Part shown: positions 1-64,000 of the stretch, piece by piece
Layout: every line of letters begins with the position of its first letter
How positions within the stretch are numbered: position 1 is the stretch's first letter
Source: Flavobacterium sp. HSC-32F16
GTDB lineage: Bacteria > Bacteroidota > Bacteroidia > Flavobacteriales > Flavobacteriaceae
DNA length: 64,000 nucleotides
Reading direction: 5' to 3'
Assembly (NCBI RefSeq): GCF_024171645.1
Contig: NZ_JALKAC010000007.1
Location: 186,001-250,000, forward strand
Notes under the pieces: generated by a model
What the model was told of the DNA's origin: nothing
Database searches by the model: none
The model's input: only the letters and a program-made list of their open reading frames with translations
Position numbers and translations under genes: made by a program

Positions 1-563
1 AAAAATTCCAGCGACTGAATAATCTGGGTTAAGTAACGATAGAAATTAACATCACCATGAATGTTTATGCCCACATAACCGCCAATAATGCCCACCGCAT
101 CTGCAAAAAACACTAGTATTGGAACCATTAATGTACAGGCTAAAATTCTGGTAACCACTAAATAATTATAAGGATTAATGGCAGAAACTTCCATGGCATC
201 GATTTGTTCTGTTACTTTCATAGAGCCTAATTCGGCACCAATTCCAGATGAAATTTTTCCGGCACAAATCAGTGCTGTAATAACCGGCGCAATTTCTCTA
301 ATTAAAGAAAGTGCTACCATTCCGGGAAGCCAGCTTTCGGCTCCAAATTTGACTAAAGTGGGTCTTGACTGAAGCGTAAGCACCAAGCCCATAATAAAAC
401 CGGTAATTGCCACCAAAGGCAATGATTTGTAACCAATGACATAACATTGTTTTAGAAACTCTTTTGCCTCATAAGGAGGAATAAAAGCCTCCTTAAAAAA
501 TCTCTTGGCAAACAATGTTACATCACCAATTTGTGCGAATGTATTTTTTAAGCTGAGAATCAA
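1..563 (-). CDS. mlaE: MlaE-family ABC transporter permease (3' end outside window)
   Basis: Membrane permease of an Mla-type phospholipid/retrograde lipid ABC transporter in the inner membrane. The reverse strand reads through to the window edge with typical MlaE signatures: a hydrophobic segment ending in GLVLTLQSRP, then REIAPVITALICAGKISSGI and GAELGSMKVTEQIDAMEV (the conserved E-Q-I-D-A-M helix of this family). No ATG precedes the conserved region in frame. The most likely start is TTG at 561-563, giving LILSLKNTFAQIGD; an upstream in-frame stop limits any extension to about 15 codons. The C-terminal part is cut by the window edge, so ATPase and substrate-binding partners, if next to it, are not visible. 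Confidence 0.88.
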   Translation of the reverse strand, partial: MILSLKNTFAQIGDVTLFAKRFFKEAFIPPYEAKEFLKQCYVIGYKSLPLVAITGFIMGLVLTLQSRPTLVKFGAESWLPGMVALSLIREIAPVITALICAGKISSGIGAELGSMKVTEQIDAMEVSAINPYNYLVVTRILACTLMVPILVFFADAVGIIGGYVGINIHGDVNFYRYLTQIIQSLEF

Positions 564-750
564 AATGTTTTGTTTTAAGTTAGTTGTAGTTTCAAAATCA
601 ATTATTTAACAGTTTTTTCTGCTTTTTAAATTATATATGAAAGTTACCTCAATACTTGTTAAAAAATTTTACACAACTTTTTTTCAGCCTTATATAATTT
701 TCATTAAATCACAATATTTCTACTAAAGTGACGTTGCAGTTTTTGAAAAA

Positions 751-785
751 CAAAAAAATCCCTTTTTTCATGAAAGGGATTTTTA
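751..785 (-). terminator. rho-independent terminator after the ketoacyl-synthase gene
   Basis: Inverted repeat AAAAATCCCTTT / AAAGGGATTTTT with a short loop, with A- and T-runs on either side. It lies just downstream of the minus-strand gene ending at 819 and would end the TetR/ketoacyl-synthase transcript. Confidence 0.75.
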
Positions 786-818
786 AATATTGTGTAGTAT
801 TGCCGTTTTTGCTGTAAC

Positions 819-2063
819 TTATTCTGTAAATTTTTTAAAGATTGAACTGGCTACATGTCCGCCAAAACCAAAAGTATTACTCATGGCATAATTGACTTCT
901 CTTGAGTGAGCTTTTCCAAGTGTCAGATTAAATTTATCTCCATAATCTTGTTCAACAGTTTGTGTGTTTATAGTAGGCGGTACAATGTTTTCCTGAAGGG
1001 CTTTTATACAAGCAACTGCTTCAATTGCTCCTGCGCCGCCAAGCAAATGCCCCGTCATTGATTTTGTAGCACTGATATTTGCATTAGGTTTTATTCCAAA
1101 TACTTTTTCTATTGCTTTAAGTTCACTTAAGTCACCCGCTGGAGTAGAGGTAGCGTGAGCATTTATATAATCAATTTTATCCGGAGTAATTCCGGCTTCT
1201 TCAAGAGCAAGTTCCATACCTAAAACAGCGCCTTCACCTTCAGGATGTGTTCCTGTTAAGTGATATGCATCAGACGCTAAACCGCCTCCCACAATTTCGG
1301 CTAGGATTACAGCATTTCGTTTTACAGCATGTTCGTAGCTTTCTAAGATGACAACGCCTGCACCTTCACCCAAAACAAATCCATCTCTTGCAGCATCAAA
1401 AGGACGAGAAGCTTTAGTATAATCTTCATTTAAAGTAGACAATGCTTTTGAAGCATTGAAACCTCCAATTGAAGATTCTGAAACTGAGGCTTCAGAACCA
1501 CCGCTTATAATCATATCTGCTTTGCCCCAGCGAATGTAATTAAAGGCATCGATAATGGCAGTATTACTGGCAGAGCAGGCAGCAGCTGTTGTATAGTTAA
1601 TGCCGCGAAGACCATATTTAATAGAAATAACACCTGAAGCAATATTGACAATTCTTTTCGGAATAAAAAACGGACTAAATCGTGGTGTGCCGTTTCCTAA
1701 TTTATATTCTCCAAATTGTTCTTCAAAAGTCGAAATACCTCCATCGCCGCATCCCCAGATTACTCCAATTCGGTTTTTGTTTAAAGTATCAAAATCAATG
1801 TTGGCATTTTTTATTGCTTCGTCTGCTGCATGCAAAGCGTATTGCGTAAAAAGATCATATTTTCTAATTTCATTTTTTTCAAAAATAGGCGAAGCATCAA
1901 AGTTTTTAACTTCACACGCAAATTTGGTTTTAAATTGTGTGGTGTCAAATCTTGTAATAGGAGCGGCACCGCTTACTCCGTTAATTAATGAATTCCAATA
2001 TTCCTCAACATTATTGCCAATAGGAGTTACTGCTCCTAAGCCTGTTACTACAACTCTTTTCAT
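819..2063 (-). CDS. beta-ketoacyl-ACP synthase II-like (FabF family)
   Basis: Condensing enzyme of type II fatty-acid or related acyl-chain synthesis, cytoplasmic, 414 aa, the normal KAS-II length. The nucleophile is Cys163 in TAAACSASNTA. The two catalytic histidines are in INAHATSTPAGD and in SATKSMTGHLLGGAGA, and the C-terminal glycine-rich loop is NTFGFGGH. The first His motif reads HATSTP where most FabF proteins have HGTSTP, and the C-terminal loop has GGHVASS rather than GGTNAS, so this may be a specialised paralogue and not the housekeeping enzyme. Its start codon overlaps the stop of the upstream TetR gene (TAATG), so the two are translationally coupled. No acyl carrier protein is adjacent. 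The gene symbol fabF is withheld because of the paralogue question. Confidence 0.9.
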   Translation of the reverse strand: MKRVVVTGLGAVTPIGNNVEEYWNSLINGVSGAAPITRFDTTQFKTKFACEVKNFDASPIFEKNEIRKYDLFTQYALHAADEAIKNANIDFDTLNKNRIGVIWGCGDGGISTFEEQFGEYKLGNGTPRFSPFFIPKRIVNIASGVISIKYGLRGINYTTAAACSASNTAIIDAFNYIRWGKADMIISGGSEASVSESSIGGFNASKALSTLNEDYTKASRPFDAARDGFVLGEGAGVVILESYEHAVKRNAVILAEIVGGGLASDAYHLTGTHPEGEGAVLGMELALEEAGITPDKIDYINAHATSTPAGDLSELKAIEKVFGIKPNANISATKSMTGHLLGGAGAIEAVACIKALQENIVPPTINTQTVEQDYGDKFNLTLGKAHSREVNYAMSNTFGFGGHVASSIFKKFTE

Positions 2064-2620
2064 TATTTTTTAGTTCTTAATTCTGTTAATATTGTTTCTC
2101 TTACCAATTCAAAATCATCATCGTTTGTTAGTCTTGAAAGCTGGACTATTGCTACCATATTAGTTATTATCATTAATGCTTTTGTTCTTGCAGAACTTTG
2201 AAACTCAAATATTTTTTGTTCTTTTCCTTCAGTAAGTACTTCTGTCAGCCAGTTAATTACCAATGCGGCAAATATTTTTAGTTCGTTTTTTATTGATTCA
2301 TCTAGTGTATTTAAGTCTGTTGCCAGTGATCCAACAATGCAGACTTTGTTTTCCTTTTTAATTTGTATATGAACAGCTAGAAATGATTCAAGTTTTACTA
2401 ATGGAGATTCTGTAGCAACCTTTTTTTTTAAAGCTTCATATCTGGCAATATGCTCTTTAATAGTTGCTACCCCCAGATCTGATTTTGTAGGAAAGTGATA
2501 ATGAATAGAAGCGGTCTTTATACCTATATCATTTGAAATATCTTTAAAACTAAAAGCATTGTAACCCTTATTTCGAATTAATTGATCTGCTTTATCTATA
2601 ATATTTTCCCGTGTTGTCAT
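2063..2620 (-). CDS. TetR/AcrR-family transcriptional regulator
   Basis: DNA-binding repressor, 185 aa. The N-terminal helix-turn-helix spans roughly residues 20-48 (GYNAFSFKDISNDIGIKTASIHYHF, then PTKSDLG), matching the TetR_N pattern. The C-terminal ligand-binding half is not diagnostic. It is first in a two-gene operon with the ketoacyl synthase (TAATG overlap), which suggests that it controls that enzyme in response to a fatty-acid-like ligand; that is inference. A palindrome immediately after its own -7 box points to autoregulation. Confidence 0.9.
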   Translation of the reverse strand: MTTRENIIDKADQLIRNKGYNAFSFKDISNDIGIKTASIHYHFPTKSDLGVATIKEHIARYEALKKKVATESPLVKLESFLAVHIQIKKENKVCIVGSLATDLNTLDESIKNELKIFAALVINWLTEVLTEGKEQKIFEFQSSARTKALMIITNMVAIVQLSRLTNDDDFELVRETILTELRTKK

Positions 2621-2648
2621 GGCAGTAATTTTTTAAACAAATATACTA

Positions 2649-2694
2649 CCTATTAATAGATAGGCAAATTTATTTGTTTATTTTAACAAAACAA
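2649..2694 (-). promoter_or_regulatory. promoter and palindromic operator of the TetR/ketoacyl-synthase operon
   Basis: On the minus strand, TTG (2692-2694), a 19-base spacer and TAAATTTG (2665-2672) match the Bacteroidota sigma-A consensus TTG-N17-19-TAnnTTTG. Directly after the -7 box lies the perfect inverted repeat CCTAT-taatag-ATAGG (2649-2664; plus-strand reading), where a TetR dimer would block initiation. The start codon is about 30 bases further on. Confidence 0.7.
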
Positions 2695-2724
2695 AAAATC
2701 CCTTTCATTAAGAAAGGGATTTTC
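2688..2724 (-). terminator. rho-independent terminator after the GT4/GH130 operon
   Basis: AAAAAATCCCTTT / AAAGGGATTTT inverted repeat around a short loop (cattaag), downstream of the minus-strand gene ending at 2778. It partly overlaps the -33 region of the TetR promoter. The stem is nearly identical to the terminator at 751-785. Confidence 0.75.
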
Positions 2725-2777
2725 CGGGTTTAATAGAATTTTGGTCAGTCTATTGTTTTTAAAGAATTGAAATTCCT

Positions 2778-5048
2778 TTATAAGTTTATAGCGATGCCGG
2801 CTCTGGATTTCATTAAGGGAATAACCTTAGACTCTGAAAGTGCAAATTTTTCCATTAACAATCTTGCAGTTAAATAACATACAGTAGATTCTGCACCTTG
2901 GTTTAAGTTCACATTTTCTTTTTCAAGACCGTCATAACCGCCTCCGCTTACCGGATTATACATAATTTGATTTAAATGATTTTTTCCTAAAAACCAATTA
3001 AACGCTGTTTTCATTTTCTTTTTATATTCTGGAGTTTTAAAAGCTTGGTAAAAAGCATTTAAAGTCTGAATCGTGTAAGTTACATCAATTGGCTGTTCTC
3101 CATATTCCTGTGGTTCAGATCCTTTGTGATACCAGCTTTGATTGGAAATAGCTTTAAAATTACCATCAACAAAAGTTTTTGACATTAAAAAGTCTAATGA
3201 ATCTAAAGCTACTTTTTTGTAAACCGGTTTATTGGTCACTAAATAAGCGTATAACATTGATTCTGGAAGAATTCCGTTTCCGTATGTTAAATAGTTTTCA
3301 AACCATTGCCAGTCTTCAGAAGCGGTATCTTCATAATTAGAAAGCAGTTTCGCATTTAATTTATTGATAATAGCCGCAACATATAAATTTGGAATGGCAT
3401 TATGATACAGATACAAGCCTTTTGTAGCGAAACCAATAGAACGCGGAGACTGAATATTTTCTGCCCATTTTAGTGAATTCAGGAAGCAGTTTGATGCTTT
3501 TTTAGAAATATTCTCAGGAAGAATGTCGGCATTTGCAACTACTGTTCCTAAAGCCCAGATAGCTCTTGCGTTTGAATCTTCCAGATTAACTTCGGCATTT
3601 TGCTCAACGTGTTCACGATATTCCTTATCGACGTAATTAATGAAGTTTCCTTTCGGTTTCTGGCATCTTTCGATAAAATCCAGGTAAATTAAAATATAAG
3701 GAAGATCATCTTTATCTTTTGTTAGTTTATAATGCATACAAAAGGCAATCAAAGCACGTGCATTATCATCTAAAGTATAACCCGATTCTAAATCTGGAAC
3801 TGAAATTTTACTAAACTGAATGATACCAAGATCTGTCGTTAATTTTTTGATATGTCGTAACTGAATATCCGGATAGCTGTATTTAATATCAGCTGGATTT
3901 TCAATTAGTTTTTTATATGTATTTATGTGTGTTAATCCTGCATTTTCCCAAGATGAAGCTCTCATTTTAGTTAAAGCCTGAATTGCCATTCCGTGTCTAA
4001 GATTTTCGTCGGCAATTAGTTTTAAAGTTGCTTCTGCAAATTGATCGACATCTCCAATATCAACTAGAACACCGCAGTCTTCGGTTAAAACTTCTCTGGT
4101 ATGCGGAATTTTAGATGCCACCATTGGGCATGCACAACTCATGGCATAAGCAAAGGTACCGCTTACGGCCTGGTTTGGATCTTTAGATGTAAACAAATAA
4201 ATATCAGTAGCTTTTAAATATTCTAAAAGCTCATCAGTATCTAAATATTGGTTAATGAAACGAACATTTTTGCGTAAATCCAATTCATCAACAAGCGCTT
4301 CCAGTTTATCGCGATAAGCGTCAACGCCTTCTTTAATTAAATTTGGATGTGTTTTGCCAATGATTAAATACAAAACGTCTGGTTCTTTTTTAACGATTTT
4401 TGCCAAAGCCTGCAAACCGGTTTCGATGTTTTTTCCTTCACCCAAAAGTCCGAAAGTCGACAATACAATTTTGTTTTGAATATCGAATTTTGCTTTTGCC
4501 TGTTCTGGAGCTTCATAAATTACAATATGAGTTCCGTGTGGTACACAAGTAATTATTTCTTCATTGATATCATAGTGCTGCATCAAAATTTCTTTTGATT
4601 GGTTAGTCATTACAAAAACAGAATTACTGTAGCTTAGAAGTAATTTTACAAAAGTTTTCAATTCGTTATTCGGGTTTTGAATAACACTGTGAAAAGTATA
4701 GGTTACCGGTTTTTTTATAGTATTTAAAAAATCTAATAAATGATCTCCGTAGCTGCCTCCAAATAAACCAAATTCATGCTGAATGTGCACTAATTTTACA
4801 TTTTCATCCTGATTGATTTCCTCGGCAACTTTTGTGTATTCGGCTCTTTCTTTGGTATTTAATGTAAAGGCTTGTGTTGGGTTTGCTTTTGGTTCATTGA
4901 CCAATTCGCAAATTTCACAAGTTATCGATTTACCAAAAACATTGGTAATTCCTTTTATTGTATCTTGGGTATAAGTTGCGATACCACATTGTGTTGGAGG
5001 AAATGTAGAAAGAAAAACAATTTTCGATTTATTTGATATCTTCTTCAT
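2778..5048 (-). CDS. GT4 glycosyltransferase fused to an alpha/alpha-toroid domain
   Basis: Large two-domain protein (756 aa). Residues 1 to about 375 are a GT-B glycosyltransferase of family 4: N-terminal FLSTFPPTQCGIATYT, VHIQHEFGLFGGSYGDH, the sugar-nucleotide region LLGEGKNIETGLQAL, and AMSCACPMVASKIPHTREVL. The usual EX7E first glutamate region reads DPNQAVSGTFAY, so the retaining-GT motif is not canonical. From about 385 on, aromatic-rich helices (LDDNARALIAF, GRNP-less linkers, DVTYTIQTLNAFYQAF, GGGYDG) resemble an (alpha/alpha)6 barrel glycosidase. The start overlaps the GH130 stop by 20 bases, so the two are cotranscribed and probably act on the same mannoside-like glycan. The acceptor and product are unknown. 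Confidence 0.85.
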   Translation of the reverse strand: MKKISNKSKIVFLSTFPPTQCGIATYTQDTIKGITNVFGKSITCEICELVNEPKANPTQAFTLNTKERAEYTKVAEEINQDENVKLVHIQHEFGLFGGSYGDHLLDFLNTIKKPVTYTFHSVIQNPNNELKTFVKLLLSYSNSVFVMTNQSKEILMQHYDINEEIITCVPHGTHIVIYEAPEQAKAKFDIQNKIVLSTFGLLGEGKNIETGLQALAKIVKKEPDVLYLIIGKTHPNLIKEGVDAYRDKLEALVDELDLRKNVRFINQYLDTDELLEYLKATDIYLFTSKDPNQAVSGTFAYAMSCACPMVASKIPHTREVLTEDCGVLVDIGDVDQFAEATLKLIADENLRHGMAIQALTKMRASSWENAGLTHINTYKKLIENPADIKYSYPDIQLRHIKKLTTDLGIIQFSKISVPDLESGYTLDDNARALIAFCMHYKLTKDKDDLPYILIYLDFIERCQKPKGNFINYVDKEYREHVEQNAEVNLEDSNARAIWALGTVVANADILPENISKKASNCFLNSLKWAENIQSPRSIGFATKGLYLYHNAIPNLYVAAIINKLNAKLLSNYEDTASEDWQWFENYLTYGNGILPESMLYAYLVTNKPVYKKVALDSLDFLMSKTFVDGNFKAISNQSWYHKGSEPQEYGEQPIDVTYTIQTLNAFYQAFKTPEYKKKMKTAFNWFLGKNHLNQIMYNPVSGGGYDGLEKENVNLNQGAESTVCYLTARLLMEKFALSESKVIPLMKSRAGIAINL

Positions 5049-6108
5049 GGGAGTTCTGTTTTAGTTCTGTTAATAAGTCGTTAAGGTTCAGAGAGGCTGC
5101 CGCAATCTTGTCATCGGCGGCACCGTAATAAATATATAATAGGTCATCAAAAATGGCTGTTCCCGTGGGGAAAACAACATAATTTACATACCCGTGTCTT
5201 TCGTAATATTCTGATGGCGTAATAATAGGTTTTGCTAAACGTCCTATTACTTTGCTTGGATCATTAAGATCCAGTAAAGCGGCGCAGGCATGATAAACAA
5301 GACCTTTTTCACGTCTTTCGGCAGCATGATAAATCAACAGCCATCCTTCTTTAGTTTCAATTGGCGGAGCGCCTGGTCCAATATGACTTGTTTCATGATC
5401 ATATTTGGGTTCCATAATAATATAATCCGGCAGGTTTTTTAAATACTCTTTCCAAAAATCTACCGTCAGCTCTTTTTTCTTCTCAAATGAAACAATTTGA
5501 ATAGAAGGAAATAAGCGGTGTAAAGCCACAAATTTTCCGTTTATTTTTTTTGGAAAAAGAACTACATTTTTATCCCACACTAATAAATTTTCCTTCATTG
5601 TTTCGCTCAAAGGATAATTTCTGGCGGTATTAAAAGCTAATATGCTGGCAATACTTGGGTTTTGTAAGTGTTTGCGAATCAAATTAGTGAATTCATTTAA
5701 AATGAATTTTGGTGTTATAATTCCTTTCTTTTTAAAAGAAGTCAAATCTTTTGATGTTGCAATAGCTCCACACGCATTAAGGCCGTCATATGTTACATAT
5801 GTCATATAGAAGGTATCGCCAATTTTTGTAATTCTTGGATCTTCTACACCATGAATTTCATAAATATATTCGGGTACAAAAATGGGTTCAGTATGACGTT
5901 CTGCTAAAGTTACAGGGCCTTCGAAACGGCAATAACCAATAGTTGAAAAATTACCTCTTTTAGCAGCTCTGTAAAACATATGAACGCTGTTTCCATCTTG
6001 ATATATCGCAGGATTTAAAACACCTAATTCTTCAAAAGGGCGTTCTGTTTTCTCTAAAATAACACCCAGTTTTGCTGCTAAAGTGTTTTGATTAATCACT
6101 GCTTCCAT
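5029..6108 (-). CDS. GH130-family glycoside phosphorylase/hydrolase
   Basis: Cytoplasmic five-bladed beta-propeller enzyme of family GH130 (359 aa), whose members phosphorolyse or hydrolyse beta-mannosides. Visible family signatures are LNPAIYQDGNSVHMFYRAA (residues 31-49), IHGVEDPRIT with candidate catalytic Asp90, VLFPKKINGKFVALHR with H197-R198, and HIGPGAPPIETKEGWLLIYHA with H242. Retention of the Arg and His residues near the phosphate site favours phosphorylase over hydrolase, but this is read by eye. Residues ~134-180 are an insertion relative to compact GH130 proteins. It is the first gene of a two-gene operon with the overlapping GT4 fusion. No signal peptide is present. Confidence 0.88.
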   Translation of the reverse strand: MEAVINQNTLAAKLGVILEKTERPFEELGVLNPAIYQDGNSVHMFYRAAKRGNFSTIGYCRFEGPVTLAERHTEPIFVPEYIYEIHGVEDPRITKIGDTFYMTYVTYDGLNACGAIATSKDLTSFKKKGIITPKFILNEFTNLIRKHLQNPSIASILAFNTARNYPLSETMKENLLVWDKNVVLFPKKINGKFVALHRLFPSIQIVSFEKKKELTVDFWKEYLKNLPDYIIMEPKYDHETSHIGPGAPPIETKEGWLLIYHAAERREKGLVYHACAALLDLNDPSKVIGRLAKPIITPSEYYERHGYVNYVVFPTGTAIFDDLLYIYYGAADDKIAAASLNLNDLLTELKQNSHEEDIK

Positions 6109-6378
6109 ACCTAAATTTCTATAGGTTAAAATTACCTTGGGAAAAGACCGGGAATTAACTCAATCGATCAAAAAATTAACTCTAAAGCATTTACATGGGA
6201 ATTGTATAAGGTTCAAATTGAAATTCTGGAAAAGGCCGATAAATTTATGATTTGTAGTTGATTGCGCTAAAAAATATCGCATTTGAGTTAATCGTTTTTG
6301 TAAGTAAACTGGAACTTTGAGAAACAAACAAATCAGACTTTCAAAAAAGTCATATTTTTTAATTTAAATTACACTATT

Positions 6379-6540
6379 ATGTTACGATGGACAGTCACTT
6401 TCATAATTCTAGCTATAGTAGCCGGAATTTTTGGTTTTGGAGGAATTGCCGCTGGAGCCGCTAGTATCGCAAAAATCTTATTCTTTATATTCTTAGTTTT
6501 GTTTATTATCTCATTAATAAGCGGCAGAAGCAGAGTTTAG
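6379..6540 (+). CDS. DUF1328-family small membrane protein
   Basis: 53-aa protein [20 protein letters not shown]... ending SLISGRSRV. It has two hydrophobic segments and the glycine/alanine-rich [17 protein letters not shown] stretch typical of the YtjA/DUF1328 family, small membrane proteins often induced by stress. It is a lone plus-strand gene, divergent from the GH130 gene 270 bases away, and is followed directly by a hairpin terminator. Function is unknown. Confidence 0.85.
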
Positions 6541-6555
6541 ATTTAAATTTTAATC

Positions 6556-6602
6556 GAAAAAAAGCGAAATTAACTATTGAATGTTGATTTCGCTTTTTTT
6601 TT
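6556..6602 (+). terminator. rho-independent terminator after DUF1328 gene
   Basis: AAAAAAGCGAAAT / ATTTCGCTTTTTTT inverted repeat around a ~16-base loop, followed by a long T-run. It lies 16 bases after the stop codon. The A-run on the other side could also stop minus-strand transcripts from the gene ending at 6641. Confidence 0.85.
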
Positions 6603-6640
6603 GCTTCAGGTTTCAGGTTGAAATGAACTTAAATTTATTT

Positions 6641-7105
6641 TTAATGTCTGGTATAAAACTTCTTGGTTACATATGCAATGGGAAGGCCAATACAGAATAT
6701 CAAAATTAATATAGAAAGCAATAAAGGGAAATCAAATTGTTTTGCAGGAAGCTCTGGAAACACAATAGGCAGTACGATAAGATTCATTACAATCCAAACG
6801 AAGATACCATATATAATTCCCGACAGTAAAAAGTTTTGCCGAAGAAATGGAAGATAAGGATATATTTTAAAATAAATGTAAGCAAAAAGAAAAGCAATAA
6901 AGTAATGAAGCAGCAAACCATAAAGAGCCATTTGCGATCCGTTGGTGTAAGCTTCCTTTTTAAACATACCGCTCGCAATAGATTGTAGAATTTTTACCGC
7001 GGTTGTTTGATGTAATATAACTGAATAAATTAAAATTGCTGCCAAAATATCCAGCGTACCGGATAAAAAACCAGAGTATAAAATAGTTTTAGATTTTGAT
7101 CTCAT
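6641..7105 (-). CDS. four-helix membrane protein (DUF1440/YagU-like)
   Basis: 154 aa with four hydrophobic segments (about residues 7-27, 60-82, 88-112, 125-148) and a basic N-terminus. The layout and the pattern GLLLHYFIAFLFAYIYF resemble YagU/DUF1440-type membrane proteins; the match is by eye and weak. The 4-base spacing to the DinB-like gene upstream suggests a shared transcript. Role unknown. Confidence 0.6.
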   Translation of the reverse strand: MRSKSKTILYSGFLSGTLDILAAILIYSVILHQTTAVKILQSIASGMFKKEAYTNGSQMALYGLLLHYFIAFLFAYIYFKIYPYLPFLRQNFLLSGIIYGIFVWIVMNLIVLPIVFPELPAKQFDFPLLLSILILIFCIGLPIAYVTKKFYTRH

Positions 7106-7109
7106 TAAT

Positions 7110-7619
7110 TTAGCCTTTAGTTATATACTTAAAAATATGATTTAATTGATGCGTATGCCTTTGAGTGTGAACTAATGCGAAATCAATCCATTCGTACATC
7201 GTAAATGTATCAAAACCCGGAACCTGAAAATCTAAACAAGTCAGCGTTAAATCGTACTTTTCGGCACAATCCAATAATTCTGATTCGATTTTGTGCAGTT
7301 TCCTATTTAAATCATTTTTGATATATTCTTTTTTTTCGGGTATAAGAAAAACGGGTGCGTCCATTTTTATATCGAAGTTTAAAAAAAGACCTTCAATATC
7401 TTTGATTTTTTCGTCGGGTTTTCGGGTGGTTTGTTCCGTTTTTCCTGCAAACAATTCCGGAAATCCAGAGGAGGCCAGAATAATATGCTGTGTTACTTGT
7501 CCGGCCGTCCAGCTTCCCTGATACGGAACAAGATTCAATTCGTCTTCAGAAAATCTGGAAATTGATTCATTTAATTTTTTGAATGTTTCAACAATATCAT
7601 TTGCAGCTTCAGTTTTCAT
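7110..7619 (-). CDS. DinB-like domain protein
   Basis: 169-aa cytoplasmic four-helix-bundle protein. The DinB_2 pattern is visible: LVPYQGSWTAGQVTQHII early, with metal-ligand His45 region, and the C-terminal HTQRHTHQLNHIFKY histidine cluster that supplies the other metal ligands in this superfamily. Members are metal-binding thiol-dependent enzymes or unknowns. It lies in a minus-strand run of small genes (VOC protein upstream, membrane protein downstream). Substrate unknown. Confidence 0.8.
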   Translation of the reverse strand: MKTEAANDIVETFKKLNESISRFSEDELNLVPYQGSWTAGQVTQHIILASSGFPELFAGKTEQTTRKPDEKIKDIEGLFLNFDIKMDAPVFLIPEKKEYIKNDLNRKLHKIESELLDCAEKYDLTLTCLDFQVPGFDTFTMYEWIDFALVHTQRHTHQLNHIFKYITKG

Positions 7620-7643
7620 ATTATTGATTTCTTAAATGGATTA

Positions 7644-8015
7644 TTATACAGATGTTATCCACCAGACATTTCCAAACGGATCTGTTACACCGCAGGTTCT
7701 TCCATAATCCTGATCGCTTAATCCCATTAAAGAAACGGCTCCGTTTTCTAAAGCTTTTTTATAGGTTTCATCGGCATTGGGTACGTAGACAAATAAGTTT
7801 GAGGTTTGTTTTGCCCAGTCTGTAATTTCATCAGTAATCATTATAGTGCTTCCGTTTAAGGTAATTTCGGCATGCATAATAGTTCCGTCTTCACGTAATG
7901 ATTTTGTATTGGTTTCAGTTGCTCCAAAAACTTTTTTGGTAAAGTCAATGAATTTTGATGCACCTTGTAAAATCAAATACGGCATTATGGTTTGATGTTC
8001 TGCAGGAATATTCAT
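7644..8015 (-). CDS. VOC-family (PhnB/glyoxalase-like) protein
   Basis: 123-aa single vicinal-oxygen-chelate domain: MPYLILQGASKFIDFTKKVFGA, HAEITLNGSTIMITDE, and C-terminal CGVTDPFGNVWWITSV are the PhnB-like VOC hallmarks. These proteins form dimers and include bleomycin-resistance and glyoxalase-like members; the actual substrate cannot be told. It is 24 bases upstream of the DinB-like gene and probably cotranscribed. Confidence 0.88.
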   Translation of the reverse strand: MNIPAEHQTIMPYLILQGASKFIDFTKKVFGATETNTKSLREDGTIMHAEITLNGSTIMITDEITDWAKQTSNLFVYVPNADETYKKALENGAVSLMGLSDQDYGRTCGVTDPFGNVWWITSV

Positions 8016-8091
8016 TTTTTGATATTTTAAAAATTAGGATTTTAAAATTACGAAATTTTGTTTTAATATTTTGTAAATCAGTAAATTATGT

Positions 8092-8301
8092 TTAAGGGAG
8101 TGCTTCACATTGAAAACCGTGCGAATTTAGAAGTTCTATTATTTTCTGATTTGGAATAGAAGAGCCATGAACTCTAAGGATTTTATCACAATCTTCGAGA
8201 TCAAAATTCACAATGCTGTTTGGGAAATGTTCAAGAAGTTTCCCAAGAATCATTATAGATTCTTCGACTTCCTGAACATTGGTTTTGAAAACTTCTATCA
8301 T
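8092..8301 (-). CDS. small HMA-like fold protein without metal cysteines
   Basis: 69 aa. The pattern MIEVFKTNVQEVEESIMILGKLLEHFPN...VNFDLEDCDKILRVHG...IIELLNSHGFQCEAL follows the beta-alpha-beta-beta-alpha-beta outline of heavy-metal-associated domains, but the CxxC loop is replaced (TNVQEV), so metal transport is not supported. It is 12 bases downstream of the DoxX gene and probably in the same transcript. Confidence 0.65.
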   Translation of the reverse strand: MIEVFKTNVQEVEESIMILGKLLEHFPNSIVNFDLEDCDKILRVHGSSIPNQKIIELLNSHGFQCEALP

Positions 8302-8313
8302 CGTTTTAGAGAT

Positions 8314-8694
8314 TTACAAAGCGATATTTTTGTATCGCTCTATTTTATGATAATAGATATAAGAAATTGCCAGAATCACTAAGAAAATCAACGGAAAGAA
8401 ACTTTGAAAATTGATTCCGTCCACAGCAAAATGACTAATTGAAGCAAATATAAAATCGAAACCAAATCCAGCATAAGCCCATTCCTTTACATTTTTGGGA
8501 ACCTGAGGAATTACTAATGCTAAGACTCCTAAAATTTTGAAAACGACTAAAGCAACCCCAAAATATTCAGGATAACCTAAATGTCTGATTCCTTCTTTAG
8601 CCATTTCTGATTGAGAAGTTAAAGCCGGCATAACGCCTTCAAATAGAAAAATAATAATTGTTGTAATCCAAAAAATAATTTTTGCTTTTTTCAT
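8314..8694 (-). CDS. DoxX-family membrane protein
   Basis: 126 aa, four transmembrane segments. HLGYPEYFGVALVVFKILGVLALVIP and the following EWAYAGFGFDFIFASISHFAVDG are characteristic of the DoxX/DoxX-like family (integral membrane proteins linked in some bacteria to redox or oxidative-stress complexes). It sits directly upstream of the small HMA-like gene. Confidence 0.85.
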   Translation of the reverse strand: MKKAKIIFWITTIIIFLFEGVMPALTSQSEMAKEGIRHLGYPEYFGVALVVFKILGVLALVIPQVPKNVKEWAYAGFGFDFIFASISHFAVDGINFQSFFPLIFLVILAISYIYYHKIERYKNIAL

Positions 8695-8803
8695 CGGGTA
8701 TTTTTTAAAAGGTTATTAGTTAATGTATTACAAATCTAATAATGTTTTCCTTTTAATGAAATATACATTTAAGACTATTTTAGGGGCATTTTGGACAAGT
8801 TGC

Positions 8804-8838
8804 TTGTTAGTTGTTAGTTGTTAGTTGTTAGTTGTTAG
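8804..8838. repeat. five tandem copies of TTGTTAG
   Basis: Perfect 7-base tandem repeat, five units, in the gap between the DoxX gene and the GNAT gene. Heptamer slippage would not keep a reading frame, and no ORF crosses it. Confidence 0.95.
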
Positions 8839-8857
8839 TATTGAACTTATCTTACTA

Positions 8858-8888
8858 TTTGTCATCCTTCGTTTCTCAGGATGACAAA
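8858..8888. repeat. inverted repeat TTTGTCATCCT / AGGATGACAAA
   Basis: 11-base perfect inverted arms around TCGTTTCTC. The arms resemble the ends of the GTCAT-type intergenic elements at 31.1 kb and 32.6 kb, so this may be a short relic of that family. Confidence 0.75.
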
Positions 8889-8900
8889 AAAACAATAAAA

Positions 8901-8938
8901 ACACCTTTGCCAAAATTTCAAACTTTGACAAAGGTTTA
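8901..8938 (-). terminator. terminator after the GNAT gene
   Basis: ACCTTTG (8903-8909) pairs with CAAAGGT (8929-8935) and the inner bases extend the stem. On the minus strand the hairpin is followed by a T-rich run (GTTTTTATTG). It is 42 bases past the stop of the gene ending at 8980. Confidence 0.65.
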
Positions 8939-8979
8939 CAATAATATTTTGGAATTTGAATTTTAAAAAAAAATGCAAT

Positions 8980-9711
8980 TTAAGGAAGTTGATAATTTGT
9001 AATCAAAAACAAATCCTCAAAACCCAATCTGGTATAAATCCCTTTTCCTAAAGCAGAAGCTTGCAACTGTGCATATTCACAATCCGCATCAATCGCTTCA
9101 TTGATCGCAAATTTCATGATTTCTTCTGCGAAACCTCTTTTGCGCATTTCAGGAATAACGCCGACACCATGAATTCCCATTGTTTTGTCGGTTTGGAAAA
9201 GCGTAAGCGTGCCAATTGGTTTTTCTTCAAAATGAACTAAATAGAATTTTACATTCTCATAATTAGAAACCAATGTTTCTTTACTGATTACATAACTGAA
9301 AGACAACGGATAAATATCAGACCAGGTTTTGGCATCTTCTTCATTTAAAACTCTTCTAAAAGTAAGTTTGTTTTGAAGCGGTAATTTTTTATTTAATTTT
9401 AAAAACATAGCCATCAGCTGAATTCGGATATTAAACCCGTTTTTTTCAAAAATTTCATTTGAATTACTTCCAAAAATATCCCAATACGGAACAACCAAAC
9501 CTCGATTTTGGTTCATAGTTTCCAAAATCTGCGGCAAATTTTCTTCCGTAATATCTTCCCGAAACCATAATCTATTTGGCCAGCCTGAATTTTTGATCTG
9601 ACTGAATTCTAAGAAATCATTTTTGTGATAAGAAAGGAGAGGAGTGGCAACAGTTTTCCAAAGTGTGGTAAGATTGTCAATATTGTTTTTGATGAGGTCT
9701 ATTTTGGTCAT
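8980..9711 (-). CDS. GNAT-family N-acetyltransferase
   Basis: 243 aa. The C-terminal half is a GNAT domain: beta strand PIGTLTLFQTDKTMGIHGVGVIPEMRKRGFAEEIMKFAI carries the acetyl-CoA pyrophosphate loop (R-K-R-G-F-A), and GIYTRLGFEDLFLITNYQLP is the typical C-terminal strand pair. The N-terminal half (residues 1-110) looks like a degenerate second GNAT-like domain, as in two-domain members. Acceptor substrate unknown. It lies divergently from nothing; the next minus gene is the Crp-like regulator 71 bases upstream. Confidence 0.88.
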   Translation of the reverse strand: MTKIDLIKNNIDNLTTLWKTVATPLLSYHKNDFLEFSQIKNSGWPNRLWFREDITEENLPQILETMNQNRGLVVPYWDIFGSNSNEIFEKNGFNIRIQLMAMFLKLNKKLPLQNKLTFRRVLNEEDAKTWSDIYPLSFSYVISKETLVSNYENVKFYLVHFEEKPIGTLTLFQTDKTMGIHGVGVIPEMRKRGFAEEIMKFAINEAIDADCEYAQLQASALGKGIYTRLGFEDLFLITNYQLP

Positions 9712-9782
9712 TGTAATATTGAATTTGAATTATAAAGCAAAGATAAATCTGGTCTTTTAGAAAAACCTTTACATATGTTGAT

Positions 9783-10388
9783 TTACAAATCTTTTTCCAG
9801 ACTTTTTCTGATTCGGCTTAACTGGGTTGGCGTAATTCCTAAATGCGAAGCAATATGCAATAACGGCACACGATCCGCAATACTTGGATGTTTCTCTAAA
9901 AGACTGACATATCTTTCGGTTGCGTTCTGCATGACCAAAGCGACTTCTCTTTGTTCTTTATCAATAATCCAGTTTTTCTCTAAATGAGCAATATAAAAAT
10001 TTTTAAGATCATCATTTTGGTAAATCAGCTCCATATATTTTTTATAGTTGATGTTGATTACAATGGAATCTTCCAAAGCTTCAATCGTAAAATTAGAAGG
10101 AGATTGTAACATCAGTGAAACTTTAGAACCTGCAAAATAATTTTCAAGAAAAAGGTTTTTGTTATAAAAATTTCCCTGCTGGTCTGTTATAAAAGCTCTT
10201 AAAACACCTTTCGCAACGAAATGAAGATTTTTAGCGATTTCTCCATTTTGTAATAAGGTTTCTCCTTTTTTTAGGGTTTGAAATTGGGCTATGTTTTCAA
10301 TCAATTTCCAAGACTGATCAGAAAGTGGATAGTAACTTTCGATAGTTTGTTTTAATTGATTGAGGTATATTTCTTTATTGAAATTCAT
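9783..10388 (-). CDS. Crp/Fnr-family transcriptional regulator
   Basis: Cyclic-nucleotide-binding-fold regulator of the small Bacteroidota Crp type. Residues ~15-110 are the cNMP beta-roll (LKKGETLLQNGEIAKNLHFVAKGVLRAFI, ENYFAGSKVSLML) and the C-terminus is a winged-helix HTH (LLHIASHLGITPTQLSRIRKSL). I chose ATG at 10388: the longer reading (TTG at 10427) would encode MCLSAFVAKPKQS from a dispersed intergenic repeat that recurs elsewhere in the window. With this start the protein is 201 aa. Ligand residues for cAMP are not conserved, so the effector is unknown. Confidence 0.88.
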   Translation of the reverse strand: MNFNKEIYLNQLKQTIESYYPLSDQSWKLIENIAQFQTLKKGETLLQNGEIAKNLHFVAKGVLRAFITDQQGNFYNKNLFLENYFAGSKVSLMLQSPSNFTIEALEDSIVININYKKYMELIYQNDDLKNFYIAHLEKNWIIDKEQREVALVMQNATERYVSLLEKHPSIADRVPLLHIASHLGITPTQLSRIRKSLEKDL

Positions 10389-10399
10389 AGATTGTTTTG

Positions 10400-10552
10400 G
10401 TTTTGCCACGAAGGCGCTAAGGCACAAAGTTTACTGCCGCGAATTTCACGAATTTTCGCGAATTACTTATGAATATTTTAAATAATAGAAATTAGTGAAA
10501 ATTAGTGAAATTCGCGACAAACTTTAAAAAAACTTAGTGCCTTCACGATAAA
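10400..10552. repeat. dispersed inverted-repeat element, GCCACGAAGG family
   Basis: Outer arms GCCACGAAGGCGCTAAGGCA (10404-10423) and, inverted, TTAGTGCCTTCACG (10533 on); inner perfect arms CGCGAATTTCAC (10438-10449) and GTGAAATTCGCG (10505-10516). The whole ~150 bases would fold into one long hairpin. Related sequences occur at 11125-11185, 12655-12686, 52903-52995 and, more distantly, 49795-49905. Confidence 0.8.
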
Positions 10553-10555
10553 TAA

Positions 10556-10592
10556 AAAACCGCCAAAAACTCAGAAGCTTTTAGCGGTTTAA
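10556..10592 (-). terminator. terminator after the lipoprotein gene
   Basis: AAAACCGCCAAAAA / TTTTAGCGGTTT hairpin. On the minus strand it is followed by TTTTTTATTT. It lies about 50 bases after the stop of the gene ending at 10643. Confidence 0.8.
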
Positions 10593-10642
10593 TAAAAAAG
10601 AATATTATACTTTTTCGGTACAATTTTGTATTGTTTTTAAGT

Positions 10643-11092
10643 TTAATCAGCATAATGATAAATACTTCTTTTAACTGTATTATTTATTTTTTCAAGAGTT
10701 ACTTCCGTCAGACCGCCTGGATAATTCATAGAAATTACCACTTTATCTTTGGTGATTTTATAATCAATTGAGATTAATCCGTTTTGATTTACTTCAACAG
10801 ATTTGCTTTCGTTTGGAATAGTGCTTAAAAAATAATTCGATTCTTCGATTTCTTTATTTTTGATGATATTTTGATATACTTCATCAAGATTGGTATCCTG
10901 TATTATACATTCTCTTCCGTCTCCCATTTCGACTTCGATATCCTTACAATCTTCTTTTGGTACTGTCTTTTTTTCTTCTTTTACAGTTGCAATTGCTGCA
11001 GGTTTTTCAATTGGTTTTGATTCTTCATTATTGCTTTGCTTGCAATTTGTAAATAGTAAAGCTAAAAGCGCAATACTTGCAATTTTTTTCAT
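10643..11092 (-). CDS. small lipoprotein, unknown function
   Basis: 149 aa. Signal peptide MKKIASIALLALLFTNC with lipobox FTNC places Cys17 as the lipidated residue. A charged Lys/Glu-rich linker (residues 19-47) is followed by a compact domain with a lone Cys pair (EDCKD, RECII) and a beta-rich end (ISIDYKITKDKVVISMNYPGGLTEVTLEKI). No family recognised. It stands alone between two repeat elements. Confidence 0.8.
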   Translation of the reverse strand: MKKIASIALLALLFTNCKQSNNEESKPIEKPAAIATVKEEKKTVPKEDCKDIEVEMGDGRECIIQDTNLDEVYQNIIKNKEIEESNYFLSTIPNESKSVEVNQNGLISIDYKITKDKVVISMNYPGGLTEVTLEKINNTVKRSIYHYAD

Positions 11093-11121
11093 GTTTTTTG
11101 ATTTATTTAAATGATGGTTTT

Positions 11122-11190
11122 ACTGCAAAGGCACTAAGTCACAAAGTTTTTTGCCACTAATTCCGCGAATTTACACAAATTTTATTGAGC
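11122..11190. repeat. half copy of the GCCACGAAGG-type element
   Basis: AAAGGCACTAAGTCACAAAG followed by GCCACTAATTCCGCGAATTT resembles the left half of the element at 10400-10552 without its inverted partner. It fills most of the gap between two minus-strand genes. Confidence 0.6.
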
Positions 11191-11200
11191 ATTAACTTGC

Positions 11201-12544
11201 TTATTGGTAATAAGTATATTCGATTTTCACTATCCTGTTAGTTTTATCTTTTGTAAAATTATAACTGCTTACCAAGTTGTATTCATTTAAAAAGAAAGTT
11301 CCAAATAATTTGAAATTGTCTTTCTGATCTTCAGATTCTGCATCTGAATAATATTTTTCAAATGTTTTATCATCTTTTTTCTCTAGCTTGGATTTTCTAA
11401 ATTGTAGTACTTTTTCATCTTGATAAGAAGTATATTTATGAATAAAAGGGAAAACATTCTTTTTAGTGCTGCAGTTTTTTGTCCAGAGTACATTATTTAT
11501 GTAAAGTAAATTACAATCGTTTTCTATTTTCTCTTCTGCAAAAGTATTCATATGCGAAGACTTATTATCACTCATTAAAATGTATGATTTTTTTAATAAT
11601 ACACCATTTTCAAGCCAATTAACTTCTGTTTCATTTGCATCACCAAAACTTCCAGAAAATATCATTTTGCCATCATCATAATTTATTGAAGATAATACTC
11701 TGTCATCTGACATAATTTTAATAAGTAAGTCGTCTTTGTAGATATAATTTGTTTTGCGTTCTTCTTTTTTATCATAATTAGTTGTTGTTATAGGTAAACC
11801 ATTTTCGTTGAGTAATATGGTTCTCAAGCGGGTTTCTTTTCCATTCTCAACCAAATATGAATTAATCGTTTTTATCTTAGCATTTGATTGTTTAAATAAA
11901 ATTACATCATCATCTTTCAATTTATTAATTGGAAAAATATACTTACTTAATACCGCCTTCATTACTTCTTTAGATTTTGAAGTAATTTTATTTTTGTTTT
12001 CCAGTATGGCAACTTCTTTTTTGTACTTGATTGCATTAAGATTATAGGATGACTCTTTATTTACTCCAATATTTTTTGATACAAATTCAGTTGCCATTCT
12101 TGTTCCTTCCTGTACTTCTATGTTATCACCTAATTTTCCACTCCAATAAGCAAAAGCTTGATAAGAATCTCCATCACTACTGATATCTAATGTTTTTTTG
12201 TTTTCAAAAATTACATAGCTATATCTGTGAATTTTTATTATTTCTAATTCATCTTTGGCAAAATTTCTTCTTAATTCTGCTTCTTCGGAATTATTATTAC
12301 TGGCATAGTCTACATCACTTTGTCCTGAATATTTGTTTACATCAACTAAAAAAACATATCTTTTGCCTTTGTATATGTGTAAAGTGTCAATTTCTGTAGC
12401 CGCCATTTTTGGCATAGCTTCTTGAATCATTTCAATTTGTGCATTGTCATTTGCTTTGGATTTTGTTTTCTTTTGTTGCTTTTTTTGAGAAAAAGCCTGA
12501 AATGATAAAGTTAAAATGATGATGATGCTTAGTAAATGTTTCAT
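11201..12544 (-). CDS. exported protein of unknown function
   Basis: 447 aa with a clear Sec signal peptide (MKHLLSIIIILTLSFQAFS, cleavage before QKKQQ) and a Lys/Gln-rich start of the mature chain. The rest is beta-rich and charged, with repeated short Lys/Asp/Asn stretches (KDELEIIKIHRYSYVIFENKK, YDKKEERKTNYIYKDDLLIKI) that recall YD-like or MORN-like strand repeats, but no family is recognised. Likely periplasmic or outer-membrane associated. Single gene, long non-coding upstream gap. Confidence 0.75.
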   Translation of the reverse strand: MKHLLSIIIILTLSFQAFSQKKQQKKTKSKANDNAQIEMIQEAMPKMAATEIDTLHIYKGKRYVFLVDVNKYSGQSDVDYASNNNSEEAELRRNFAKDELEIIKIHRYSYVIFENKKTLDISSDGDSYQAFAYWSGKLGDNIEVQEGTRMATEFVSKNIGVNKESSYNLNAIKYKKEVAILENKNKITSKSKEVMKAVLSKYIFPINKLKDDDVILFKQSNAKIKTINSYLVENGKETRLRTILLNENGLPITTTNYDKKEERKTNYIYKDDLLIKIMSDDRVLSSINYDDGKMIFSGSFGDANETEVNWLENGVLLKKSYILMSDNKSSHMNTFAEEKIENDCNLLYINNVLWTKNCSTKKNVFPFIHKYTSYQDEKVLQFRKSKLEKKDDKTFEKYYSDAESEDQKDNFKLFGTFFLNEYNLVSSYNFTKDKTNRIVKIEYTYYQ

Positions 12545-12689
12545 TCTGTATTACTTATATGATTAAGGTGTTTTTATTCTTGCAAATGTAATTATTTATT
12601 TATATAAGTAAAATATTTCTTACGGTTTTTAATTTTATTGAATTCTTTTAAAAAAAACTTAGAACCCTGGCATCTTCGTGGCAAAACTA

Positions 12690-12727
12690 AAAAACGCCAT
12701 GAAACCCAAAGGTCTCACAGCGTTTTC
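12690..12727 (-). terminator. terminator of the TetR-controlled RND operon
   Basis: AAAACGCC / AGCGTTTT outer stem with paired inner bases (ATGA..TCAC region), followed on the minus strand by a T-run. It is 40 bases past the stop of the outer-membrane-channel gene. A fragment of the CTTCGTGGCAAAA-type repeat lies immediately next to it (12668-12686). Confidence 0.75.
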
Positions 12728-12766
12728 ATCTCAAAAAATAAATAATTAACGGGTAATTAGCGGGTA

Positions 12767-14185
12767 TTATTTCCAGCCTCCGCCTAGAGCGCGGTACAAG
12801 TCTGTATTGGCTGTAAGTTGTTGTCTTTTTAAATCTGCTAATTCTAATTCGCTTTGCAATAAATTAGCTTGCGCCGTTAGAACTTCAAGATATTCTGCCA
12901 TACCATTTTTGAATAAAAGGTTGGCATTTTTAATTGCTTGCTGCAATGTTTTTACCTTTTCTTTCAAAAAAGTTTCTTGCTGCTGTAATTTCTCCACTTT
13001 AACTAAAGCGTCAGAAACTTCGCTTACGGCAACCAAAACGGATTGTCTAAAGCTTAAAACCGCTTTTTCTCTTTCCGCGACAGCGATATTATATTGCGTT
13101 CTGACTCTTTTGTTGTTCAAAAGCGGTTGAGTTAAACCTCCCGCAACAGTTCCGAATAATGAAGCCGGAATGTTGAACCAATTGCTGGTTTCAAAAGAGT
13201 TTAAGCCGCCTTGCGCCGTGATTCTTAAAGCTGGATATAAATCTGCTTTTGTGATTCCTACGTTTGCATTTGCTGCTTTAAGAGCCAATTCGGCACTTTT
13301 TACATCTGGTCTTCTGCTTACTAAGGCAGATGGAATTCCGATTGCCGTATTATGATTTACTTCAAGTGCGCTTAACTTAACTGATCTCTCTTTAGAATTC
13401 GGAAAAGAACCCGTTAAAACACTCAAAGCGTTTTCCTGAATCGCAATATTTTGTTCCAATAACGGAATCAATTGCGCTGAGTTCAATTTCTGTGCTTCAG
13501 ATTGTTGAATTGCCAAAGTGGTTACCTGACCAGCATCGTATTTTAATTTGATAATATTGGTTGTACTATCATTTAAACGAAGATTTTGTCTGGCAATATC
13601 CAATTGCGCATCCAGCATCAAAAGATTGTAATATCCTCTCGAAACATTCGCAACAATATTTGTCTGCAATGCTTTTTTTACTTCTTCAGACTGAAGATAT
13701 CCTGCGTAAGCCCCTTTCTTTTGGTTTCTGATCTTTCCCCAAATATCAGCTTCCCAAGAAAGTGAAGCTCCGGCAGAATAATCGTCGATATGTTTCGCAC
13801 CAATTGCCTGATTTAAGTTTAATCCTGTAAAACTATTGTCAGACGGATTGCTTGTACTTGCGTTTACAAATAAATTAACCTGAGGCACATTTCCCCATTT
13901 TGACTGAGTAAAACGGTATTGTGCAATTTCAATGTTTTTTTCAGCAATCTGAAGGTCGTTGTTTCTCGCAACAGCGCTGTCGATCAATTTGATAATATCT
14001 TTTTCAGTAAAGAAGTTTTTCCACTCCACATCGGCAATATTTGTTGTATCACTCGAAACCGATGCATTCCTGAAATTCTCAGGAAATGCATCTTTTGGAG
14101 TTTCAATATCCTTCGAAACTTTACAGGATATTAAGGTCGTGATCAGAATGGCGAAGGTCACGATTTTGGTTATATGATTTTTCAT
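12767..14185 (-). CDS. RND efflux outer-membrane factor, NodT-type lipoprotein
   Basis: Outer-membrane channel of a tripartite pump. I chose ATG at 14185, which gives signal MKNHITKIVTFAILITTLIS and lipidated Cys21; the longer reading would overlap the small gene upstream. Two OEP repeats are visible: the first around SAVARNNDLQIAEKNIEIAQYRF...VNLFVNAS, the second ending in VLTAQANLLQSELELADLKRQQLTANTDLYRALGGGWK, the typical NodT-family end. SRRPDVKSAELALKAANANVGITKADLYPAL is the strongly conserved centre. It is last in the operon, 11 bases after the 37-aa gene. Confidence 0.93.
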   Translation of the reverse strand: MKNHITKIVTFAILITTLISCKVSKDIETPKDAFPENFRNASVSSDTTNIADVEWKNFFTEKDIIKLIDSAVARNNDLQIAEKNIEIAQYRFTQSKWGNVPQVNLFVNASTSNPSDNSFTGLNLNQAIGAKHIDDYSAGASLSWEADIWGKIRNQKKGAYAGYLQSEEVKKALQTNIVANVSRGYYNLLMLDAQLDIARQNLRLNDSTTNIIKLKYDAGQVTTLAIQQSEAQKLNSAQLIPLLEQNIAIQENALSVLTGSFPNSKERSVKLSALEVNHNTAIGIPSALVSRRPDVKSAELALKAANANVGITKADLYPALRITAQGGLNSFETSNWFNIPASLFGTVAGGLTQPLLNNKRVRTQYNIAVAEREKAVLSFRQSVLVAVSEVSDALVKVEKLQQQETFLKEKVKTLQQAIKNANLLFKNGMAEYLEVLTAQANLLQSELELADLKRQQLTANTDLYRALGGGWK

Positions 14186-14196
14186 TCTTTCTTTTA

Positions 14197-14310
14197 TTAA
14201 ATTTCTGTACAAGTATCTTTTCTTGTTTCTAGATCTTTTGAGATTCTGTACGATATATAAGCAATGCCAATTATTATGGCTACTAAAGCTGTGGTTATAT
14301 AGTTTTCCAT
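14197..14310 (-). CDS. 37-aa single-pass membrane protein inside the RND operon
   Basis: ATG at 14308-14310 and TAA at 14197-14199 give 37 residues: MENYITTALVAIIIGIAYIS, then YRISKDLETRKDTCTEI. One hydrophobic helix (residues ~5-20) is followed by a charged tail with one Cys. The ORF sits exactly in the 100-base gap between pump and channel genes, 3 bases after the pump stop and 11 before the channel start, which is operon-like packing. The layout recalls small pump-associated peptides such as AcrZ, but there is no sequence claim of homology. It could also be a chance ORF. Confidence 0.6.
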   Translation of the reverse strand: MENYITTALVAIIIGIAYISYRISKDLETRKDTCTEI

Positions 14311-14313
14311 TGA

Positions 14314-17300
14314 TTATTTTTCTTCTTCGTTATGAATTACGGCAACTGGTTTTCCAGAAACCTTTTCTTGTAAATGCTGGAAGATGATGAATAAAACAGG
14401 AATGATAAACAAACCTAGAATTACTCCTGAAATCATACCTCCGGCGGCACCAATACTAATAGAATGGTTACCTTGAGCTGATGGTCCTTTGGCGCTCATC
14501 ATTGGCACTAAACCAACAATAAAGGCAAGAGACGTCATGATAATTGGTCGCAAACGTAATTTGGCTGCATCGATTGAAGCTTTAACTAATGCCATTCCTG
14601 ATTTTCTTTTTTGTACCGCAAATTCCACAATTAAGATGGCATTTTTGGCGAGCAATCCGATCAGCATGACAAGAGCAACTTGTACGTAAATGTTGTTTTC
14701 GATTCCAGTTAAACCAATAGCAACGAATACTCCAAAAATACCTGCAGGGATCGATAAAATAACCGCTAGAGGAAGGATATAACTCTCATACTGTGCAGCA
14801 AGTAGGAAATAAATGAATATCAAACACAGTAAGAAAATTGTAGCCGATTGCCCTCCGGAAGAAATCTCCTCACGAGTCTGGCCCGAGAATTCAAACCCGT
14901 AACCTGCAGGTAATTGTTGTGCTGCTACTTCTTCAATTGCTTTAATGGCGTCTCCAGAACTAAAGCCAGGTTTCGGAATCGCATTAATAGAAATTGAGTT
15001 AAATAAATTGTATCGTGAAGCGGTTTCAGAACCATAAATACGAGTTAGTTTTACTAAAGTATTTATTGGCACCATTTCGCCCGTTTTGTTTTTTACAAAA
15101 ACTCTGTCAATTGCTGTTGGATCTGCTCGGTCTTGGATATCAGCCTGAACAACAACTCGGTAATATTTACCAAATCGGTTGAAATCTGAAGCCTGTGCGC
15201 TACCAAAATAAGCCTGCATTGTTTGTAAAATGTCTTTTACATTAACACCCAATTGATTTGCTTTTTCGTCATTAACTTCCAATTGCAATTGTGGATAATC
15301 TGCTTTGAAAGAAGTAAAGGCAACTGCAATTTCCGGACGTTTCATTAATTCACCGATAAAGTTTTGAGAGATTCCGCTGAATTTATCCAGTTTTCCGCCC
15401 GTTTTATCTTGCAGAACTAAATCCAAAGCCTCAACGTTACTAAATCCAGGAACAGTTGGGAAACTGAATACGAAGAAGCTTCCGCCAGAAATAGCGCCCA
15501 GTTTACCGCGAACCTGATTCATGATTTCGTCAATGTTTTTTACTTCTCCTCGTTCTTCGTTTGGTTTAAGCAATACGAATACAACCGCAGAAGATGGACT
15601 TGTAGAATTCGTCAATAAGTTGAAACCTGAAATCGCTGTTACGAATCTTGAAGCATCTAAACCTCTTAATGTATTTTCAGCATCGGTCATTACTTTTTGA
15701 GTTCCGTCTAATGATGTTCCAGATGGAGTGTTTACTGCAATCGCAATAAATCCTTGATCTTCTGTTGGAATAAACCCTGCAGGAGTTGTTTTAACCATTA
15801 CAACAGTTGCCACAACAATTAAAGCTAATCCGCCTAAACTCAACCATTTTCTTCTGATTAAGAATTTAAGTCCGCCTACGTAACGATTTGTTAAAGATTC
15901 AAAACTGCTGTTGAAAGCGGTAAAGAATTTCTCTTTAAATCCTTTTTTCACATAAGGCGCATCGTGATCGTGAGCTCCGTGATTATCTTTTAAGAATAAT
16001 GCGGCAAGCGCCGGACTCAATGTTAAAGCATTTACTGCCGAAATTACAATTGCAATTGCCATCGTAAAGGCAAACTGACGATAGAAAACTCCTGTTGAGC
16101 CTTCCATAAAACCAACCGGCAGGAATACAGCAGCCATTACCAGCGTAATCGAGATAATAGCACCCGTTATTTCGTGCATTGCTTCATGGGTTGCGATTTT
16201 TGGAGACAAGCGTTTGTGCTCCATTTTCGCATGCACCGCTTCGACTACCACAATGGCATCATCGACCACAATACCAATCGCCAGAATTAATGCGAAAAGT
16301 GTTAAAAGGTTGATCGAAAATCCGAATAACTGCATGAAGAAGAACGTTCCTAAAATTGCTACAGGTACAGCAATAGCCGGGATTAATGTTGATCTAAAAT
16401 CTTGCAAGAAGATAAATACCACAATAAAAACCAGTATAAAAGCTTCTAATAATGTATGCTCAACTTGTTCAATAGATTGGTCAAGAGATACTTTTGTACT
16501 ATAGAAAATATTGTGTTTGATACCTTTAGGAAAATCTTTAGAAGCCTTTTCCATCATTTTGTTAATGGCAATCTGAATATCATTTGAGTTTGATCCAGCT
16601 AACTGAATAACTCCAATTACAATTCCTTTTTTACCATTTAAACGCGTTAAACTGTTGTAAGAGTAAGCACCCAATTCAACTCTAGCTACATCTTTTAAAT
16701 GAAGAACAGAACCATCAGGATTAGAACGAATGGCAATGTTTTGATAATCTTCTGGTTTAGTAAGTTTTCCTTTGTATTTAATTACATATTCAAAAACTTC
16801 TTTACTTCTTTCCCCAAATTTACCTGGCGCAGCTTCCAAACTTTTATCTTGAATTGCTGCCATAACTTCATTTGGCGTTACTTTATAAGTTGACATTTGT
16901 GTTGGATTCAACCATACACGCATAGAGTAATCTTTTACACCACCAAAAATACTGGCAGAACCTACACCCGGAATACGTTTTAGTTCCGGAATAATATTAA
17001 TCTGCGCATAGTTGGCAACAAAAGTTTGATCGTATTTCGTTTCATCCTCTGTGTACATACCAATTGCCATGATGAAACTATTTTGTTGTTTCGCCGTAAC
17101 AATACCTTGCTGTACAACCTCGGCAGGCAATTGACTGGTTGCCTGAGCAACACGATTTTGCACGTTTACCGCTGCTTGATCGGCATCTGTTCCTAATTTA
17201 AAGAAAACAGTAATCGCCAAAGTACCGTCGTTACTTGCTGTAGAACTCATATAAGTCATGTTTTCTACACCATTTATAGATTCTTCGATAGAAGGTGCCA

Positions 17301-17481
17301 CAGAACGTAAAACCGTTTCTGCGTTGGCTCCCGGATATACCGCCGTTACCAAAACCGATGGAGGCGCAATATCAGGAAACTGTTGTAAAGGCAGTTTAGT
17401 TAAACCCAATACTCCCAGAATTACCAATAAAATGGAAATTACGGTTGCCAGTACAGGTCTTTGTATAAATATTTTGAACAT
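14314..17481 (-). CDS. RND multidrug efflux pump, HAE1 (AcrB) type
   Basis: Inner-membrane proton-driven drug pump, 1055 aa, 12 predicted helices and two large periplasmic loops. The proton-relay aspartates are D407 and D408 in AIGIVVDDAIVVVE, at the AcrB positions, and the TM10 lysine is in GLLAKNAILIVEF. The N-terminus MFKIFIQRPVLATVISI and IPTEDQGFIAIAVNTPSG are also AcrB-like. It lies 12 bases after the adaptor gene and is followed at once by the 37-aa membrane gene and the outer-membrane channel. It is expected to be repressed by the TetR protein encoded upstream. Confidence 0.96.
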   Translation of the reverse strand: MFKIFIQRPVLATVISILLVILGVLGLTKLPLQQFPDIAPPSVLVTAVYPGANAETVLRSVAPSIEESINGVENMTYMSSTASNDGTLAITVFFKLGTDADQAAVNVQNRVAQATSQLPAEVVQQGIVTAKQQNSFIMAIGMYTEDETKYDQTFVANYAQINIIPELKRIPGVGSASIFGGVKDYSMRVWLNPTQMSTYKVTPNEVMAAIQDKSLEAAPGKFGERSKEVFEYVIKYKGKLTKPEDYQNIAIRSNPDGSVLHLKDVARVELGAYSYNSLTRLNGKKGIVIGVIQLAGSNSNDIQIAINKMMEKASKDFPKGIKHNIFYSTKVSLDQSIEQVEHTLLEAFILVFIVVFIFLQDFRSTLIPAIAVPVAILGTFFFMQLFGFSINLLTLFALILAIGIVVDDAIVVVEAVHAKMEHKRLSPKIATHEAMHEITGAIISITLVMAAVFLPVGFMEGSTGVFYRQFAFTMAIAIVISAVNALTLSPALAALFLKDNHGAHDHDAPYVKKGFKEKFFTAFNSSFESLTNRYVGGLKFLIRRKWLSLGGLALIVVATVVMVKTTPAGFIPTEDQGFIAIAVNTPSGTSLDGTQKVMTDAENTLRGLDASRFVTAISGFNLLTNSTSPSSAVVFVLLKPNEERGEVKNIDEIMNQVRGKLGAISGGSFFVFSFPTVPGFSNVEALDLVLQDKTGGKLDKFSGISQNFIGELMKRPEIAVAFTSFKADYPQLQLEVNDEKANQLGVNVKDILQTMQAYFGSAQASDFNRFGKYYRVVVQADIQDRADPTAIDRVFVKNKTGEMVPINTLVKLTRIYGSETASRYNLFNSISINAIPKPGFSSGDAIKAIEEVAAQQLPAGYGFEFSGQTREEISSGGQSATIFLLCLIFIYFLLAAQYESYILPLAVILSIPAGIFGVFVAIGLTGIENNIYVQVALVMLIGLLAKNAILIVEFAVQKRKSGMALVKASIDAAKLRLRPIIMTSLAFIVGLVPMMSAKGPSAQGNHSISIGAAGGMISGVILGLFIIPVLFIIFQHLQEKVSGKPVAVIHNEEEK

Positions 17482-17493
17482 TATTTCTTCTGA

Positions 17494-18642
17494 TTATTTT
17501 TTATTAGTTACTTCGGCAACTTTAGTTGATTTTTCTGGCTGAATCGCTTGTCCATCCTGAAGTTTGTCAATACCGCTTATCACGATTTGATCACCAGATT
17601 TTACGCCGTCTTTAATTAAATAGTTCGTCCCGCTTTTACCCACAACTGTAATAGGCATTTTAGTCACTTTGTTGTCTTTACCTACAGTGAAAACAAATAT
17701 TTTATCCTGCATTTCTATTGTAGCAGCTTGCGGTACTAAAATCGCATCGTCGTGGTTTAATCCTAAACGAATTCTTCCTGTGTTTCCAGAACGTAGAATT
17801 CCGTTTGCATTTGGAAAAGTCGCTCTAATCGTGATTGCTCCCGTAGTTTTATCAAACTGACCGTCAACCATATCGATTTTTCCAGTTTTTGGATAAGCGC
17901 TGTTATCAGCCAAAATCAAAGTAACAGGAGGAAGTTTTTTAATTTTATCACCTAATGAACTTCCAGCGTATTGTTCTTTAAAGTGAATGAAATCTGTTTC
18001 ACCTAAAGAGAAATAAGCAAACACTTCATGAACATCAGATAAAGTGGTAAGCGCTTCAACATCAGAAGCAGAAACTAAACTTCCTTGTTTTTTAGGTAGT
18101 CTTCCAATGTAACCACTTACTGGAGCCGTAACATTGGTGTAACCTAAATTAATTTTAGCAGAACCTACCATTGCTTTTGCCTGTTCGATATTTGCAGCAG
18201 CAATTTTTTGTGAAGCTTTAGCAGTTTTTAATTGATAATCAGAAACTACTTTGTTTTGAACTAGCGGCGTTAATTTATCTACTTCTAAATTCGCGTTAAT
18301 CAAAGCGGCTTCTGCAGCGTGAAGACTTGCCAAAGCATTGTTTAACTGCTCGCGAAACGGGCGCTCATTGATTTTGAATAAAGTTTGTCCTTTGGTTACA
18401 TAAGCACCTTCGTCAACAAAAATTCTGTCAAGGTTTCCGCTTACTTGTGGTCGAATTTCAACATCTACAGTTCCTTGGATAGCCGCTGGATATTCAGCAT
18501 CAGTAGTTGTATTTGCACTTGTTATAGCCAACACAGGTAAAATTGGCGGTGGTGGAGCAGTAGGCGCCTGATTTTTGTCGCCACAGCCGCTTAATACTAA
18601 AGCCAGAATAAAACTGGTTATAATTACATTTTTCATTTTCAT
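17494..18642 (-). CDS. RND periplasmic adaptor (AcrA/MFP) lipoprotein
   Basis: Membrane-fusion protein linking pump and channel. I chose the start at 18642 (MKMKNVIITSFILALVLSGC, lipidated Cys20), because the longest reading from 18756 begins inside the operator region and buries the signal peptide 40 residues in. Domains: lipoyl half EIRPQVSGNLDRIFVDEGAYVTKGQTLFKI, alpha-hairpin EAALINANLEVDKL...ASQKIAAANIEQAKAMV, second lipoyl half TAPVSGYIGRLPKKQGSLVSA, then beta-barrel and membrane-proximal domains. First pump gene after a 316-base regulatory gap. Confidence 0.94.
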   Translation of the reverse strand: MKMKNVIITSFILALVLSGCGDKNQAPTAPPPPILPVLAITSANTTTDAEYPAAIQGTVDVEIRPQVSGNLDRIFVDEGAYVTKGQTLFKINERPFREQLNNALASLHAAEAALINANLEVDKLTPLVQNKVVSDYQLKTAKASQKIAAANIEQAKAMVGSAKINLGYTNVTAPVSGYIGRLPKKQGSLVSASDVEALTTLSDVHEVFAYFSLGETDFIHFKEQYAGSSLGDKIKKLPPVTLILADNSAYPKTGKIDMVDGQFDKTTGAITIRATFPNANGILRSGNTGRIRLGLNHDDAILVPQAATIEMQDKIFVFTVGKDNKVTKMPITVVGKSGTNYLIKDGVKSGDQIVISGIDKLQDGQAIQPEKSTKVAEVTNKK

Positions 18643-18732
18643 ATTGGTTTTAATTGGTTGAACATTTTCTCGGATTAAATTCATAGGTATTCTGGCATTC
18701 TCGGGATTCATATTTAATAAAATTAAATTATC

Positions 18733-18938
18733 TAACGTTGTTAAGTAAATGTGCACAAACTTTCTTACTTTAAGCTTTTTCTATTTTATTCTAAAATCAC
18801 TATTAAAATATTTAACGGTGTTAAGTAAAAGTCTAAAAAAAGGCTTTTATTACCTCGATTAAATTTTCTAACAGTGTTAAGTGTATGTTACAAAAAAAAG
18901 GATTTTATATTATCCAATTAAATTATTTTACACTGTTA
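18733..18938 (-). promoter_or_regulatory. four operator-like palindromes upstream of the RND operon
   Basis: Imperfect copies of one 11-base palindrome: TAACGTTGTTA (18733-18743), TAACGGTGTTA (18813-18823), TAACAGTGTTA (18869-18879) and TTACACTGTTA (18928-18938). Most are followed by AGTAAA or AGTGTA. Copies 2-4 sit 56-59 bases apart inside imperfect tandem repeats rich in TTTTAT and ATTAAA. A fifth copy lies in front of the TetR gene, which makes that repressor the obvious ligand. Confidence 0.75.
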
Positions 18939-18958
18939 AGTAAAAATTGAAAAAAAAA

Positions 18959-19552
18959 TTATTGTATAGATTTGATGATACCGCCAATGGCATCTTTCAA
19001 AATTTGTGCATTTATTGTTTCTAAAATATCACTTTTATTAATGATGTTGATGGCAATTAAACCATGAATAACAGAAAAGAAAGTGAAATACTTTTGCTTT
19101 ATGATATCCTGACTCGGATTGCTGTCTTTCATTACTTCAGCAATTACATGAGTGAATAATTTGTAAGGTCCCTCTTGAGCCGAACATCGCTGTGCGCAGC
19201 AGGTCATTTGAACACCAAACATCAACTGGTACATTTCAGTATTAGTAAAAGCGAAGTCCCAATAAGTCATCCACATGGCTTCTAATTGATCTTCGGGTTT
19301 TTCAAACTTATCTATTGCAATTTGCAATTCTTTAGTCAGTTTGACGAAACCTTTGCCAGTCAGTTCTTCTAATATTGCTTCTTTATTCGAGAAATATTCA
19401 TAAATAATAGGAGCAGTATATTCTATCCTGTCGGCAATTTTACGCATACTCAAACCATTCCAGCCTTCTTCTTTTACGATATCATAAGCAGCGCCAAGGA
19501 TGTTGTTCCTTGTCTCTTCTTTTTGTCTTAAAATTCGATCTTTGCTAGCCAT
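18959..19552 (-). CDS. TetR/AcrR-family repressor of the adjacent RND pump
   Basis: 197 aa. The HTH is at residues ~30-55 (GLSMRKIADRIEYTAPIIYEYFSNKEAILEEL). The C-terminal domain has a striking CCAQRCSAQ cluster (residues ~117-125), which could be redox- or metal-sensitive, but that is only suggested. It is encoded immediately upstream of and in the same orientation as the pump operon, with an operator before its own start and four in the gap to the adaptor gene. It probably represses both itself and the pump. Confidence 0.92.
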   Translation of the reverse strand: MASKDRILRQKEETRNNILGAAYDIVKEEGWNGLSMRKIADRIEYTAPIIYEYFSNKEAILEELTGKGFVKLTKELQIAIDKFEKPEDQLEAMWMTYWDFAFTNTEMYQLMFGVQMTCCAQRCSAQEGPYKLFTHVIAEVMKDSNPSQDIIKQKYFTFFSVIHGLIAINIINKSDILETINAQILKDAIGGIIKSIQ

Positions 19553-19574
19553 TTTATTCGAGTATTAAATTGTT

Positions 19575-19595
19575 TAACACTGTTAGGCAAATGTA
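19575..19595 (-). promoter_or_regulatory. promoter -7 box and operator of the TetR gene
   Basis: On the minus strand TACATTTG (19588-19595, TAnnTTTG) is followed after two bases by the palindrome TAACAGTGTTA (19575-19585 as TAACACTGTTA on the plus strand). This is the fifth copy of the operator in this locus and the best palindrome. It has the same box-then-operator layout as the TetR gene at 2.6 kb. Confidence 0.7.
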
Positions 19596-19770
19596 TGGCG
19601 GTTTTTCTAATTATGAAATAAAATTATCATAATATTTTCTTATCGTGTCATAGATTGGTTTGAAAAACGTTGTGAAGCGTTTATTTTATTGACATTTTTT
19701 TTGATGTGATTTTTTTAAGGAGCAGACATTTTTTGGTTTTTCAAGACGTTTTGTCCTGCTCTTCACTATA

Positions 19771-19800
19771 TCTTTTGCAGCGAACCCCGCTGCAAAAGGA
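19771..19800. repeat. palindrome CTTTTGCAGC / GCTGCAAAAG
   Basis: Perfect 10-base arms (19772-19781, 19789-19798) around GAACCCC. It is the centre of a GC-richer stretch (about 19740-19825) that looks like a dispersed intergenic element. The gap 19553-20111 holds this, the next element, and no credible gene. Confidence 0.75.
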
Positions 19801-19867
19801 TGCCGTTTCGATCAGGGCTAGGTAAAAAAATATATTTTTCATTATAAAACAAAAAATATACACTTAA

Positions 19868-20032
19868 AACTGGACTGAAGTCCAGCTCTAAAATATTTTT
19901 CGAGTCTTTGGCTCTTTTTTTGTGCGATAAGCATAGGATTAAATTCCCTTTTTGAAAACCGTTGCCAAATAGTAAAGAAAATAAAATTCCAAAGGAATGA
20001 TCTATATTGTAGAGCTGGACTTCAGTCCAGTT
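19868..20032. repeat. REP-like element with 23-base inverted ends
   Basis: The left end (19868-19890) begins AACTGGACTGAAGTCCAG and continues with CTCTA; the right end (20010-20032) is its exact reverse complement. Each end is itself a hairpin (CTGGACT-GA-AGTCCAG). Two inverted REP-like hairpins around ~120 bases are the layout of a BIME-like unit. The minus-strand ORF that spans it is composed of repeat sequence and is not counted as a gene. Confidence 0.8.
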
Positions 20033-20111
20033 CAAAATGCAATAAAAAAATGACAAAACCAAAACCAAAAATCATCGCATAGATTTTTTTTGTAACATTA
20101 CAACAAAAAAA

Positions 20112-20546
20112 ATGAAAACGCTAACCATCCTAAAAACCACAATTGCAGTTTTATTTTTCCAGCAGACCTTTTCTCAGGAAACCAAAAAAGAAACCGCAGC
20201 ACCGCAATACACAATCGAAAACTGTGTCAATCATTTCGAAATTGATAAAGCCGCTAAAACCAAAGTGGGATATCAATATTGGTTTGGAGATAAAAACTTC
20301 ACTCAGGAAAATACTCTTAAAATGAGTATAGTAGAACCTGGAAAATCGACTCACGCACCGCATCATCATCCCGAAGAAGAATTTTTCTATATTCTGGAAG
20401 GTTCCGCTTCTTTTTTCTTAGACGGAAAAACGGTTGTCGTTGGTCCAAATACAAGTTTATACTGCCCGCCAAATGCCGAACATGGAATCAGCAATGCCGG
20501 AAATACCAATTTAAAATATTTGGTTATTAAGAAAGATTTGAGATAA
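20112..20546 (+). CDS. exported cupin-domain protein
   Basis: 144 aa with a signal peptide (MKTLTILKTTIAVLFFQQTFS). The cupin motifs are present: H81-x2-HHH-x3-E90 in THAPHHHPEEEFFYILEGSA and H124 in PPNAEHGISN, so a metal site is likely. This is a small single-domain periplasmic or surface cupin of unknown substrate. It is the only plus-strand gene between 6.5 and 31.7 kb, and it converges with a broken lipoprotein gene whose stop lies 2 bases away. Confidence 0.85.
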   Translation: MKTLTILKTTIAVLFFQQTFSQETKKETAAPQYTIENCVNHFEIDKAAKTKVGYQYWFGDKNFTQENTLKMSIVEPGKSTHAPHHHPEEEFFYILEGSASFFLDGKTVVVGPNTSLYCPPNAEHGISNAGNTNLKYLVIKKDLR

Positions 20547-20547
20547 A

Positions 20548-20933
20548 TTATTTCTTGCTTTGAGGTTGATAATTTATGAAAAGGCATTTGAAATTATCTT
20601 TCAATGCTAATAAATGAATTGTATCTTTTTGATATTTTAAAATTTTATATTTTGAATCACATAATTCTAATATACTATCATTCTTTAAATATTTCCAGTA
20701 ACCATCTTTTGCTTGACCGTCAAGAAGAATATGCCTTTCACCATTTGAAATATATCTAAATCACCATTTGGATGAAATTCCATGTAAAAACTAACTATTG
20801 AATTAGGATTAAATGTATTGCTGCTTACATAAGACCATTTTTTATCTGGATTTATAAGTAGGTATTCAAATTCACTTTTCTTACACGACGAAAAGGATAC
20901 AGCAATAATTATGGGAAGTATTCTTTTTATCAT
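20548..20933 (-). pseudogene. frameshifted small lipoprotein gene
   Basis: The open frame 20685-20933 encodes a lipoprotein start (MIKRILPIIIAVSFSSC, Cys17) and stops after 82 aa in an atypical tail. Adding one T in the T-run at 20758-20760 joins it to a second frame that reads RYISNGERHILLDGQAKDG, YWKYLKNDSILELCDSKYK and on to LFINYQPQSKK with stop TAA at 20548-20550. The restored protein would be 128 aa, and the total length then fits a whole number of codons. So this is either a recent 1-base deletion in a homopolymer or a sequencing error. Confidence 0.7.
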
Positions 20934-21014
20934 TTCTAAGATTTATTAGCTTTAATTGTTGCTGAACATATAATTAAAGTCTTGAAATACTAATTTGATG
21001 CAGAAGTTAATTTT

Positions 21015-21605
21015 TTAGTTCTCAATTTTAGTTTTGGTAAAAATTATTATTTGATTTTTTACCAGATAATATATTCCAACACAAAGTAAAAAGAATATTA
21101 TTTTCATCAACAAAGCAAGCAAATAATTAGACGGGTAAATATCTAAGTCATTATACATAGTCCAGAAACTGGGTAAATAATCACCATGAAATGAGATAAC
21201 TATTATTACAAATCGTTCAATTGATATAATTAGGATAAAGCTAAATATAACTCTGAAAAAAATATTTTTACTGACTTTTTTAAGCCGCAGTAGTTGTGTA
21301 ACAACAAACCATAAAATGGGTTGTAACCAAAATCCAACCCAATATTTCCCGAACATTCTGTTAGTCATACTGATTTGCTCCTCCAGATTACTTTCGACAT
21401 AAAAAATACATAGTCCAATTATCCAGACCAAGAAATATACTACTCCAGCCGAAGAAATAAAATGAACCACTTCTTCATCTATTTTTGACAGTTTTGGGCT
21501 CTTTATAAAAATTGAAATTAGCAAATAGAGAATGGTATACAAACCAAATGCAATAAAAAAATCTACAGTTATAATTTGAAGAAGCAATCTAATGTTATCA
21601 ATCAT
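21015..21605 (-). CDS. multi-pass membrane protein, unknown
   Basis: 196 aa, about five hydrophobic segments (residues ~10-32, 50-68, 88-106, 116-134, 160-182) with short polar loops and a basic C-terminus. No family recognised. It is followed by the broken lipoprotein gene and lies 28 bases downstream of the DUF4253 lipoprotein gene, so the three may share a transcript. Confidence 0.75.
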   Translation of the reverse strand: MIDNIRLLLQIITVDFFIAFGLYTILYLLISIFIKSPKLSKIDEEVVHFISSAGVVYFLVWIIGLCIFYVESNLEEQISMTNRMFGKYWVGFWLQPILWFVVTQLLRLKKVSKNIFFRVIFSFILIISIERFVIIVISFHGDYLPSFWTMYNDLDIYPSNYLLALLMKIIFFLLCVGIYYLVKNQIIIFTKTKIEN

Positions 21606-21633
21606 TAATTATTTTTTTTTAGGTTTGGTTTCA

Positions 21634-22293
21634 TTAATCCCACCACAACCATAATCCATTCATTTCCTTAATTGCTGGTTTTAGATTTTCTACAGACCCA
21701 ACACCTTGATCAACAGAATCTGGGCAGAATTTATACACTTCTTTAGCAAAAGAATCTAAATCCGAAGGTAATTTATCAAACTCTATATGAACCCAGTCTC
21801 TGCCACAACCAATTACTACTATACCGTATTTTGATTTCCATTCAGAGATTTTTGCTACTAAATCTGTATTTTCCAAACAATAGTTTATGCCATCGGTTCT
21901 TCTGTAACGAATAATGTCCAAATCATCTGTCCCTTTAATTACAGCAACACCTTTTTTATCGCCGTCTCCTTCAAATACAAAAATTAAATAACCATTATCT
22001 CTAAATTTACTTTTAAGTTTTTTAACAATTTCTACAGCCTTATCTTCTGTAGTTTCAGAATACGATCCATCATAAAATTTATCAGTTGAGACTTCACCTG
22101 TTTGCTGATCGATTTCAGGCAGTTTTTTTAAATCGTTTTGGGTAAGTTCTTTTAATTCTTGAAGTAAATCCGCTTCTGAGATTATGTTTTTCGCAGCTTC
22201 GGTTTTAGTTTGATTTTCTGACTGATCATTTTTTTTGCCACAGCTAGATAATAAAAAGAGTCCCAGAGCCGCAATTAGTAATTTTTGTTTCAT
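21634..22293 (-). CDS. DUF4253-domain lipoprotein
   Basis: 219 aa. Signal MKQKLLIAALGLFLLSSC gives lipidated Cys18. The C-terminal ~110 residues follow the DUF4253 pattern: YRRTDGINYCLENTDLVAKISEWKSKYG, then IEFDKLPSDLDSFAKEVYKFCPDSVDQGVGSVENL and the terminal LWLWWD. DUF4253 proteins in other phyla are often immunity-like or uncharacterised; here a lipoprotein anchor is fused in front, placing the domain in the periplasm. Function unknown. Confidence 0.82.
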   Translation of the reverse strand: MKQKLLIAALGLFLLSSCGKKNDQSENQTKTEAAKNIISEADLLQELKELTQNDLKKLPEIDQQTGEVSTDKFYDGSYSETTEDKAVEIVKKLKSKFRDNGYLIFVFEGDGDKKGVAVIKGTDDLDIIRYRRTDGINYCLENTDLVAKISEWKSKYGIVVIGCGRDWVHIEFDKLPSDLDSFAKEVYKFCPDSVDQGVGSVENLKPAIKEMNGLWLWWD

Positions 22294-22391
22294 GTTAGAT
22301 CTTAGTTTAATTTGAATTTTTATTGGGATTCAAATATATTTAAATATTCTTACAAATAATTGGAGTTGCAGTTTTTAAAGGAATAATAAAC

Positions 22392-22434
22392 AAAAAAAGA
22401 CAGTCCTTCAATTCAATAAGAACTGCCCTTTAAG
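22392..22434 (-). terminator. terminator, GGACAGTCC-type hairpin
   Basis: AAAAAAGACAGTCCTTC / GAACTGCCCTTT pairs with a few mismatches. It is the same hairpin sequence as at 37.47, 38.14 and 41.19 kb. Here it follows the minus-strand gene ending at 22467. Confidence 0.7.
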
Positions 22435-22466
22435 CAAACTTTCTTTAGTTTCTTCTCTGGTAATTT

Positions 22467-22892
22467 TTATTCTTTTACTTTTCGATTAAGATGAATAATA
22501 ACAGGATTTCTACCGTCTAAATCTCTTTTATCACGACCCAATAAACCAATATCAGCAATATTTGGCGTTTGAGATTTCATTTCATGCGGACTTACATACG
22601 TATACATTCCGTAGCCGTGTCCGGAAACAATCCAGCCTTCTGTATTTTTTAAATCGGTGACATCAAAATCCTCAGAACGTTCTCCTATATAAACAGGACC
22701 AAATTCTTTTATAAGTTTTAGAGCTGCGCTTTCTAAATGGCGAATTTCCTCTGCATGTTCAAAAATGATATAGGTGCCGTTTTTAAACAAAACCCAATCC
22801 TGAAATTTTGGATTGATACTAAGTCTCACATGATACAGTAATTCTGTTTCTGCTATTTCTTGAACTTTTTGATGGTCAGCTTTCTGTTTCAT
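22467..22892 (-). CDS. hypothetical cytoplasmic protein
   Basis: 141 aa, no signal peptide or membrane segment. N-terminal helix (HQKVQEIAETELLYHVRLSI), then a mixed alpha/beta body (WVLFKNGTYIIFEHAEEIRHLESAALKLIKEFGPVYIG, GWIVSGHGYGMYTYVSP). No family recognised. Single gene with its own terminator. Confidence 0.75.
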   Translation of the reverse strand: MKQKADHQKVQEIAETELLYHVRLSINPKFQDWVLFKNGTYIIFEHAEEIRHLESAALKLIKEFGPVYIGERSEDFDVTDLKNTEGWIVSGHGYGMYTYVSPHEMKSQTPNIADIGLLGRDKRDLDGRNPVIIHLNRKVKE

Positions 22893-23030
22893 AAAAAGAA
22901 AATTTAAAAGGAATACGATTGTTTTAAATCATTTATTTGGTGGTTTGGATGATGTGTTTAGAAAAAATCTACCCGTAAAAGTTTTAATTGTATTATTATA
23001 AGACATATTTACGATTCGTCCTATTTCAAT

Positions 23031-23068
23031 AAAAGCACCTTTAAACCAAAGGTCTAAAGGTGCTTTTT
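23031..23068 (-). terminator. terminator of the heavy-metal RND operon
   Basis: AAAAGCACCTTTA / TAAAGGTGCTTTTT perfect stem, followed on the minus strand by TTATTG. It is 20 bases after the pump stop codon. Confidence 0.85.
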
Positions 23069-23088
23069 CTAAATTTATATAAGTAAGA

Positions 23089-26000
23089 TTAAGATGCTGT
23101 GTTACTTGGATCTTTTTTGCGGTAAAACCAATAAAATACTTGCGGTAAAACCGTTAGTGATAAAATCATACACGTTATTAATCCGCCCACAATCATAATA
23201 GCTAATGGTTTTTGTACTTCAGAACCCATTCCGGTTGATAATGCAGCAGGCAGTAATCCTAAAGATCCCATAAGGGCAATCATCACAATAGGACGAATTC
23301 TGCTGTGAATTCCCTCCGAAATAGCATCTCTTAAATGCATTCCGTTTCGCATATTTTCCCTAATCATTCCGATGAGGACAATACTGTCAATCGCGCTCAC
23401 TCCAAAGAGAATAATAAATCCAATTCCCGCTGAGATTCCGAATACTGTTCCTGTTACCCAAAGCGACAGGAATCCGCCGATAAAAGCGTAAGGCATTGCG
23501 GTTACGGCAATCATAGTGTCTTTGAAATTTCCAAAGTTGAAATACAGCAGACATAAAATCAGTACCAAAACGACAGGAATAATCATTGCCAATTGTTTGG
23601 TTGCTCTTTCTTTACTTTCAAATTCTCCCGCCCATTTCATCACGTTTTCTTTCGGAAGTTTGACTTCGGCGGCTACTTTTTTCTGAGCTTCGTCAATTGT
23701 GCTTCCTAAATCTCGCCCTTCAATACTAAATCCTACAGCAATGTAACGGCTGTTTCCTTCACGGTAAATAAAGGTCGGACCCGTTTTATAATCTACCGTT
23801 GCAATTTCTTTTAACGGCACTTTTTTACCATTTAAGGTTGGAATAAGAATGCCTTCAATTTTTTCTTTAGAATCACGGTATTCTTTTTCAAAACGCAATG
23901 TGATATCAAATATCTTTTCGTCATCATAAAACTTGGTTGCTGCTTGTCCGCCAATTGTCATTCTGATTACGGCTTGCGCATCGGCAGTGGTAACAGCATA
24001 ACGAGCCATTTTTTCGTCGTCAAGCTGAATTCTTAATTCGGGTAAACCAATATTTTTATAGACATTAATATCTTCAATTCCTTTTACATCTTTTATCGAA
24101 TTGGCAACTTTTGCGGCCATTTCTTCCAATTGAAAAAGATCACTTCCAAATATCTTAATCGCCAGCGGACTTTTTACTCCGGCAACATATTCTTCGACAT
24201 TATCCTGAATGGGCTGACTGAAACCAAAGGCAATTCCGGGATATACATCGAGTACTTTTTTGATTTCGGCAATTAATTCTTCTTTAGAAATATCGTGTTT
24301 CCATTCGTCTTTATGTTTTAATTCGATATGGAATTCAATATTAAAAAATCCTGTTGGATCTGTTCCGTCGTTTGGTCTTCCGGTTTGCGTCAATATAAAT
24401 TTTACTTCTTCAAACTTCCTTATCTTGGCTTTCATTTCCTTAGTCAATCGCACCGATTCATCAAGATTGATGCTGTTTGGCAATGTCGCTCTTACATAAA
24501 TAGCGCCTTCATTTAGTTTCGGAATAAACTCTGATCCGTAAAAAGCAAACCTTGCACAGCAAACCGCTAACAAAGCTAAAAAGGCATAAAAAGTAATTTT
24601 ACGATGTTTGGTACTCCATTGAAACAGTTTAAAAAGGTTTTCTCTAAAGAAACGCGAAATCATATTTTCTTTCTCAACAATGTTTTTGGTCAGCATGACT
24701 TTACACATTGCAGGAACGTACGTAAGTGACAAAAGCAATGATCCTAATAGCGCATAACTTAATGTAAAGGCTAGGGGAGAGAACATTTTTCCTTCTACTT
24801 TCGTGAAAGAGAAAATAGGCATCAACGCGACAATCAAAATGATTAAGGCAAAGAAAATATAAGTCGCCACACTGCCGACACTTTTCTTGATCAATCCCAT
24901 TTTACTCATACTGTTAAAGCGTTCCATTCCCACTTTGTGCGCTTTCTTTTCGAGCGAAACAAAGACCTGTTCGACAATAACGAGCGTTCCTTCGAGCAGT
25001 AATCCAAAATCTAAGGCACCCATCGAAATTAAATTCGCCGGCAATCCCTGAATTCTCAGCATCACAATGGCAAACAAAAACGAAAGCGGAATTACAGATG
25101 CCACAATCAACGATGTTCTCCAGTTGTAAAGAAAAATAAACACGATTAACGATACCAGTAAAATACCTTCAACAAGGTTTTTAGTAACGGTTTTTACGGT
25201 TGTATTTACCAATTCGGTACGATCAATAAACGGAACAATTTTTACATTATCGGGTAAAACTCTCTCGTTAAGTTCAGTTAAACGTTCTTTAAGTTTTTTG
25301 ATCACTTCACCCGGATTTTCTCCGCGAAGCATGACTACAATTCCTTCTACAACATCATCGTTTCCGTCTAGACCTACTTGTCCTAATCTTGGTTTTGCCG
25401 AGATGGAAACTTCGGCTACGTGTTTTACTAAAACAGGAGCTCCGCCTTTGGTTTCGATTAAAATATTGCCAATATCTTCTACTTTATTGACTAACCCAAC
25501 TCCACGAACGACATAAGCCTGATCGCCACGCTGAATTACATCTCCACCCACATTGATATTACTTTTCGAAACGGCTTCGTAAACATCTAGAGCCGAAAGA
25601 TTGTAATTTTCTAACTGTGTTGGATTAATTTTGATTTCGAACATTTTTTCTTCACCACCAAAACTTACCACGTCGGCAACTCCGGGAACGGCAACCAATT
25701 CTCTTTCAATAACCCAATCCTGAATGGCCTGAATTTCCTTTATAGGCAAATCACTTTTAATAACATATCGGAATATCTCGCCGGTTGCGCCAGAAGGCGG
25801 ATCGATTTCTGCATCGGCTCCTTCGGGAAGATCAAGTCCACCCATACGGTTTGAGGCATATTGCTGTGCGTAAAAATCTTCAACGCCATCATCAAATAAT
25901 ACGGTTACCACCGATAACCCAAAAAGCGAAATAGAACGTACTTCGGATTTTTTCGGAATCGTATTCATTTGTTTGGAAATAGGAAGTGTGATGAATTTCT

Positions 26001-26193
26001 CTACTTCTTCGGCACTTCTTCCCGGCCATTGTGTAATAATTCTTGCTCTTGTATTGGTTACATCGGGAAAGGCTTCAATTGGTGTGTGAATGTAACTCAC
26101 GATACCGGCGACTAGTAATATAGCGGTCAGGAAAAAAACTATGAGGGAGTTTTTTAGCGAGAAAGCAACTAATCCTTGTACAAATTTTTTCAT
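23089..26193 (-). CDS. heavy-metal-type RND efflux pump (CzcA/CusA family)
   Basis: 1034-aa inner-membrane pump of the HME class. N-terminus NSLIVFFLTAILLVAGIVSYIHTPIEAFPDVTNTRARIITQWPGRSAEEVE is typical of CzcA/CusA. The TM4 motif is MGALDFGLLLEGTLVIVEQ, with D395, E401 and E408, where classical divalent-metal pumps have DFG...DGA...VEN; the D-to-E change leaves the exported ion uncertain. It is the last of three pump genes (channel, adaptor, pump) behind a two-component system. Spacing to the adaptor gene is 33 bases. Confidence 0.93.
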   Translation of the reverse strand: MKKFVQGLVAFSLKNSLIVFFLTAILLVAGIVSYIHTPIEAFPDVTNTRARIITQWPGRSAEEVEKFITLPISKQMNTIPKKSEVRSISLFGLSVVTVLFDDGVEDFYAQQYASNRMGGLDLPEGADAEIDPPSGATGEIFRYVIKSDLPIKEIQAIQDWVIERELVAVPGVADVVSFGGEEKMFEIKINPTQLENYNLSALDVYEAVSKSNINVGGDVIQRGDQAYVVRGVGLVNKVEDIGNILIETKGGAPVLVKHVAEVSISAKPRLGQVGLDGNDDVVEGIVVMLRGENPGEVIKKLKERLTELNERVLPDNVKIVPFIDRTELVNTTVKTVTKNLVEGILLVSLIVFIFLYNWRTSLIVASVIPLSFLFAIVMLRIQGLPANLISMGALDFGLLLEGTLVIVEQVFVSLEKKAHKVGMERFNSMSKMGLIKKSVGSVATYIFFALIILIVALMPIFSFTKVEGKMFSPLAFTLSYALLGSLLLSLTYVPAMCKVMLTKNIVEKENMISRFFRENLFKLFQWSTKHRKITFYAFLALLAVCCARFAFYGSEFIPKLNEGAIYVRATLPNSINLDESVRLTKEMKAKIRKFEEVKFILTQTGRPNDGTDPTGFFNIEFHIELKHKDEWKHDISKEELIAEIKKVLDVYPGIAFGFSQPIQDNVEEYVAGVKSPLAIKIFGSDLFQLEEMAAKVANSIKDVKGIEDINVYKNIGLPELRIQLDDEKMARYAVTTADAQAVIRMTIGGQAATKFYDDEKIFDITLRFEKEYRDSKEKIEGILIPTLNGKKVPLKEIATVDYKTGPTFIYREGNSRYIAVGFSIEGRDLGSTIDEAQKKVAAEVKLPKENVMKWAGEFESKERATKQLAMIIPVVLVLILCLLYFNFGNFKDTMIAVTAMPYAFIGGFLSLWVTGTVFGISAGIGFIILFGVSAIDSIVLIGMIRENMRNGMHLRDAISEGIHSRIRPIVMIALMGSLGLLPAALSTGMGSEVQKPLAIMIVGGLITCMILSLTVLPQVFYWFYRKKDPSNTAS

Positions 26194-26226
26194 GTCTTGT
26201 ATTGTGTTTATCCGTTTTGAGGATAA

Positions 26227-27315
26227 TTAGTTTTTTAATCTTTCGTGAATCAAAAGTTGATTTTTGGTAATCACCATTTCGCCTTCTTTAACACCGTCTT
26301 TAAAATAAACCCAGTCGTTATTTTTAATTATCGGATTGATTTCTCTGGTTTCGATAGTGCAATCGTCTTTATAAATTAAAATATGATCGCGGTTGTTGTC
26401 AAAAATCACGGCTTTTGCAGGAACGGCTTCTAGCATATCTCCGCCCAGACTTTTATCAATAATAATATCGGCAGTCATTCCCGGTTTTAGTTTCAGGTTT
26501 TTGTTTTCCATTACAATTCTAGCTTTCAAAACGTGTTCGTCGGCATCAAAAACTTTGGACATCATTTTTATTTTTCCTTTAAAAATTTCTCCCGGATACG
26601 CCGGAGTTGTAACATCAACAGGCATATTTTCGGATACATTTTTTAAGTTACTCGTATACACATTCACCATAACCCAGATTTCTTTTAAGTCAGAAATCGT
26701 AAAAAGTGGTTCACTACCATCTGTAATCTGCATTCCCGGACTTATATTTTTGTCTACTATATAACCTTCTGTCGGCGCTTTAATTAGAAAAACAGATCTT
26801 TCACTGCTCGCGCTGAACATGGCCAGATTGGCTTTTACATTTTCAAGTGAAGATTTTAAAACATCCAGTTCGCTTTGAGCCTGCATTAAATCTTTTTGTG
26901 ATGAAATTCCATCGTCAAACATTGATTTTATACCTTGTAAATTACGCTGTGCCACATTTATCTGCGATTGAAGCGATTTGCTTTCAGACTGCATGCTGTT
27001 TAATTCGGTACTTTTTATCTCGGCCAAAACTTGTCCTTTTCGAACATAATCGCCTAATGAGAAAGTAGTTTTGGTTATAATTCCTTCCACAAGACTGTTA
27101 AACTGAACCACATGATCGCCGTTGTACGTAATATTTCCGGTAAGATTTATCGATTCGCTCACAGAACGTTTTTGAATTGGTTCGATGGTGATTTTTTCTT
27201 TTAAATCTTTATCGATGCAAAACTTTTCTTCTTTCGTTTCTTTAACTTCTTCTTTTTTGCCACATCCGTAAACGAGCATTAACCCAAGAATTGGGAGTAC
27301 AATATATTTCTTCAT
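26227..27315 (-). CDS. RND adaptor lipoprotein (CusB/CzcB-like)
   Basis: 362 aa. Lipoprotein signal MKKYIVLPILGLMLVYGC (Cys18) and a short charged linker with KEEVKETKEEKFCIDKD. Lipoyl halves (QFNSLVEGIITKTTFSLGDYVRKGQVLAEI; LIKAPTEGYIVDKNISPGMQITDGSEPLFTI) flank the alpha hairpin. No CusF-like metal-binding domain or Met cluster is seen. It bridges the pump and the CzcC-like channel encoded on either side. Confidence 0.92.
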   Translation of the reverse strand: MKKYIVLPILGLMLVYGCGKKEEVKETKEEKFCIDKDLKEKITIEPIQKRSVSESINLTGNITYNGDHVVQFNSLVEGIITKTTFSLGDYVRKGQVLAEIKSTELNSMQSESKSLQSQINVAQRNLQGIKSMFDDGISSQKDLMQAQSELDVLKSSLENVKANLAMFSASSERSVFLIKAPTEGYIVDKNISPGMQITDGSEPLFTISDLKEIWVMVNVYTSNLKNVSENMPVDVTTPAYPGEIFKGKIKMMSKVFDADEHVLKARIVMENKNLKLKPGMTADIIIDKSLGGDMLEAVPAKAVIFDNNRDHILIYKDDCTIETREINPIIKNNDWVYFKDGVKEGEMVITKNQLLIHERLKN

Positions 27316-27340
27316 TTGTTTTTGTATTTGAAAATTAGAT

Positions 27341-28627
27341 TTAGTTGATTTCCTGACCTGAGATATAGCGCAGTTCTTCCAGATTTTTATTCAAGTCCAT
27401 TTTAGAATTCAGCAGGATTGATTTGTTGTCTAAATAAGCATCAACAAAATCAAGATATTCTAACATGCTGGTATTTTTTTGAAGGAAGTTTTTACGATAC
27501 GCTTCCAGAAGTTTATCCAAATCTCCTTCATAATCAGCTTCGACGCTGTCGTACAATTTTTTGGTAACCAATAAATCCTCATAAGATTGTAATACTTCAG
27601 ATTGTATGCTGATCGTTTTTTCTTCTGCCAATAATTTCCCTTGATCAATTGCCAGTTTTGCAGCTTTTATATTTCCCTGATTTCGATTAAAAAACGGAAG
27701 ATCTAGCGAGAAACCAACACCCACAAAATCATTCATTAAACTCGCTCCACGGTCATAACTCACGCCAAGCGTAACATCTGGCGTTCGCATGGCTCTTTCG
27801 TATTTGTATTTGTTGTCGTTATAGTCATTTCCGAGTTTAAGCACTTTCATATCTGGTCGGTTTTCTACAGCCGAAGTCATTAGATTACCTAAATTGATGT
27901 TTTCGATATTTTTATTATCAGGAACAAAACCATCATTGGTAAGTTTGATATAATTTGTTGCCGGAAGATTCATTAAAACCTTAAGCTCTTTCTGCAACGA
28001 ATTATTTTCCTTTTGCAAATCGGCTATTTCTTTTAAGAATTGAAGTTCAGTTGCTTTTAGCCTAATGTATTCGCCTTTACCAACATTACCTTGTTTTACC
28101 TGATTTCCGTAAGCTTTCAGCAAAGTCTGCATCGAGGAAAGCTGTTTTTTATAAATCGCTTCCTGCGCCTGATTGTGTTGCAGTTCCGTAAGATTGCCTC
28201 TAAATTCGATTTTCAGATTACGTAAAAAAGTTTTGAAGTATTCTTTGGCGATATCAACGCCTACTTTTTCCATCGCAATCATTTTTTTTCGCTTTCCTGC
28301 AGTCTGAACAAGCTGTTCCAGTTCTGCGTTGACTTGTGAAGTTCTTCCGAAATTGCCCCAAAGCGGAGGCAATTGCTGTGCAGTTGCATTGTTCCAAAGA
28401 TTGATTTCGCCGATAGTCAGCGTAGGATTGGGCCATAATTTTGCCTGTATAACCTGTGCATCGGCAATATCGATGTTGAGTTTTTCAGAAATAAGAGAAA
28501 TGTTCTTATCCAAAAACAAAGCCTCGGCCTGTGTTCTGGACAGCACAATTGTATCGTTTATGGCAGCAATCTGCGCCACACCTTTGTGCGATACAATAAC
28601 GAGTAAGGTTAAAAGTAAACGTTTCAA
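27341..28627 (-). CDS. TolC-like outer-membrane channel (CzcC family)
   Basis: 428 aa with signal peptide MKRLLLTLLVIVSHKGVA. OEP repeats: LSRTQAEALFLDKNISLISEKLNIDIADAQVIQAKLWPNPTLTIGEIN and VENRPDMKVLKLGNDYNDNKYKYERAMRTPDVTLGVSYDRG, which is the CzcC/CusC-type pattern. Unlike the channel at 12.8 kb it has no lipobox. First structural gene of the metal pump; a 97-base gap separates it from the histidine kinase gene. Confidence 0.92.
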   Translation of the reverse strand: MKRLLLTLLVIVSHKGVAQIAAINDTIVLSRTQAEALFLDKNISLISEKLNIDIADAQVIQAKLWPNPTLTIGEINLWNNATAQQLPPLWGNFGRTSQVNAELEQLVQTAGKRKKMIAMEKVGVDIAKEYFKTFLRNLKIEFRGNLTELQHNQAQEAIYKKQLSSMQTLLKAYGNQVKQGNVGKGEYIRLKATELQFLKEIADLQKENNSLQKELKVLMNLPATNYIKLTNDGFVPDNKNIENINLGNLMTSAVENRPDMKVLKLGNDYNDNKYKYERAMRTPDVTLGVSYDRGASLMNDFVGVGFSLDLPFFNRNQGNIKAAKLAIDQGKLLAEEKTISIQSEVLQSYEDLLVTKKLYDSVEADYEGDLDKLLEAYRKNFLQKNTSMLEYLDFVDAYLDNKSILLNSKMDLNKNLEELRYISGQEIN

Positions 28628-28724
28628 ATTAAGTAGTTTTAATGATGGCGCAAAGTTATTGGCGACATATTAGCCCTTAATTTGATGTGTGTTATAAGAC
28701 GGTTAGAGTAACATTAGAAAACGA

Positions 28725-30083
28725 TTAGAGTCTCGGAAATAGTAGCGTTACCGTTGTTCCTTTGTCTTTTTTGGATGCAATGCTAAAATCAATATTGTTT
28801 TGTTTGAAGATAATATTGGCCAACGAAAGTCCAACTCCGCTTCCTTTTATATCTTTCACATTTTTACCTCGATAAAAGGTTTGTTTAATAAAGATTAAAT
28901 CGTCTTCGCTGATTCCGGTTCCGCGGTCTTCAATGACTATTTTAAGCTGATTGTTTTGTTCCAACAGACTTATTTTTATAGGATTTCCGTTAGAATATTT
29001 TACGGCATTTTCTATTATATTGTATAAAGCGATTTTGATTTCGTTGCTATTTCCTTTTATCGAAAGCAGTTTATCATTTACCACTTCCAAAACGATTTGT
29101 ATCGGAGTATTTTTTAAGTCGTAAATAGCAGGCAATTGATCGTTAATATCCCAAACCAATTCATCAACCCTGAAAATTTCGTTAAGTTCTGTATTGTTTC
29201 GCAAGCCCGAAAGCATCATCAAAGTATTCATGGTGTCTTCGATTTGATAGACATTTTCTAATACTTTTTCAGACATTTCTTTGTATTCGGTACTTGATCT
29301 GTCCTTTTGAGCAAATACTTCTAAGTTTCCAGAAATAGCCGTTAAAGGCGTTTTAAATTCATGCGAAACATAATTGATAAAGTTTTTCTGAATGATAAAA
29401 GTATCCGATAAACGCGTAAACAAATTGTTATACGTTTCTACCAATTCCTGAATATCATCTTTGGTATTTGGAGAAACAATCTGGCGATCCAGCGACGAAG
29501 CCTGAATTTCGTTTACCTGATCGATAATATTTTTTATCGGACTGTAAGCGAGATTAGAAAGTACACGGCTCACAATATAAATCGTAATCAATCCGATGAT
29601 TAAAACCATTATCATAATGATTTGTAATCGGTCGGTCATGGTTTTAAATTCGACGTCGTTTTTCTTTACGAAAACTACAAAATCCCCTTGATTGTCATGG
29701 TAATAACTTCCAAAATAGAAATGATGTTTCGATTTAAAACTAAGCTTTCTGTTTTTCCGAATATAATCCAGTCTTTCTACATTGATATTGTTGTCGATCG
29801 TTTTGTCGCCATATACAATCTGATTTTTATTGTCGTATACACGCGTAATGATTTCAAGCGAATTTTCCCTGAATTGCTGTCCGATTAGCAAATGCTGATT
29901 TTCGGGCAGTTCATCTTTTTCGAGATAGAAAATGCCCGTCAGTAAACACGTTTTTTGAAGTTCGTTATATACAATTTTTTCCGAATAACTGTAGAAAGAA
30001 AAATACGTGATAAAGGAAGCAATGACAAAGACAACGCTAAACGTAAGAGACGATATTAAGGTAAACCTATTGCGTATTTTCAT
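28725..30083 (-). CDS. sensor histidine kinase of the metal pump
   Basis: 452 aa. TM1 at residues ~10-30, periplasmic sensor ~35-150, TM2 ~155-175, HAMP (SPIKNIIDQVNEIQASSLDRQI), dimerisation/phosphoacceptor H241 in NYVSHEFKTPLTAISGN, N box IALYNIIENAVKYSNGNP, G boxes EDRGTGISEDDL and KGSGVGLSLANII. It overlaps the response regulator by 4 bases (ATGA). Orientation and position suggest a CzcS/CusS-like metal sensor for the downstream pump; no metal ligand cluster is obvious. Confidence 0.95.
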   Translation of the reverse strand: MKIRNRFTLISSLTFSVVFVIASFITYFSFYSYSEKIVYNELQKTCLLTGIFYLEKDELPENQHLLIGQQFRENSLEIITRVYDNKNQIVYGDKTIDNNINVERLDYIRKNRKLSFKSKHHFYFGSYYHDNQGDFVVFVKKNDVEFKTMTDRLQIIMIMVLIIGLITIYIVSRVLSNLAYSPIKNIIDQVNEIQASSLDRQIVSPNTKDDIQELVETYNNLFTRLSDTFIIQKNFINYVSHEFKTPLTAISGNLEVFAQKDRSSTEYKEMSEKVLENVYQIEDTMNTLMMLSGLRNNTELNEIFRVDELVWDINDQLPAIYDLKNTPIQIVLEVVNDKLLSIKGNSNEIKIALYNIIENAVKYSNGNPIKISLLEQNNQLKIVIEDRGTGISEDDLIFIKQTFYRGKNVKDIKGSGVGLSLANIIFKQNNIDFSIASKKDKGTTVTLLFPRL

Positions 30084-30757
30084 GATTCTTCTTTAAGCAT
30101 ATATCCCGTTCCTTTTATAGTATGGATAAATTTATGGTTTTGCTCAATTTTGTTTCTTAAATAAGAAATATAAACATCGACAACATTGGTGTTGTTATCG
30201 TAATTAATGCCCCAAACGGCATTTAATATTTGCGTTCTCGGAATTACTTTGTTTCTGTTTTCTAATAAATACAACAGCAATTTATATTCTCTTGGCGATA
30301 AATCGATTAGTTTATCATTTTCGGTAACCTTATGTTCTTCAGGATTTATGGTTAATGTTCCTAATTTGTATAAGGTTTCTACTTTGTCATAATTAAATTT
30401 TGTTCTTCGCGTAAGCGCGTTGACTCTCGAAATTAATTCCTTAAAATGAAACGGTTTTACCAAATAATCATCGGCTCCAGAATCTAAAGCATTTACTTTA
30501 TCATCGGTATCGCTCAAAGCGCTTAACATCAAAACGGGCGTATGATTTTTTTTGAAACGCATTAGTTTTACCAACTGAATGCCGTCAATTCCCGGTAGCA
30601 TAATATCCATTAAAATAATATCCCAAATATCTTGTTGGATGAGGTCTCTGGCAATCTCGCCCGTTTCGGCCAGATGCACCGTAAAGTTGTTTTCCTCCAA
30701 ACCTTTTACTATAAATTCGCTGATGCGTTTATCATCTTCAATGAGTAAAACATTCAT
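30080..30757 (-). CDS. OmpR-type response regulator
   Basis: 225 aa. Receiver domain with phosphoacceptor D51 (WDIILMDIMLPGIDG), acidic pocket EDD near residues 7-9 and Lys in DDYLVKPFHFKEL. The C-terminal winged helix (LSPREYKLLLYLLENRNKVIPRTQILNAVW, VVDVYISYLRNKIEQN, IKGTGYML) is OmpR/PhoB type. First gene of a regulator-sensor-channel-adaptor-pump series all on the minus strand. Confidence 0.96.
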   Translation of the reverse strand: MNVLLIEDDKRISEFIVKGLEENNFTVHLAETGEIARDLIQQDIWDIILMDIMLPGIDGIQLVKLMRFKKNHTPVLMLSALSDTDDKVNALDSGADDYLVKPFHFKELISRVNALTRRTKFNYDKVETLYKLGTLTINPEEHKVTENDKLIDLSPREYKLLLYLLENRNKVIPRTQILNAVWGINYDNNTNVVDVYISYLRNKIEQNHKFIHTIKGTGYMLKEES

Positions 30758-30913
30758 AAATGGTATATTATAATGGTTGTTGTTTTGACTAAAACGGAAA
30801 TGTTTTAATCTTCTGATAAGTTGTTTTCAAAAAAATAAGGATTATCAAAAGTAACATTTATTTTTTTGAACCATATAAGTGCAGGGAAGTTATTGAAGTT
30901 TTTAATTGAATTG

Positions 30914-31060
30914 CCTCCAGCTTTAGCTGGAGGTTTGAAAGATTTGCACCCTATAGGGCTTTAGCCAAAATGCGTATTTTTTGGCTAAAGCCATTTTTAT
31001 ACATGATCAAATGAATCTCCATCTAAAGATGGAGGCAATTGATTTTTTAATTAAAATGAG
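30914..31060. repeat. REP-like palindrome cluster, first block
   Basis: Three or more hairpins in a row: CCTCCAGCTTTAGCTGGAGG (30914-30933); GGCTTTAGCC with its inverted partner GGCTAAAGCC (30957-30992); CTCCATC-TAAA-GATGGAG (31017-31034). All share a stem of 7-9 bases around a TTTA/TAAA-like centre. The stretch 30957-31060 is directly repeated at 31276-31379. Confidence 0.85.
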
Positions 31061-31076
31061 GATAAATCTTTGCGTT

Positions 31077-31253
31077 CCTCTGGTTGAAACCAGAGGCTAT
31101 GTTTTAAAATGATTTCGGGGTTTCGACTTCGCTCAGCCTGACAAATTCATTCAGTTTGTTTATTGGTTTAGTTTGTCATTTCGACTTAGGAGAAATCTTC
31201 GCGAGAAACTCCGCAAAGATTGGCAATGAATAGCCCCTAGTTTTAACTAGGGG
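31077..31253. repeat. REP-like palindromes and GTCAT-type fragment
   Basis: CCTCTGGTTGAAACCAGAGG (31077-31096), then GTTTCGACTTCGCTCAGCCT and TTTGTCATTTCGACTTAGGA pieces of the GTCAT-type element, then CCCCTAGTTTTAACTAGGGG (31234-31253). The same palindromes recur at 32.3-32.5 kb on the other side of the DJ-1 gene. Confidence 0.8.
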
Positions 31254-31275
31254 ATTTGATAATTTACAATAAGAA

Positions 31276-31379
31276 GGCTTTAGCCAAAATGCATATTTTT
31301 TGGCTAAAGCCATTTTTATACATGATCAAATGAATCTCCATCTAAAGATGGAGGCAATTGATTTTCTAAATTAAAATGT
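31276..31379. repeat. second copy of the ~104-base direct repeat
   Basis: Almost the same sequence as 30957-31060 (GGCTTTAGCCAAAATGCATA... to GGAGGCAATTGATTTTCT), 319 bases downstream. It is followed near 31455 by a further hairpin GCTCC-AGC-GGAGC. The rest of 31380-31690 shows no gene; the DJ-1 promoter must lie in 31500-31690. Confidence 0.85.
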
Positions 31380-31690
31380 GATTTTTTAAATCTGCAAAAG
31401 AGAATTCCGGAGGAATGAAATATTTATAGATTCATAAAAACATACCGTACCAAAAGCTCCAGCGGAGCGGCATAATTTATACAATCATTTCTTTAGCTTT
31501 CATGGTATAAAATAGTAAACCAAATTGATAGGAGTTTTACATAATTTCAGTTTAATTTTTAATAAAAATTTGATTTCCAATTAATTAACTTTTATTAAAG
31601 AAAGCTTTAACAGCGTCTGTTTCCGCTCACTGTTTGAAATAACTAATTTTATCTTAAATCAAAATTAATAACATTTTAAATAGTATAATT

Positions 31691-32239
31691 ATGAAAAAGA
31701 ATATCGCCATATTAGCAACAAACGGTTTTGAAGAATCAGAATTAGCATCACCAAAAGCCTATCTGGAAGAGCAAGGTTGGAATGCAGATATCGTCAGTTT
31801 GAAATCTGGAACAATCAAATCTTGGAAAGACGGAAATTGGAGTAACGAATATAATGTTGATGTCGTATTAGATCAGGCAAATGAAGCAGATTACGATGCT
31901 TTGGTTATTCCGGGAGGAGTAATAAATCCTGATTTATTGAGAAGAGAAGAAGCTGCAGTAAATTTTGTACGTTCCTTTTTTGAAAGTAAAAAACCTGTAG
32001 CCGCTATTTGTCACGGACCTCAAATTCTGGTAGATGCTGACGTTTTAGAAGGCCGAAAAGTAACGTCGTTCTTCTCTATTAAAAACGATTTGAAAAATGC
32101 CGGAGCACAATGGGAAGACTCAGAAGTTGTCGTAGACAATGGATTAGTTACCAGCCGAAACCCGAATGATTTACCCGCTTTTAATAAAAAAATGGTGGAA
32201 GAAATTAAAGAAGGAATACATGAGCGCCAAGGAGTCTAA
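31691..32239 (+). CDS. PfpI/DJ-1-family protein (protease/deglycase-like)
   Basis: 182 aa class-I glutamine-amidotransferase-like protein. Nucleophile Cys107 and His108 in PVAAICHGPQIL, and Glu15 in NGFEESELASP form the usual DJ-1/PfpI site. VTSFFSIKNDLKNAGAQWEDSEVVVDNGLVTSRNPNDLPAF is the C-terminal signature. Members act as chaperones or repair glycated proteins and nucleotides, and are often stress-induced; which applies here cannot be told. It is a single plus-strand gene with REP-like palindromes on both sides. Confidence 0.93.
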   Translation: MKKNIAILATNGFEESELASPKAYLEEQGWNADIVSLKSGTIKSWKDGNWSNEYNVDVVLDQANEADYDALVIPGGVINPDLLRREEAAVNFVRSFFESKKPVAAICHGPQILVDADVLEGRKVTSFFSIKNDLKNAGAQWEDSEVVVDNGLVTSRNPNDLPAFNKKMVEEIKEGIHERQGV

Positions 32240-32319
32240 AAAAGAAATTTCTATTTAGATTTATCAAATTATATAAAAATGCAGGATCAATTTTGGTCTT
32301 GCATTTTTTTATTGAATAG

Positions 32320-32498
32320 CCCCTAGTTTTAACTAGGGGACTAAAAGATTGAATGGTAATAAGGCTTTAGCCAAAACGCGCATTTTGGCTAAAGCCTTAT
32401 TATGATTCTTATTTATACCTCCAGCTAAAGCTGGAGGCAATTGATTCTTTTAATTAATTGAGGATCAATCTTTGCGTTCCTCTGGTTGAAACCAGAGG
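32320..32498. repeat. REP-like palindrome cluster, block downstream of the DJ-1 gene
   Basis: Four palindromes in order: CCCCTAGTTTTAACTAGGGG (32320-32339), AAGGCTTTAGCC...GGCTAAAGCCTT (32361-32398), CCTCCAGCTAAAGCTGGAGG (32418-32437), CCTCTGGTTGAAACCAGAGG (32479-32498). The order and spacing resemble 31.0-31.25 kb. They may act together as a terminator for the DJ-1 transcript. Confidence 0.85.
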
Positions 32499-32578
32499 CT
32501 ATGTTTTAAAATGATTGTGGAGTTTCTTGTGATTTTTTTTGCCTTTTACTAGTGTTAGCGTTCCTGTCTTACGTCTAG

Positions 32579-32685
32579 TTTGTCATTTCGACCGAAGGGA
32601 GAAATCACACGCGTATATCGACAAAGATTGTCGAAATACTTTGCAGAGTTCCTAGTGTGATTTCTCCTTACGTCGAAATGACAAA
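32579..32685. repeat. GTCAT-type element with ~31-base inverted ends
   Basis: Left arm 32579-32610 (TTTGTCATTTCGAC then GAAGGGAGAAATCACAC) and right arm 32655-32685 (GTGTGATTTCTCC then GTCGAAATGACAAA) are near-perfect inverted copies. The centre contains a smaller hairpin TCGACAAAGATTGTCGA. No ORF inside, so this is a non-coding MITE- or REP-like unit. The rest of 32240-32857 holds the palindromes above and the next promoter. Confidence 0.85.
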
Positions 32686-32827
32686 AATGCTATAAATACC
32701 TGCTGTAATGTAGATTTTCCCTTGCTAGCGCTCAAGCGTAGAAACTAATGAACGGAATATACATCACTACAATATTTCATTTTTCTACTTTCTCTCTTTT
32801 GTAAAAAATAAGATTTTATATTTAATT

Positions 32828-32835
32828 TATATTTG
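32828..32835 (+). promoter_or_regulatory. -7 box TATATTTG
   Basis: Matches TAnnTTTG, 22 bases before the ATG at 32858. No good TTG is found at the expected -33 spacing, so strength is uncertain. Confidence 0.5.
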
Positions 32836-32857
32836 TAGTATATTTTAATCTAAAACT

Positions 32858-33175
32858 ATGGATATACTCAGCGACTATGAAGTACAATTCTATATTATGT
32901 GGGGTAAAATGATTAATACTAAATACACATGGTTAACAGCTTACATAAATAACTATAAGGAATTAGAGGAAGTTCAGAAATTTTTAGACGAAAATATCTA
33001 TACCGTTATAAATGGAGAAATAGAAAGAGGTGGGGAAATTACAGAAAGCCAATATTTTGCTGATATTAATATTTTGGAAACAAAAATATACAAAGATGCA
33101 AGAGCTTGGCAAAATGATAATGCTATCGAACCTGATCTTATTATACCTAACTCTTCATTTTACAACGATTTTTGA
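32858..33175 (+). CDS. orphan protein, unknown (accessory)
   Basis: 105 aa, acidic, no signal peptide or membrane segment (MDILSDYEVQFYIMWGKMINTKYTWLTAYINNYKELEEVQKFLDE...). The composition and size fit small immunity-like or accessory proteins common in this part of flavobacterial genomes, but no family is recognised. It lies between repeat elements and the structured RNA. Confidence 0.65.
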   Translation: MDILSDYEVQFYIMWGKMINTKYTWLTAYINNYKELEEVQKFLDENIYTVINGEIERGGEITESQYFADINILETKIYKDARAWQNDNAIEPDLIIPNSSFYNDF

Positions 33176-33277
33176 AGCATGGCGTGATTATTCTCTTATA
33201 TATGGTTAGAGATTTTAATTATTTTTTAAAACTATTTTAAAATAATATTTTTCTTACTTTTTTTAAGAAGTTTTTCT

Positions 33278-33406
33278 TACATTTGAAGCTCTTAAATCTT
33301 CACATTAAGACAACATAAAATTTGCCCTCGTGCTATGTAGTAAAGCTCCGAAAGGACTTTGACGCCGTGAAGAAGCGTAAGACTACTAAGGCATGAGGGT
33401 TTTTTC
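33278..33406 (+). ncRNA. candidate structured RNA with own promoter and terminator
   Basis: A -7 box TACATTTG lies at 33278-33285. The conserved-looking part starts near 33324: closing stem GCCCTCGTGC (33324-33333) with GCATGAGGG (33391-33399, one G-U pair), inner stem TAGT/ACTA, hairpin AAAGCTCC-GAAA-GGACTTT with a GNRA tetraloop, and hairpin ACGC...GCGT. The closing stem is followed by TTTTTT, so it doubles as a terminator. The whole forms a three-way junction. It ends 17 bases before the ATG of the 77-aa gene, so it could be a free sRNA or a cis-acting leader. It might belong to a known flavobacterial RNA family such as Flavo-1; I cannot check. Confidence 0.65.
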
Positions 33407-33422
33407 TTAAATTCTTCACTTT

Positions 33423-33656
33423 ATGAAAAACAACACCCTTTCCAAAGAAGCCGAAACAAGGCTGATTGATTTTTTTAACCATATTATAGATCCAGAAGAT
33501 ATGGCTAAAATATTAAGACAAGTAAATTGCATTTTAGCTCTCGCCGTAATGCGACAACACGACACCCTCCAAATTGGACTAACCAATTTTGAAGACAATT
33601 ATTATTGGCTCAATGAATTGGCGGAGATTTTGAATCCTTATTTGAGTGAGGAGTAG
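33423..33656 (+). CDS. 77-aa protein, unknown; 3' end duplicated downstream
   Basis: Small soluble helical protein (MKNNTLSKEAETRLIDFFNH, later VNCILALAVMRQHDTLQIGL and NYYWLNELAEILNPYLSEE). No family recognised. It directly follows the structured RNA and may be controlled by its terminator stem. The last ~187 bases of the gene, with the terminator after it, reappear in broken form at 34310-34538. Confidence 0.75.
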   Translation: MKNNTLSKEAETRLIDFFNHIIDPEDMAKILRQVNCILALAVMRQHDTLQIGLTNFEDNYYWLNELAEILNPYLSEE

Positions 33657-33671
33657 AGATTATAGAATGAT

Positions 33672-33704
33672 AAAACCTCGATTTTTGAAAGTCGAGGTTT
33701 TTTA
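33672..33704 (+). terminator. terminator AAAACCTCGA / TCGAGGTTTT
   Basis: Perfect stem followed by a T-run, 15 bases after the 77-aa gene. The same hairpin follows the duplicated fragment (34508-34538), and a similar one lies at 38283-38314. Confidence 0.85.
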
Positions 33705-33805
33705 TTTGCAATCCTTTTGTATGTTTCGTAATACTTGCGCGATTGCCCGCTCGTGACCATAATCCAAATTAGAAATGAATAATATGAATGTCTTACTGTA
33801 AATAT

Positions 33806-33813
33806 TATATTTG
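33806..33813 (+). promoter_or_regulatory. -7 box TATATTTG before the DUF1877-like gene
   Basis: TAnnTTTG match 50 bases before the ATG at 33864. No clear TTG at -33. Confidence 0.5.
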
Positions 33814-33863
33814 CTTATTAGACATTTTAACCTTTTGTAAAAACTATTAATTAAAAAACAATT

Positions 33864-34307
33864 ATGGCATTAACAGGTTCACTATACAAAGTTTCAAACG
33901 AGGAATTAAAAAACCAAAGAAAGAATAAATTTTCGGAGTTAGAATCCTTGAAAGAAACTGCAGATTTAAGCTACTATGCGATTGATTTACTAGAAATATT
34001 AAATAAGTTCTCAGGACTTGGCAGTGAAGCAGTAGGAAAGATAATTCAAGGTGATAATTCATTTTCTCCCGAAGATGGTTATATCGGTTATTCAAGCTCT
34101 GAAGAAGTTAAAAAAAATAAAGAAACGATATTAGACAAAATTACAATTGAAAAGTTTTTAGAATTTTGGGAAACTGGTGAAAAAGAAAATTTTACCCATG
34201 CAAGACCTCAGGATAGAGCTTTCGTCGTAAAATATTTTGAAAATATTAAAGAGGCTTATGAAATAGCAGTAAATGAAAATCAGGCCTTAATTTTTAGAAT
34301 AGGATAG
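33864..34307 (+). CDS. DUF1877-like protein
   Basis: 147 aa. The order of motifs follows DUF1877 (YfbM-like): N-terminal GSLYKVSNEEL, a central YYAIDLLEILNKFSG helix (the family usually has a D-K-A-W helix here), DGYIGYSSSEEVKKNKETILDKI, and FVVKYFENIKEAYEIAVNENQALIFRIG. Members are uncharacterised and often found in immunity-gene clusters. The stop codon is 2 bases before the start of the duplicated fragment of the 77-aa gene, as if this gene had been set into a second copy of it. Confidence 0.72.
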   Translation: MALTGSLYKVSNEELKNQRKNKFSELESLKETADLSYYAIDLLEILNKFSGLGSEAVGKIIQGDNSFSPEDGYIGYSSSEEVKKNKETILDKITIEKFLEFWETGEKENFTHARPQDRAFVVKYFENIKEAYEIAVNENQALIFRIG

Positions 34308-34309
34308 AG

Positions 34310-34496
34310 ATTTTTTAACCATGTCATAGATCCCGAAGATAGGACTAAAATAGTAATACAAGTAAATTGCATTTTAGCTCTCGGCGTAATACGACAACAC
34401 CAAACCCTCAAAATTGGACTAACCAATTTTGAAAACAATTATTATTGGCTCAATGAATTGGCGGAGATTTTGAATCCTTATTTGAGTGAGGAATAA
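34310..34496 (+). pseudogene. 3' fragment of the 77-aa gene, frameshifted
   Basis: Aligns at a constant offset of 840 bases with 33470-33656. It lacks the first 16 codons and one T of the T-run at its start, which puts a stop (TAG) in the old frame, and it has scattered substitutions. The C-terminal reading IGLTNFENNYYWLNELAEIL is still recognisable. The duplication continues through the hairpin terminator. Confidence 0.85.
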
Positions 34497-34507
34497 GAAT
34501 TAAATTT

Positions 34508-34538
34508 AAAAACCTCGATTTTATGATCGAGGTTTTTG
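34508..34538 (+). terminator. terminator, duplicate of the one at 33.68 kb
   Basis: AAAAACCTCGA / TCGAGGTTTTT with loop TTTTATGA. It can serve the DUF1877-like gene on the plus strand and, with A-run on the other side, the helicase gene ending at 34552 on the minus strand. Confidence 0.8.
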
Positions 34539-34551
34539 TTTTCAACAAAAA

Positions 34552-37233
34552 TTAGTTATTATTCCATTCAATATAATCACAATCGTAGTTCCAATTTGAA
34601 CATGTGTATCTAACATATGGTTTACCAAACTGAGAAATACCCTCTTTACGTAATTTATCACCTAATTTACATTTTGGACATTTAATACTGGGATTTTCAA
34701 TGTAAGTAGGATCTATTTCATCAATAAATTTAGACTTATAAGTGTTGTTAGTTATAATGAAAGTCTTTCTTTTTGACCTAGTTATCGCAACATAAAATAA
34801 ACGTCTTTCTTCGCCATTTTTGAATTGATCAGATTTTGAAAGTAGTAAATTTAAAATTGGATCATCTGCCTGTTCAGATGGGAAGCCATAATGGCCTGAA
34901 ACGCAATTTAAAATTATAACATAATCAGCTTGTAATCCTTTTGATCTATGAACTGTTAAAAATTCGATAGGCATATTTGGAAATGCTAAGCAAGTTATAA
35001 TATAATTTTTCTCATTTTCATTATACGTTACGGAAAATAAATCTCTACGTTCTTTATATAAATTTATAAAGTGATTGTAGCGTGATAAAGCTATTATTTT
35101 TACTTTAAATTTGTCTATGGAGTTTTCATCGTTAATTTTTTTTAATATTGTAATTAATGGAAAAGGATCATCATTCTTAAAACTGTTACTATATAGGATT
35201 TCTAAAGGATTAGTATCATTAGTAAAAAAAGGTTTTAATTCTTTATGTGTTTGATTTGGGTTAGCGAGAATAAATTTGCTACTTAAATCGATCATGTTTT
35301 TATTAAAGCGGTAAGTAGTTTCAATTTTAGAAAATTCAGTAAAACCGAAATATTTCTCAAATTCAGTGAATAAAGAAATATCGCTACCTGTAAAACGATA
35401 AATACTTTGCCAGTCATCACCAACAGCGAAAAGTTTACAATTTTTGTTATTATCTAGTAATGCCTTAATTAAATTAAAACGTCCAACGGATGTGTCTTGA
35501 AATTCATCAATAATAATATATTTAAATTTGTTATTAAACTTATTCTTAGAGATGTAGTTTGATGCTTCATTTATCATATCATTAAAGTCTATTAGATTAT
35601 TAGATTTAAGAAATGAATTATATCTCTCAAGTATAGGTTCAAATATTGATAGAAATAAAAAATATCGAAGCCTTGTACTGTTGTCAATAATTTTATCAAT
35701 TAGCATTTTTATTTTGATAATTTCAAAATTATTTGATTTAAAAAGATTCAAGAAAGTATTTATCAATGTATCAAGAGCAGAAACATCATCCTTTGCAATT
35801 GAATTTAAAATTTCCCAAATTTCTTCAGAACTCCTAGGTTTTAATTGAACATTGGCTTTTTCTAATTTTGATTTTAATTTTTGGAATAAATCATTTTCGT
35901 TATTTTCATAAGAAAATGTTTCAATCAATTTTGTTTGATAATTTTTATGTGTTTCGCGTTTCCAAGCTATATCTGAATTATATTTTTCTTTAGCAGATAA
36001 GTTAACTGATCCACTAAACCAGTTAGGAACATTATTGTTTCTATCAATTAATCCGAAATGTTCTATATAGATATCATATTTGGGTAAATAAAAATCTGGT
36101 TTATATTGAGCATACTTGTCATCAGAAGTTTTGAACTTGTAGTCAGCTTCATATATATAATCAACTCCATTAAGAAATAAGTAATTTGCAATTTTGACTT
36201 CTTCAATACTTTTGCAGGTTTCTCTTAAAATTGTGGTTTTTCCATTAATTATTTTTTCAACTGTCTTGTAAGATTTTATATTATTGTCTTTAATGTAGTT
36301 AATATATTCTCCATGACTTTTAAAGTCATTAACATCTTTCGTTTCAATATTATATTCTGTGACGAATTTGATGACATTTTCTGCATATAATGGCTCTTTC
36401 ATTAATTCAGTAAAAATACTTTTCATTTGGGAGTAAAATTTTTTTTCCTCTACCACAGACGGCATATCATTTGTAACGGCTCCAATAACTTTTCTTCCAA
36501 ATGAATGAAATGTATTTACTTCAATATCAATATTCATTTTTTTTCTAATTCTTTGTTTCATTTCATCACTTGCTTTTTTTGTGAAAGTGATTAATAAAAT
36601 TTCTTCGGGTTTTATTTTTAGGCGTTCCGTTATATAAGTAACTTTACCAGCAACAGTTGTTGTTTTTCCGCTTCCAGCACCTGCTATAACTAAATTATTA
36701 TCTTCATCTTTAATTATTGCAAGTCTTTGTTGCTTGTCTAAAGAAGCATTATCAATATTTGAAAATAGAGCTTCACATTCTTTAAGTTCAATTTCTATAA
36801 ATAATTGATTATATGCTTTCCTTAATTTTTCACCTTGTTGGTATTTTTTTTTAAATATGTTAATTTCCGAATACACAATTGGATCTAAACCGAGTGATTC
36901 AATATTTCTTTTTACTAAATCTGTATAAAGTGATTTAGCAATTGTCTTCCATGAGAAAATCTTTTTATTATTAAAGTATCCATTTTTGTATACAAGAAAT
37001 GAATCAAATTCTTTATTTAAATTTGAATTTTTTTTAATTAATGAACTAACATATTCTTTTTCTTTTAATCTTTCAATATCAGCTAATTGTAGTCTTCTTT
37101 TTTCTTGTTCGAATCTTTCTTTTTCTTTCGCTATTCTTACACGCTCTCTTTCTTTATTTATTTTCTGCTTTCTTTTTACTAAATAGATTAGCAGAATGCT
37201 TAAAATAATTATATAATAAACTTTGTAATTCAT
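34552..37233 (-). CDS. membrane-anchored helicase IV-like SF1 helicase with nuclease-like insertion and zinc ribbon
   Basis: 893 aa. Order: one N-terminal TM helix (residues 4-20), a Lys/Glu coiled coil (~22-66), UvrD/HelD motor with Walker A AGAGSGKTT (184-192) and Walker B YIIIDEFQDTS, then LFAVGDDWQSIYRFTGS, TYRFN, FLTVHRSKGLQADYVII and EERRLFYVAITRS, all HelD-like. Between motifs Ia and II, residues ~340-395 (SIEEVKIANYLFLNGVDYIY, then YKPDFYLPKYDIYIEHFG) match Vsr-like PD-(D/E)XK inserts with D380 and E391. A C-terminal C4 zinc ribbon uses C852, C855, C878, C885. Role could be DNA repair or defence; no partner gene is visible. Lone gene in the accessory region. Confidence 0.88.
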   Translation of the reverse strand: MNYKVYYIIILSILLIYLVKRKQKINKERERVRIAKEKERFEQEKRRLQLADIERLKEKEYVSSLIKKNSNLNKEFDSFLVYKNGYFNNKKIFSWKTIAKSLYTDLVKRNIESLGLDPIVYSEINIFKKKYQQGEKLRKAYNQLFIEIELKECEALFSNIDNASLDKQQRLAIIKDEDNNLVIAGAGSGKTTTVAGKVTYITERLKIKPEEILLITFTKKASDEMKQRIRKKMNIDIEVNTFHSFGRKVIGAVTNDMPSVVEEKKFYSQMKSIFTELMKEPLYAENVIKFVTEYNIETKDVNDFKSHGEYINYIKDNNIKSYKTVEKIINGKTTILRETCKSIEEVKIANYLFLNGVDYIYEADYKFKTSDDKYAQYKPDFYLPKYDIYIEHFGLIDRNNNVPNWFSGSVNLSAKEKYNSDIAWKRETHKNYQTKLIETFSYENNENDLFQKLKSKLEKANVQLKPRSSEEIWEILNSIAKDDVSALDTLINTFLNLFKSNNFEIIKIKMLIDKIIDNSTRLRYFLFLSIFEPILERYNSFLKSNNLIDFNDMINEASNYISKNKFNNKFKYIIIDEFQDTSVGRFNLIKALLDNNKNCKLFAVGDDWQSIYRFTGSDISLFTEFEKYFGFTEFSKIETTYRFNKNMIDLSSKFILANPNQTHKELKPFFTNDTNPLEILYSNSFKNDDPFPLITILKKINDENSIDKFKVKIIALSRYNHFINLYKERRDLFSVTYNENEKNYIITCLAFPNMPIEFLTVHRSKGLQADYVIILNCVSGHYGFPSEQADDPILNLLLSKSDQFKNGEERRLFYVAITRSKRKTFIITNNTYKSKFIDEIDPTYIENPSIKCPKCKLGDKLRKEGISQFGKPYVRYTCSNWNYDCDYIEWNNN

Positions 37234-37469
37234 TTGAAGGGATGATTATATAAAAGTTATAGTTCTTCTTAGATTGTATTGTTAGAGGAAACATTTGGTA
37301 TTGGTTTCAAATATATTTTTTTTCTTTATAACGGTTGTAGGTATTTTTACTTGATTATTTAAATCTGATTTAGATAAATAGATGTAAAAAACATCTCAAA
37401 AATAAATTCTAAGAATGTTTTTAGAATTTTCAAAACATTTTAATATCAAATTCAAATTTTATTTTAACA

Positions 37470-37712
37470 AAAAAAGAGCAGTCCCTCCAAAAAGAAGAAC
37501 TGCCCTTTTAGGCAAATTTTTAAATTTGCATTCCTAAGAATGCGTACAGTTTTTGGTAATCACTAAATTGAAGACTAAAACGCAGGTTATTCGTTTATGA
37601 CATCGCCTTCCTTAATTTCTTCGCTGGCAATTTTAACCAGTTTGTCGTTTGGAGTCAAATGCCGAAAATTTCAATTTTATCTTCGATTTCTCTTCCTTTT
37701 TTAATGTCAATT
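37470..37712 (-). pseudogene. decayed duplicate of the efflux-adaptor 3' end and its terminator
   Basis: Nearly identical to 41190-41432 at a constant offset of 3,720 bases. It covers the last ~40 codons of the adaptor gene, its stop, the 3' untranslated stretch and the GGACAGTCC-type terminator. One extra A near 37580 and one lost C near 37660 break the frame, and similarity ends abruptly after TTAATGTCAA. So a piece of the third RND operon has been copied to the far side of the lipase module. The rest of 37234-37805 holds nothing else I can name. Confidence 0.88.
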
Positions 37713-37805
37713 TTCACTAGCTAGCTATAGCTTCACGTTTGTGTTTTTTAACTTAAAAATGTAGATGCAAACTACATGCATTCAAAAATATAGTACTTTA
37801 GTAAC

Positions 37806-38105
37806 ATGAAAAAAATCAATAAGGAAAGTTTTAAAAATTATTTAAATGATGTTTATCAATCAAGAATAACATACTATGAAGAATTTAATGAATTTTTAAT
37901 TTTTTTTGAGATAGACTGTTTTTCTGAGGATTGTAAACATAAATTATCAATTGAAATTACAGACCATGACATTAAGTTTGGTGCAATAACCAAAGAACCA
38001 TCAATTGATTTTTCATTATATGACTTTGTAATTGAAACAAATAAAGAAGCAGAAGAATTTGTTGAGCAAATAAACAAACTTGGTTGGCCAAAACAATTGG
38101 AGTAA
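37806..38105 (+). CDS. 99-aa acidic protein, possible immunity protein
   Basis: MKKINKESFKNYLNDVYQSR, then ITYYEEFNEFLIFFEIDCFSEDCKHKLSIEITDHDIKFGAITKEPSIDFSLYDFVIETNKEAEEFVEQINKLGWP. Small, soluble, strongly acidic, alpha/beta. No family recognised. It is the only plus-strand gene of the repeat-flanked module and is bracketed by two copies of the same terminator hairpin. An immunity role is inferred only from size, charge and neighbours. Confidence 0.65.
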   Translation: MKKINKESFKNYLNDVYQSRITYYEEFNEFLIFFEIDCFSEDCKHKLSIEITDHDIKFGAITKEPSIDFSLYDFVIETNKEAEEFVEQINKLGWPKQLE

Positions 38106-38141
38106 TTCGTCGCAAATATTTGAAGAGCTATTTTAGCTTCT

Positions 38142-38187
38142 AAAAAAAGGACAGTCCCTCCAATTAAAGAAGAACTGCCCTTTTAGG
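38142..38187 (+). terminator. GGACAGTCC-type terminator
   Basis: AAAAAAAGGACAGTCCCTCC / AGAAGAACTGCCCTTTT, 37 bases after the stop of the 99-aa gene. Third of four copies of this hairpin in the window. The following GGCAAATTTT matches the other accessory copies as well. Confidence 0.8.
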
Positions 38188-38234
38188 CAAATTTTAGAAA
38201 GTTTTCAACTAGGAATGGAATATTGGGATGTGTA

Positions 38235-38252
38235 CGAAGTCAGGAGACTTCG
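38235..38252. repeat. hairpin CGAAGTC / GACTTCG
   Basis: Perfect 7-base arms around AGGA, followed by a GC-rich CACAGCGCGGGGG run that stands out from the local base composition. Probably a fragment of another dispersed element. Confidence 0.65.
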
Positions 38253-38282
38253 CACAGCGCGGGGGAGTAAATTGTAAAAATG

Positions 38283-38314
38283 AAAAACCTCGATTTTAAA
38301 TAAATCGAGGTTTT
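38283..38314 (-). terminator. terminator of the lipase/lipoprotein operon
   Basis: AAAACCTCGATTT / AAATCGAGGTTTT, 30 bases beyond the stop at 38345. Same stem as the terminators at 33.68 and 34.51 kb. Confidence 0.8.
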
Positions 38315-38344
38315 GCTAAATATTCAAAATCTTGCAGAAATTTT

Positions 38345-39403
38345 TCATCTATAAGATTCTTTAAACTCCCTATCTGTTGTAAAAACTCTTTTATTAACAG
38401 TTTCTAAAGATTTACCATTTAATAAAACTTCAAAATCTCTATTGTCGGCATCAATTTTTATTTGAATTTCATTATCTCTGTTATCTTCATTTTTAAATTG
38501 TTCGTTGGTCGTCTGCCAATTAAAAAATGCTCTTCCTTCGTATTTTTCTCCTTTACCGGTTTCCCAGAAAAAAGTAATAAGACTCGGAATAGCTCTTTTT
38601 TCTTTTTTAGGATGTAATACCATTGGGCGTAACTTATTTTCATATTCAGCATTAAAATACTCAGTCAAAACCCAAAAAAGCCTGAAGTTTTTATTCTCAG
38701 AAGTAATTGCTGGTTTCCAAAAGTATTTAATACGATAGTTGTCCCATTTTTCTGGACTTGCATCTTGAATTAACGACATTTTTCTAACTTCCGGTCTTTT
38801 CATAGACCATGAAGCAAAAAGTTTAGCTTCTAAAGCCTGATCGTCTTCAACCCTTTGTGCCTGGTAACGTCCAACTTCTTTTTGAGTTCCGCCATAACAT
38901 AGCCAAACCACTACCATGCCTTTTGGTGCAAAACCAAAAACAAGATCCCTAAATTCTATGTAAGCTCTTCTTTGTGATGGTTTTCGATCATAAATATATT
39001 CTTGTAGTTCATCATGATTTTCTTCAACTTCTGTACTTGGATAAAATCTTTTTGTCCAGTCTTTTATAGTGTCAATAGGAAAATTTACATCTAAATGATA
39101 AAAAGCATCTTCGTAACCTGCATAATATGTAATATCAGCACCAATGGGAGTGCCATGTTGTTCCGTCCATACTTTGCGTGATTCTCCCCATTCACCAGAA
39201 GTACCACCATATGGTAATCCTGCTCTGACACCTTCAAGTGTCCTTATGCTGTCAGATACAAATTCGATTAGGTATTTATTTTCGGGATGGGATATTTGTA
39301 CGTGAAATTCAGGCAGTTCTTTTTTCATTTGGCAGCTTATTAATGGATGAAATAAAATAATTGATAGTATGGAATATAATAGTGTGTTTGTTTTCTTAAC
39401 CAT
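38345..39403 (-). CDS. DUF2931 lipoprotein (candidate immunity partner of the lipase)
   Basis: 352 aa. Signal peptide ends LFHPLISC with lipidated Cys24. DUF2931 signatures: GTPIGADITYYAGYEDAFYHLDVNFPIDTIKDW and FAPKGMVVVWLCYGG. Proteins of this family are surface or periplasmic lipoproteins found next to secreted toxins. The start codon overlaps the end of the DUF2235 gene by 8 bases, so the two are translated together. A periplasmic lipoprotein made from the same mRNA as a Tle1-type lipase is the expected layout for an immunity protein; this role is inference. Confidence 0.85.
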   Translation of the reverse strand: MVKKTNTLLYSILSIILFHPLISCQMKKELPEFHVQISHPENKYLIEFVSDSIRTLEGVRAGLPYGGTSGEWGESRKVWTEQHGTPIGADITYYAGYEDAFYHLDVNFPIDTIKDWTKRFYPSTEVEENHDELQEYIYDRKPSQRRAYIEFRDLVFGFAPKGMVVVWLCYGGTQKEVGRYQAQRVEDDQALEAKLFASWSMKRPEVRKMSLIQDASPEKWDNYRIKYFWKPAITSENKNFRLFWVLTEYFNAEYENKLRPMVLHPKKEKRAIPSLITFFWETGKGEKYEGRAFFNWQTTNEQFKNEDNRDNEIQIKIDADNRDFEVLLNGKSLETVNKRVFTTDREFKESYR

Positions 39404-41042
39404 GATGAATTTCTCTTTTTCGGTACTGATGTTCTAATGCTCCTTCTTTTGTGGGCGCCTGACTTTCTCTTGATCCTAATCCAAATTCATTGGCTTTTAC
39501 AGACCAGTGTAAGTATTCGTTTCTTAGTGTTTTTAAATCTTCAAAATCAATATAATCTAAATAGGATATTTGTCTTAGTTCAGCCAAATATTTTTCAGAA
39601 TCCCAAGAGTTTTGCTTTACGTAACTGTTACGTAAATCATTGCAGGTCACCATGTAGTTTAAAAGTTGATTGTAGACCTTTTGTAAAAAAGGATCTTCAA
39701 TTTCATGAAGTTTACTTCTCTTATTCTCATTATAAATTACCCCAAACTGTTTGGAATAAAAAAACATTTTTTTGAGCGGGATTTTATCATAGGTGTTTCG
39801 CATTTTACGTGAGCCTATTACACTGTAATAGGAATCTTCCATATGTTCAAATTTTTCTTTTTCCTTTTTTGGATTAATAAAAGATTCAGCAAATGTCCCG
39901 GCTTTAATTTGATAATCCTTGTACCAGCCTTCCTTTATGACAATTTCTTTAAATTTGGCTACTTCTTCTTTAGAATTATGGATCATTTCATTGTAGAGCG
40001 ATTCTTTTTTATAATACAAAACAGCTCTTTCAAAAGCACGATCTTTATAAGAACCTCCAATATCTGAATGTACACCAGGCAGTGTATATTCAAGTCCATT
40101 AATACCAGCAGAGATAATATCTGTTAAATCAAAATTCTCACGGTATTCATCATCTGCTGAGAGCTGAAAAACAAAATGAGCTTTTTCCACTGCATCCAGA
40201 TGCAAATCTTTAACATCGTTGCGATGATAAATTCCGTGGGAGGCAACTGTATCGTATAAACCAACAAAATTAAAGTTGATTTTTTCGGGTTTTATCTCAT
40301 TATCCAAAAGACAGGCGGCAAAATAGCCATGTTTGTTTACAAGAGGTTCATCTCTTTTTATTTTTATATAATCTGGGTTTGTATCGCTTACAAAAGGAGG
40401 TTCAGCATAACAATATTCACGATCAATCACTAGCAGTTTAGCAGGACTATTGGCTATATGTAAAAAATGTCTGGCAGCCGCAGCTCCACGGCTAAACCCA
40501 AAAACATTTACTTTAATTTCATCTATTCTTTTATTCTTATATTCGTCTATTCCAACTTTTTTTCCAGCTTGAATACAAGCTTTTGTCACTTTGGCAACAA
40601 TTCCACGGCTTCCCATACCCATTGCTACGTCAGGTACAACGTCATCTTTTTTTAAATCCTCAGTGGCAATTCCTTCCACATAAACAGACACTTGATTGAA
40701 AATGGTAGTATCTATAGAATCGTAACCACGTGCTATATTGCTATAATCGTTGGTGTAACTGTCGTCTTCGTGATTGGAAGCTGCATGATCTTTACCTTCT
40801 TCTGTATTGGTTTTATTGTTTTGTGTGCCATCGAAAAAAATGTTTAATGTGATATCGATGTCAGTAGCCAATGAGTCAGAAGGATGTAAAGGTTCATAGT
40901 CATAATAATTAACGCCTTTTTTTCCGTACTGTATATTATGTTTAGCTGCCACGATAGTAAGATCTCCTTCTGTGGCATGTATTTCAATATTACCTGTAGC
41001 AATTTCGGTAAGTGTTCCTTCAACTATTGTTATTTTGCTCAT
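39396..41042 (-). CDS. DUF2235 / Tle1-type alpha/beta-hydrolase, candidate secreted lipase effector
   Basis: 548 aa. The alpha/beta-hydrolase core starts at ~62 (DIDITLNIFFDGTQNNKTN) with nucleophile Ser184 in VFGFSRGAAAARHF, Asp264 in FVGLYDTVASHG and His325 in LPGVHSDIGGSY, the arrangement of DUF2235/Tle1 phospholipases. The first ~50 residues (VEGTLTEIATGNIEIHATEG, then KHNIQYGKKGVNYYDYEP) are outside the catalytic domain and look like a short delivery or docking segment. Tle1 enzymes are type VI secretion effectors. No T6SS structural gene is in the window, so this is an orphan effector module. Confidence 0.85.
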   Translation of the reverse strand: MSKITIVEGTLTEIATGNIEIHATEGDLTIVAAKHNIQYGKKGVNYYDYEPLHPSDSLATDIDITLNIFFDGTQNNKTNTEEGKDHAASNHEDDSYTNDYSNIARGYDSIDTTIFNQVSVYVEGIATEDLKKDDVVPDVAMGMGSRGIVAKVTKACIQAGKKVGIDEYKNKRIDEIKVNVFGFSRGAAAARHFLHIANSPAKLLVIDREYCYAEPPFVSDTNPDYIKIKRDEPLVNKHGYFAACLLDNEIKPEKINFNFVGLYDTVASHGIYHRNDVKDLHLDAVEKAHFVFQLSADDEYRENFDLTDIISAGINGLEYTLPGVHSDIGGSYKDRAFERAVLYYKKESLYNEMIHNSKEEVAKFKEIVIKEGWYKDYQIKAGTFAESFINPKKEKEKFEHMEDSYYSVIGSRKMRNTYDKIPLKKMFFYSKQFGVIYNENKRSKLHEIEDPFLQKVYNQLLNYMVTCNDLRNSYVKQNSWDSEKYLAELRQISYLDYIDFEDLKTLRNEYLHWSVKANEFGLGSRESQAPTKEGALEHQYRKREIHHG

Positions 41043-41187
41043 AGTTTATATTATTTGATCAATATTTTAATTTAGGAGAATGCTAAAAGTAAATAGAGTA
41101 TTATAGAAAAATAGCTACTATAAGACAAAAGAGTATTAGAATAAGGTTAATTTGAAGGGGGTGTTTATAAAGTTTCTAAATGGATAA

Positions 41188-41236
41188 CAAAAAAAAGGAC
41201 AGCTCTTCAAAAAGAAGAACTGCCCTTTTAGGCAAA
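41188..41236 (-). terminator. terminator of the third RND operon
   Basis: AAAAAAAAGGACAGCTCTTC / GAAGAACTGCCCTTTT hairpin, T-run on the minus strand, 70 bases beyond the adaptor stop. This copy, with the following 196 bases, is what was duplicated at 37.47 kb. Confidence 0.8.
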
Positions 41237-41305
41237 TTTTTAAATTTGCATTCCTAAGAATGCGTACAGTTTTTGGTAATCACTAAAATGAAGACTAAAC
41301 GCAGG

Positions 41306-42391
41306 TTATTCGTTTATGACATCGCCTTCCTTAGTTTCTTCGCTGGCAATTTTTACCAGTTTATCGTTTGGAGTCAAATCGCCGAAAATTTCGATTTTAT
41401 CTTCGATTTCTCTTCCTTTTTTAATGTCAACTCTTGTGGCTTTGTGGTTTACTACTTTTACCACATATAAACCTTCTGCAGAATTCACCACTGCTGATTT
41501 TGGTACTACAAATGTGCTGTCTTTCGCGTTAAGCGGTAATAAAACTTCGGCAACCATTCCAGGCAATAAATTTCCTTTGGTGTTGTGAACGTCCATTTCA
41601 ACTCTTTCAGAACGCAGTTTTAAATCTAAAGCGCCAGACATTCTGGTAATTTTAGCGCTAAAAGTTTCTGGTAACGATTTTACATTAAAACTCATTTCGT
41701 CGCCTGGATGTAAATATCCTGTGTACAATTCTGGTACAGAAACCGCCAAACGTAATTTGCTTTGCTCCTGAATCGTTAATAAAGGCAAATCTGAACCTTT
41801 TCCTGCTGGGCCAACAAATGTTCCTAAATTCACATTTCTAGCTGCTACAACGCCATCAAATGGAGCACGAATTTCTAGATAACCTCTCATAATCGAGATT
41901 TCTTTGTGTGCTGCAATTGCTGCTTGGTATTGTGCGTAATCAGAATTCTTTTTACCGCTTGCCATTTCTAAATCGTTTTTAGAAATTGTTCCTTCCACTT
42001 TGCTTGTTTCGTACAAACGGTTGTAAGTGCTTTTGCTGGTAGCGTAAATCGCTTCCATAGATTTCAATCTCGATTCGGCTGCAGCCAATTGCGAACTGAT
42101 TTCTGGTGCTTCTAAAACAATTAAAAGCTGTCCTTTTTTTACTTTCGTACCAATATCAACTTTCAATAATTTTACGAAACTGCTCACTTTTGCATACAAA
42201 TCAACTTGTTGGAAACCGGTTAATTCGGCTGGTAAACGCAATTCTGTTGTTAGTTTTTCTTTCGCTAAAGCGAAAGTTTCTACTTTAGGTTCGATTTCCG
42301 CTTTCGCAGTTTCTTCTTTTTTCTTTTCACAGCTTAGTACAACTAAAGCTGTAAATAGTATCGCTGTAGATTTTATAATGTTATTTTTCAT
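41306..42391 (-). CDS. RND periplasmic adaptor lipoprotein (third pump)
   Basis: 361 aa. Signal MKNNIIKSTAILFTALVVLSC (Cys21). HlyD/AcrA pattern: TGFQQVDLYAKVSSFVKLLKVDIGTKVKKGQLLIVLEAPEI, hairpin around LAAAESRLKSMEAIY, EIRAPFDGVVAARNVNLGTFVGPA, beta-barrel AVSVPELYTGYLHPGDEMSFNV. It is the last gene of the operon (channel, pump, adaptor); its 3' end is duplicated at 37.5 kb. Confidence 0.93.
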   Translation of the reverse strand: MKNNIIKSTAILFTALVVLSCEKKKEETAKAEIEPKVETFALAKEKLTTELRLPAELTGFQQVDLYAKVSSFVKLLKVDIGTKVKKGQLLIVLEAPEISSQLAAAESRLKSMEAIYATSKSTYNRLYETSKVEGTISKNDLEMASGKKNSDYAQYQAAIAAHKEISIMRGYLEIRAPFDGVVAARNVNLGTFVGPAGKGSDLPLLTIQEQSKLRLAVSVPELYTGYLHPGDEMSFNVKSLPETFSAKITRMSGALDLKLRSERVEMDVHNTKGNLLPGMVAEVLLPLNAKDSTFVVPKSAVVNSAEGLYVVKVVNHKATRVDIKKGREIEDKIEIFGDLTPNDKLVKIASEETKEGDVINE

Positions 42392-42461
42392 TTTTTGGTT
42401 TTATATATGTTTTATAAGTATTCGAAAAGTATAAAAGTGTATCAAAGTGTTTTCGCGATTG

Positions 42462-42556
42462 TAACTTTCGACTTTACGACTTTCGACTTTACGACTTTTG
42501 ACTTTCGACTTTATGACTTTCAACTTTCGACTTTATGACTTTCCAACTTTCGACTT
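42462..42556. repeat. tandem GACTTTCGACTTTAYG-type repeat reaching into the pump gene
   Basis: Seven or so imperfect copies of ACTTTCGACTTTACG/ACTTTCGACTTTATG between adaptor and pump genes. The array runs past the stop codon of the pump gene at 42533, so that its last residues (SKSKVGKS) are encoded by repeat sequence. Confidence 0.85.
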
Positions 42557-45500
42557 ACTTATTGATGAGATATAATGGATACTTTCTTCGTCTTCAGGAT
42601 CTAAAGAAACAGATTGTGTCGATGTTTTTTCTTGTGCCCACGCAAATATCTGCGGAAGGATTAATAATACGGCAAAAGTAGAAAATAATAAGCCGCCAAT
42701 AACCGCTCTTCCTAACGGAGAAACCTGATCGCCTCCTTCGCCGTGACCAATTGCCATTGGTAACATTCCTGCAATCATCGCAACCGAAGTCATGATAATT
42801 GGACGAAGACGCAATGCAGCTGCTTCACGTGCAGATTCTAAGGCATTTCCGTTTATTTTTCGAAGCTGTTCGGCATTCGTAACCAATAAAACGGCATTGG
42901 CAATAGAAACTCCAACCGACATGATGATTCCCATATACGATTGTAAATTCAACGTTGAACCTGTGATCGTAAGCATTAATAAAGATCCTAAAACTACCGC
43001 AGGAACTGTCGTTAAAATAATCAGCGAAACTTTAAACGATTGGAAATTAGCAGCCAACATTAAGAAGATTACAAAAATGGCAACCAATAATCCTGTTTGC
43101 AAACTGCTTAATGTTTCGGTCAATACAGTACTTAGTCCAATTGGCGTAATAAACAAACCACGAGGTAATTCGCCCAAAGCGCTAATTGTTTTGCCTACAT
43201 CTTTTGTAGCCGTACCTAAATCGGTTTGGTAGATGTTTGCTGTAACGGTAATGTATGGCATGGCTCCTAAATTGTCATTTTCACCGCTTACAAATCCCGG
43301 TGTAATTTTGGCAACGTCGCTTAAAACAGGACGAAGCGAATTTTTTAATACTGGAATTTCTCCAATATCGGTTTTACTTTTCATTTTGTTTAACGGAACT
43401 TGAACCTGAACAGAATACGATAATCCTGCTTTTTCATCGACCCAGTTATTTTTTTCGGTATAACGTGAAGATGAGGTTGAAGCAACCAATGAACGCGAAA
43501 TATCATTCATATCAACTCCTAATTCGGCAGCACGGGTTCTGTCAATATCAATATTCATTGCTGGATAATGAATGGGCTGACCAATCTGCACGTCTCTGAA
43601 ATACGAAATTGCTTTTAGTTTGTCTACAATTTGAGTAGCGTATAATTCATTTCGTTTTTTGTCTTTTCCGGCCACTCGAATCTCAATTGGAGTAGGAGAA
43701 CCTTGGCTTAAAACTTTGTCTGTCAATTCGATTGGCTCAAAAGAAAGTTTAGTATCTGGCAATACTTTTTTCAGTCTTGCTCTAAATTCATCTTTAAAAT
43801 CATCCATATCTTCGTGATAGTCTTTTAAACTCACTTGAAAAACCGCTTCGTGAGAGCCTGCCATGAACAAATAAATCGGGTTGATCGAGAATAGAGAAGG
43901 GTGCTGACCGACATAAACAGATGTGATTCCGATATGGTCTTTACCCACCATTTTTTCCAATTCTTTTAAAACAATTCTGGCTTGTTCTTCTGTTCTTTCC
44001 AGACGCGTTCCGTCAACAGCGCGCATTCTCAACTGAAACTGACTTGAATTAGTTCTTGGGAAAACATCTTTTCCGATAAATCCAATAAACAGAACAGCCA
44101 AAAGAATTGAACCACTTAAATAAATAATTGTAGTCGCTTTTTTATGAACAAACAAACGATCTAAAGTTCGCATGAAACGAATCTTGAAACGTTCGAATCC
44201 ACTAATTTTTCCGTTGTTGTTGGTATCGTCTTTTTCTACATAACCTTTTTTCTGAGTAATCAGATTTTGCTCCGATTCTGGAGTGATACCGCTATCGTTA
44301 AATTCGGCTTCATCATCTGTAATATTCGGTTCGTGTTCGTGTTTTGCATGAGCTTTCATCATCCAGTTGGCCATTACAGGAACAAATGTCTGCGAAAGCA
44401 AGAATGAAATCACCATTGAAAATCCAATTGCCAAAGCCAACGGCAAGAACAACGCTCCCGGAATACCAACCATGGTAAATGCTGGTGCAAATACGGCTAG
44501 AATACAAAGTAAAATCAATAATTTAGGCAAAGCGATTTCCTGACAGGCATCCCAAATGGCGAGTGCCTTGGGTTTTCCCATGTCGAGATGCTGGTGAATA
44601 TTTTCGATCGTTACCGTACTTTCATCCACCAAAATACCAATTGCAAGAGCCAATCCTGAAAGAGACATTAAGTTGATCGTTTGTCCGAATAATTTAAGGA
44701 ATAAAACTCCAGAAATAATCGAAATCGGAATCGTCATAATTACAATTAAAGCCGCACGACGGTCTCCCAAGAATAATAAAACCATTAAACCTGTAAGAAC
44801 CGCACCGATAATTCCCTCTGTAATCAAACTTTTAACCGAGTTGATTACATAAACCGATTGGTCAAATTCATACGTAATGTTTACATCTTCAGGAAGTGTG
44901 CTCTGAATTTTAGGCAATTCTGATTTTAATTTCTGAACCACATCCCAAGTCGAAGCGTCTCCCGCTTTTGCAATACTAATGTAAACCGAACGTTTTCCGT
45001 TTACCAAAGCATAACCTGCCGTAATATCAGCACCGTCTTTTACAGACGCAACATCGCCTAATTTTAAGTTTTGAACACCGCCTTTGAATAACGGAATTTG
45101 TTCAAAATCTTTAACTTCTTTAATCGTATTATTGGTTGGCGTAATATAGTTTTTGTCGCCCATACGCACGTTTCCAGATGGAGCCGTTTGGTTGTTCAAA
45201 CGAATCGCATCTACGATTTGGTCTGGCGTCATATTATGAGAACGCAATAAATCTGGATCAACGTTTACCTCAATAGTTCTTGGGCTTCCGCCGAAAGGTG
45301 CTGGCGATAATAAACCTGGAATTGCCGTAAACGAAGCACGAACATAAACGTTGGCTAAATCCTGTAATTCGTTGTTTGAACGTATTTTACTGCTCAAAAC
45401 CAATTGACCAATTGGAAGTGAAGAAGCATCAAAACGGATGATAAAAGGAGGCTGTGTTCCCGGAGGAAAAGCCGCTTGAATTCTGTTCGAAAGCGCACTT

Positions 45501-45823
45501 AACTCGGCAGCAGCCTGAGCCATGTTGGTTCCTTCATAATAGGTTAATTTCATAATCATTAACCCCTGAATATTTTTGGTTTCTACCGATTTGATACCAT
45601 TCGAAAAAGGTAAAACATTCACGTAGTTTTTGGCAAAATAAGCCTCCATTTGGTCTGGCGTATACCCTCCAAACGGATGTGCAATATAGATAACCGGCAA
45701 ATTCATTTTTGGCAGAATGTCTACCTTAATGTCTTTGATGGCACCAATTCCGAAGAAAAATAGACCCGCAACCAATACTAATATGGAAATGGGTTTGCGG
45801 AGTGCAAAACGTATTAAATTCAT
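42533..45823 (-). CDS. RND efflux pump (HAE-like, unusual relay residues)
   Basis: 1096 aa, 12 predicted helices with two large loops. N-terminus MNLIRFALRKPISILVLVAG and PDQMEAYFAKNYVNVLPFSNGIKSVE are typical of Bacteroidota multidrug-type RND proteins. TM4 reads LAIGILVDESTVTIENIHQH, so D400 is kept but the second acidic residue is E401, and the TM10 helix reads GVSIANAVLLVTNAE, without the usual lysine. A polar insert near residue ~500-550 (HEPNITDDEAEFNDSG...) is cytoplasmic. The start lies 12 bases after the channel gene. Confidence 0.93.
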   Translation of the reverse strand: MNLIRFALRKPISILVLVAGLFFFGIGAIKDIKVDILPKMNLPVIYIAHPFGGYTPDQMEAYFAKNYVNVLPFSNGIKSVETKNIQGLMIMKLTYYEGTNMAQAAAELSALSNRIQAAFPPGTQPPFIIRFDASSLPIGQLVLSSKIRSNNELQDLANVYVRASFTAIPGLLSPAPFGGSPRTIEVNVDPDLLRSHNMTPDQIVDAIRLNNQTAPSGNVRMGDKNYITPTNNTIKEVKDFEQIPLFKGGVQNLKLGDVASVKDGADITAGYALVNGKRSVYISIAKAGDASTWDVVQKLKSELPKIQSTLPEDVNITYEFDQSVYVINSVKSLITEGIIGAVLTGLMVLLFLGDRRAALIVIMTIPISIISGVLFLKLFGQTINLMSLSGLALAIGILVDESTVTIENIHQHLDMGKPKALAIWDACQEIALPKLLILLCILAVFAPAFTMVGIPGALFLPLALAIGFSMVISFLLSQTFVPVMANWMMKAHAKHEHEPNITDDEAEFNDSGITPESEQNLITQKKGYVEKDDTNNNGKISGFERFKIRFMRTLDRLFVHKKATTIIYLSGSILLAVLFIGFIGKDVFPRTNSSQFQLRMRAVDGTRLERTEEQARIVLKELEKMVGKDHIGITSVYVGQHPSLFSINPIYLFMAGSHEAVFQVSLKDYHEDMDDFKDEFRARLKKVLPDTKLSFEPIELTDKVLSQGSPTPIEIRVAGKDKKRNELYATQIVDKLKAISYFRDVQIGQPIHYPAMNIDIDRTRAAELGVDMNDISRSLVASTSSSRYTEKNNWVDEKAGLSYSVQVQVPLNKMKSKTDIGEIPVLKNSLRPVLSDVAKITPGFVSGENDNLGAMPYITVTANIYQTDLGTATKDVGKTISALGELPRGLFITPIGLSTVLTETLSSLQTGLLVAIFVIFLMLAANFQSFKVSLIILTTVPAVVLGSLLMLTITGSTLNLQSYMGIIMSVGVSIANAVLLVTNAEQLRKINGNALESAREAAALRLRPIIMTSVAMIAGMLPMAIGHGEGGDQVSPLGRAVIGGLLFSTFAVLLILPQIFAWAQEKTSTQSVSLDPEDEESIHYISSISKSKVGKS

Positions 45824-45835
45824 TAGACGTTATAA

Positions 45836-47218
45836 TTAAAATTCATTTATAAATAAGTCAAAATTGCCCGTTGCGGCTACTTTCAGTAAGAACGACTGCC
45901 ATACATTATTGTTGACAATATCACGGTCGATTTCGGCACGGTTTAAAACATACATCGTTTGTGTCAAATCGGTCAGATCGGTTAAACCGTTTTTGTATAA
46001 AGTCGATTTCTGAATGTAAGCTCTTTTTGCCGCGTCAACCTGAATCGGCGCTTCGGCATAATTTTCTAACGTAATTTTGATCTTATCTTCGGCAAAATTC
46101 AATTGCGATTTCAATTCTCTATCTGCCTGATTGTATTCTTCCTGCAAAGCTTGAGAAACAAATTTCTGAGCGCTCACTTGTTTGCTTGATCTAAAAGGTG
46201 TGGTTAAATTCCACGTAATTCCAACTCCAATTAAATAGTTGGTACGATCTGGATTTACGCCATCCCAATAATTTCTGCTAAAAGCAGTTTGATCTGACGC
46301 ATAAGTATTGTCAAATCCTGAAGCTCTGGTTTGTAAAACTCCAAAAGCACTCATCGTTGGATAGTAAAAACGTTTGAATAATTTAACCTGCTGATTGCTG
46401 TAATCGATTTTCGTTTTATACAATTGTAATAACGGATGAAGACTGTCGTTTGTCGCATTTCCTTGAATCAATTCTTTCGGAATCTGCGTTACAAAAAGCG
46501 TATCTGCAACAAAATCCTGCGGCGCAACGCCCATTAAATCGACTAATTTGTTGTTTTGTTCTTTAACGAAATTCTTTGCTAAATTTAAAGCAATTTTTGC
46601 TTTTGAAACTTCGGCTGTAGCCAATGTAGAATCGACTCCGGCTAACAATCCGTTTTTAACTCTTGCGGCGGCTGTTCTTTTAAAAACTTCAGCACGGTTA
46701 AGGTTTTTTTGCTGTGAAATCAATAAGCGCTGGCTTGCCAAAAGATTTAAATAAGCCGCCGAAATTTTGATTTCCTGCTGGAATTTTTCCTGCTCTAAAT
46801 CTTTTTCTTTAGCCTGAACATCAATTTTAGATAAATTGATTTTTTCCTGTGTTTTTCCGAAGGTGAAAAAATCCCAGTTCATGTTGACTAAATAAAGCGC
46901 ACCAAACGCCGAATTCCAGTTTTGTTCAGGAAGAGGTAGACCTGATGAAGCAACTCCTAAACCTCCAAAACCATAAAGCGGTCCGTTTTGTCCGTTTACC
47001 GTTCCGTAATCCTGCTGTGCCGATAAATTCAAGTTTGGCAGATAATCACGACGAGATTGTTTTAGAGTCTCTTTTGATGCATTGGTGTAATTGTTTTTTG
47101 CCCGGATAGAACCGTAGTTTTCAAGACCTGTTTTTACTGCTTCTTTTAAAGACAGGTTTTGAGCGTAACCAATTGAGGCAAAAATCAAAAATAATAAGGT
47201 AATTTTTTTGAAATACAT
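45836..47218 (-). CDS. TolC-like outer-membrane channel (third pump)
   Basis: I chose ATG at 47218, which gives a clean signal peptide MYFKKITLLFLIFASIGYAQ; the longer reading from 47320 would start in the regulatory palindrome region. About 460 aa with OEP repeats: LKEAVKTGLENYGSIRAKNNYTNASKETLKQSRRDYLPNLNLSAQ and the C-terminal half ITWNLTTPFRSSKQVSAQKFVSQALQEEYNQADRELKSQL. First gene of the operon, divergent from lytS. Confidence 0.92.
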   Translation of the reverse strand: MYFKKITLLFLIFASIGYAQNLSLKEAVKTGLENYGSIRAKNNYTNASKETLKQSRRDYLPNLNLSAQQDYGTVNGQNGPLYGFGGLGVASSGLPLPEQNWNSAFGALYLVNMNWDFFTFGKTQEKINLSKIDVQAKEKDLEQEKFQQEIKISAAYLNLLASQRLLISQQKNLNRAEVFKRTAAARVKNGLLAGVDSTLATAEVSKAKIALNLAKNFVKEQNNKLVDLMGVAPQDFVADTLFVTQIPKELIQGNATNDSLHPLLQLYKTKIDYSNQQVKLFKRFYYPTMSAFGVLQTRASGFDNTYASDQTAFSRNYWDGVNPDRTNYLIGVGITWNLTTPFRSSKQVSAQKFVSQALQEEYNQADRELKSQLNFAEDKIKITLENYAEAPIQVDAAKRAYIQKSTLYKNGLTDLTDLTQTMYVLNRAEIDRDIVNNNVWQSFLLKVAATGNFDLFINEF

Positions 47219-47254
47219 AAACTCAAGGTGTAATATAAATAGTTTTTGATGAAA

Positions 47255-47262
47255 CAAATTTA
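47255..47262 (-). promoter_or_regulatory. -7 box TAAATTTG of the third RND operon
   Basis: TAnnTTTG match on the minus strand, 37 bases before the ATG at 47218. No good TTG is found at -33, which fits a promoter that needs an activator; the palindrome at 47310-47336 lies about 50-75 bases upstream of the expected transcription start. Confidence 0.6.
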
Positions 47263-47309
47263 TTTCTCTTACGCTGATAAAAGTCAGGTTAAGTGATGTA
47301 CTGCAATTA

Positions 47310-47336
47310 AAAATGACCAATTCAATTGGTCATTTT
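47310..47336. promoter_or_regulatory. 27-base perfect palindrome in the efflux/lytS divergent region
   Basis: Arms AAAATGACCAATT and AATTGGTCATTTT around a central C (47323). It lies between the divergent pump operon and LytS/LytTR genes, at activator distance from the pump promoter. It is not a terminator for any gene here and has the form of an operator. Confidence 0.75.
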
Positions 47337-47392
47337 AAAGAATTATTAATTAAATATTTGTCCGTACTTTGTAAACTATTTAAGTTAAAAAA

Positions 47393-48439
47393 ATGAGCAT
47401 AAAATTTGATAATATACTGGATAACAAATGGTGGCAGGAAATTGCCGTCGTCGGGTTTTCCTTTACGATTTACACCTTAAAAAACGACTGGATGTTATTT
47501 AGTTCATTAACTTCCGTTTTAATGGGCATTTTTTTCTACTTCATTCTTTACATGCACGCTCAGTTTAATCGTTTTTTTCTTCTTCCAATATTATTTAAAA
47601 CACGCCGTCCCGCAACTTATATATTCTTAACGCTTTTTGGAGTTTTTGTTTTCTCGATTGTTTTATATGAGATTACGATGCTCAATATGTTCAGCAATTG
47701 CCATTTGTATCAAAACTCGCATCAGCGAAGTTACATGTACCAATTGGCGAGCGTTTTAGGAACTTTGGTTTGTATTTTGAGTCCCATTATTGTTTTTAAA
47801 TTTTATAGAATCCACAGAAAACGTACCGAAGAAGCTTTGCTTTTTAATCAAATGCAGCTGAATTCTTTAAAAGGACAATTGAATCCGCATTTTTTATTTA
47901 ATACCTTTAATACGCTTTACGGAATTAGTTTAGAATTTCCGGACAGAACACCGGATTTGATCATGAAGGTTTCACAGCTAATGCGTTATCAATTAGAAAG
48001 TAACAGCAAACAATGTGTATCTTTAGAAGATGAATTGGAATTTATAAACAGTTACGTTCAGCTCGAAAAAGAACGGGTTGGCTATCGATGCGATATTACT
48101 TTTGATTCTAAAGTAGACAATCAAAATGCTTATAAAATCTCGCCGATGCTTTTAATTGCTTTTATTGAAAATGCTTTTAAACACGGAACCTGCGCCATCG
48201 AAAAATGTTTTGTTCAGATTTTTATAACCGTTGAAGACGGACAGCTTCATCTTCATGTTGTAAATTCTATTCCGAAGAAAACAGAAGTGGTTTCTACTAA
48301 AATTGGTCTGAAAAATACAATTGAAAGACTGAATTTGATTTTCGGAAAAAACTACAATCTCGATATTCAGGATAATAAAAATACGTATATAGTTGATTTA
48401 AAACTGCAGCTGAAAAGATTTGCTAATGAGAGATCCTAA
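47393..48439 (+). CDS. LytS-type sensor histidine kinase
   Basis: 348 aa. Four hydrophobic segments (residues ~16-35, 38-56, 76-98, 118-138), then the His_kinase (PF06580) domain with H166 in GQLNPHFLFNTFNTLYGIS, PDLIMKVSQLMRYQLES, and the ATPase NISPMLL/IENAFKHG region. Short periplasmic loops suggest that it senses a membrane or intramembrane signal. Overlaps the LytTR regulator gene; the pair is divergent from the third RND operon. Confidence 0.93.
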   Translation: MSIKFDNILDNKWWQEIAVVGFSFTIYTLKNDWMLFSSLTSVLMGIFFYFILYMHAQFNRFFLLPILFKTRRPATYIFLTLFGVFVFSIVLYEITMLNMFSNCHLYQNSHQRSYMYQLASVLGTLVCILSPIIVFKFYRIHRKRTEEALLFNQMQLNSLKGQLNPHFLFNTFNTLYGISLEFPDRTPDLIMKVSQLMRYQLESNSKQCVSLEDELEFINSYVQLEKERVGYRCDITFDSKVDNQNAYKISPMLLIAFIENAFKHGTCAIEKCFVQIFITVEDGQLHLHVVNSIPKKTEVVSTKIGLKNTIERLNLIFGKNYNLDIQDNKNTYIVDLKLQLKRFANERS

Positions 48440-49124
48440 AAAATGCATAATTGTTGATGATGAGCCCGCTGCGCATTATGTTTTAGTTAATTATATAAAA
48501 CAGAATCCGCAGTTAGAATTGGTTTTTCAAGGCTATAACGGCATTGAAGCGATGGATTATCTAAGAGAAAATAAAGTCGATTTAATGTTTCTGGATATTA
48601 ATATGCCGGAGATTTCCGGAATGGAATTATTAAAAATCATTCCCAATCATCCTAAAACAATTCTAACAACTGCTTATTCTGAATTTGCGCTTGAAAGTTA
48701 TGATTACGGGGTGATTGATTATTTATTAAAACCCATTTATTTTCCGAGATTTTTAAAAGCAATTGATCGTTTTTTTTCGACAGAAGCAGTAAAAGGAAAA
48801 GAAGATGAAATTGATATAAACGCAGTAAAAGTAAAAGTAGACGGCTATTTTATTGAAATAGAATTAGACCAGCTTTTATTTGCACAGAGTTTTGGGAATT
48901 ATGTCAAACTGCACACAACCAAACGAACTTATCTGGCATCCATCACGACAACTGAGTTCGAAAAATGCCTGCCGGAGAAAAATTTTATGCGTATTCATAA
49001 ATCTTATATTGTGGCTCTGGATAAAATTGAAGCGGCAGAAAAAGATTTTGTGGTCATTAAAAATGAAAAATTACCTATTGGAATAACCTACAAAAGGGAA
49101 TTAACCGACAGGTTAAAAAAGTAA
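48426..49124 (+). CDS. LytTR response regulator
   Basis: About 232 aa from the ATG at 48426 (an upstream TTG at 48420 is in frame but less likely). Receiver with D57 (D59 in the longer reading) in VDLMFLDINMPEISGMELL, then a LytTR DNA-binding domain: KVDGYFIEIELDQLLFAQSFGNYVKLHTTKRTYL, FMRIHKSYIVAL, LPIGITYKREL. LytTR proteins bind direct repeats; the neighbouring palindrome does not have that form, so the target remains open. Probable regulator of the divergent pump. Confidence 0.93.
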   Translation: MRDPKKCIIVDDEPAAHYVLVNYIKQNPQLELVFQGYNGIEAMDYLRENKVDLMFLDINMPEISGMELLKIIPNHPKTILTTAYSEFALESYDYGVIDYLLKPIYFPRFLKAIDRFFSTEAVKGKEDEIDINAVKVKVDGYFIEIELDQLLFAQSFGNYVKLHTTKRTYLASITTTEFEKCLPEKNFMRIHKSYIVALDKIEAAEKDFVVIKNEKLPIGITYKRELTDRLKK

Positions 49125-49214
49125 TATTATTTTTAATAAAAAATATTTGATATTTATTTTAAAAGTAATACTTTTAGTATGAGGTTTTCGATTCTCAATT
49201 TAAATATTAAGGTC

Positions 49215-49673
49215 ATGAAAAACGTATTCTTACTTATAGTTTTATTCTGGAGCAGTTTTATAATTGGACAAAATACTATTGTAACGCCGCCAGAAAAAGT
49301 GAGGTTTACTTTTGAAAAAGAATATCCAAATAAAACAGCCGTCTGGTCTTTAAAATATGTTGGAGATGATGATGACGAAATTAGATACGAAGCGAAGTTT
49401 AATGCAGATAAAAATACCAAAGCCCTTGCGGTTTATGATAATCTGGGAGTTTTAAAAGCATACGAACAGCAAATTCCGTTAAGTAAACTGCCTGTTAAAG
49501 CACAGAGTTATTTAAAGAAAAATTATCCTGCCAAAGCCATAAAAGAAATAGCAGTTGTGGTAGATGATAAAAGCAAAACTACCTATGAAGTAGGTGTAGA
49601 AAAAGATTCAAAATTCTACGATGTTGTTTTTGATAAAAACGGCGGATTTGATGTCTCAATCCAAAAAGACTAA
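49215..49673 (+). CDS. exported PepSY-like protein
   Basis: About 152 aa from ATG 49215 (MKNVFLLIVLFWSSFIIGQ signal peptide). Two repeats of the Bacteroidota PepSY-like (DUF2874) module: VRFTFEKEYPNKTAVWSLKYV...IRYEAKFNADKNTKALAVYDNLGVLKAYEQQI and AQSYLKKNYPAKAIKEIAVVVDDKSKTTYEVGVEKDSKFYDVVFDKNGGF. Periplasmic, probably a regulator or inhibitor. It follows the LytTR gene by 90 bases in the same direction and may be a target of it. Confidence 0.82.
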   Translation: MKNVFLLIVLFWSSFIIGQNTIVTPPEKVRFTFEKEYPNKTAVWSLKYVGDDDDEIRYEAKFNADKNTKALAVYDNLGVLKAYEQQIPLSKLPVKAQSYLKKNYPAKAIKEIAVVVDDKSKTTYEVGVEKDSKFYDVVFDKNGGFDVSIQKD

Positions 49674-49712
49674 AAAAAGAGTACTTACTAATTCAATTAT
49701 ATTTGAAACGGC

Positions 49713-49747
49713 AAACCCGATAAGTTTTTTTAAAGCTTATCGGGTTT
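49713..49747 (+). terminator. terminator after the PepSY-like gene
   Basis: AAACCCGATAAG / CTTATCGGGTTT perfect stem followed by TGTTTTTAGTTTTTTTG, 40 bases after the stop. Confidence 0.85.
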
Positions 49748-49794
49748 TGTTTTTAGTTTTTTTGTTTCAGGTTGATGCTCTTTGTGTATTTTAA

Positions 49795-49905
49795 CCGCAA
49801 AGTGCGCAAGGTTTTTTTCTAAGATTTATGCATAAACGCAAAGTTCGCAAAGCTTTGTCAGAGAACTTTGCGATCCTTGCGCAAACCTTAGCGTTCTTTT
49901 CGGTT
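49795..49905. repeat. inverted-repeat element, AACCGCAAAG type
   Basis: Outer arms AACCGCAAAGTGCGCAAGG and, inverted, CCTTAGCGTTCTTTTCGGTT; inner perfect arms CGCAAAGTTC / GAACTTTGCG. It folds into a long hairpin between convergent genes and is followed by the tandem CCACCAACCAT repeat. Distantly like the GCCACGAAGG family. Confidence 0.75.
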
Positions 49906-49939
49906 AAACCACCAACCATCAACCACCAACCATCAACAA

Positions 49940-50704
49940 TTAAAGCATCATTCCGCCAGAAGCTTCAATTCTTTGTGCGTTTATCCAGCGCGCATCTTCG
50001 GTACATAAAAAGGCAACAACGCCGCCAATATCATCAGGTAATCCAACTCTTCCTAAAGCTGTTACAGAAGCAATTTGCTGGTTCATTTGCTCATTGTCAC
50101 GAACCACTCCGCCGCCAAAATCAGTTTCAATAGCGCCTGGAGCGACTACATTTACTCTGATTTTTCTTGCACCCAATTCTTTCGCCTGATATTTTGTTAA
50201 GGTTTCAATTGCCCCTTTCATCGAAGCATAAGCTGCATAACCAGGGAATGAAAATCTTGCTAAACCGGTAGAAATGTTTACAATTCCGCCGCCGTCATTC
50301 ATCACGTTCAATCCTTTTTGAGTTAAGAAAAACGGTCCTTTGAATTGAATATTAGTCAATTGATCAAATTCAGCTTCTGTTGTTCCAATGAAAGAATTGT
50401 GAATTCCGATTCCGGCATTGTTTACTAAAAAGTCAAATTTATCGGTTTTAAAAGTGCTTTTTAAAGTTGCTTCTACTTCGTTAAAGAAAGAATCAAAAGT
50501 TCCAGATTCAGCAACGTTCAATTGAAGAGAAGCCGCTTTCTGACCTAAATTTTCGATTTCTTTTACCACTAAATCAGCTTCTTCTTTTTTACTGTTGTAA
50601 GTAATAATTACGTCGATACCTTTTTTTGCAATTGCAATTGCCATATTTTTTCCTAAACCTCTGCTGCCACCTGTAACAAGAGCTATTTTTGTATTTACTG
50701 CCAT
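49940..50704 (-). CDS. SDR-family oxidoreductase
   Basis: 254 aa classical short-chain dehydrogenase: cofactor loop TGGSRGLG (11-18), NNAG (95-98), catalytic S145, Y159 and K163 (YAAYASMKGAIE), and GRVGLPDDIGGVVAFLCTEDARWINAQRIEASGG at the C-terminus. NADP preference is suggested by the Arg in the glycine loop. FabG-like, substrate unknown. Single gene. Confidence 0.93.
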   Translation of the reverse strand: MAVNTKIALVTGGSRGLGKNMAIAIAKKGIDVIITYNSKKEEADLVVKEIENLGQKAASLQLNVAESGTFDSFFNEVEATLKSTFKTDKFDFLVNNAGIGIHNSFIGTTEAEFDQLTNIQFKGPFFLTQKGLNVMNDGGGIVNISTGLARFSFPGYAAYASMKGAIETLTKYQAKELGARKIRVNVVAPGAIETDFGGGVVRDNEQMNQQIASVTALGRVGLPDDIGGVVAFLCTEDARWINAQRIEASGGMML

Positions 50705-50790
50705 TTTTATAATTGTTAATTGTGAATTATTTGTTGTTGTTTTTCTGTCAGTCTGAGCGAAGTCGAAGACCTATACGATATGATTATTTT

Positions 50791-50972
50791 TAAACACATA
50801 GAAACATAGATTTTATTTTGATTTGAAAAGATTGTAAAAAGAAACTAGTTTCTAACACATAGTAATGTGAGATTTAGATAAATTAAGTTTTTTTTTAGCT
50901 GCATTTCTATGTTTGTTTTAATAAATGAAATGCCTTTTATGTGTTTACAATAGCTATGTTTCTATGTGTTTA
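50791..50972. repeat. MITE-like element with 19-base perfect inverted ends
   Basis: Ends TAAACACATAGAAACATAG (50791-50809) and its exact reverse complement (50954-50972), about 180 bases in all, AT-rich inside, with no ORF. It fills nearly the whole gap between two SDR genes. Confidence 0.85.
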
Positions 50973-50982
50973 AAAATTAATT

Positions 50983-51708
50983 TCAGTTACCGTGTAATGC
51001 GTTAAATGACGCTTTTAATTCTGGAACGCTTGCATTTAATCTCGTCTCGCTGGTTCCAAAAGTCAATTCTTGTCTTCCTTCTTTTAATTGTTCAAAAATA
51101 GATTCGATAAAACTGCTAACGCTTGGATGTGCGTCGTGAAGACCAATTCCGCCTAAATCTGTGTTTAGTGCAGGTGGAATAATTTCGATTACTTCGATAT
51201 TTTTTTCTTTTAATAAATGACGAAGTGAAAGCGTAAACGATCTGAAAAATGCTTTTGTAGCCGAATAAACTGGAACTTTTGCAAAAGGTGAAAATGCGAG
51301 TCCGGAAGTAACATTCATTACCGTTTTTAAAGATTTTAACTGAATAAATAAAGAAGTTAAATGCAATGGAGCTTCGATATTTGTGTTTAACTCAGCTTTC
51401 ATGCTTTCGTAGAAATTGTCATCAGTTATTGAAATCCAGTTTTGAATTCCTGCATTATTGATTAATACATTTAAATCAGGATGATTTTCAGAAATCCATT
51501 CGTAAAGTGCAATGCGCTCTTTTTCAATTGACAAGTCACAGATTTTTGTAATAACCGAAGGAAATTTTGCTTTTACTTCGTTTAAAACTGATTCTCTTCT
51601 GCCACAGATAATCACAATATTGTTTTCCTGAATAAATCGTTCGGTAAGTCCAAATCCGATACCGCTTGCTCCTCCAGTTATTAGTATTTTGTTGTTTGAT
51701 AAATTCAT
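50983..51708 (-). CDS. DltE-like short-chain dehydrogenase
   Basis: 241 aa. TGGASGIG (11-18), NNAG (84-87), S135, Y148 and K152 (YSATKAFFRSFTLSLRHLL), IEIIPPALNTDLGG. The pattern VMNVTSGLAFSPFAKVPVYSATKAF matches DltE-like SDRs. Divergent relationship to nothing; followed at the 3' side by the MITE-like element. The AraC regulator gene upstream (223 bases) could control it. Confidence 0.92.
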   Translation of the reverse strand: MNLSNNKILITGGASGIGFGLTERFIQENNIVIICGRRESVLNEVKAKFPSVITKICDLSIEKERIALYEWISENHPDLNVLINNAGIQNWISITDDNFYESMKAELNTNIEAPLHLTSLFIQLKSLKTVMNVTSGLAFSPFAKVPVYSATKAFFRSFTLSLRHLLKEKNIEVIEIIPPALNTDLGGIGLHDAHPSVSSFIESIFEQLKEGRQELTFGTSETRLNASVPELKASFNALHGN

Positions 51709-51931
51709 CTTTTCGATCTTTTAAATTGATAAGACAAAGGTAGGAGTGAAGTAGAGATGGGAAATTGTAAATATCAAACCGATGTTTGCGAAATTCAAAT
51801 CACGAGTGATAAATTCAAAATTTTTAAATTGCTTCGCCTGTTCGCTATCGCTCGAGTCCAAATTCCAATAACGTTGCGCTGAAACTTTGACAAAGTTCTC
51901 GAAACCTGAAACCTGAAACCTGAAACAAAAA

Positions 51932-52855
51932 CTAACTCCTAAAAGCCAGCGGCGTAAACGAAGTTTGTTTTTTAAAGAAATTAGAAAAATGCGCTAATTC
52001 TTCAAATCCAAGTGAATAAGCGATTTCAGAGATATTCCAATCGGTTTGTTTTAAAAGGATTTTCGCTTCATTTGTTAATCTGGAACTAATTAATTCTGTT
52101 GTAGTTTTTCCGGTGTTTTCCTTTAAAACCTTATTTAAATGATTCACGTGAACCGATAATCTTTCTGCAAAATCTTTGGCAGTTCTCAGTTCTAATCTTT
52201 GATTTGGAGATTCTATTGGGAATTGTCTTTCTAATAATTCAGCAAATAAAGAAGAAACTCTCGCAGCTGAATTGTGTTTAGAATATAAAGCTGTTATAGG
52301 CTGTAATTTTTGTCCGAAGTGAATTAATTCGGCAACATAATTTCGGATTAAATCGTATTTATAAATATAATCGGAATTGATTTCTTTTTGTATCTTTTTG
52401 AAAATCAAAGCGACTTCTTCGACTTCTTCATCAGATAATTGAAAAATAGGATAACCATCTGAAGCAAAAATTGGAAGTTCATCCAGATCAATTCCGCTTT
52501 TACTTTTGGATAAAAATTCACTGGTAAAAACACAAAACTGTCCGCCTTGATTGGTGTCTTGCGGTAAATAATTGTACGGAATTTTTGGTGTTGCAAATAA
52601 CAATCCCTGTTTTTCAATTTCGATTACTTTGTCGGCATATTCCGCTTTATTGTGACCTCGAATTAAACTAATTTTGTAATAAGCTCTTCTGTCATAAGGC
52701 ATTCCAGGTTTTCCTTTCATACGCTCCAGAAGTTCTTGAATATCAAAAACATTAAAATGACCAATCTCTTTCTGAATGTCATTTGGGAGTAAAGAATTAG
52801 GTTCAATAGTGGAACCTTCGGTTATGTCTTTGTAAAATGAATCTAGGGATTTCAT
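51932..52855 (-). CDS. AraC-family transcriptional regulator
   Basis: 307 aa. N-terminal part (residues 1-~190) is a cupin-like sensing domain with no diagnostic ligand; the C-terminal ~100 residues hold two HTHs (DFAERLSVHVNHLNKVLKENTGKTTTELI; NISEIAYSLGFEELAHFSNFFKKQTSFTPLAFR). A regulator next to SDR genes is common in Bacteroidota; the SDR at 50983-51708 is the nearest candidate target. Confidence 0.93.
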   Translation of the reverse strand: MKSLDSFYKDITEGSTIEPNSLLPNDIQKEIGHFNVFDIQELLERMKGKPGMPYDRRAYYKISLIRGHNKAEYADKVIEIEKQGLLFATPKIPYNYLPQDTNQGGQFCVFTSEFLSKSKSGIDLDELPIFASDGYPIFQLSDEEVEEVALIFKKIQKEINSDYIYKYDLIRNYVAELIHFGQKLQPITALYSKHNSAARVSSLFAELLERQFPIESPNQRLELRTAKDFAERLSVHVNHLNKVLKENTGKTTTELISSRLTNEAKILLKQTDWNISEIAYSLGFEELAHFSNFFKKQTSFTPLAFRS

Positions 52856-52902
52856 ATTTGTGAATTGTAAAATTCAAATATACGAAAAAAATGGTCTTGT
52901 GT

Positions 52903-52995
52903 TTTTTGCCACGAAGGCACTAAGGCAGAAAGTTTATTTTGTAAAGCCATAATGACATCAAAAATCTTTGTGTCTTAGCGTCTTTGCGGCAAAAC
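52903..52995. repeat. GCCACGAAGG-type inverted-repeat element
   Basis: Left arm TTTTTTGCCACGAAGGCACT (continuing AAGGCA) and right arm CTTTGTGTCTTAGCG then TCTTTGCGGCAAAAC are inverted imperfect copies. It starts right after the AraC promoter region and ends 3 bases from the 2H phosphoesterase stop, so it may serve as that gene's terminator. Confidence 0.8.
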
Positions 52996-52997
52996 CT

Positions 52998-53564
52998 TTA
53001 AAACAAACTTCCTTGTACAAACTCAGGTTCAGGATTACTTCCAAAAGGAAAAGCATCAATTACAAAAAACTGTTTTTTTATTGGGTCAAATTCTCGTAAA
53101 ACAATTTCATTGCATTCAAATTGAAGATCAATCGTGGTAAAGAGTTCAGAAGCTATTTTAAGATTCTCAGGTGTTAGTTTCCTGCCGATTGACAGATGCG
53201 GATTATCACTTTTATGCTTTAAAGACTTTAGAGTTTCATGAATCTTTTTCATGATTGGGACAAAACGATTTTTTGAATCTTCATTTACACCAATAAAAAA
53301 AGCACCAGCATTAAGAAAAGAATCGAAATGATCTAAATATGCTTGAAAAGGAGTAAAAGTATCCGAAATTTTAGCAAGCTTTTGTTTGATGGAATCAAGC
53401 TTTGATTCATCAATTTTAAATTCACAAATCGTAATATGCGCTTCAGAATTACAACTGTTGTACCATTCTATTTTGCTTTTTAAAAAGTCTTTCAATTTTT
53501 TAACAGGCTCAACCAATGTTTTAGAATAAAATACAACCGAATATGTTTTCTCCATTTGATACAA
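52998..53564 (-). CDS. 2H phosphoesterase-family protein (2'-5' RNA ligase-like)
   Basis: 188 aa (179 if the Met at 53555 is used). Two H-x-T/S motifs mark the active site: H43 in EAHITICEF and H123 in NPHLSIGRKL, spaced as in LigT/CPDase-like 2H enzymes. Substrate may be a 2'-5' or cyclic phosphodiester; not predictable. It starts 6 bases after the S15-type hydrolase gene and is cotranscribed with it. Confidence 0.85.
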   Translation of the reverse strand: MYQMEKTYSVVFYSKTLVEPVKKLKDFLKSKIEWYNSCNSEAHITICEFKIDESKLDSIKQKLAKISDTFTPFQAYLDHFDSFLNAGAFFIGVNEDSKNRFVPIMKKIHETLKSLKHKSDNPHLSIGRKLTPENLKIASELFTTIDLQFECNEIVLREFDPIKKQFFVIDAFPFGSNPEPEFVQGSLF

Positions 53565-53570
53565 ACTGTT

Positions 53571-55832
53571 TTACAATTTTAAAATAGGAATTGTAATAGT
53601 GCTGTCAGAATACCATTTTATTTTTAAAGGCTCTTTAGCATCAGCAATGGTTTCGTCACTAACATTTTTACCCGATCCGTAATTAATTTCCCAGTTTGGA
53701 TTTTTGTTAGCACCTAATACTATTACAATCGAACTTCCTTTTTCTAATTCTTTAGAAATTATAAAGGTTTGTTCAATATCTATTGTTTCAATTTTATTTG
53801 GAGTCAATAATTGTCTTTTGGTTCTGTCTTTTGCAAAACTGGCTCTTTGTAAATTATTGGTTAAAGCAAAATATTGGCCTTTTGCTGTTTTTTCATAAAG
53901 TTGTATTTCAACATCAATATCTTTTTTGTTGGTGCTTATTTTTAATGATGTTTTTAATGAACCACTAATTATAGTTGAAGTTTCAAGGGCATCGCTTTCA
54001 AAAACCAAAAGATGTTTTTCTGGTTTTAAAATTGAATCTATAACTTTAGGAAAACCATTTACGAAGTCATCATTGTAAATGTTATTTTCAGCCCGATCTG
54101 TAAAATCAACAGTCTGATTAATAGAAACAGTTTTTTTTGGTGCTGTTTTTTGCAATGAATATTTTGAATTGTTGTTGTTTAAATAAAAGGTCAGATTTTC
54201 ATTGTGCATTTTGTCTAATGAAGAAACGCTTTTCCATTCATTTTTACCCATAATTTCAAAGTTTACTTTATCTTTTAAAATTTCGGGGCGTTTTGCACCT
54301 TTCAAAATATGATCAAACCATTGAAAAATGATTGTTTTAATAGGGATATTTGCTGCTTCATCGATAGTGTAACCGCCTAATTCTTTTCTAGGAGTTCCTT
54401 GTGAACCGCCATGATCATAAGGCCCGATTATAAGGTAATAATTATCGCTTTTATTATATTTTTGGTACTGATTGTAGTAATACATCGCTCCAAGCTGGTC
54501 GTCATCATAATAACCTGTTGTACTTAAAATAGGAATATTAATGTTTGCAAAAGCTTCTTTTTGGGGTGTCATATTCTGCCAATAGCTGTCATAAGCAGGA
54601 TGTTCCAGCCATTTTTGAAATAAAGGCGAAGGATTGCCTTCAATTTTATCTAAAGATCGGAAACTAGCTCCGGTTTTATAATATTGCGTAAAAACTTCGT
54701 CCCATTTTTTATTGTTTAAAAAGGTGTTGATATCCGTCAATTTGTTATTGGCAACCAAATGAATCCATTTTAAGGCATAGCTCATAAAGACGCCGTTCTG
54801 CATGGGAAAATCAATTCCTGCGCCTACAGAAACCAAAGGCACAATTGTTTTTAAAGCAGGATGTACTTTTTTTACAGCGCTCCATTGGCTAAAGCCTAAA
54901 TAACTGCCTCCGTATATTCCAATTTTACCATTGCACCACGATTGTTTACTAATCCAGTCCAGAATATGATAAGCATCGTCGCCATCGTGTTCGTAAGGTT
55001 CTATTGGATCACTGCTTAAACGTTTGCCTCGTGTATTGGCAACAAAACCAACATACCCCATATTGGCTATTTCTTTGCAGTTACTGACTTCATTTCCTGC
55101 ATAAATAGTATACTGCATTACAACAGGCTGTGGTTCGGTTATGTTTTTCTTTCTAACCATAGCACCCGAAATTGTGCTTCCGTTTGGTAAAGTAATAATG
55201 ATATCACGATCTATTATATAAGTATCGGCTTCTATTTTTGTAATTATTTTAGAGGCAAGAGAAAGTGTTTTACTCAAAATAAAATAGCGGGAATACTGTC
55301 GGCATAACTGCGCGGCATCTTTTACACTAATGCTGTCATTATCCTGAACTGCTTTGAGCTGTACTTCAAAATCGTTTTTAACGTCGGATAGTTTTAATTC
55401 ATAATATCCTTCGGCCCAGCTCTTTCCTTCGTAATCTAAAGTATTGTATAATTTGTAAAACTCCGCTGTAAAAGTCTTTTCAAAATCAGCTTTTGTTTTA
55501 GGTTCTTTTAAAGCTGTTTTTCCATAAGTTTTATAGATAAACCCTAAAGGTCTGTTGGCAATACTGTCACCTAAAATTTCCTGTGCATTGGTTACAAATG
55601 TCTGATGCATTCCTTTATAATCGCCTGCAACAGATTGTATTCTGGCATAATAGTCTAAATAAGAAGCTCTGCTTGGGTTTTTATAAAGCGGCAATACCTT
55701 TTTGGCAAGAACCGGCATACTTTTGCTGAGAGTCAGACTGTCTTTGTAATTGCTTTTTTCGAAATAAATTTTTTGTGAAGTTCCTATTTGAAAGGAAAAA
55801 CAAATTAATAATAGAATGATGTTTTTTTTCAT
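53571..55832 (-). CDS. exported CocE/NonD-family hydrolase (S15 type)
   Basis: 753 aa. Signal peptide MKKNIILLLICFSFQIGTSQ. Residues 20-205 are an N-terminal helical extension, then the alpha/beta-hydrolase with nucleophile Ser310 in NGKIGIYGGSYLGFSQWSAV, and DLSGNG-less GPYDHGGSQG with likely active-site His. C-terminal beta-jelly-roll (X-Pro dipeptidyl-peptidase C domain) from ~540. Acts on acyl or peptide-like bonds in periplasm; cocaine-esterase and glutaryl-acylase relatives show the range. Operon with the downstream 2H phosphoesterase. Confidence 0.9.
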   Translation of the reverse strand: MKKNIILLLICFSFQIGTSQKIYFEKSNYKDSLTLSKSMPVLAKKVLPLYKNPSRASYLDYYARIQSVAGDYKGMHQTFVTNAQEILGDSIANRPLGFIYKTYGKTALKEPKTKADFEKTFTAEFYKLYNTLDYEGKSWAEGYYELKLSDVKNDFEVQLKAVQDNDSISVKDAAQLCRQYSRYFILSKTLSLASKIITKIEADTYIIDRDIIITLPNGSTISGAMVRKKNITEPQPVVMQYTIYAGNEVSNCKEIANMGYVGFVANTRGKRLSSDPIEPYEHDGDDAYHILDWISKQSWCNGKIGIYGGSYLGFSQWSAVKKVHPALKTIVPLVSVGAGIDFPMQNGVFMSYALKWIHLVANNKLTDINTFLNNKKWDEVFTQYYKTGASFRSLDKIEGNPSPLFQKWLEHPAYDSYWQNMTPQKEAFANINIPILSTTGYYDDDQLGAMYYYNQYQKYNKSDNYYLIIGPYDHGGSQGTPRKELGGYTIDEAANIPIKTIIFQWFDHILKGAKRPEILKDKVNFEIMGKNEWKSVSSLDKMHNENLTFYLNNNNSKYSLQKTAPKKTVSINQTVDFTDRAENNIYNDDFVNGFPKVIDSILKPEKHLLVFESDALETSTIISGSLKTSLKISTNKKDIDVEIQLYEKTAKGQYFALTNNLQRASFAKDRTKRQLLTPNKIETIDIEQTFIISKELEKGSSIVIVLGANKNPNWEINYGSGKNVSDETIADAKEPLKIKWYSDSTITIPILKL

Positions 55833-55926
55833 CTTTAGAAACTTACGTTTTGAGGTATTGGTTTAAATTTGTGTGCTCAAAAGTAGCATAAATTTCTTAT
55901 TAATCGATAAACACGTTTTATTATAT

Positions 55927-57297
55927 TTAAAATTTAAATTGAGCGGTTAACGCTGCATAAAAGTAGTCTTTTCCTGAACCCACTTCTTTTAAAAATGAAC
56001 CGGTATTAAACCATCCTGTTTCTAATGTAAAGGCTAAATAATCATTTGCCTCATAATCTAAATTCGAAATTAACTGTGAACCTATAAAACGTTCGTTTGT
56101 ATTTTCTCCAGAATATAAAAGCTGCATATTGGGTGCATATAATCCATCGCTTATGGTTTGTCTCCAGAAAATGTCATAATCAATGCCAAAGCCCCATTTA
56201 TCTGATAAAGTTAAACTGATTGAAGGGTGAACATCAATTAAATTGGACGGACCAATTAAAGCTACTAATCCAAAATAAGCGCCTCTTGGATATAAAGGAT
56301 TAAAAGTTTCCAAATGATTATCATCAGAATGTTTATCTCCTGAAATGATCTCGGTTTTAAGTCCTATTTCCGGCTTAAATTTTATGTTTTCGAAAGTATA
56401 ACAGGCAAAAGAAGAAATTGTCCAGGCTGAGATTGTCTTTTGACTGATGTTTCCAAATTGATAAACGCCTTCAAAATCGTATTTCCAATTTCCTTTGTTT
56501 TTCCAGATTCGGGTTCCAATTGACTGCCTGTTTTCTTCTCCTGCGGCATCATCAAAAACAGATCGGCTTTTCCATAAACCTAAATAATAAAAATCGATAT
56601 TTTGAATAAAAGGCGCTTTATGAATTACAGTATAACTTCCCCAAAACTGTGCATTTTCATTAAAGCTGTCATTAAAAGTTCCGGGTTTATTCGCAATTGG
56701 ATGCGTGTAAAAAGCGTCAGTCTGCCAATTTTTGTTTTTATAAAATAGTTTTACAGCATCAAAAGCAAGTCGGCTGTTAGGACCTTCACGCACGGCGACT
56801 AAGCGCTGTGAACCATACATCATTTCTTGTCTTCCGGAGCGCAGTGTTAACTGCTGTTTTTCGTTTCGAATAAAATCTATATCCAAAAAGGCCTGATGAA
56901 TATCTAATTGATTTTGATCTACCGGACTTGGATCTGTTTTACTGTTGGCTAAACTGCTTTGTAATTCAAAAAAAGTTCTAAAAACTCCTAAATGAACATC
57001 GGCATGAAGCAGATAACGAGAAAGTAAATAACCATCGCCTTCATCAGATTCGTCGCCCCATTTATCATTTATGGTATAGGTGTATTGCAATCTTGCTTCA
57101 CCGCCAACGGATGCATAATAATTTTCATTTCTGCTTAATGGAATATATTTGATTTTCTCGTAAAAGTTTTTAGTCGAATCGGCTTTTAGATATCTCAAAT
57201 CATCTTCATATCGCAGCTTTTGGAAAACTGGTTTTTGTTGTGCGTTTGCCGAAAAAAAGATTCCCAAAAGCAACAATAAGAAGAATGTGTTTTTCAT
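55927..57297 (-). CDS. outer-membrane alginate-export-like porin
   Basis: 456 aa beta-barrel with signal peptide MKNTFFLLLLLGIFFSANAQ. The Alginate_exp pattern is visible: YYASVGGEARLQYTYTIND, LLSRYLLHADVHLGVFRTFFELQSS, QAFLDIDFIRNEKQQLTLRSGRQEMMYGSQRLVAVREGPNSRLAFDAVKLFYK, and a final aromatic beta strand YFYAALTAQFKF. Despite the name, such porins serve uptake of various small acids or aromatics. It follows the amidohydrolase gene by 5 bases and probably takes up its substrate. Confidence 0.87.
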   Translation of the reverse strand: MKNTFFLLLLLGIFFSANAQQKPVFQKLRYEDDLRYLKADSTKNFYEKIKYIPLSRNENYYASVGGEARLQYTYTINDKWGDESDEGDGYLLSRYLLHADVHLGVFRTFFELQSSLANSKTDPSPVDQNQLDIHQAFLDIDFIRNEKQQLTLRSGRQEMMYGSQRLVAVREGPNSRLAFDAVKLFYKNKNWQTDAFYTHPIANKPGTFNDSFNENAQFWGSYTVIHKAPFIQNIDFYYLGLWKSRSVFDDAAGEENRQSIGTRIWKNKGNWKYDFEGVYQFGNISQKTISAWTISSFACYTFENIKFKPEIGLKTEIISGDKHSDDNHLETFNPLYPRGAYFGLVALIGPSNLIDVHPSISLTLSDKWGFGIDYDIFWRQTISDGLYAPNMQLLYSGENTNERFIGSQLISNLDYEANDYLAFTLETGWFNTGSFLKEVGSGKDYFYAALTAQFKF

Positions 57298-57302
57298 TTT
57301 GT

Positions 57303-59090
57303 TTAGTTTTTTTGATAACCTCCAAAGTAATTTACCGGACTCCAGTCTGGAATTGCTTTTGGTTTTTCGTTTGCAAAAGTTCTAAAGTCATTATCGGCAT
57401 ATATTACTTTTCCGTTTACGACTGTAAGTTTAGATTCGATGTTTAAGATATTTTCTTCAGAAGTTGAAAAATAATCATCAGAAAGAATCGCAAAATCGGC
57501 TAATTTATCTGCTGTAAGCATTCCTCTGTCTTTTTCAATATTGATTAATTGTGCGCTTCCGTAAGTAAATAATTTTAAAGCGGTTGTTCTGTCTACAATA
57601 TTTTCGTCGTTCATATATTTTAAACCACCCAATGTTTTTCCTGTAGTTAACCAATATAAACCCACCCACGGATTGTAACTTGCTACACGGGTTCCGTCAG
57701 TTCCCATTCCAACTTTAATTCCTAATTCTAATATTTTCTTTAGCGGCACCGTATTCGCAGCAGCGGTTTTCCCATATCTTTTAATGAAACTTTCTCCCTG
57801 ATATGCCATTCTGTGCTGAATTGCTAATCCTCCGTTTAAAGCTTTGATGCGTTTCAAATTTTCTAAAGAAACCGTTTCTCCATGATCAAAGAACCATAAA
57901 AGTCCGTTTAAAGGCGTTTCTTTATTGATGTCTTCAATAACATTTAAAAAACGTGTAATGCTTTCATTATAAGTAGCGTGAATTCTAAAGGGCCATCTAT
58001 TTTTTACTAATAAAGATAAAACTTCTTTTAATTGACCTTCCATCGCCGGGCTTAATTCTGGCCTTGGTTTGTCGAAGTTTTCAAAATCTCCGGCACTCAT
58101 TACCAAATTTTCTCCTGCACCCTGAACGTGATATTCTACTTTATCTGAATGATGATCGTCGTCACAGCCTTCACCAATTTCGACTGTCTGCATCCATTTT
58201 GTGTAATCGTTTAATTCAGTTCCTGCTTTTTGAGCAAACAAATAATAAGGCATTCTAATGGTTAAATCGCTGTCTTTGCATAAACCGTTTGTTACGCCGT
58301 AATCGTCTGGAAAGTTCTGAAATCCGCCTCCGGCATCCATAATGGCTGTTACGCCAAGACGGTTCATTTCGGTCATAAATTGTTTAGTCGAATTGAATTT
58401 TTCTTCTTGTGTCAATTCTGGAAGTTTAGCAAGCGTAGAGTATAAAATAAAAGCATTTGGTTCTGCAACTAATAAACCGGTTGGGTTTCCGTTTGGATCT
58501 TTTTCAATCAATCCCGCATTTGGATTTGGCGTATTGGCGTCGATTTTTAAAGTTTCTAAACCTGCTTTGTTCAAATAAGCGTGTCCGTACAAGTGAAGAA
58601 TAAATGTTGGAACATCGCCTGTTGCTTCGTTGATTTCGGCTAAAGTAGGGAGTCTCTTTTCTTCGAACTGATAAGCATTCCATCCGCCTACAACGCGAAC
58701 CCATTGTCCTTTTGGAGTTCTTTGCGCTTGTTCTTTCAGCATGGCCAAAGCTCTTTTTAGAGAACGAACGCCGTCCCAGCGTAATTCGGTATTAAAGAAT
58801 CTTCCGCCTCTGATAATGTGCATGTGAGAATCGAATATTCCCGGAATAATGGTTTTTCCTTTAGCATCAATTACCGTTGTTTTTTTGTCTTTTAATTTTA
58901 AGATTTCGCTGTTTTTTCCTGTTTTAAGGATTTTGCCATCGGCGACAGCCATAGCTTCAACGATTGTATTTTTATTGTCCAAAGTGTGAATTACAGCATG
59001 ATGAACGATGAGTGTCGCTTTTTTGCTTTGCCCAAAAATGGGAAGGGAAATGATTAAAAGAAAAGCTGCTATTTTGAAAGAGAGTTTCAT
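57303..59090 (-). CDS. exported YtcJ-like amidohydrolase
   Basis: 595 aa. Signal peptide MKLSFKIAAFLLIISLPIFG. Amidohydro_3 family: metal motif H89-M-H91 in GIFDSHMHIIRGG, DAGGGFQNFPDDYG, FRIHATYNESITRFLNVIEDI, WFFDHGETV, IQHRMAY, GMGTDGTRVASYNPWVGLYW, and C-terminal LADFAILSDDYFS. Hydrolyses amide or related bonds of an unknown, perhaps aromatic, substrate in the periplasm. First gene of a two-gene operon with the porin. Confidence 0.91.
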   Translation of the reverse strand: MKLSFKIAAFLLIISLPIFGQSKKATLIVHHAVIHTLDNKNTIVEAMAVADGKILKTGKNSEILKLKDKKTTVIDAKGKTIIPGIFDSHMHIIRGGRFFNTELRWDGVRSLKRALAMLKEQAQRTPKGQWVRVVGGWNAYQFEEKRLPTLAEINEATGDVPTFILHLYGHAYLNKAGLETLKIDANTPNPNAGLIEKDPNGNPTGLLVAEPNAFILYSTLAKLPELTQEEKFNSTKQFMTEMNRLGVTAIMDAGGGFQNFPDDYGVTNGLCKDSDLTIRMPYYLFAQKAGTELNDYTKWMQTVEIGEGCDDDHHSDKVEYHVQGAGENLVMSAGDFENFDKPRPELSPAMEGQLKEVLSLLVKNRWPFRIHATYNESITRFLNVIEDINKETPLNGLLWFFDHGETVSLENLKRIKALNGGLAIQHRMAYQGESFIKRYGKTAAANTVPLKKILELGIKVGMGTDGTRVASYNPWVGLYWLTTGKTLGGLKYMNDENIVDRTTALKLFTYGSAQLINIEKDRGMLTADKLADFAILSDDYFSTSEENILNIESKLTVVNGKVIYADNDFRTFANEKPKAIPDWSPVNYFGGYQKN

Positions 59091-59120
59091 GGTGGTGGTA
59101 TTTTGAGTTGGTTTTGGGAG

Positions 59121-59153
59121 AAAAAAAGACTGTGCGGTTACACAGCCTTTTTT
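59121..59153 (-). terminator. terminator after the isochorismatase-like gene
   Basis: AAAAAAGACTGTG / CACAGCCTTTTTT stem with loop CGGTTA. It lies between the genes at 59243 and 59090, so the latter must have its own promoter. Confidence 0.75.
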
Positions 59154-59242
59154 GATGGAATAAAATTAGACGCTGATTTACACAGATTTTTTTTATGTAA
59201 TGGTTTGAATTTTAAATCCGTTTTATCTGCGTTCAATGAAAT

Positions 59243-59932
59243 TTAGTGTTTTAACATTTCGTGAGCGTATTGAACACCTACACCGTAAGCACCGCCGTAT
59301 TTTTTAACTAAATCGGTTACAGGTACGTAAGTTTCCTGACGAGCCCAGTCGCGTTGTAATTCTAGTAAATATTGTAATGAAGTTATTGGGTGTGCACCAG
59401 CCTGAACCATACGAGTTACAGCCATTTCGTGTGCTTCTTTAGAAATATCGCCGCTTGCATCTGTAATTACGTAAACATCATATCCTTCGTTGATTGCTGA
59501 TAATGCCGGTCCAACGATACAAACGCTTGTCCATAAACCTCCCAAAACGATTTTCTTTTTACCTTTTGCCACTATCGCTTTGTGTGCAGGAACATCTTCC
59601 CAGGTATTCATTGAAGTACGGTCAATATAGTTGGATGTTTTTTGAGGGTAGAATTCTTCAATTTCTTTAAATACAGGTCCGCTGAATGATTTTTCTGCAA
59701 CGGTTGTTACAATGGTTGGAACTTTGAATATTTTTGATGCTCCGGCTACTAAAGCGGTGTTGTTTCTAAGCTGATCAATTGGAATATTGCTTACTGCAAA
59801 GGCCATTTGGCTTTCATAATCAATTAATACTAAAGTATGGTTGAATGGATCTAATTGCGCCGGACTTGGTTTTTGTGCGAATCCGATAAATGTTACAAAT
59901 AATAAAGCTGCTGTAAGGATTAATTTTTTCAT
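59243..59932 (-). CDS. exported isochorismatase-like cysteine hydrolase
   Basis: 229 aa with a signal peptide (MKKLILTAALLFVTFIGFAQ), unusual for this family. Catalytic residues: D38 in LVLIDYESQM, Lys in VAKGKKKIVLGG near 125, and nucleophile C138 in GGLWTSVCIVGPALSA with cis-peptide context. YcaC-like hydrolases of this group act on small amides. The exported form and the following amidohydrolase and porin suggest one periplasmic pathway for the same compound class; inference. Confidence 0.9.
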   Translation of the reverse strand: MKKLILTAALLFVTFIGFAQKPSPAQLDPFNHTLVLIDYESQMAFAVSNIPIDQLRNNTALVAGASKIFKVPTIVTTVAEKSFSGPVFKEIEEFYPQKTSNYIDRTSMNTWEDVPAHKAIVAKGKKKIVLGGLWTSVCIVGPALSAINEGYDVYVITDASGDISKEAHEMAVTRMVQAGAHPITSLQYLLELQRDWARQETYVPVTDLVKKYGGAYGVGVQYAHEMLKH

Positions 59933-60159
59933 GATAATTTGATTTTGTTGTGAATAAAAAGGTTTTTTAAAATTATTTGATATTGATTTTCAGTGTTTTG
60001 CATTCAAATTAAATGCCTTGTTTTTAATGTATTGATTTTAAAAGGTTTTTCAGAAAAGGCAATAGTGATCCTGGCGATATATCGTTATTAAAATTGGATA
60101 TTCGTTAAATGATTTTCGTTAAGCTTTTAATGAATTTTTAAAAGAGAAAAATGTGGTGC

Positions 60160-60474
60160 CTAAATTTTTCCTTTTTGATGTAATCTGTGGAGAATTTCTG
60201 ATTTTAATAAACCGCTTCCTCCTCCAAAATGTTCAATTACTTCTACTTCTGGCTGTTGTTCTAAACAAAATAAAGTAAACTCTTTTTCGACATGGTCTTC
60301 GATTCCGGAACTCAATAGAACAATGTCAATTTTGTGATTCTGAAAATATTCCTGTGCTTCTTTTTCATCGTTGAAAGAAACTGCGTTCCAATCTTCATAT
60401 GCGTTTACAAGGCGAAGTAAAATGGCCAGAATTGCTTCGTTTTTTCCGAGTAATAAGAATTCAAGTGTTTTCAT
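60160..60474 (-). CDS. pseudo-receiver-like protein
   Basis: 104 aa. Layout of a CheY-like fold (MKTLEFLLLGKNEAILAILLRLV, then HKIDIVLLSSGIEDHVEKEF, ...EVEVIEHFGGGSGLLKSEILHRL), but the phosphoacceptor position that is Asp in real receivers reads SSG after IVLL, and the acidic pair is missing. So it would not be phosphorylated. It stands alone downstream of the tandem promoter-bearing repeats. Confidence 0.75.
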   Translation of the reverse strand: MKTLEFLLLGKNEAILAILLRLVNAYEDWNAVSFNDEKEAQEYFQNHKIDIVLLSSGIEDHVEKEFTLFCLEQQPEVEVIEHFGGGSGLLKSEILHRLHQKGKI

Positions 60475-60482
60475 TTTTTTTT

Positions 60483-61650
60483 AAGATTCTGAGATTCTGA
60501 GACACTAAGGTTCTAAGTTTTTTTTACTTTGAAAATTAGTTTTGACAGAACTTCTGATTTACTTTACAAATTTATTTGTTTTGTTTTTGCTTCCACTTAA
60601 TCTAGAACAAGAAAATATTTTTTTTTTAAGATTCTGAGATGCTAAGGCACTAAGATTCTGAGTTTTATTTTCTATTTGGTTTCAGTTTTTGACAGAACTT
60701 GTAATCTACTTTGCAAATTTATTTGTTTTGTTTTTGCTTCAACTTAATCTGGAATAAGAAAGGATTTTTTATTTAAGATTCTGAGATGCTAAGGCACTAA
60801 GATTCTGAGTTTTTCTTTTCTATTTGGTTTCAGTTTTTGACAGAACATATAATCTACTATGCAAATTTATTTGTTTTGTTTTTGCTTCCACTTAATCTAG
60901 AACAAGAAAACATTTTTATTTAAGATTCTGAGATGCTAAGGCACTAAGATTCTGAGTTTTATTTTCTATTTGGTTTCAGTTTTTGACAGAACATGTAATC
61001 TACTATGCAAATTTATTTGTTTTGTTTTTGCTTCAACTTAATCTAGAATAAGAAAGGATTTTTATTTAAGATTCTGAGATGCTAAGGCACTAAGATTCTG
61101 AGTTTTTCTTTTCTATTTGGTTTCAGTTTTTGACAGAACTTGTAATCTACTATGCAAATTTATTTGTTTTGTTTTTGCTTCCACTTAATCTAGAATAAGA
61201 AAGGATTTTTTATTTAAGATTCTGAGATGCTAAGGCACTAAGATTCTGAGTTTTTCTTTTCTATTTGGTTTCAGTTTTTGACAGAACATGTAATCTACTA
61301 TGCAAATTTATTTGTTTTGTTTTTGCTTCAACTTAATCTAGAATAAGAAAGGATTTTTATTTAAGATTCTGAGATGCTAAGACACTAAGATTCTGAGTTT
61401 TTCTTTTCTATTTGGTTTCAGTTTTTGACAGAACTTGTAATCTACTATGCAAATTTATTTGTTTTGTTTTTGCTTCAACTTAACCTGGAATAAGAAAGGA
61501 TTTTTATTTAAGATTCTGAGATGCTAAGGCACTAAGATTCTGAGTTTTTCTTTTCTATTTGGTTTCAGTTTTTGACAGAACGTGTAATTTGTGTGGCAAA
61601 GATATTGCCTCTGCAATGATGCAGCAGTTAATCTAGAATAAGAAAAGAAT
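60483..61650. repeat. tandem array, eight ~147-base units with promoter boxes
   Basis: AAGATTCTGAGA units begin at 60483, 60628, 60775, 60922, 61068, 61216, 61363 and 61510. Each holds CTCAGAATCTTA twice (minus strand), the GTGCCTTAG core, TTTTGACAGAAC, and GCAAATTTATTTGTTTTG. Read on the minus strand, TAAATTTG (TAnnTTTG) occurs once in each of units 1-7; in units 2, 4, 6 and 7 a TTG sits exactly 18 bases upstream, giving the full promoter consensus. Units 1, 3 and 5 carry GTGG at that spot instead. The last unit diverges after GACAGAACG but still has TATCTTTG. All read toward the pseudo-receiver gene. Confidence 0.92.
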
Positions 61651-61944
61651 ATTTATGTATAAAATAATTTAGTCCTAATAGCTATTGGGATAGCATCTTA
61701 TATAAATTTTTCAAAAAACTTTAGCTGAATGTGGGAAACCGTATAGAAATTAAAAAAACTGCCATTAGATTTGCTGCATAGAAATCAGGGAATAATGTTT
61801 ACCTTTTTATTTGTTCTCAAAAGGTTTCTGTGGTTAAAAATGTTTTTGGAGAGACGATTTTTAATTTTAAAATTGGACATATTCATTTGATCGTGGGTAA
61901 CTTGTAGAAATTGTTATGATATAAGAATGTCTAAATTTTTTTAT
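61651..61944. other. non-coding stretch between the array and the AraC gene
   Basis: No ORF above ~31 codons on either strand looks real. AT-rich, no palindrome or repeat of note up to 61945. Confidence 0.6.
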
Positions 61945-61998
61945 AGGTTTTTAGATTTGGTTATGAATTTAACTTTAATCTAAAAACCTTTTTTTTAG
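61945..61998 (+). terminator. strong plus-strand terminator with no plus-strand gene
   Basis: 13-base perfect stem AGGTTTTTAGATT (61945-61957) / AATCTAAAAACCT (61977-61989), followed by eight Ts on the plus strand. On the minus strand (after the AraC stop at 61995) the trailing sequence is A-rich, so it is built for plus-strand transcripts. Nothing coding precedes it. Confidence 0.7.
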
Positions 61999-63026
61999 CC
62001 TAAAACCAAAAGCCCAATAAGCCAGAAATAAACAACCTCCCAGTTTCTTTTAAATTTTTGAGGCGAGGAGCCGTAGAAATTCTTAAATGCGGCCGAGAAA
62101 TGAGAAATATCTTTGTACCCACATTTATATGCTACTTCACTTACTGTTGAGGCTTTGTCCTTAAATAATTCTTTAGCATATTCCATTCTTAATTTAATGA
62201 TGAAGGTTTTTACAGTTGTTCCAAAACAGGCTTTAAAACCTTTTTTTAATTTAAATTCATTTAAGGAAATCATTCTTGAAAGCTCGGTCAGGCTTGGGGC
62301 GTGGACGTAATCTTTTTCCAGAATCAATTTTGCTTCCTGAAGTTTAGAATAATCCTCGTCGTCAATTTTATCTTTTAGTTTGGGTTCTGTAATAATAGCT
62401 TCGAGCTGATGTATTAAAAGTTCTTTGATTTTGGTTTCAATAAACATCTTTTTTAAAGCTCCTTTTCGGTTACAGTTTCTAATTTCAGATATTATCCATT
62501 GTATAGCAGGAGTAAAGGGAATATATTTTGAAGTTAAATAACCGGATTTTTTTAATAGTATGTTTTTAGAGAATTTTTCATGGACTTTCCAGTCTTCATT
62601 AATGATGTTATAATAAAATTCTTTTGAGAAAATAATCGCTAAATAATTGACTTGTTCAAATGCGGGTATCGTATAAGTAGCTTTAAATTTTGTTGTATAA
62701 AAAATATTATGGGTGCTTTCCTTAATGTATTTATCGGCTTCGAGCAGTTCAATATTGGTTTGGATGTTGCCTGAGTTTACAAAATCCATTACAACACATT
62801 CTTCATTAATTTCAAAAATATCTGTCTGCGATTTAGAAAGACATAATTGAGTATCAATAAGAACCATTCCATCAGTAGATAAAATGTGACTTTTTATTTC
62901 ATCTGTTGCTTCCTTTTTTATGTCGATAATTTCTTCTGTAAGGATACTTTTTGGATCGTATTGGTCTTTAATTTCGATATTGATAATTGGTTTTTCATGG
63001 GCTGATAGTTTCGATTTGATCTTCAA
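61995..63026 (-). CDS. AraC-family regulator (PchR-like), divergent from a TonB receptor
   Basis: 343 aa. N-terminal ~220 residues form a sensing domain (IDIKKEATDEIKSHILSTDGMVLIDTQLCLSKSQ...) of the PchR-like type; C-terminal HTHs are LTELSRMISLNEFKLKKGFKACFGTTVKTFI and TVSEVAYKCGYKDISHFSAAFKNFYGSSPQKF. It is divergent from the TonB-dependent receptor gene 107 bases away, the standard arrangement for a ferric-siderophore-responsive activator and its receptor. A C-terminal hydrophobic tail (VVYFWLIGLLVLG) is unusual. Direct repeats in the gap look like its binding site. Confidence 0.92.
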   Translation of the reverse strand: MKIKSKLSAHEKPIINIEIKDQYDPKSILTEEIIDIKKEATDEIKSHILSTDGMVLIDTQLCLSKSQTDIFEINEECVVMDFVNSGNIQTNIELLEADKYIKESTHNIFYTTKFKATYTIPAFEQVNYLAIIFSKEFYYNIINEDWKVHEKFSKNILLKKSGYLTSKYIPFTPAIQWIISEIRNCNRKGALKKMFIETKIKELLIHQLEAIITEPKLKDKIDDEDYSKLQEAKLILEKDYVHAPSLTELSRMISLNEFKLKKGFKACFGTTVKTFIIKLRMEYAKELFKDKASTVSEVAYKCGYKDISHFSAAFKNFYGSSPQKFKRNWEVVYFWLIGLLVLG

Positions 63027-63030
63027 AATA

Positions 63031-63063
63031 TAATCCGTTTTTACAAAATAATAATCCGTTTTT
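63031..63063 (-). promoter_or_regulatory. 12-base direct repeats, candidate AraC-type operator
   Basis: TAATCCGTTTTT at 63031-63042 and again at 63052-63063, spacing 21 bases (two helical turns), just in front of the AraC gene start at 63026. Direct half-sites on one DNA face are the usual AraC-family target. Confidence 0.65.
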
Positions 63064-63090
63064 CCCTAACTTTTTTAAAGCAGTTGAGAG

Positions 63091-63128
63091 TACTTTTGCG
63101 CCAAAGTTATTTATAATTAGTCTAATTA
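63091..63128 (+). promoter_or_regulatory. TonB-receptor promoter box and 15-base palindrome
   Basis: -7 box TACTTTTG (63091-63098, TAnnTTTG) on the plus strand. The perfect palindrome TAATTAG-T-CTAATTA (63114-63128) follows between the box and the ATG at 63134, where a repressor (for example an iron-dependent DtxR- or Fur-like protein) would block transcription. Which regulator binds is inference. Confidence 0.6.
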
Positions 63129-63133
63129 AAGAT

Positions 63134-64000
63134 ATGTCAACTCATAAAATTTTATTTTTTATTTTATTTTTCTGCTTTTCGTTCTTTGCAAAAGCGCAGC
63201 AAAATCAAGGCTTCACATTGTCTGGACAGGTTGTTGAAAAATCTGGTCAAACCATTCCTTTTGCAACAGTTATTGTAGAAAAAACTGACTTGAGCGTGAT
63301 TTCGGATGAAGATGGGAAGTTTGTTTTTAAGAATGTTAAGCCTGGAAAGTATACTTTAAAAATTTCTGCAATTGGATTTGCAGGCCGTAGAAAACAAATA
63401 GAAGTATCAGGAAGTAATGTAAACATTCGAATTCAGTTAGATAATGAATTGCAGGAATTAGAAAACGTATCCGTAATTGGGCGTTCGACAGTTGACAAGG
63501 TCAATAAACAAGCTTATAACGTAACGGCAGTTGATGCAAAAAAACTGCATAATTCCACTTTAGATCTGGCACATGCCTTAGATAGGGTATCCGGGGTACG
63601 TTTTCGTGAAGCTGGAGGTGTAGGATCGCGATCAGAATTATCGATTAATGGGTTTTCTGGGAACCAAATTAAAATTTTTATTGACGGTGTACCAATGGAT
63701 AATTTTGGGTCGTCTTTTCAAATCAATAATATTCCAATTAACCTGGCTGATCGTGTAGAGGTTTATAAAGGTGTTGTGCCTATTTGGCTGGGTGGAGACG
63801 CTTTGGGAGGAGCTGTTAATATCGTAACAAATAGCAAACCTCGAACTTATGTGGATGCTTCTTATTCCTTTGGATCATTTAACACGTTTAAAACAGCCAT
63901 AAACGCAGGCTATACTTCAAAAAGTGGTTTTACCACAGAGATAAATGCATTTCAAAATTATTCTGATAATAATTATTGGGTAAATGTTGAAACTAATGAT
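63134..64000 (+). CDS. TonB-dependent receptor (3' end outside window)
   Basis: Outer-membrane uptake receptor; 289 codons in the window. Start ATG 63134: signal peptide MSTHKILFFILFFCFSFFAKAQ, then a CarboxypepD_reg-like domain (GFTLSGQVVEKSGQTIPFAT, KNVKPGKYTLKISAIGFAGR) and the plug: NKQAYNVTAVDAKKLHNSTLDLAHALDRVSGVRFREAG, LSINGFSGNQIKIFIDGVPMDNFGSS, VEVYKGVVPIWLGGDALGGAVNIVTN. The beta barrel begins near the edge. Divergent from the AraC regulator. A ferric siderophore is the likely cargo, by analogy with PchR/FptA pairs, but not shown by the sequence. Confidence 0.93.
   Translation, partial: MSTHKILFFILFFCFSFFAKAQQNQGFTLSGQVVEKSGQTIPFATVIVEKTDLSVISDEDGKFVFKNVKPGKYTLKISAIGFAGRRKQIEVSGSNVNIRIQLDNELQELENVSVIGRSTVDKVNKQAYNVTAVDAKKLHNSTLDLAHALDRVSGVRFREAGGVGSRSELSINGFSGNQIKIFIDGVPMDNFGSSFQINNIPINLADRVEVYKGVVPIWLGGDALGGAVNIVTNSKPRTYVDASYSFGSFNTFKTAINAGYTSKSGFTTEINAFQNYSDNNYWVNVETND

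Follow-up and report, generated by a model that had tools for sequence, protein, structure and literature searches.

The locus studied here is a small minus-strand gene and the repeated DNA in front of it. Both lie in the window, that is, the whole 64-kb stretch of DNA that was analysed. The gene encodes a 104-aa stand-alone protein with a predicted receiver-like structure, and an AraC-family gene on the same strand lies upstream of the repeats. TRF delimits a tandem array at 60473-61588 with a period of 147, 7.6 copies and 93% matches, and the unit alignment places the starts of eight units at 60483, 60628, 60775, 60922, 61068, 61216, 61363 and 61510, which confirms the array of eight units of about 147 bases each that a first-pass annotation of this DNA had described. 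Unit 1, the one nearest the gene, is set apart from units 2-7 by differences at 29-32 positions; any two of units 2-7 differ at 2-13 positions, and unit 8 retains only about its first half. The features to which the rest of the text refers are the following.

60160-60474, minus strand: gene for the 104-aa stand-alone pseudo-receiver protein (open reading frame, predicted structure)
60473-61588, minus strand: tandem array with a period of about 147 bp (TRF and unit alignment)
60483-60517, plus strand: 8-bp-periodic CTAAGATT-type element of unit 1, present at the same place in every other unit (periodicity, genome matches)
60567-60574, minus strand: -7 box of unit 1, TAAATTTG, N21 from the operator
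60596-60611, minus strand: operator of unit 1 (gene-proximal), CTTGTTCTAGATTAAG (pattern match and spacing)
60714-60721, minus strand: -7 box of unit 2, TAAATTTG, N21, -33 TTG present
60743-60758, minus strand: operator of unit 2, CTTATTCCAGATTAAG, 1 mismatch
60862-60869, minus strand: -7 box of unit 3, TAAATTTG, N21
60891-60906, minus strand: operator of unit 3, CTTGTTCTAGATTAAG
61008-61015, minus strand: -7 box of unit 4, TAAATTTG, N21, -33 TTG present
61037-61052, minus strand: operator of unit 4, CTTATTCTAGATTAAG
61155-61162, minus strand: -7 box of unit 5, TAAATTTG, N21
61184-61199, minus strand: operator of unit 5, CTTATTCTAGATTAAG
61303-61310, minus strand: -7 box of unit 6, TAAATTTG, N21, -33 TTG present
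61332-61347, minus strand: operator of unit 6, CTTATTCTAGATTAAG
61450-61457, minus strand: -7 box of unit 7, TAAATTTG, N21, -33 TTG present
61479-61494, minus strand: operator of unit 7, CTTATTCCAGGTTAAG, 2 mismatches
61597-61604, minus strand: -7 box of unit 8, TATCTTTG, N22 from the operator
61627-61642, minus strand: operator of unit 8 (most distal), CTTATTCTAGATTAAC, 1 mismatch
61995-63026, minus strand: AraC-family gene (Pfam HTH_18) upstream of the array, a neighbour and a candidate regulator only

All eight units carry on the minus strand a 16-bp near-palindromic operator, CTTRTTCTAGATTAAG, with 0-2 mismatches, which was first recognised, as the near-palindrome CTTRTYCTAGATTAAG, by comparing the upstream regions of orthologs of the gene. 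The distance from the operator to the -7 box is exactly 21 bp except in unit 8, where it is 22 bp, and N22 in the most distal unit is found in several relatives too. The box is TAAATTTG in units 1-7. The longer pattern TTG-N18-TAAATTTG, which adds the TTG at -33 that is an element of Bacteroidota sigma-A promoters, occurs in units 2, 4, 6 and 7; these four are its only minus-strand matches in the 64-kb window, and the plus strand has 0. The earlier count of a minus-strand box in seven of the eight units and of four TTG-N18 promoters is therefore right as far as it went, the box of unit 8 (TATCTTTG) having been overlooked, and a TAnnTTTG box of the Bacteroidota sigma-A type is present in 8 of 8 units. 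The split of units 1, 3 and 5, from which the -33 TTG is absent, against units 2, 4, 6 and 7 was also drawn correctly. The difference itself is real, but the description of the units without the TTG as defective probably does not hold, since what all the units keep is an activator-type operator. The growth of the array by dimer duplication, which had been read from this alternation, gained no support: a permutation comparison of lag-1 and lag-2 distances is insignificant both for units 2-7 (P 0.15) and for units 1-7 (P 0.33). All the units are oriented toward the 104-aa gene, in support of the earlier view of promoter-like units aimed at a small pseudo-receiver gene. A search for promoters of the E. 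coli type gave 3 against 7.9 expected, and such promoters were rejected as an explanation.

The AlphaFold model of the 104-aa protein (pLDDT 87.8, pTM 0.81) is a (beta-alpha)4 structure with four pairs only, and its best PDB match by Foldseek is Spo0F (chain 3q15_D, TM 0.75, 17% identity, E 9e-4). According to this model the protein has a receiver fold; the Pfam Response_reg family scores 12.7 bits, below the cut-off of 30.2. Ser55, at the end of strand 3, is invariant in 31 aligned sequences, and in our reading of the alignment it is equivalent to the position of the phospho-acceptor Asp, which is absent. Because a Ser takes the place of that Asp, the protein is termed a pseudo-receiver. One genome (G053) has the pseudo-receiver fused in frame to pirin in a protein of 342 aa (L015, 754-1782, minus strand), and this fusion suggests that pirin and pseudo-receiver proteins act together.

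About positions 8-63 of each unit are made up of an interspersed 8-bp-periodic element that recurs in the genome, with at least about 40 matches outside the array (E below 1; 40 of 110 candidates scored). The octamer cores at 20 inspected places (L324-L343) are regularly spaced, 74 of 82 gaps under 20 bp being exactly 8 bp; the element has about five such periods and a T run at its end, and sometimes forms inverted pairs (L325, L326, L334). Two other observations concern noncoding DNA of the window. A conserved noncoding block (ACGATCAAATGAATATG and its flanks) lies at 61878-61894 on the minus strand. Of the 77 loci compared below, 28 have this block, at a distance of 252-369 bp upstream of their most distal operator, and a consensus RNA fold sought for it was not convincing. 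At 42464-42556 there is a short, imperfect tandem repeat whose units resemble ACTTTCGACTTTACG.

Operator-box spacing and promoter type

The spacing between operator and box was examined with a search in which the box was not required. Palindromes of the form CTTRNYCTAGATTAAG with at most one mismatch were collected up to 2 kb upstream of 77 orthologs, and 149 of the 150 have TAnnTTTG at 21 bp (100 palindromes) or 22 bp (49 palindromes), the sole exception without a box being the proximal unit of L258. Palindromes on the opposite strand gave 60 matches and 0 with a box at 21 or 22 bp. Further boxes in this test were found at 34 bp (four) and at 35 bp (one). The operator alone, with two mismatches allowed, is no commoner in the window's genome (30 matches) than its reversed control (32 matches), and so only sites with 0-1 mismatch, or sites with the box, carry weight.

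The position of the box relative to the start of transcription was taken from F. psychrophilum, another species than the host, for which published start-site maps place TAnnTTTG at -12 to -5 (PMC9723704); on that basis the centre of the palindrome would fall at -41.5 or -42.5. The array has the same TAnnTTTG -7 box as the Bacteroidota sigma-A promoters described there (PMC9723704), together with a TTG at N18 in part of the units, but differs from them in that the conserved partner of the box is here the operator; units 1, 3 and 5 lack the -33 TTG. Across the 106 N21 units of the different species the letters of the -33 TTG, taken as single columns, are kept at 0.93 (T), 0.80 (T) and 0.71 (G). 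Although they are common, the TTG is not the common denominator of the units, and it is probably secondary because every unit keeps an activator-type operator at -41.5 or -42.5. A CTTAA-N6-TTAAG palindrome (5-N6-5) centred at -41.5 has what we take to be the layout and the position of a class II CRP-type activator site.

Related sites at other genes and a candidate Crp-family regulator

In 20 genomes from this part of the genus, the composite CTAGRTTAA-N22/23-TANNTTTG was found 128 times and its reversed control 5 times; of the 128 matches, 53 are at the pseudo-receiver gene and 75 are elsewhere. The first-pass annotation had considered that its promoter reading would suffer if the same array stood beside unrelated positions in many genomes; with the strict composite, no A-type cluster away from the gene was found in the 20 genomes. 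In the window's genome, with gene names taken from Pfam, the composite stands singly before pirin, yceI, a GNAT-like gene followed by an esterase gene (L035), a glyoxalase/dioxygenase-family gene (L036) and an alpha/beta hydrolase gene (L046). At L037, where OsmC follows a second pirin gene, the site is weaker, having two mismatches. In smaller genomes the pseudo-receiver gene either belongs to a pirin-yceI-pseudo-receiver operon, upstream of which stands a Crp-family gene, or directly adjoins that Crp gene. Their sister operator (CTTGnnCTAGTTCAAT, N21, nAnnTTTG) gave 21 composite matches and 0 controls in 28 genomes. G030 has three operator-promoter units before pirin, each of about 90 bp and two of them clearly copies of each other, and G013 and G117 have two units before yceI, which indicates that such promoters have been copied at other genes too, and in different species. 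Listed by locus, the tandem sister operators at pirin and yceI in species other than the host are L182, L183 and L194.

From the gene content we infer an electrophile or quinone response as the role of this putative regulon. MhqR of Bacillus subtilis is a MarR-family repressor of a quinone/electrophile regulon, and the genes described here resemble that regulon in the presence of ring-cleaving-dioxygenase-like and carboxylesterase genes. They differ from it in that the candidate regulator is a Crp-family activator, not a MarR-family repressor, and in the addition of pirin and YceI.

The candidate regulator is a Crp-family protein of 191 aa encoded in the window's genome (G000) at G000:C2:1083287-1083850. 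It scores 33.0 bits with PF00027 (cut-off 27.5) and matches no HTH family at E 1e-5, and its C-terminus aligns with other Crp-like proteins. In four more distant species (G117, G012, G005, G011) the ortholog is followed directly by an A-type operator and pirin, and in G406 the order is Crp, pirin, operator, yceI. All 17 of 17 genomes examined for it have an ortholog with 92-100% identity at a distance of 5-8 kb from an A site of the pirin/yceI type, where the pirin/yceI identity comes from an ORF check in G000, G015 and G008 and elsewhere from the spacer of the site. The A-type composite is present in 14 of 16 genomes with the Crp ortholog against 1 of 8 without it (Fisher p 7e-4, without kinship correction, and counting G019 and G381, in each of which the match probably arose by chance). 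The exceptions are G009 and G017, which have the ortholog without an A-type match, and G381, which has a match without the ortholog; the left half-site is missing from the match in G019. In those 24 genomes the composite matched 23 times and the reversed control 6 times, which means that an individual match in them may be due to chance. Since the Crp gene immediately precedes the pirin site in four species, and since its presence across genomes largely follows that of the operator, the 191-aa protein is the likely regulator of the window's array, an assignment made by association.

Two other candidates were considered. The Crp clade that is linked to the gene in the small genomes was rejected, as a tree places in it no member of the 24 Crp-like hits of the window's genome. 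The AraC-family neighbour of the array is less likely because the operator layout is CRP-like, and the AraC-family gene beside yceI (L067) encodes a different protein. For the linked Crp of the small genomes, the B-type comparison gave 12 of 12 against 2 of 16, without kinship correction and on the assumption, checked in G000, G006, G008 and G015 only, that the linked Crp is absent from the 16; G008 has a deep member of the clade, and G040 has the linked Crp with no operator visible to the pattern. Behind a third Crp paralog stand CTTGAAGTAGTTCAAG-N21-GACCTTTG and a gene that we read as carboxymuconolactone-decarboxylase-like, an arrangement located at L055 2041, L058 2083 and L061 1479. The possession of its own operator and box by this paralog supports this operator style for the family, and the pair suggests a parallel small regulon of the same architecture.

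Taken together, the anatomy and the activator-type layout point to an array that is a copy-number-variable set of Crp-type activator-dependent promoters, a reading to which we give a rough probability of 0.74. In the mechanism that we propose, the array would be a minisatellite of complete regulated promoters, in which every unit combines an operator for an activator of the Crp/Fnr family, centred at -41.5 or, for unit 8, at -42.5, with a -7 box of the sigma-A type and a spacer that here includes the octamer element. The Crp-family protein (G000:C2:1083287-1083850) would bind the operators and activate the promoters in class II fashion, so that on receipt of a signal the activator on each operator would give rise to several in-line starts and to nested 5' leaders running into the pseudo-receiver gene, which would share its regulon with pirin, YceI and electrophile-detoxification-type enzymes. 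Copy number would change by unequal recombination and would set the maximal or the early induced output of the single target gene.

Copy number across Flavobacterium and its possible effect

Orthologs of the pseudo-receiver gene are found in 96 of 398 genomes of the genus (E 1e-20), and the upstream DNA was read for the best 76 other orthologs, down to 61% identity. By a first criterion all of the 76 except G338 have at least one operator with box, and 33 of the 76 have at least two. A second and largely overlapping set was made up of 76 named GTDB r220 loci plus the window and was read with a slightly looser operator. It contains 157 units in total: 44 loci have one unit, 8 have two, 13 have three, 6 have four, 4 have five (Flavobacterium saccharophilum DSM 1811, L313, being one of these), one (Flavobacterium sp. 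CF108) has six and one (the window) has eight, which makes 33 of the 77 loci multi-unit (2-8 units). Copy number thus varies among relatives; the first-pass annotation had proposed such a comparison among strains. The contig ends 153-332 bp upstream in five of the 76 named loci (L251, L256, L303 and L316 with one unit, L267 with two), and for this reason some unit counts are lower bounds. Of the 13 genomes in the first set that are recorded as a single contig, 7 contain arrays, and an assembly artefact was rejected on these grounds.

The units are mostly spaced at 99-148 bp. A tree of the 312-bp gene, drawn without the five cut loci, has many weak forks and requires a minimum of 8 changes between one and several units, which indicates that arrays were repeatedly gained or lost. 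Within arrays of at least three units the mean identity between units ranges from 0.49 to 0.86, and the columns that vary within arrays number 37 of 304 in the operator, 0 of 114 in the box and 167 of 442 in the spacer, counts that are biased because the sites were selected with the pattern. The nearest relative of a unit lies in the same array for 31 of 72 non-proximal units and for 2 of 25 proximal units. As read from the sequences, the relationships of the units are a mixture of shared ancestry and local homogenisation, and copy number has risen and fallen among species (1 to 8), probably by unequal recombination.

We regard the chances that unit number scales the induced output of the target gene as evenly balanced. 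The chief rival to this dosage step is a neutral minisatellite, in which a promoter was duplicated by recombination, with help from the octamers, and the extra units are passengers; this rival is compatible with the anatomy described above. A single unit is present at 44 of the 77 loci (4 of them cut), near relatives differ in unit number (4 in L259, 5 in L260), and the proximal leader contains an octamer chain in 22 of 32 multi-unit loci but in only 9 of 40 with one unit (p 1e-4, uncorrected for phylogeny and with the 5 cut loci left out), all of which a neutral process could produce. Such a process fits less well with the arrays without an octamer chain (L266, L274, L309, L310), with the small number of apparent unit losses (irregular spacings of 296 in L250, 261 in L259 and 230 in L308), and with the tandem sister operators at other genes. 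The operator and the box are moreover kept even in internally diverged arrays, with mean identity down to about 0.5-0.7, and this persistence argues against neutrality, yet the argument is weakened because recent duplication also preserves both. On balance we consider the neutral explanation a serious one that is somewhat less than even in its chances. Returning to the set of activator-dependent promoters, a broader extension of it would be an evolvable rheostat, in which a Crp-family electrophile-stress activator acts on the one pseudo-receiver gene through 1-8 promoter copies and lineages tune the output of the regulon or its feedback by gaining and losing copies, perhaps with titration of the activator in addition; this extension we put forward tentatively, as a possibility that we are inclined to doubt.

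Known systems and the remaining alternatives

The array is like class II CRP/FNR promoters in its 5-N6-5 palindrome at -41.5 and its linked candidate regulator of the Crp family, and differs from those promoters in having CTTAA-N6-TTAAG, a Bacteroidota -7 box and up to eight tandem promoters. Tandem promoters precede archaeal and bacterial rRNA operons, where there are likewise several in-line promoters before one transcription unit; rRNA operons are highly expressed, whereas here an array of the activator type stands before a small regulatory-looking gene. The number of repeats in a promoter can alter the number of transcription-factor sites, as at nadA of Neisseria meningitidis (PMC3899988), and the likeness to the array is that an upstream repeat number varies and changes the number of regulator sites. 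In the examples considered from that review the repeated unit is either very short, at a few bases, or, in one human promoter, 61 bp long and furnished with binding sites (PMC3899988), whereas the unit of the array is a whole operator and -7 box, mostly 99-148 bp long, with a candidate start in each copy.

A literature search of open-licence PMC found neither an array of this kind nor the regulon described. Repeated binding sites are known, and so, independently, are tandem promoters; what is repeated here is a predicted complete module of activator site plus promoter. Because the module stands before the same gene in 1 to 8 copies and is repeated in 33 of 77 Flavobacterium loci, it offers a natural copy-number series that is suited to questions of dosage, of interference between in-line promoters, of activator titration and of the speed of expression evolution. 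It also points to a candidate Crp-family regulon (pirin, YceI, detoxification-type enzymes and the pseudo-receiver) with a directly testable operator.

The array accounts for 8 of the 13 operator-plus-box sites found in the window's genome (14 with the weaker site at L037), which would be in keeping with a decoy, in which the operators mainly sequester the Crp-family activator and thereby determine the threshold at which the whole regulon responds, with little distal transcription. We think this unlikely, as nearly every unit has a box at the right distance, which a decoy does not need, and a few extra sites matter only if the protein is scarce. We see still less reason to expect that the palindrome binds a repressor and that the repeats tighten repression. 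A fixed site abutting the -33 region could block RNA polymerase, but the promoter is repeated along with each operator, which would multiply the leakiness, the centre at -41.5 and the 5-N6-5 palindrome match class II CRP geometry, and the linked candidate is Crp-like (PF00027). Highly improbable, finally, is the earlier suggestion of a short functional RNA from each unit: although each unit has its own predicted promoter and leader columns directly past the box (positions 52 and 54, counted from the operator start) are kept at 0.96 and 0.95 in the 106 N21 units, a structured RNA is unsupported, as two unit transcripts show the folding expected of shuffled sequences (z 0.27 and 0.49), the array has no terminator-like site and 0 Rfam matches, and the spacer columns are mostly variable across species. 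The gene-proximal leader (60483-60562, minus strand) folds better than its shuffles (z -3.36), which the two internal units do not.
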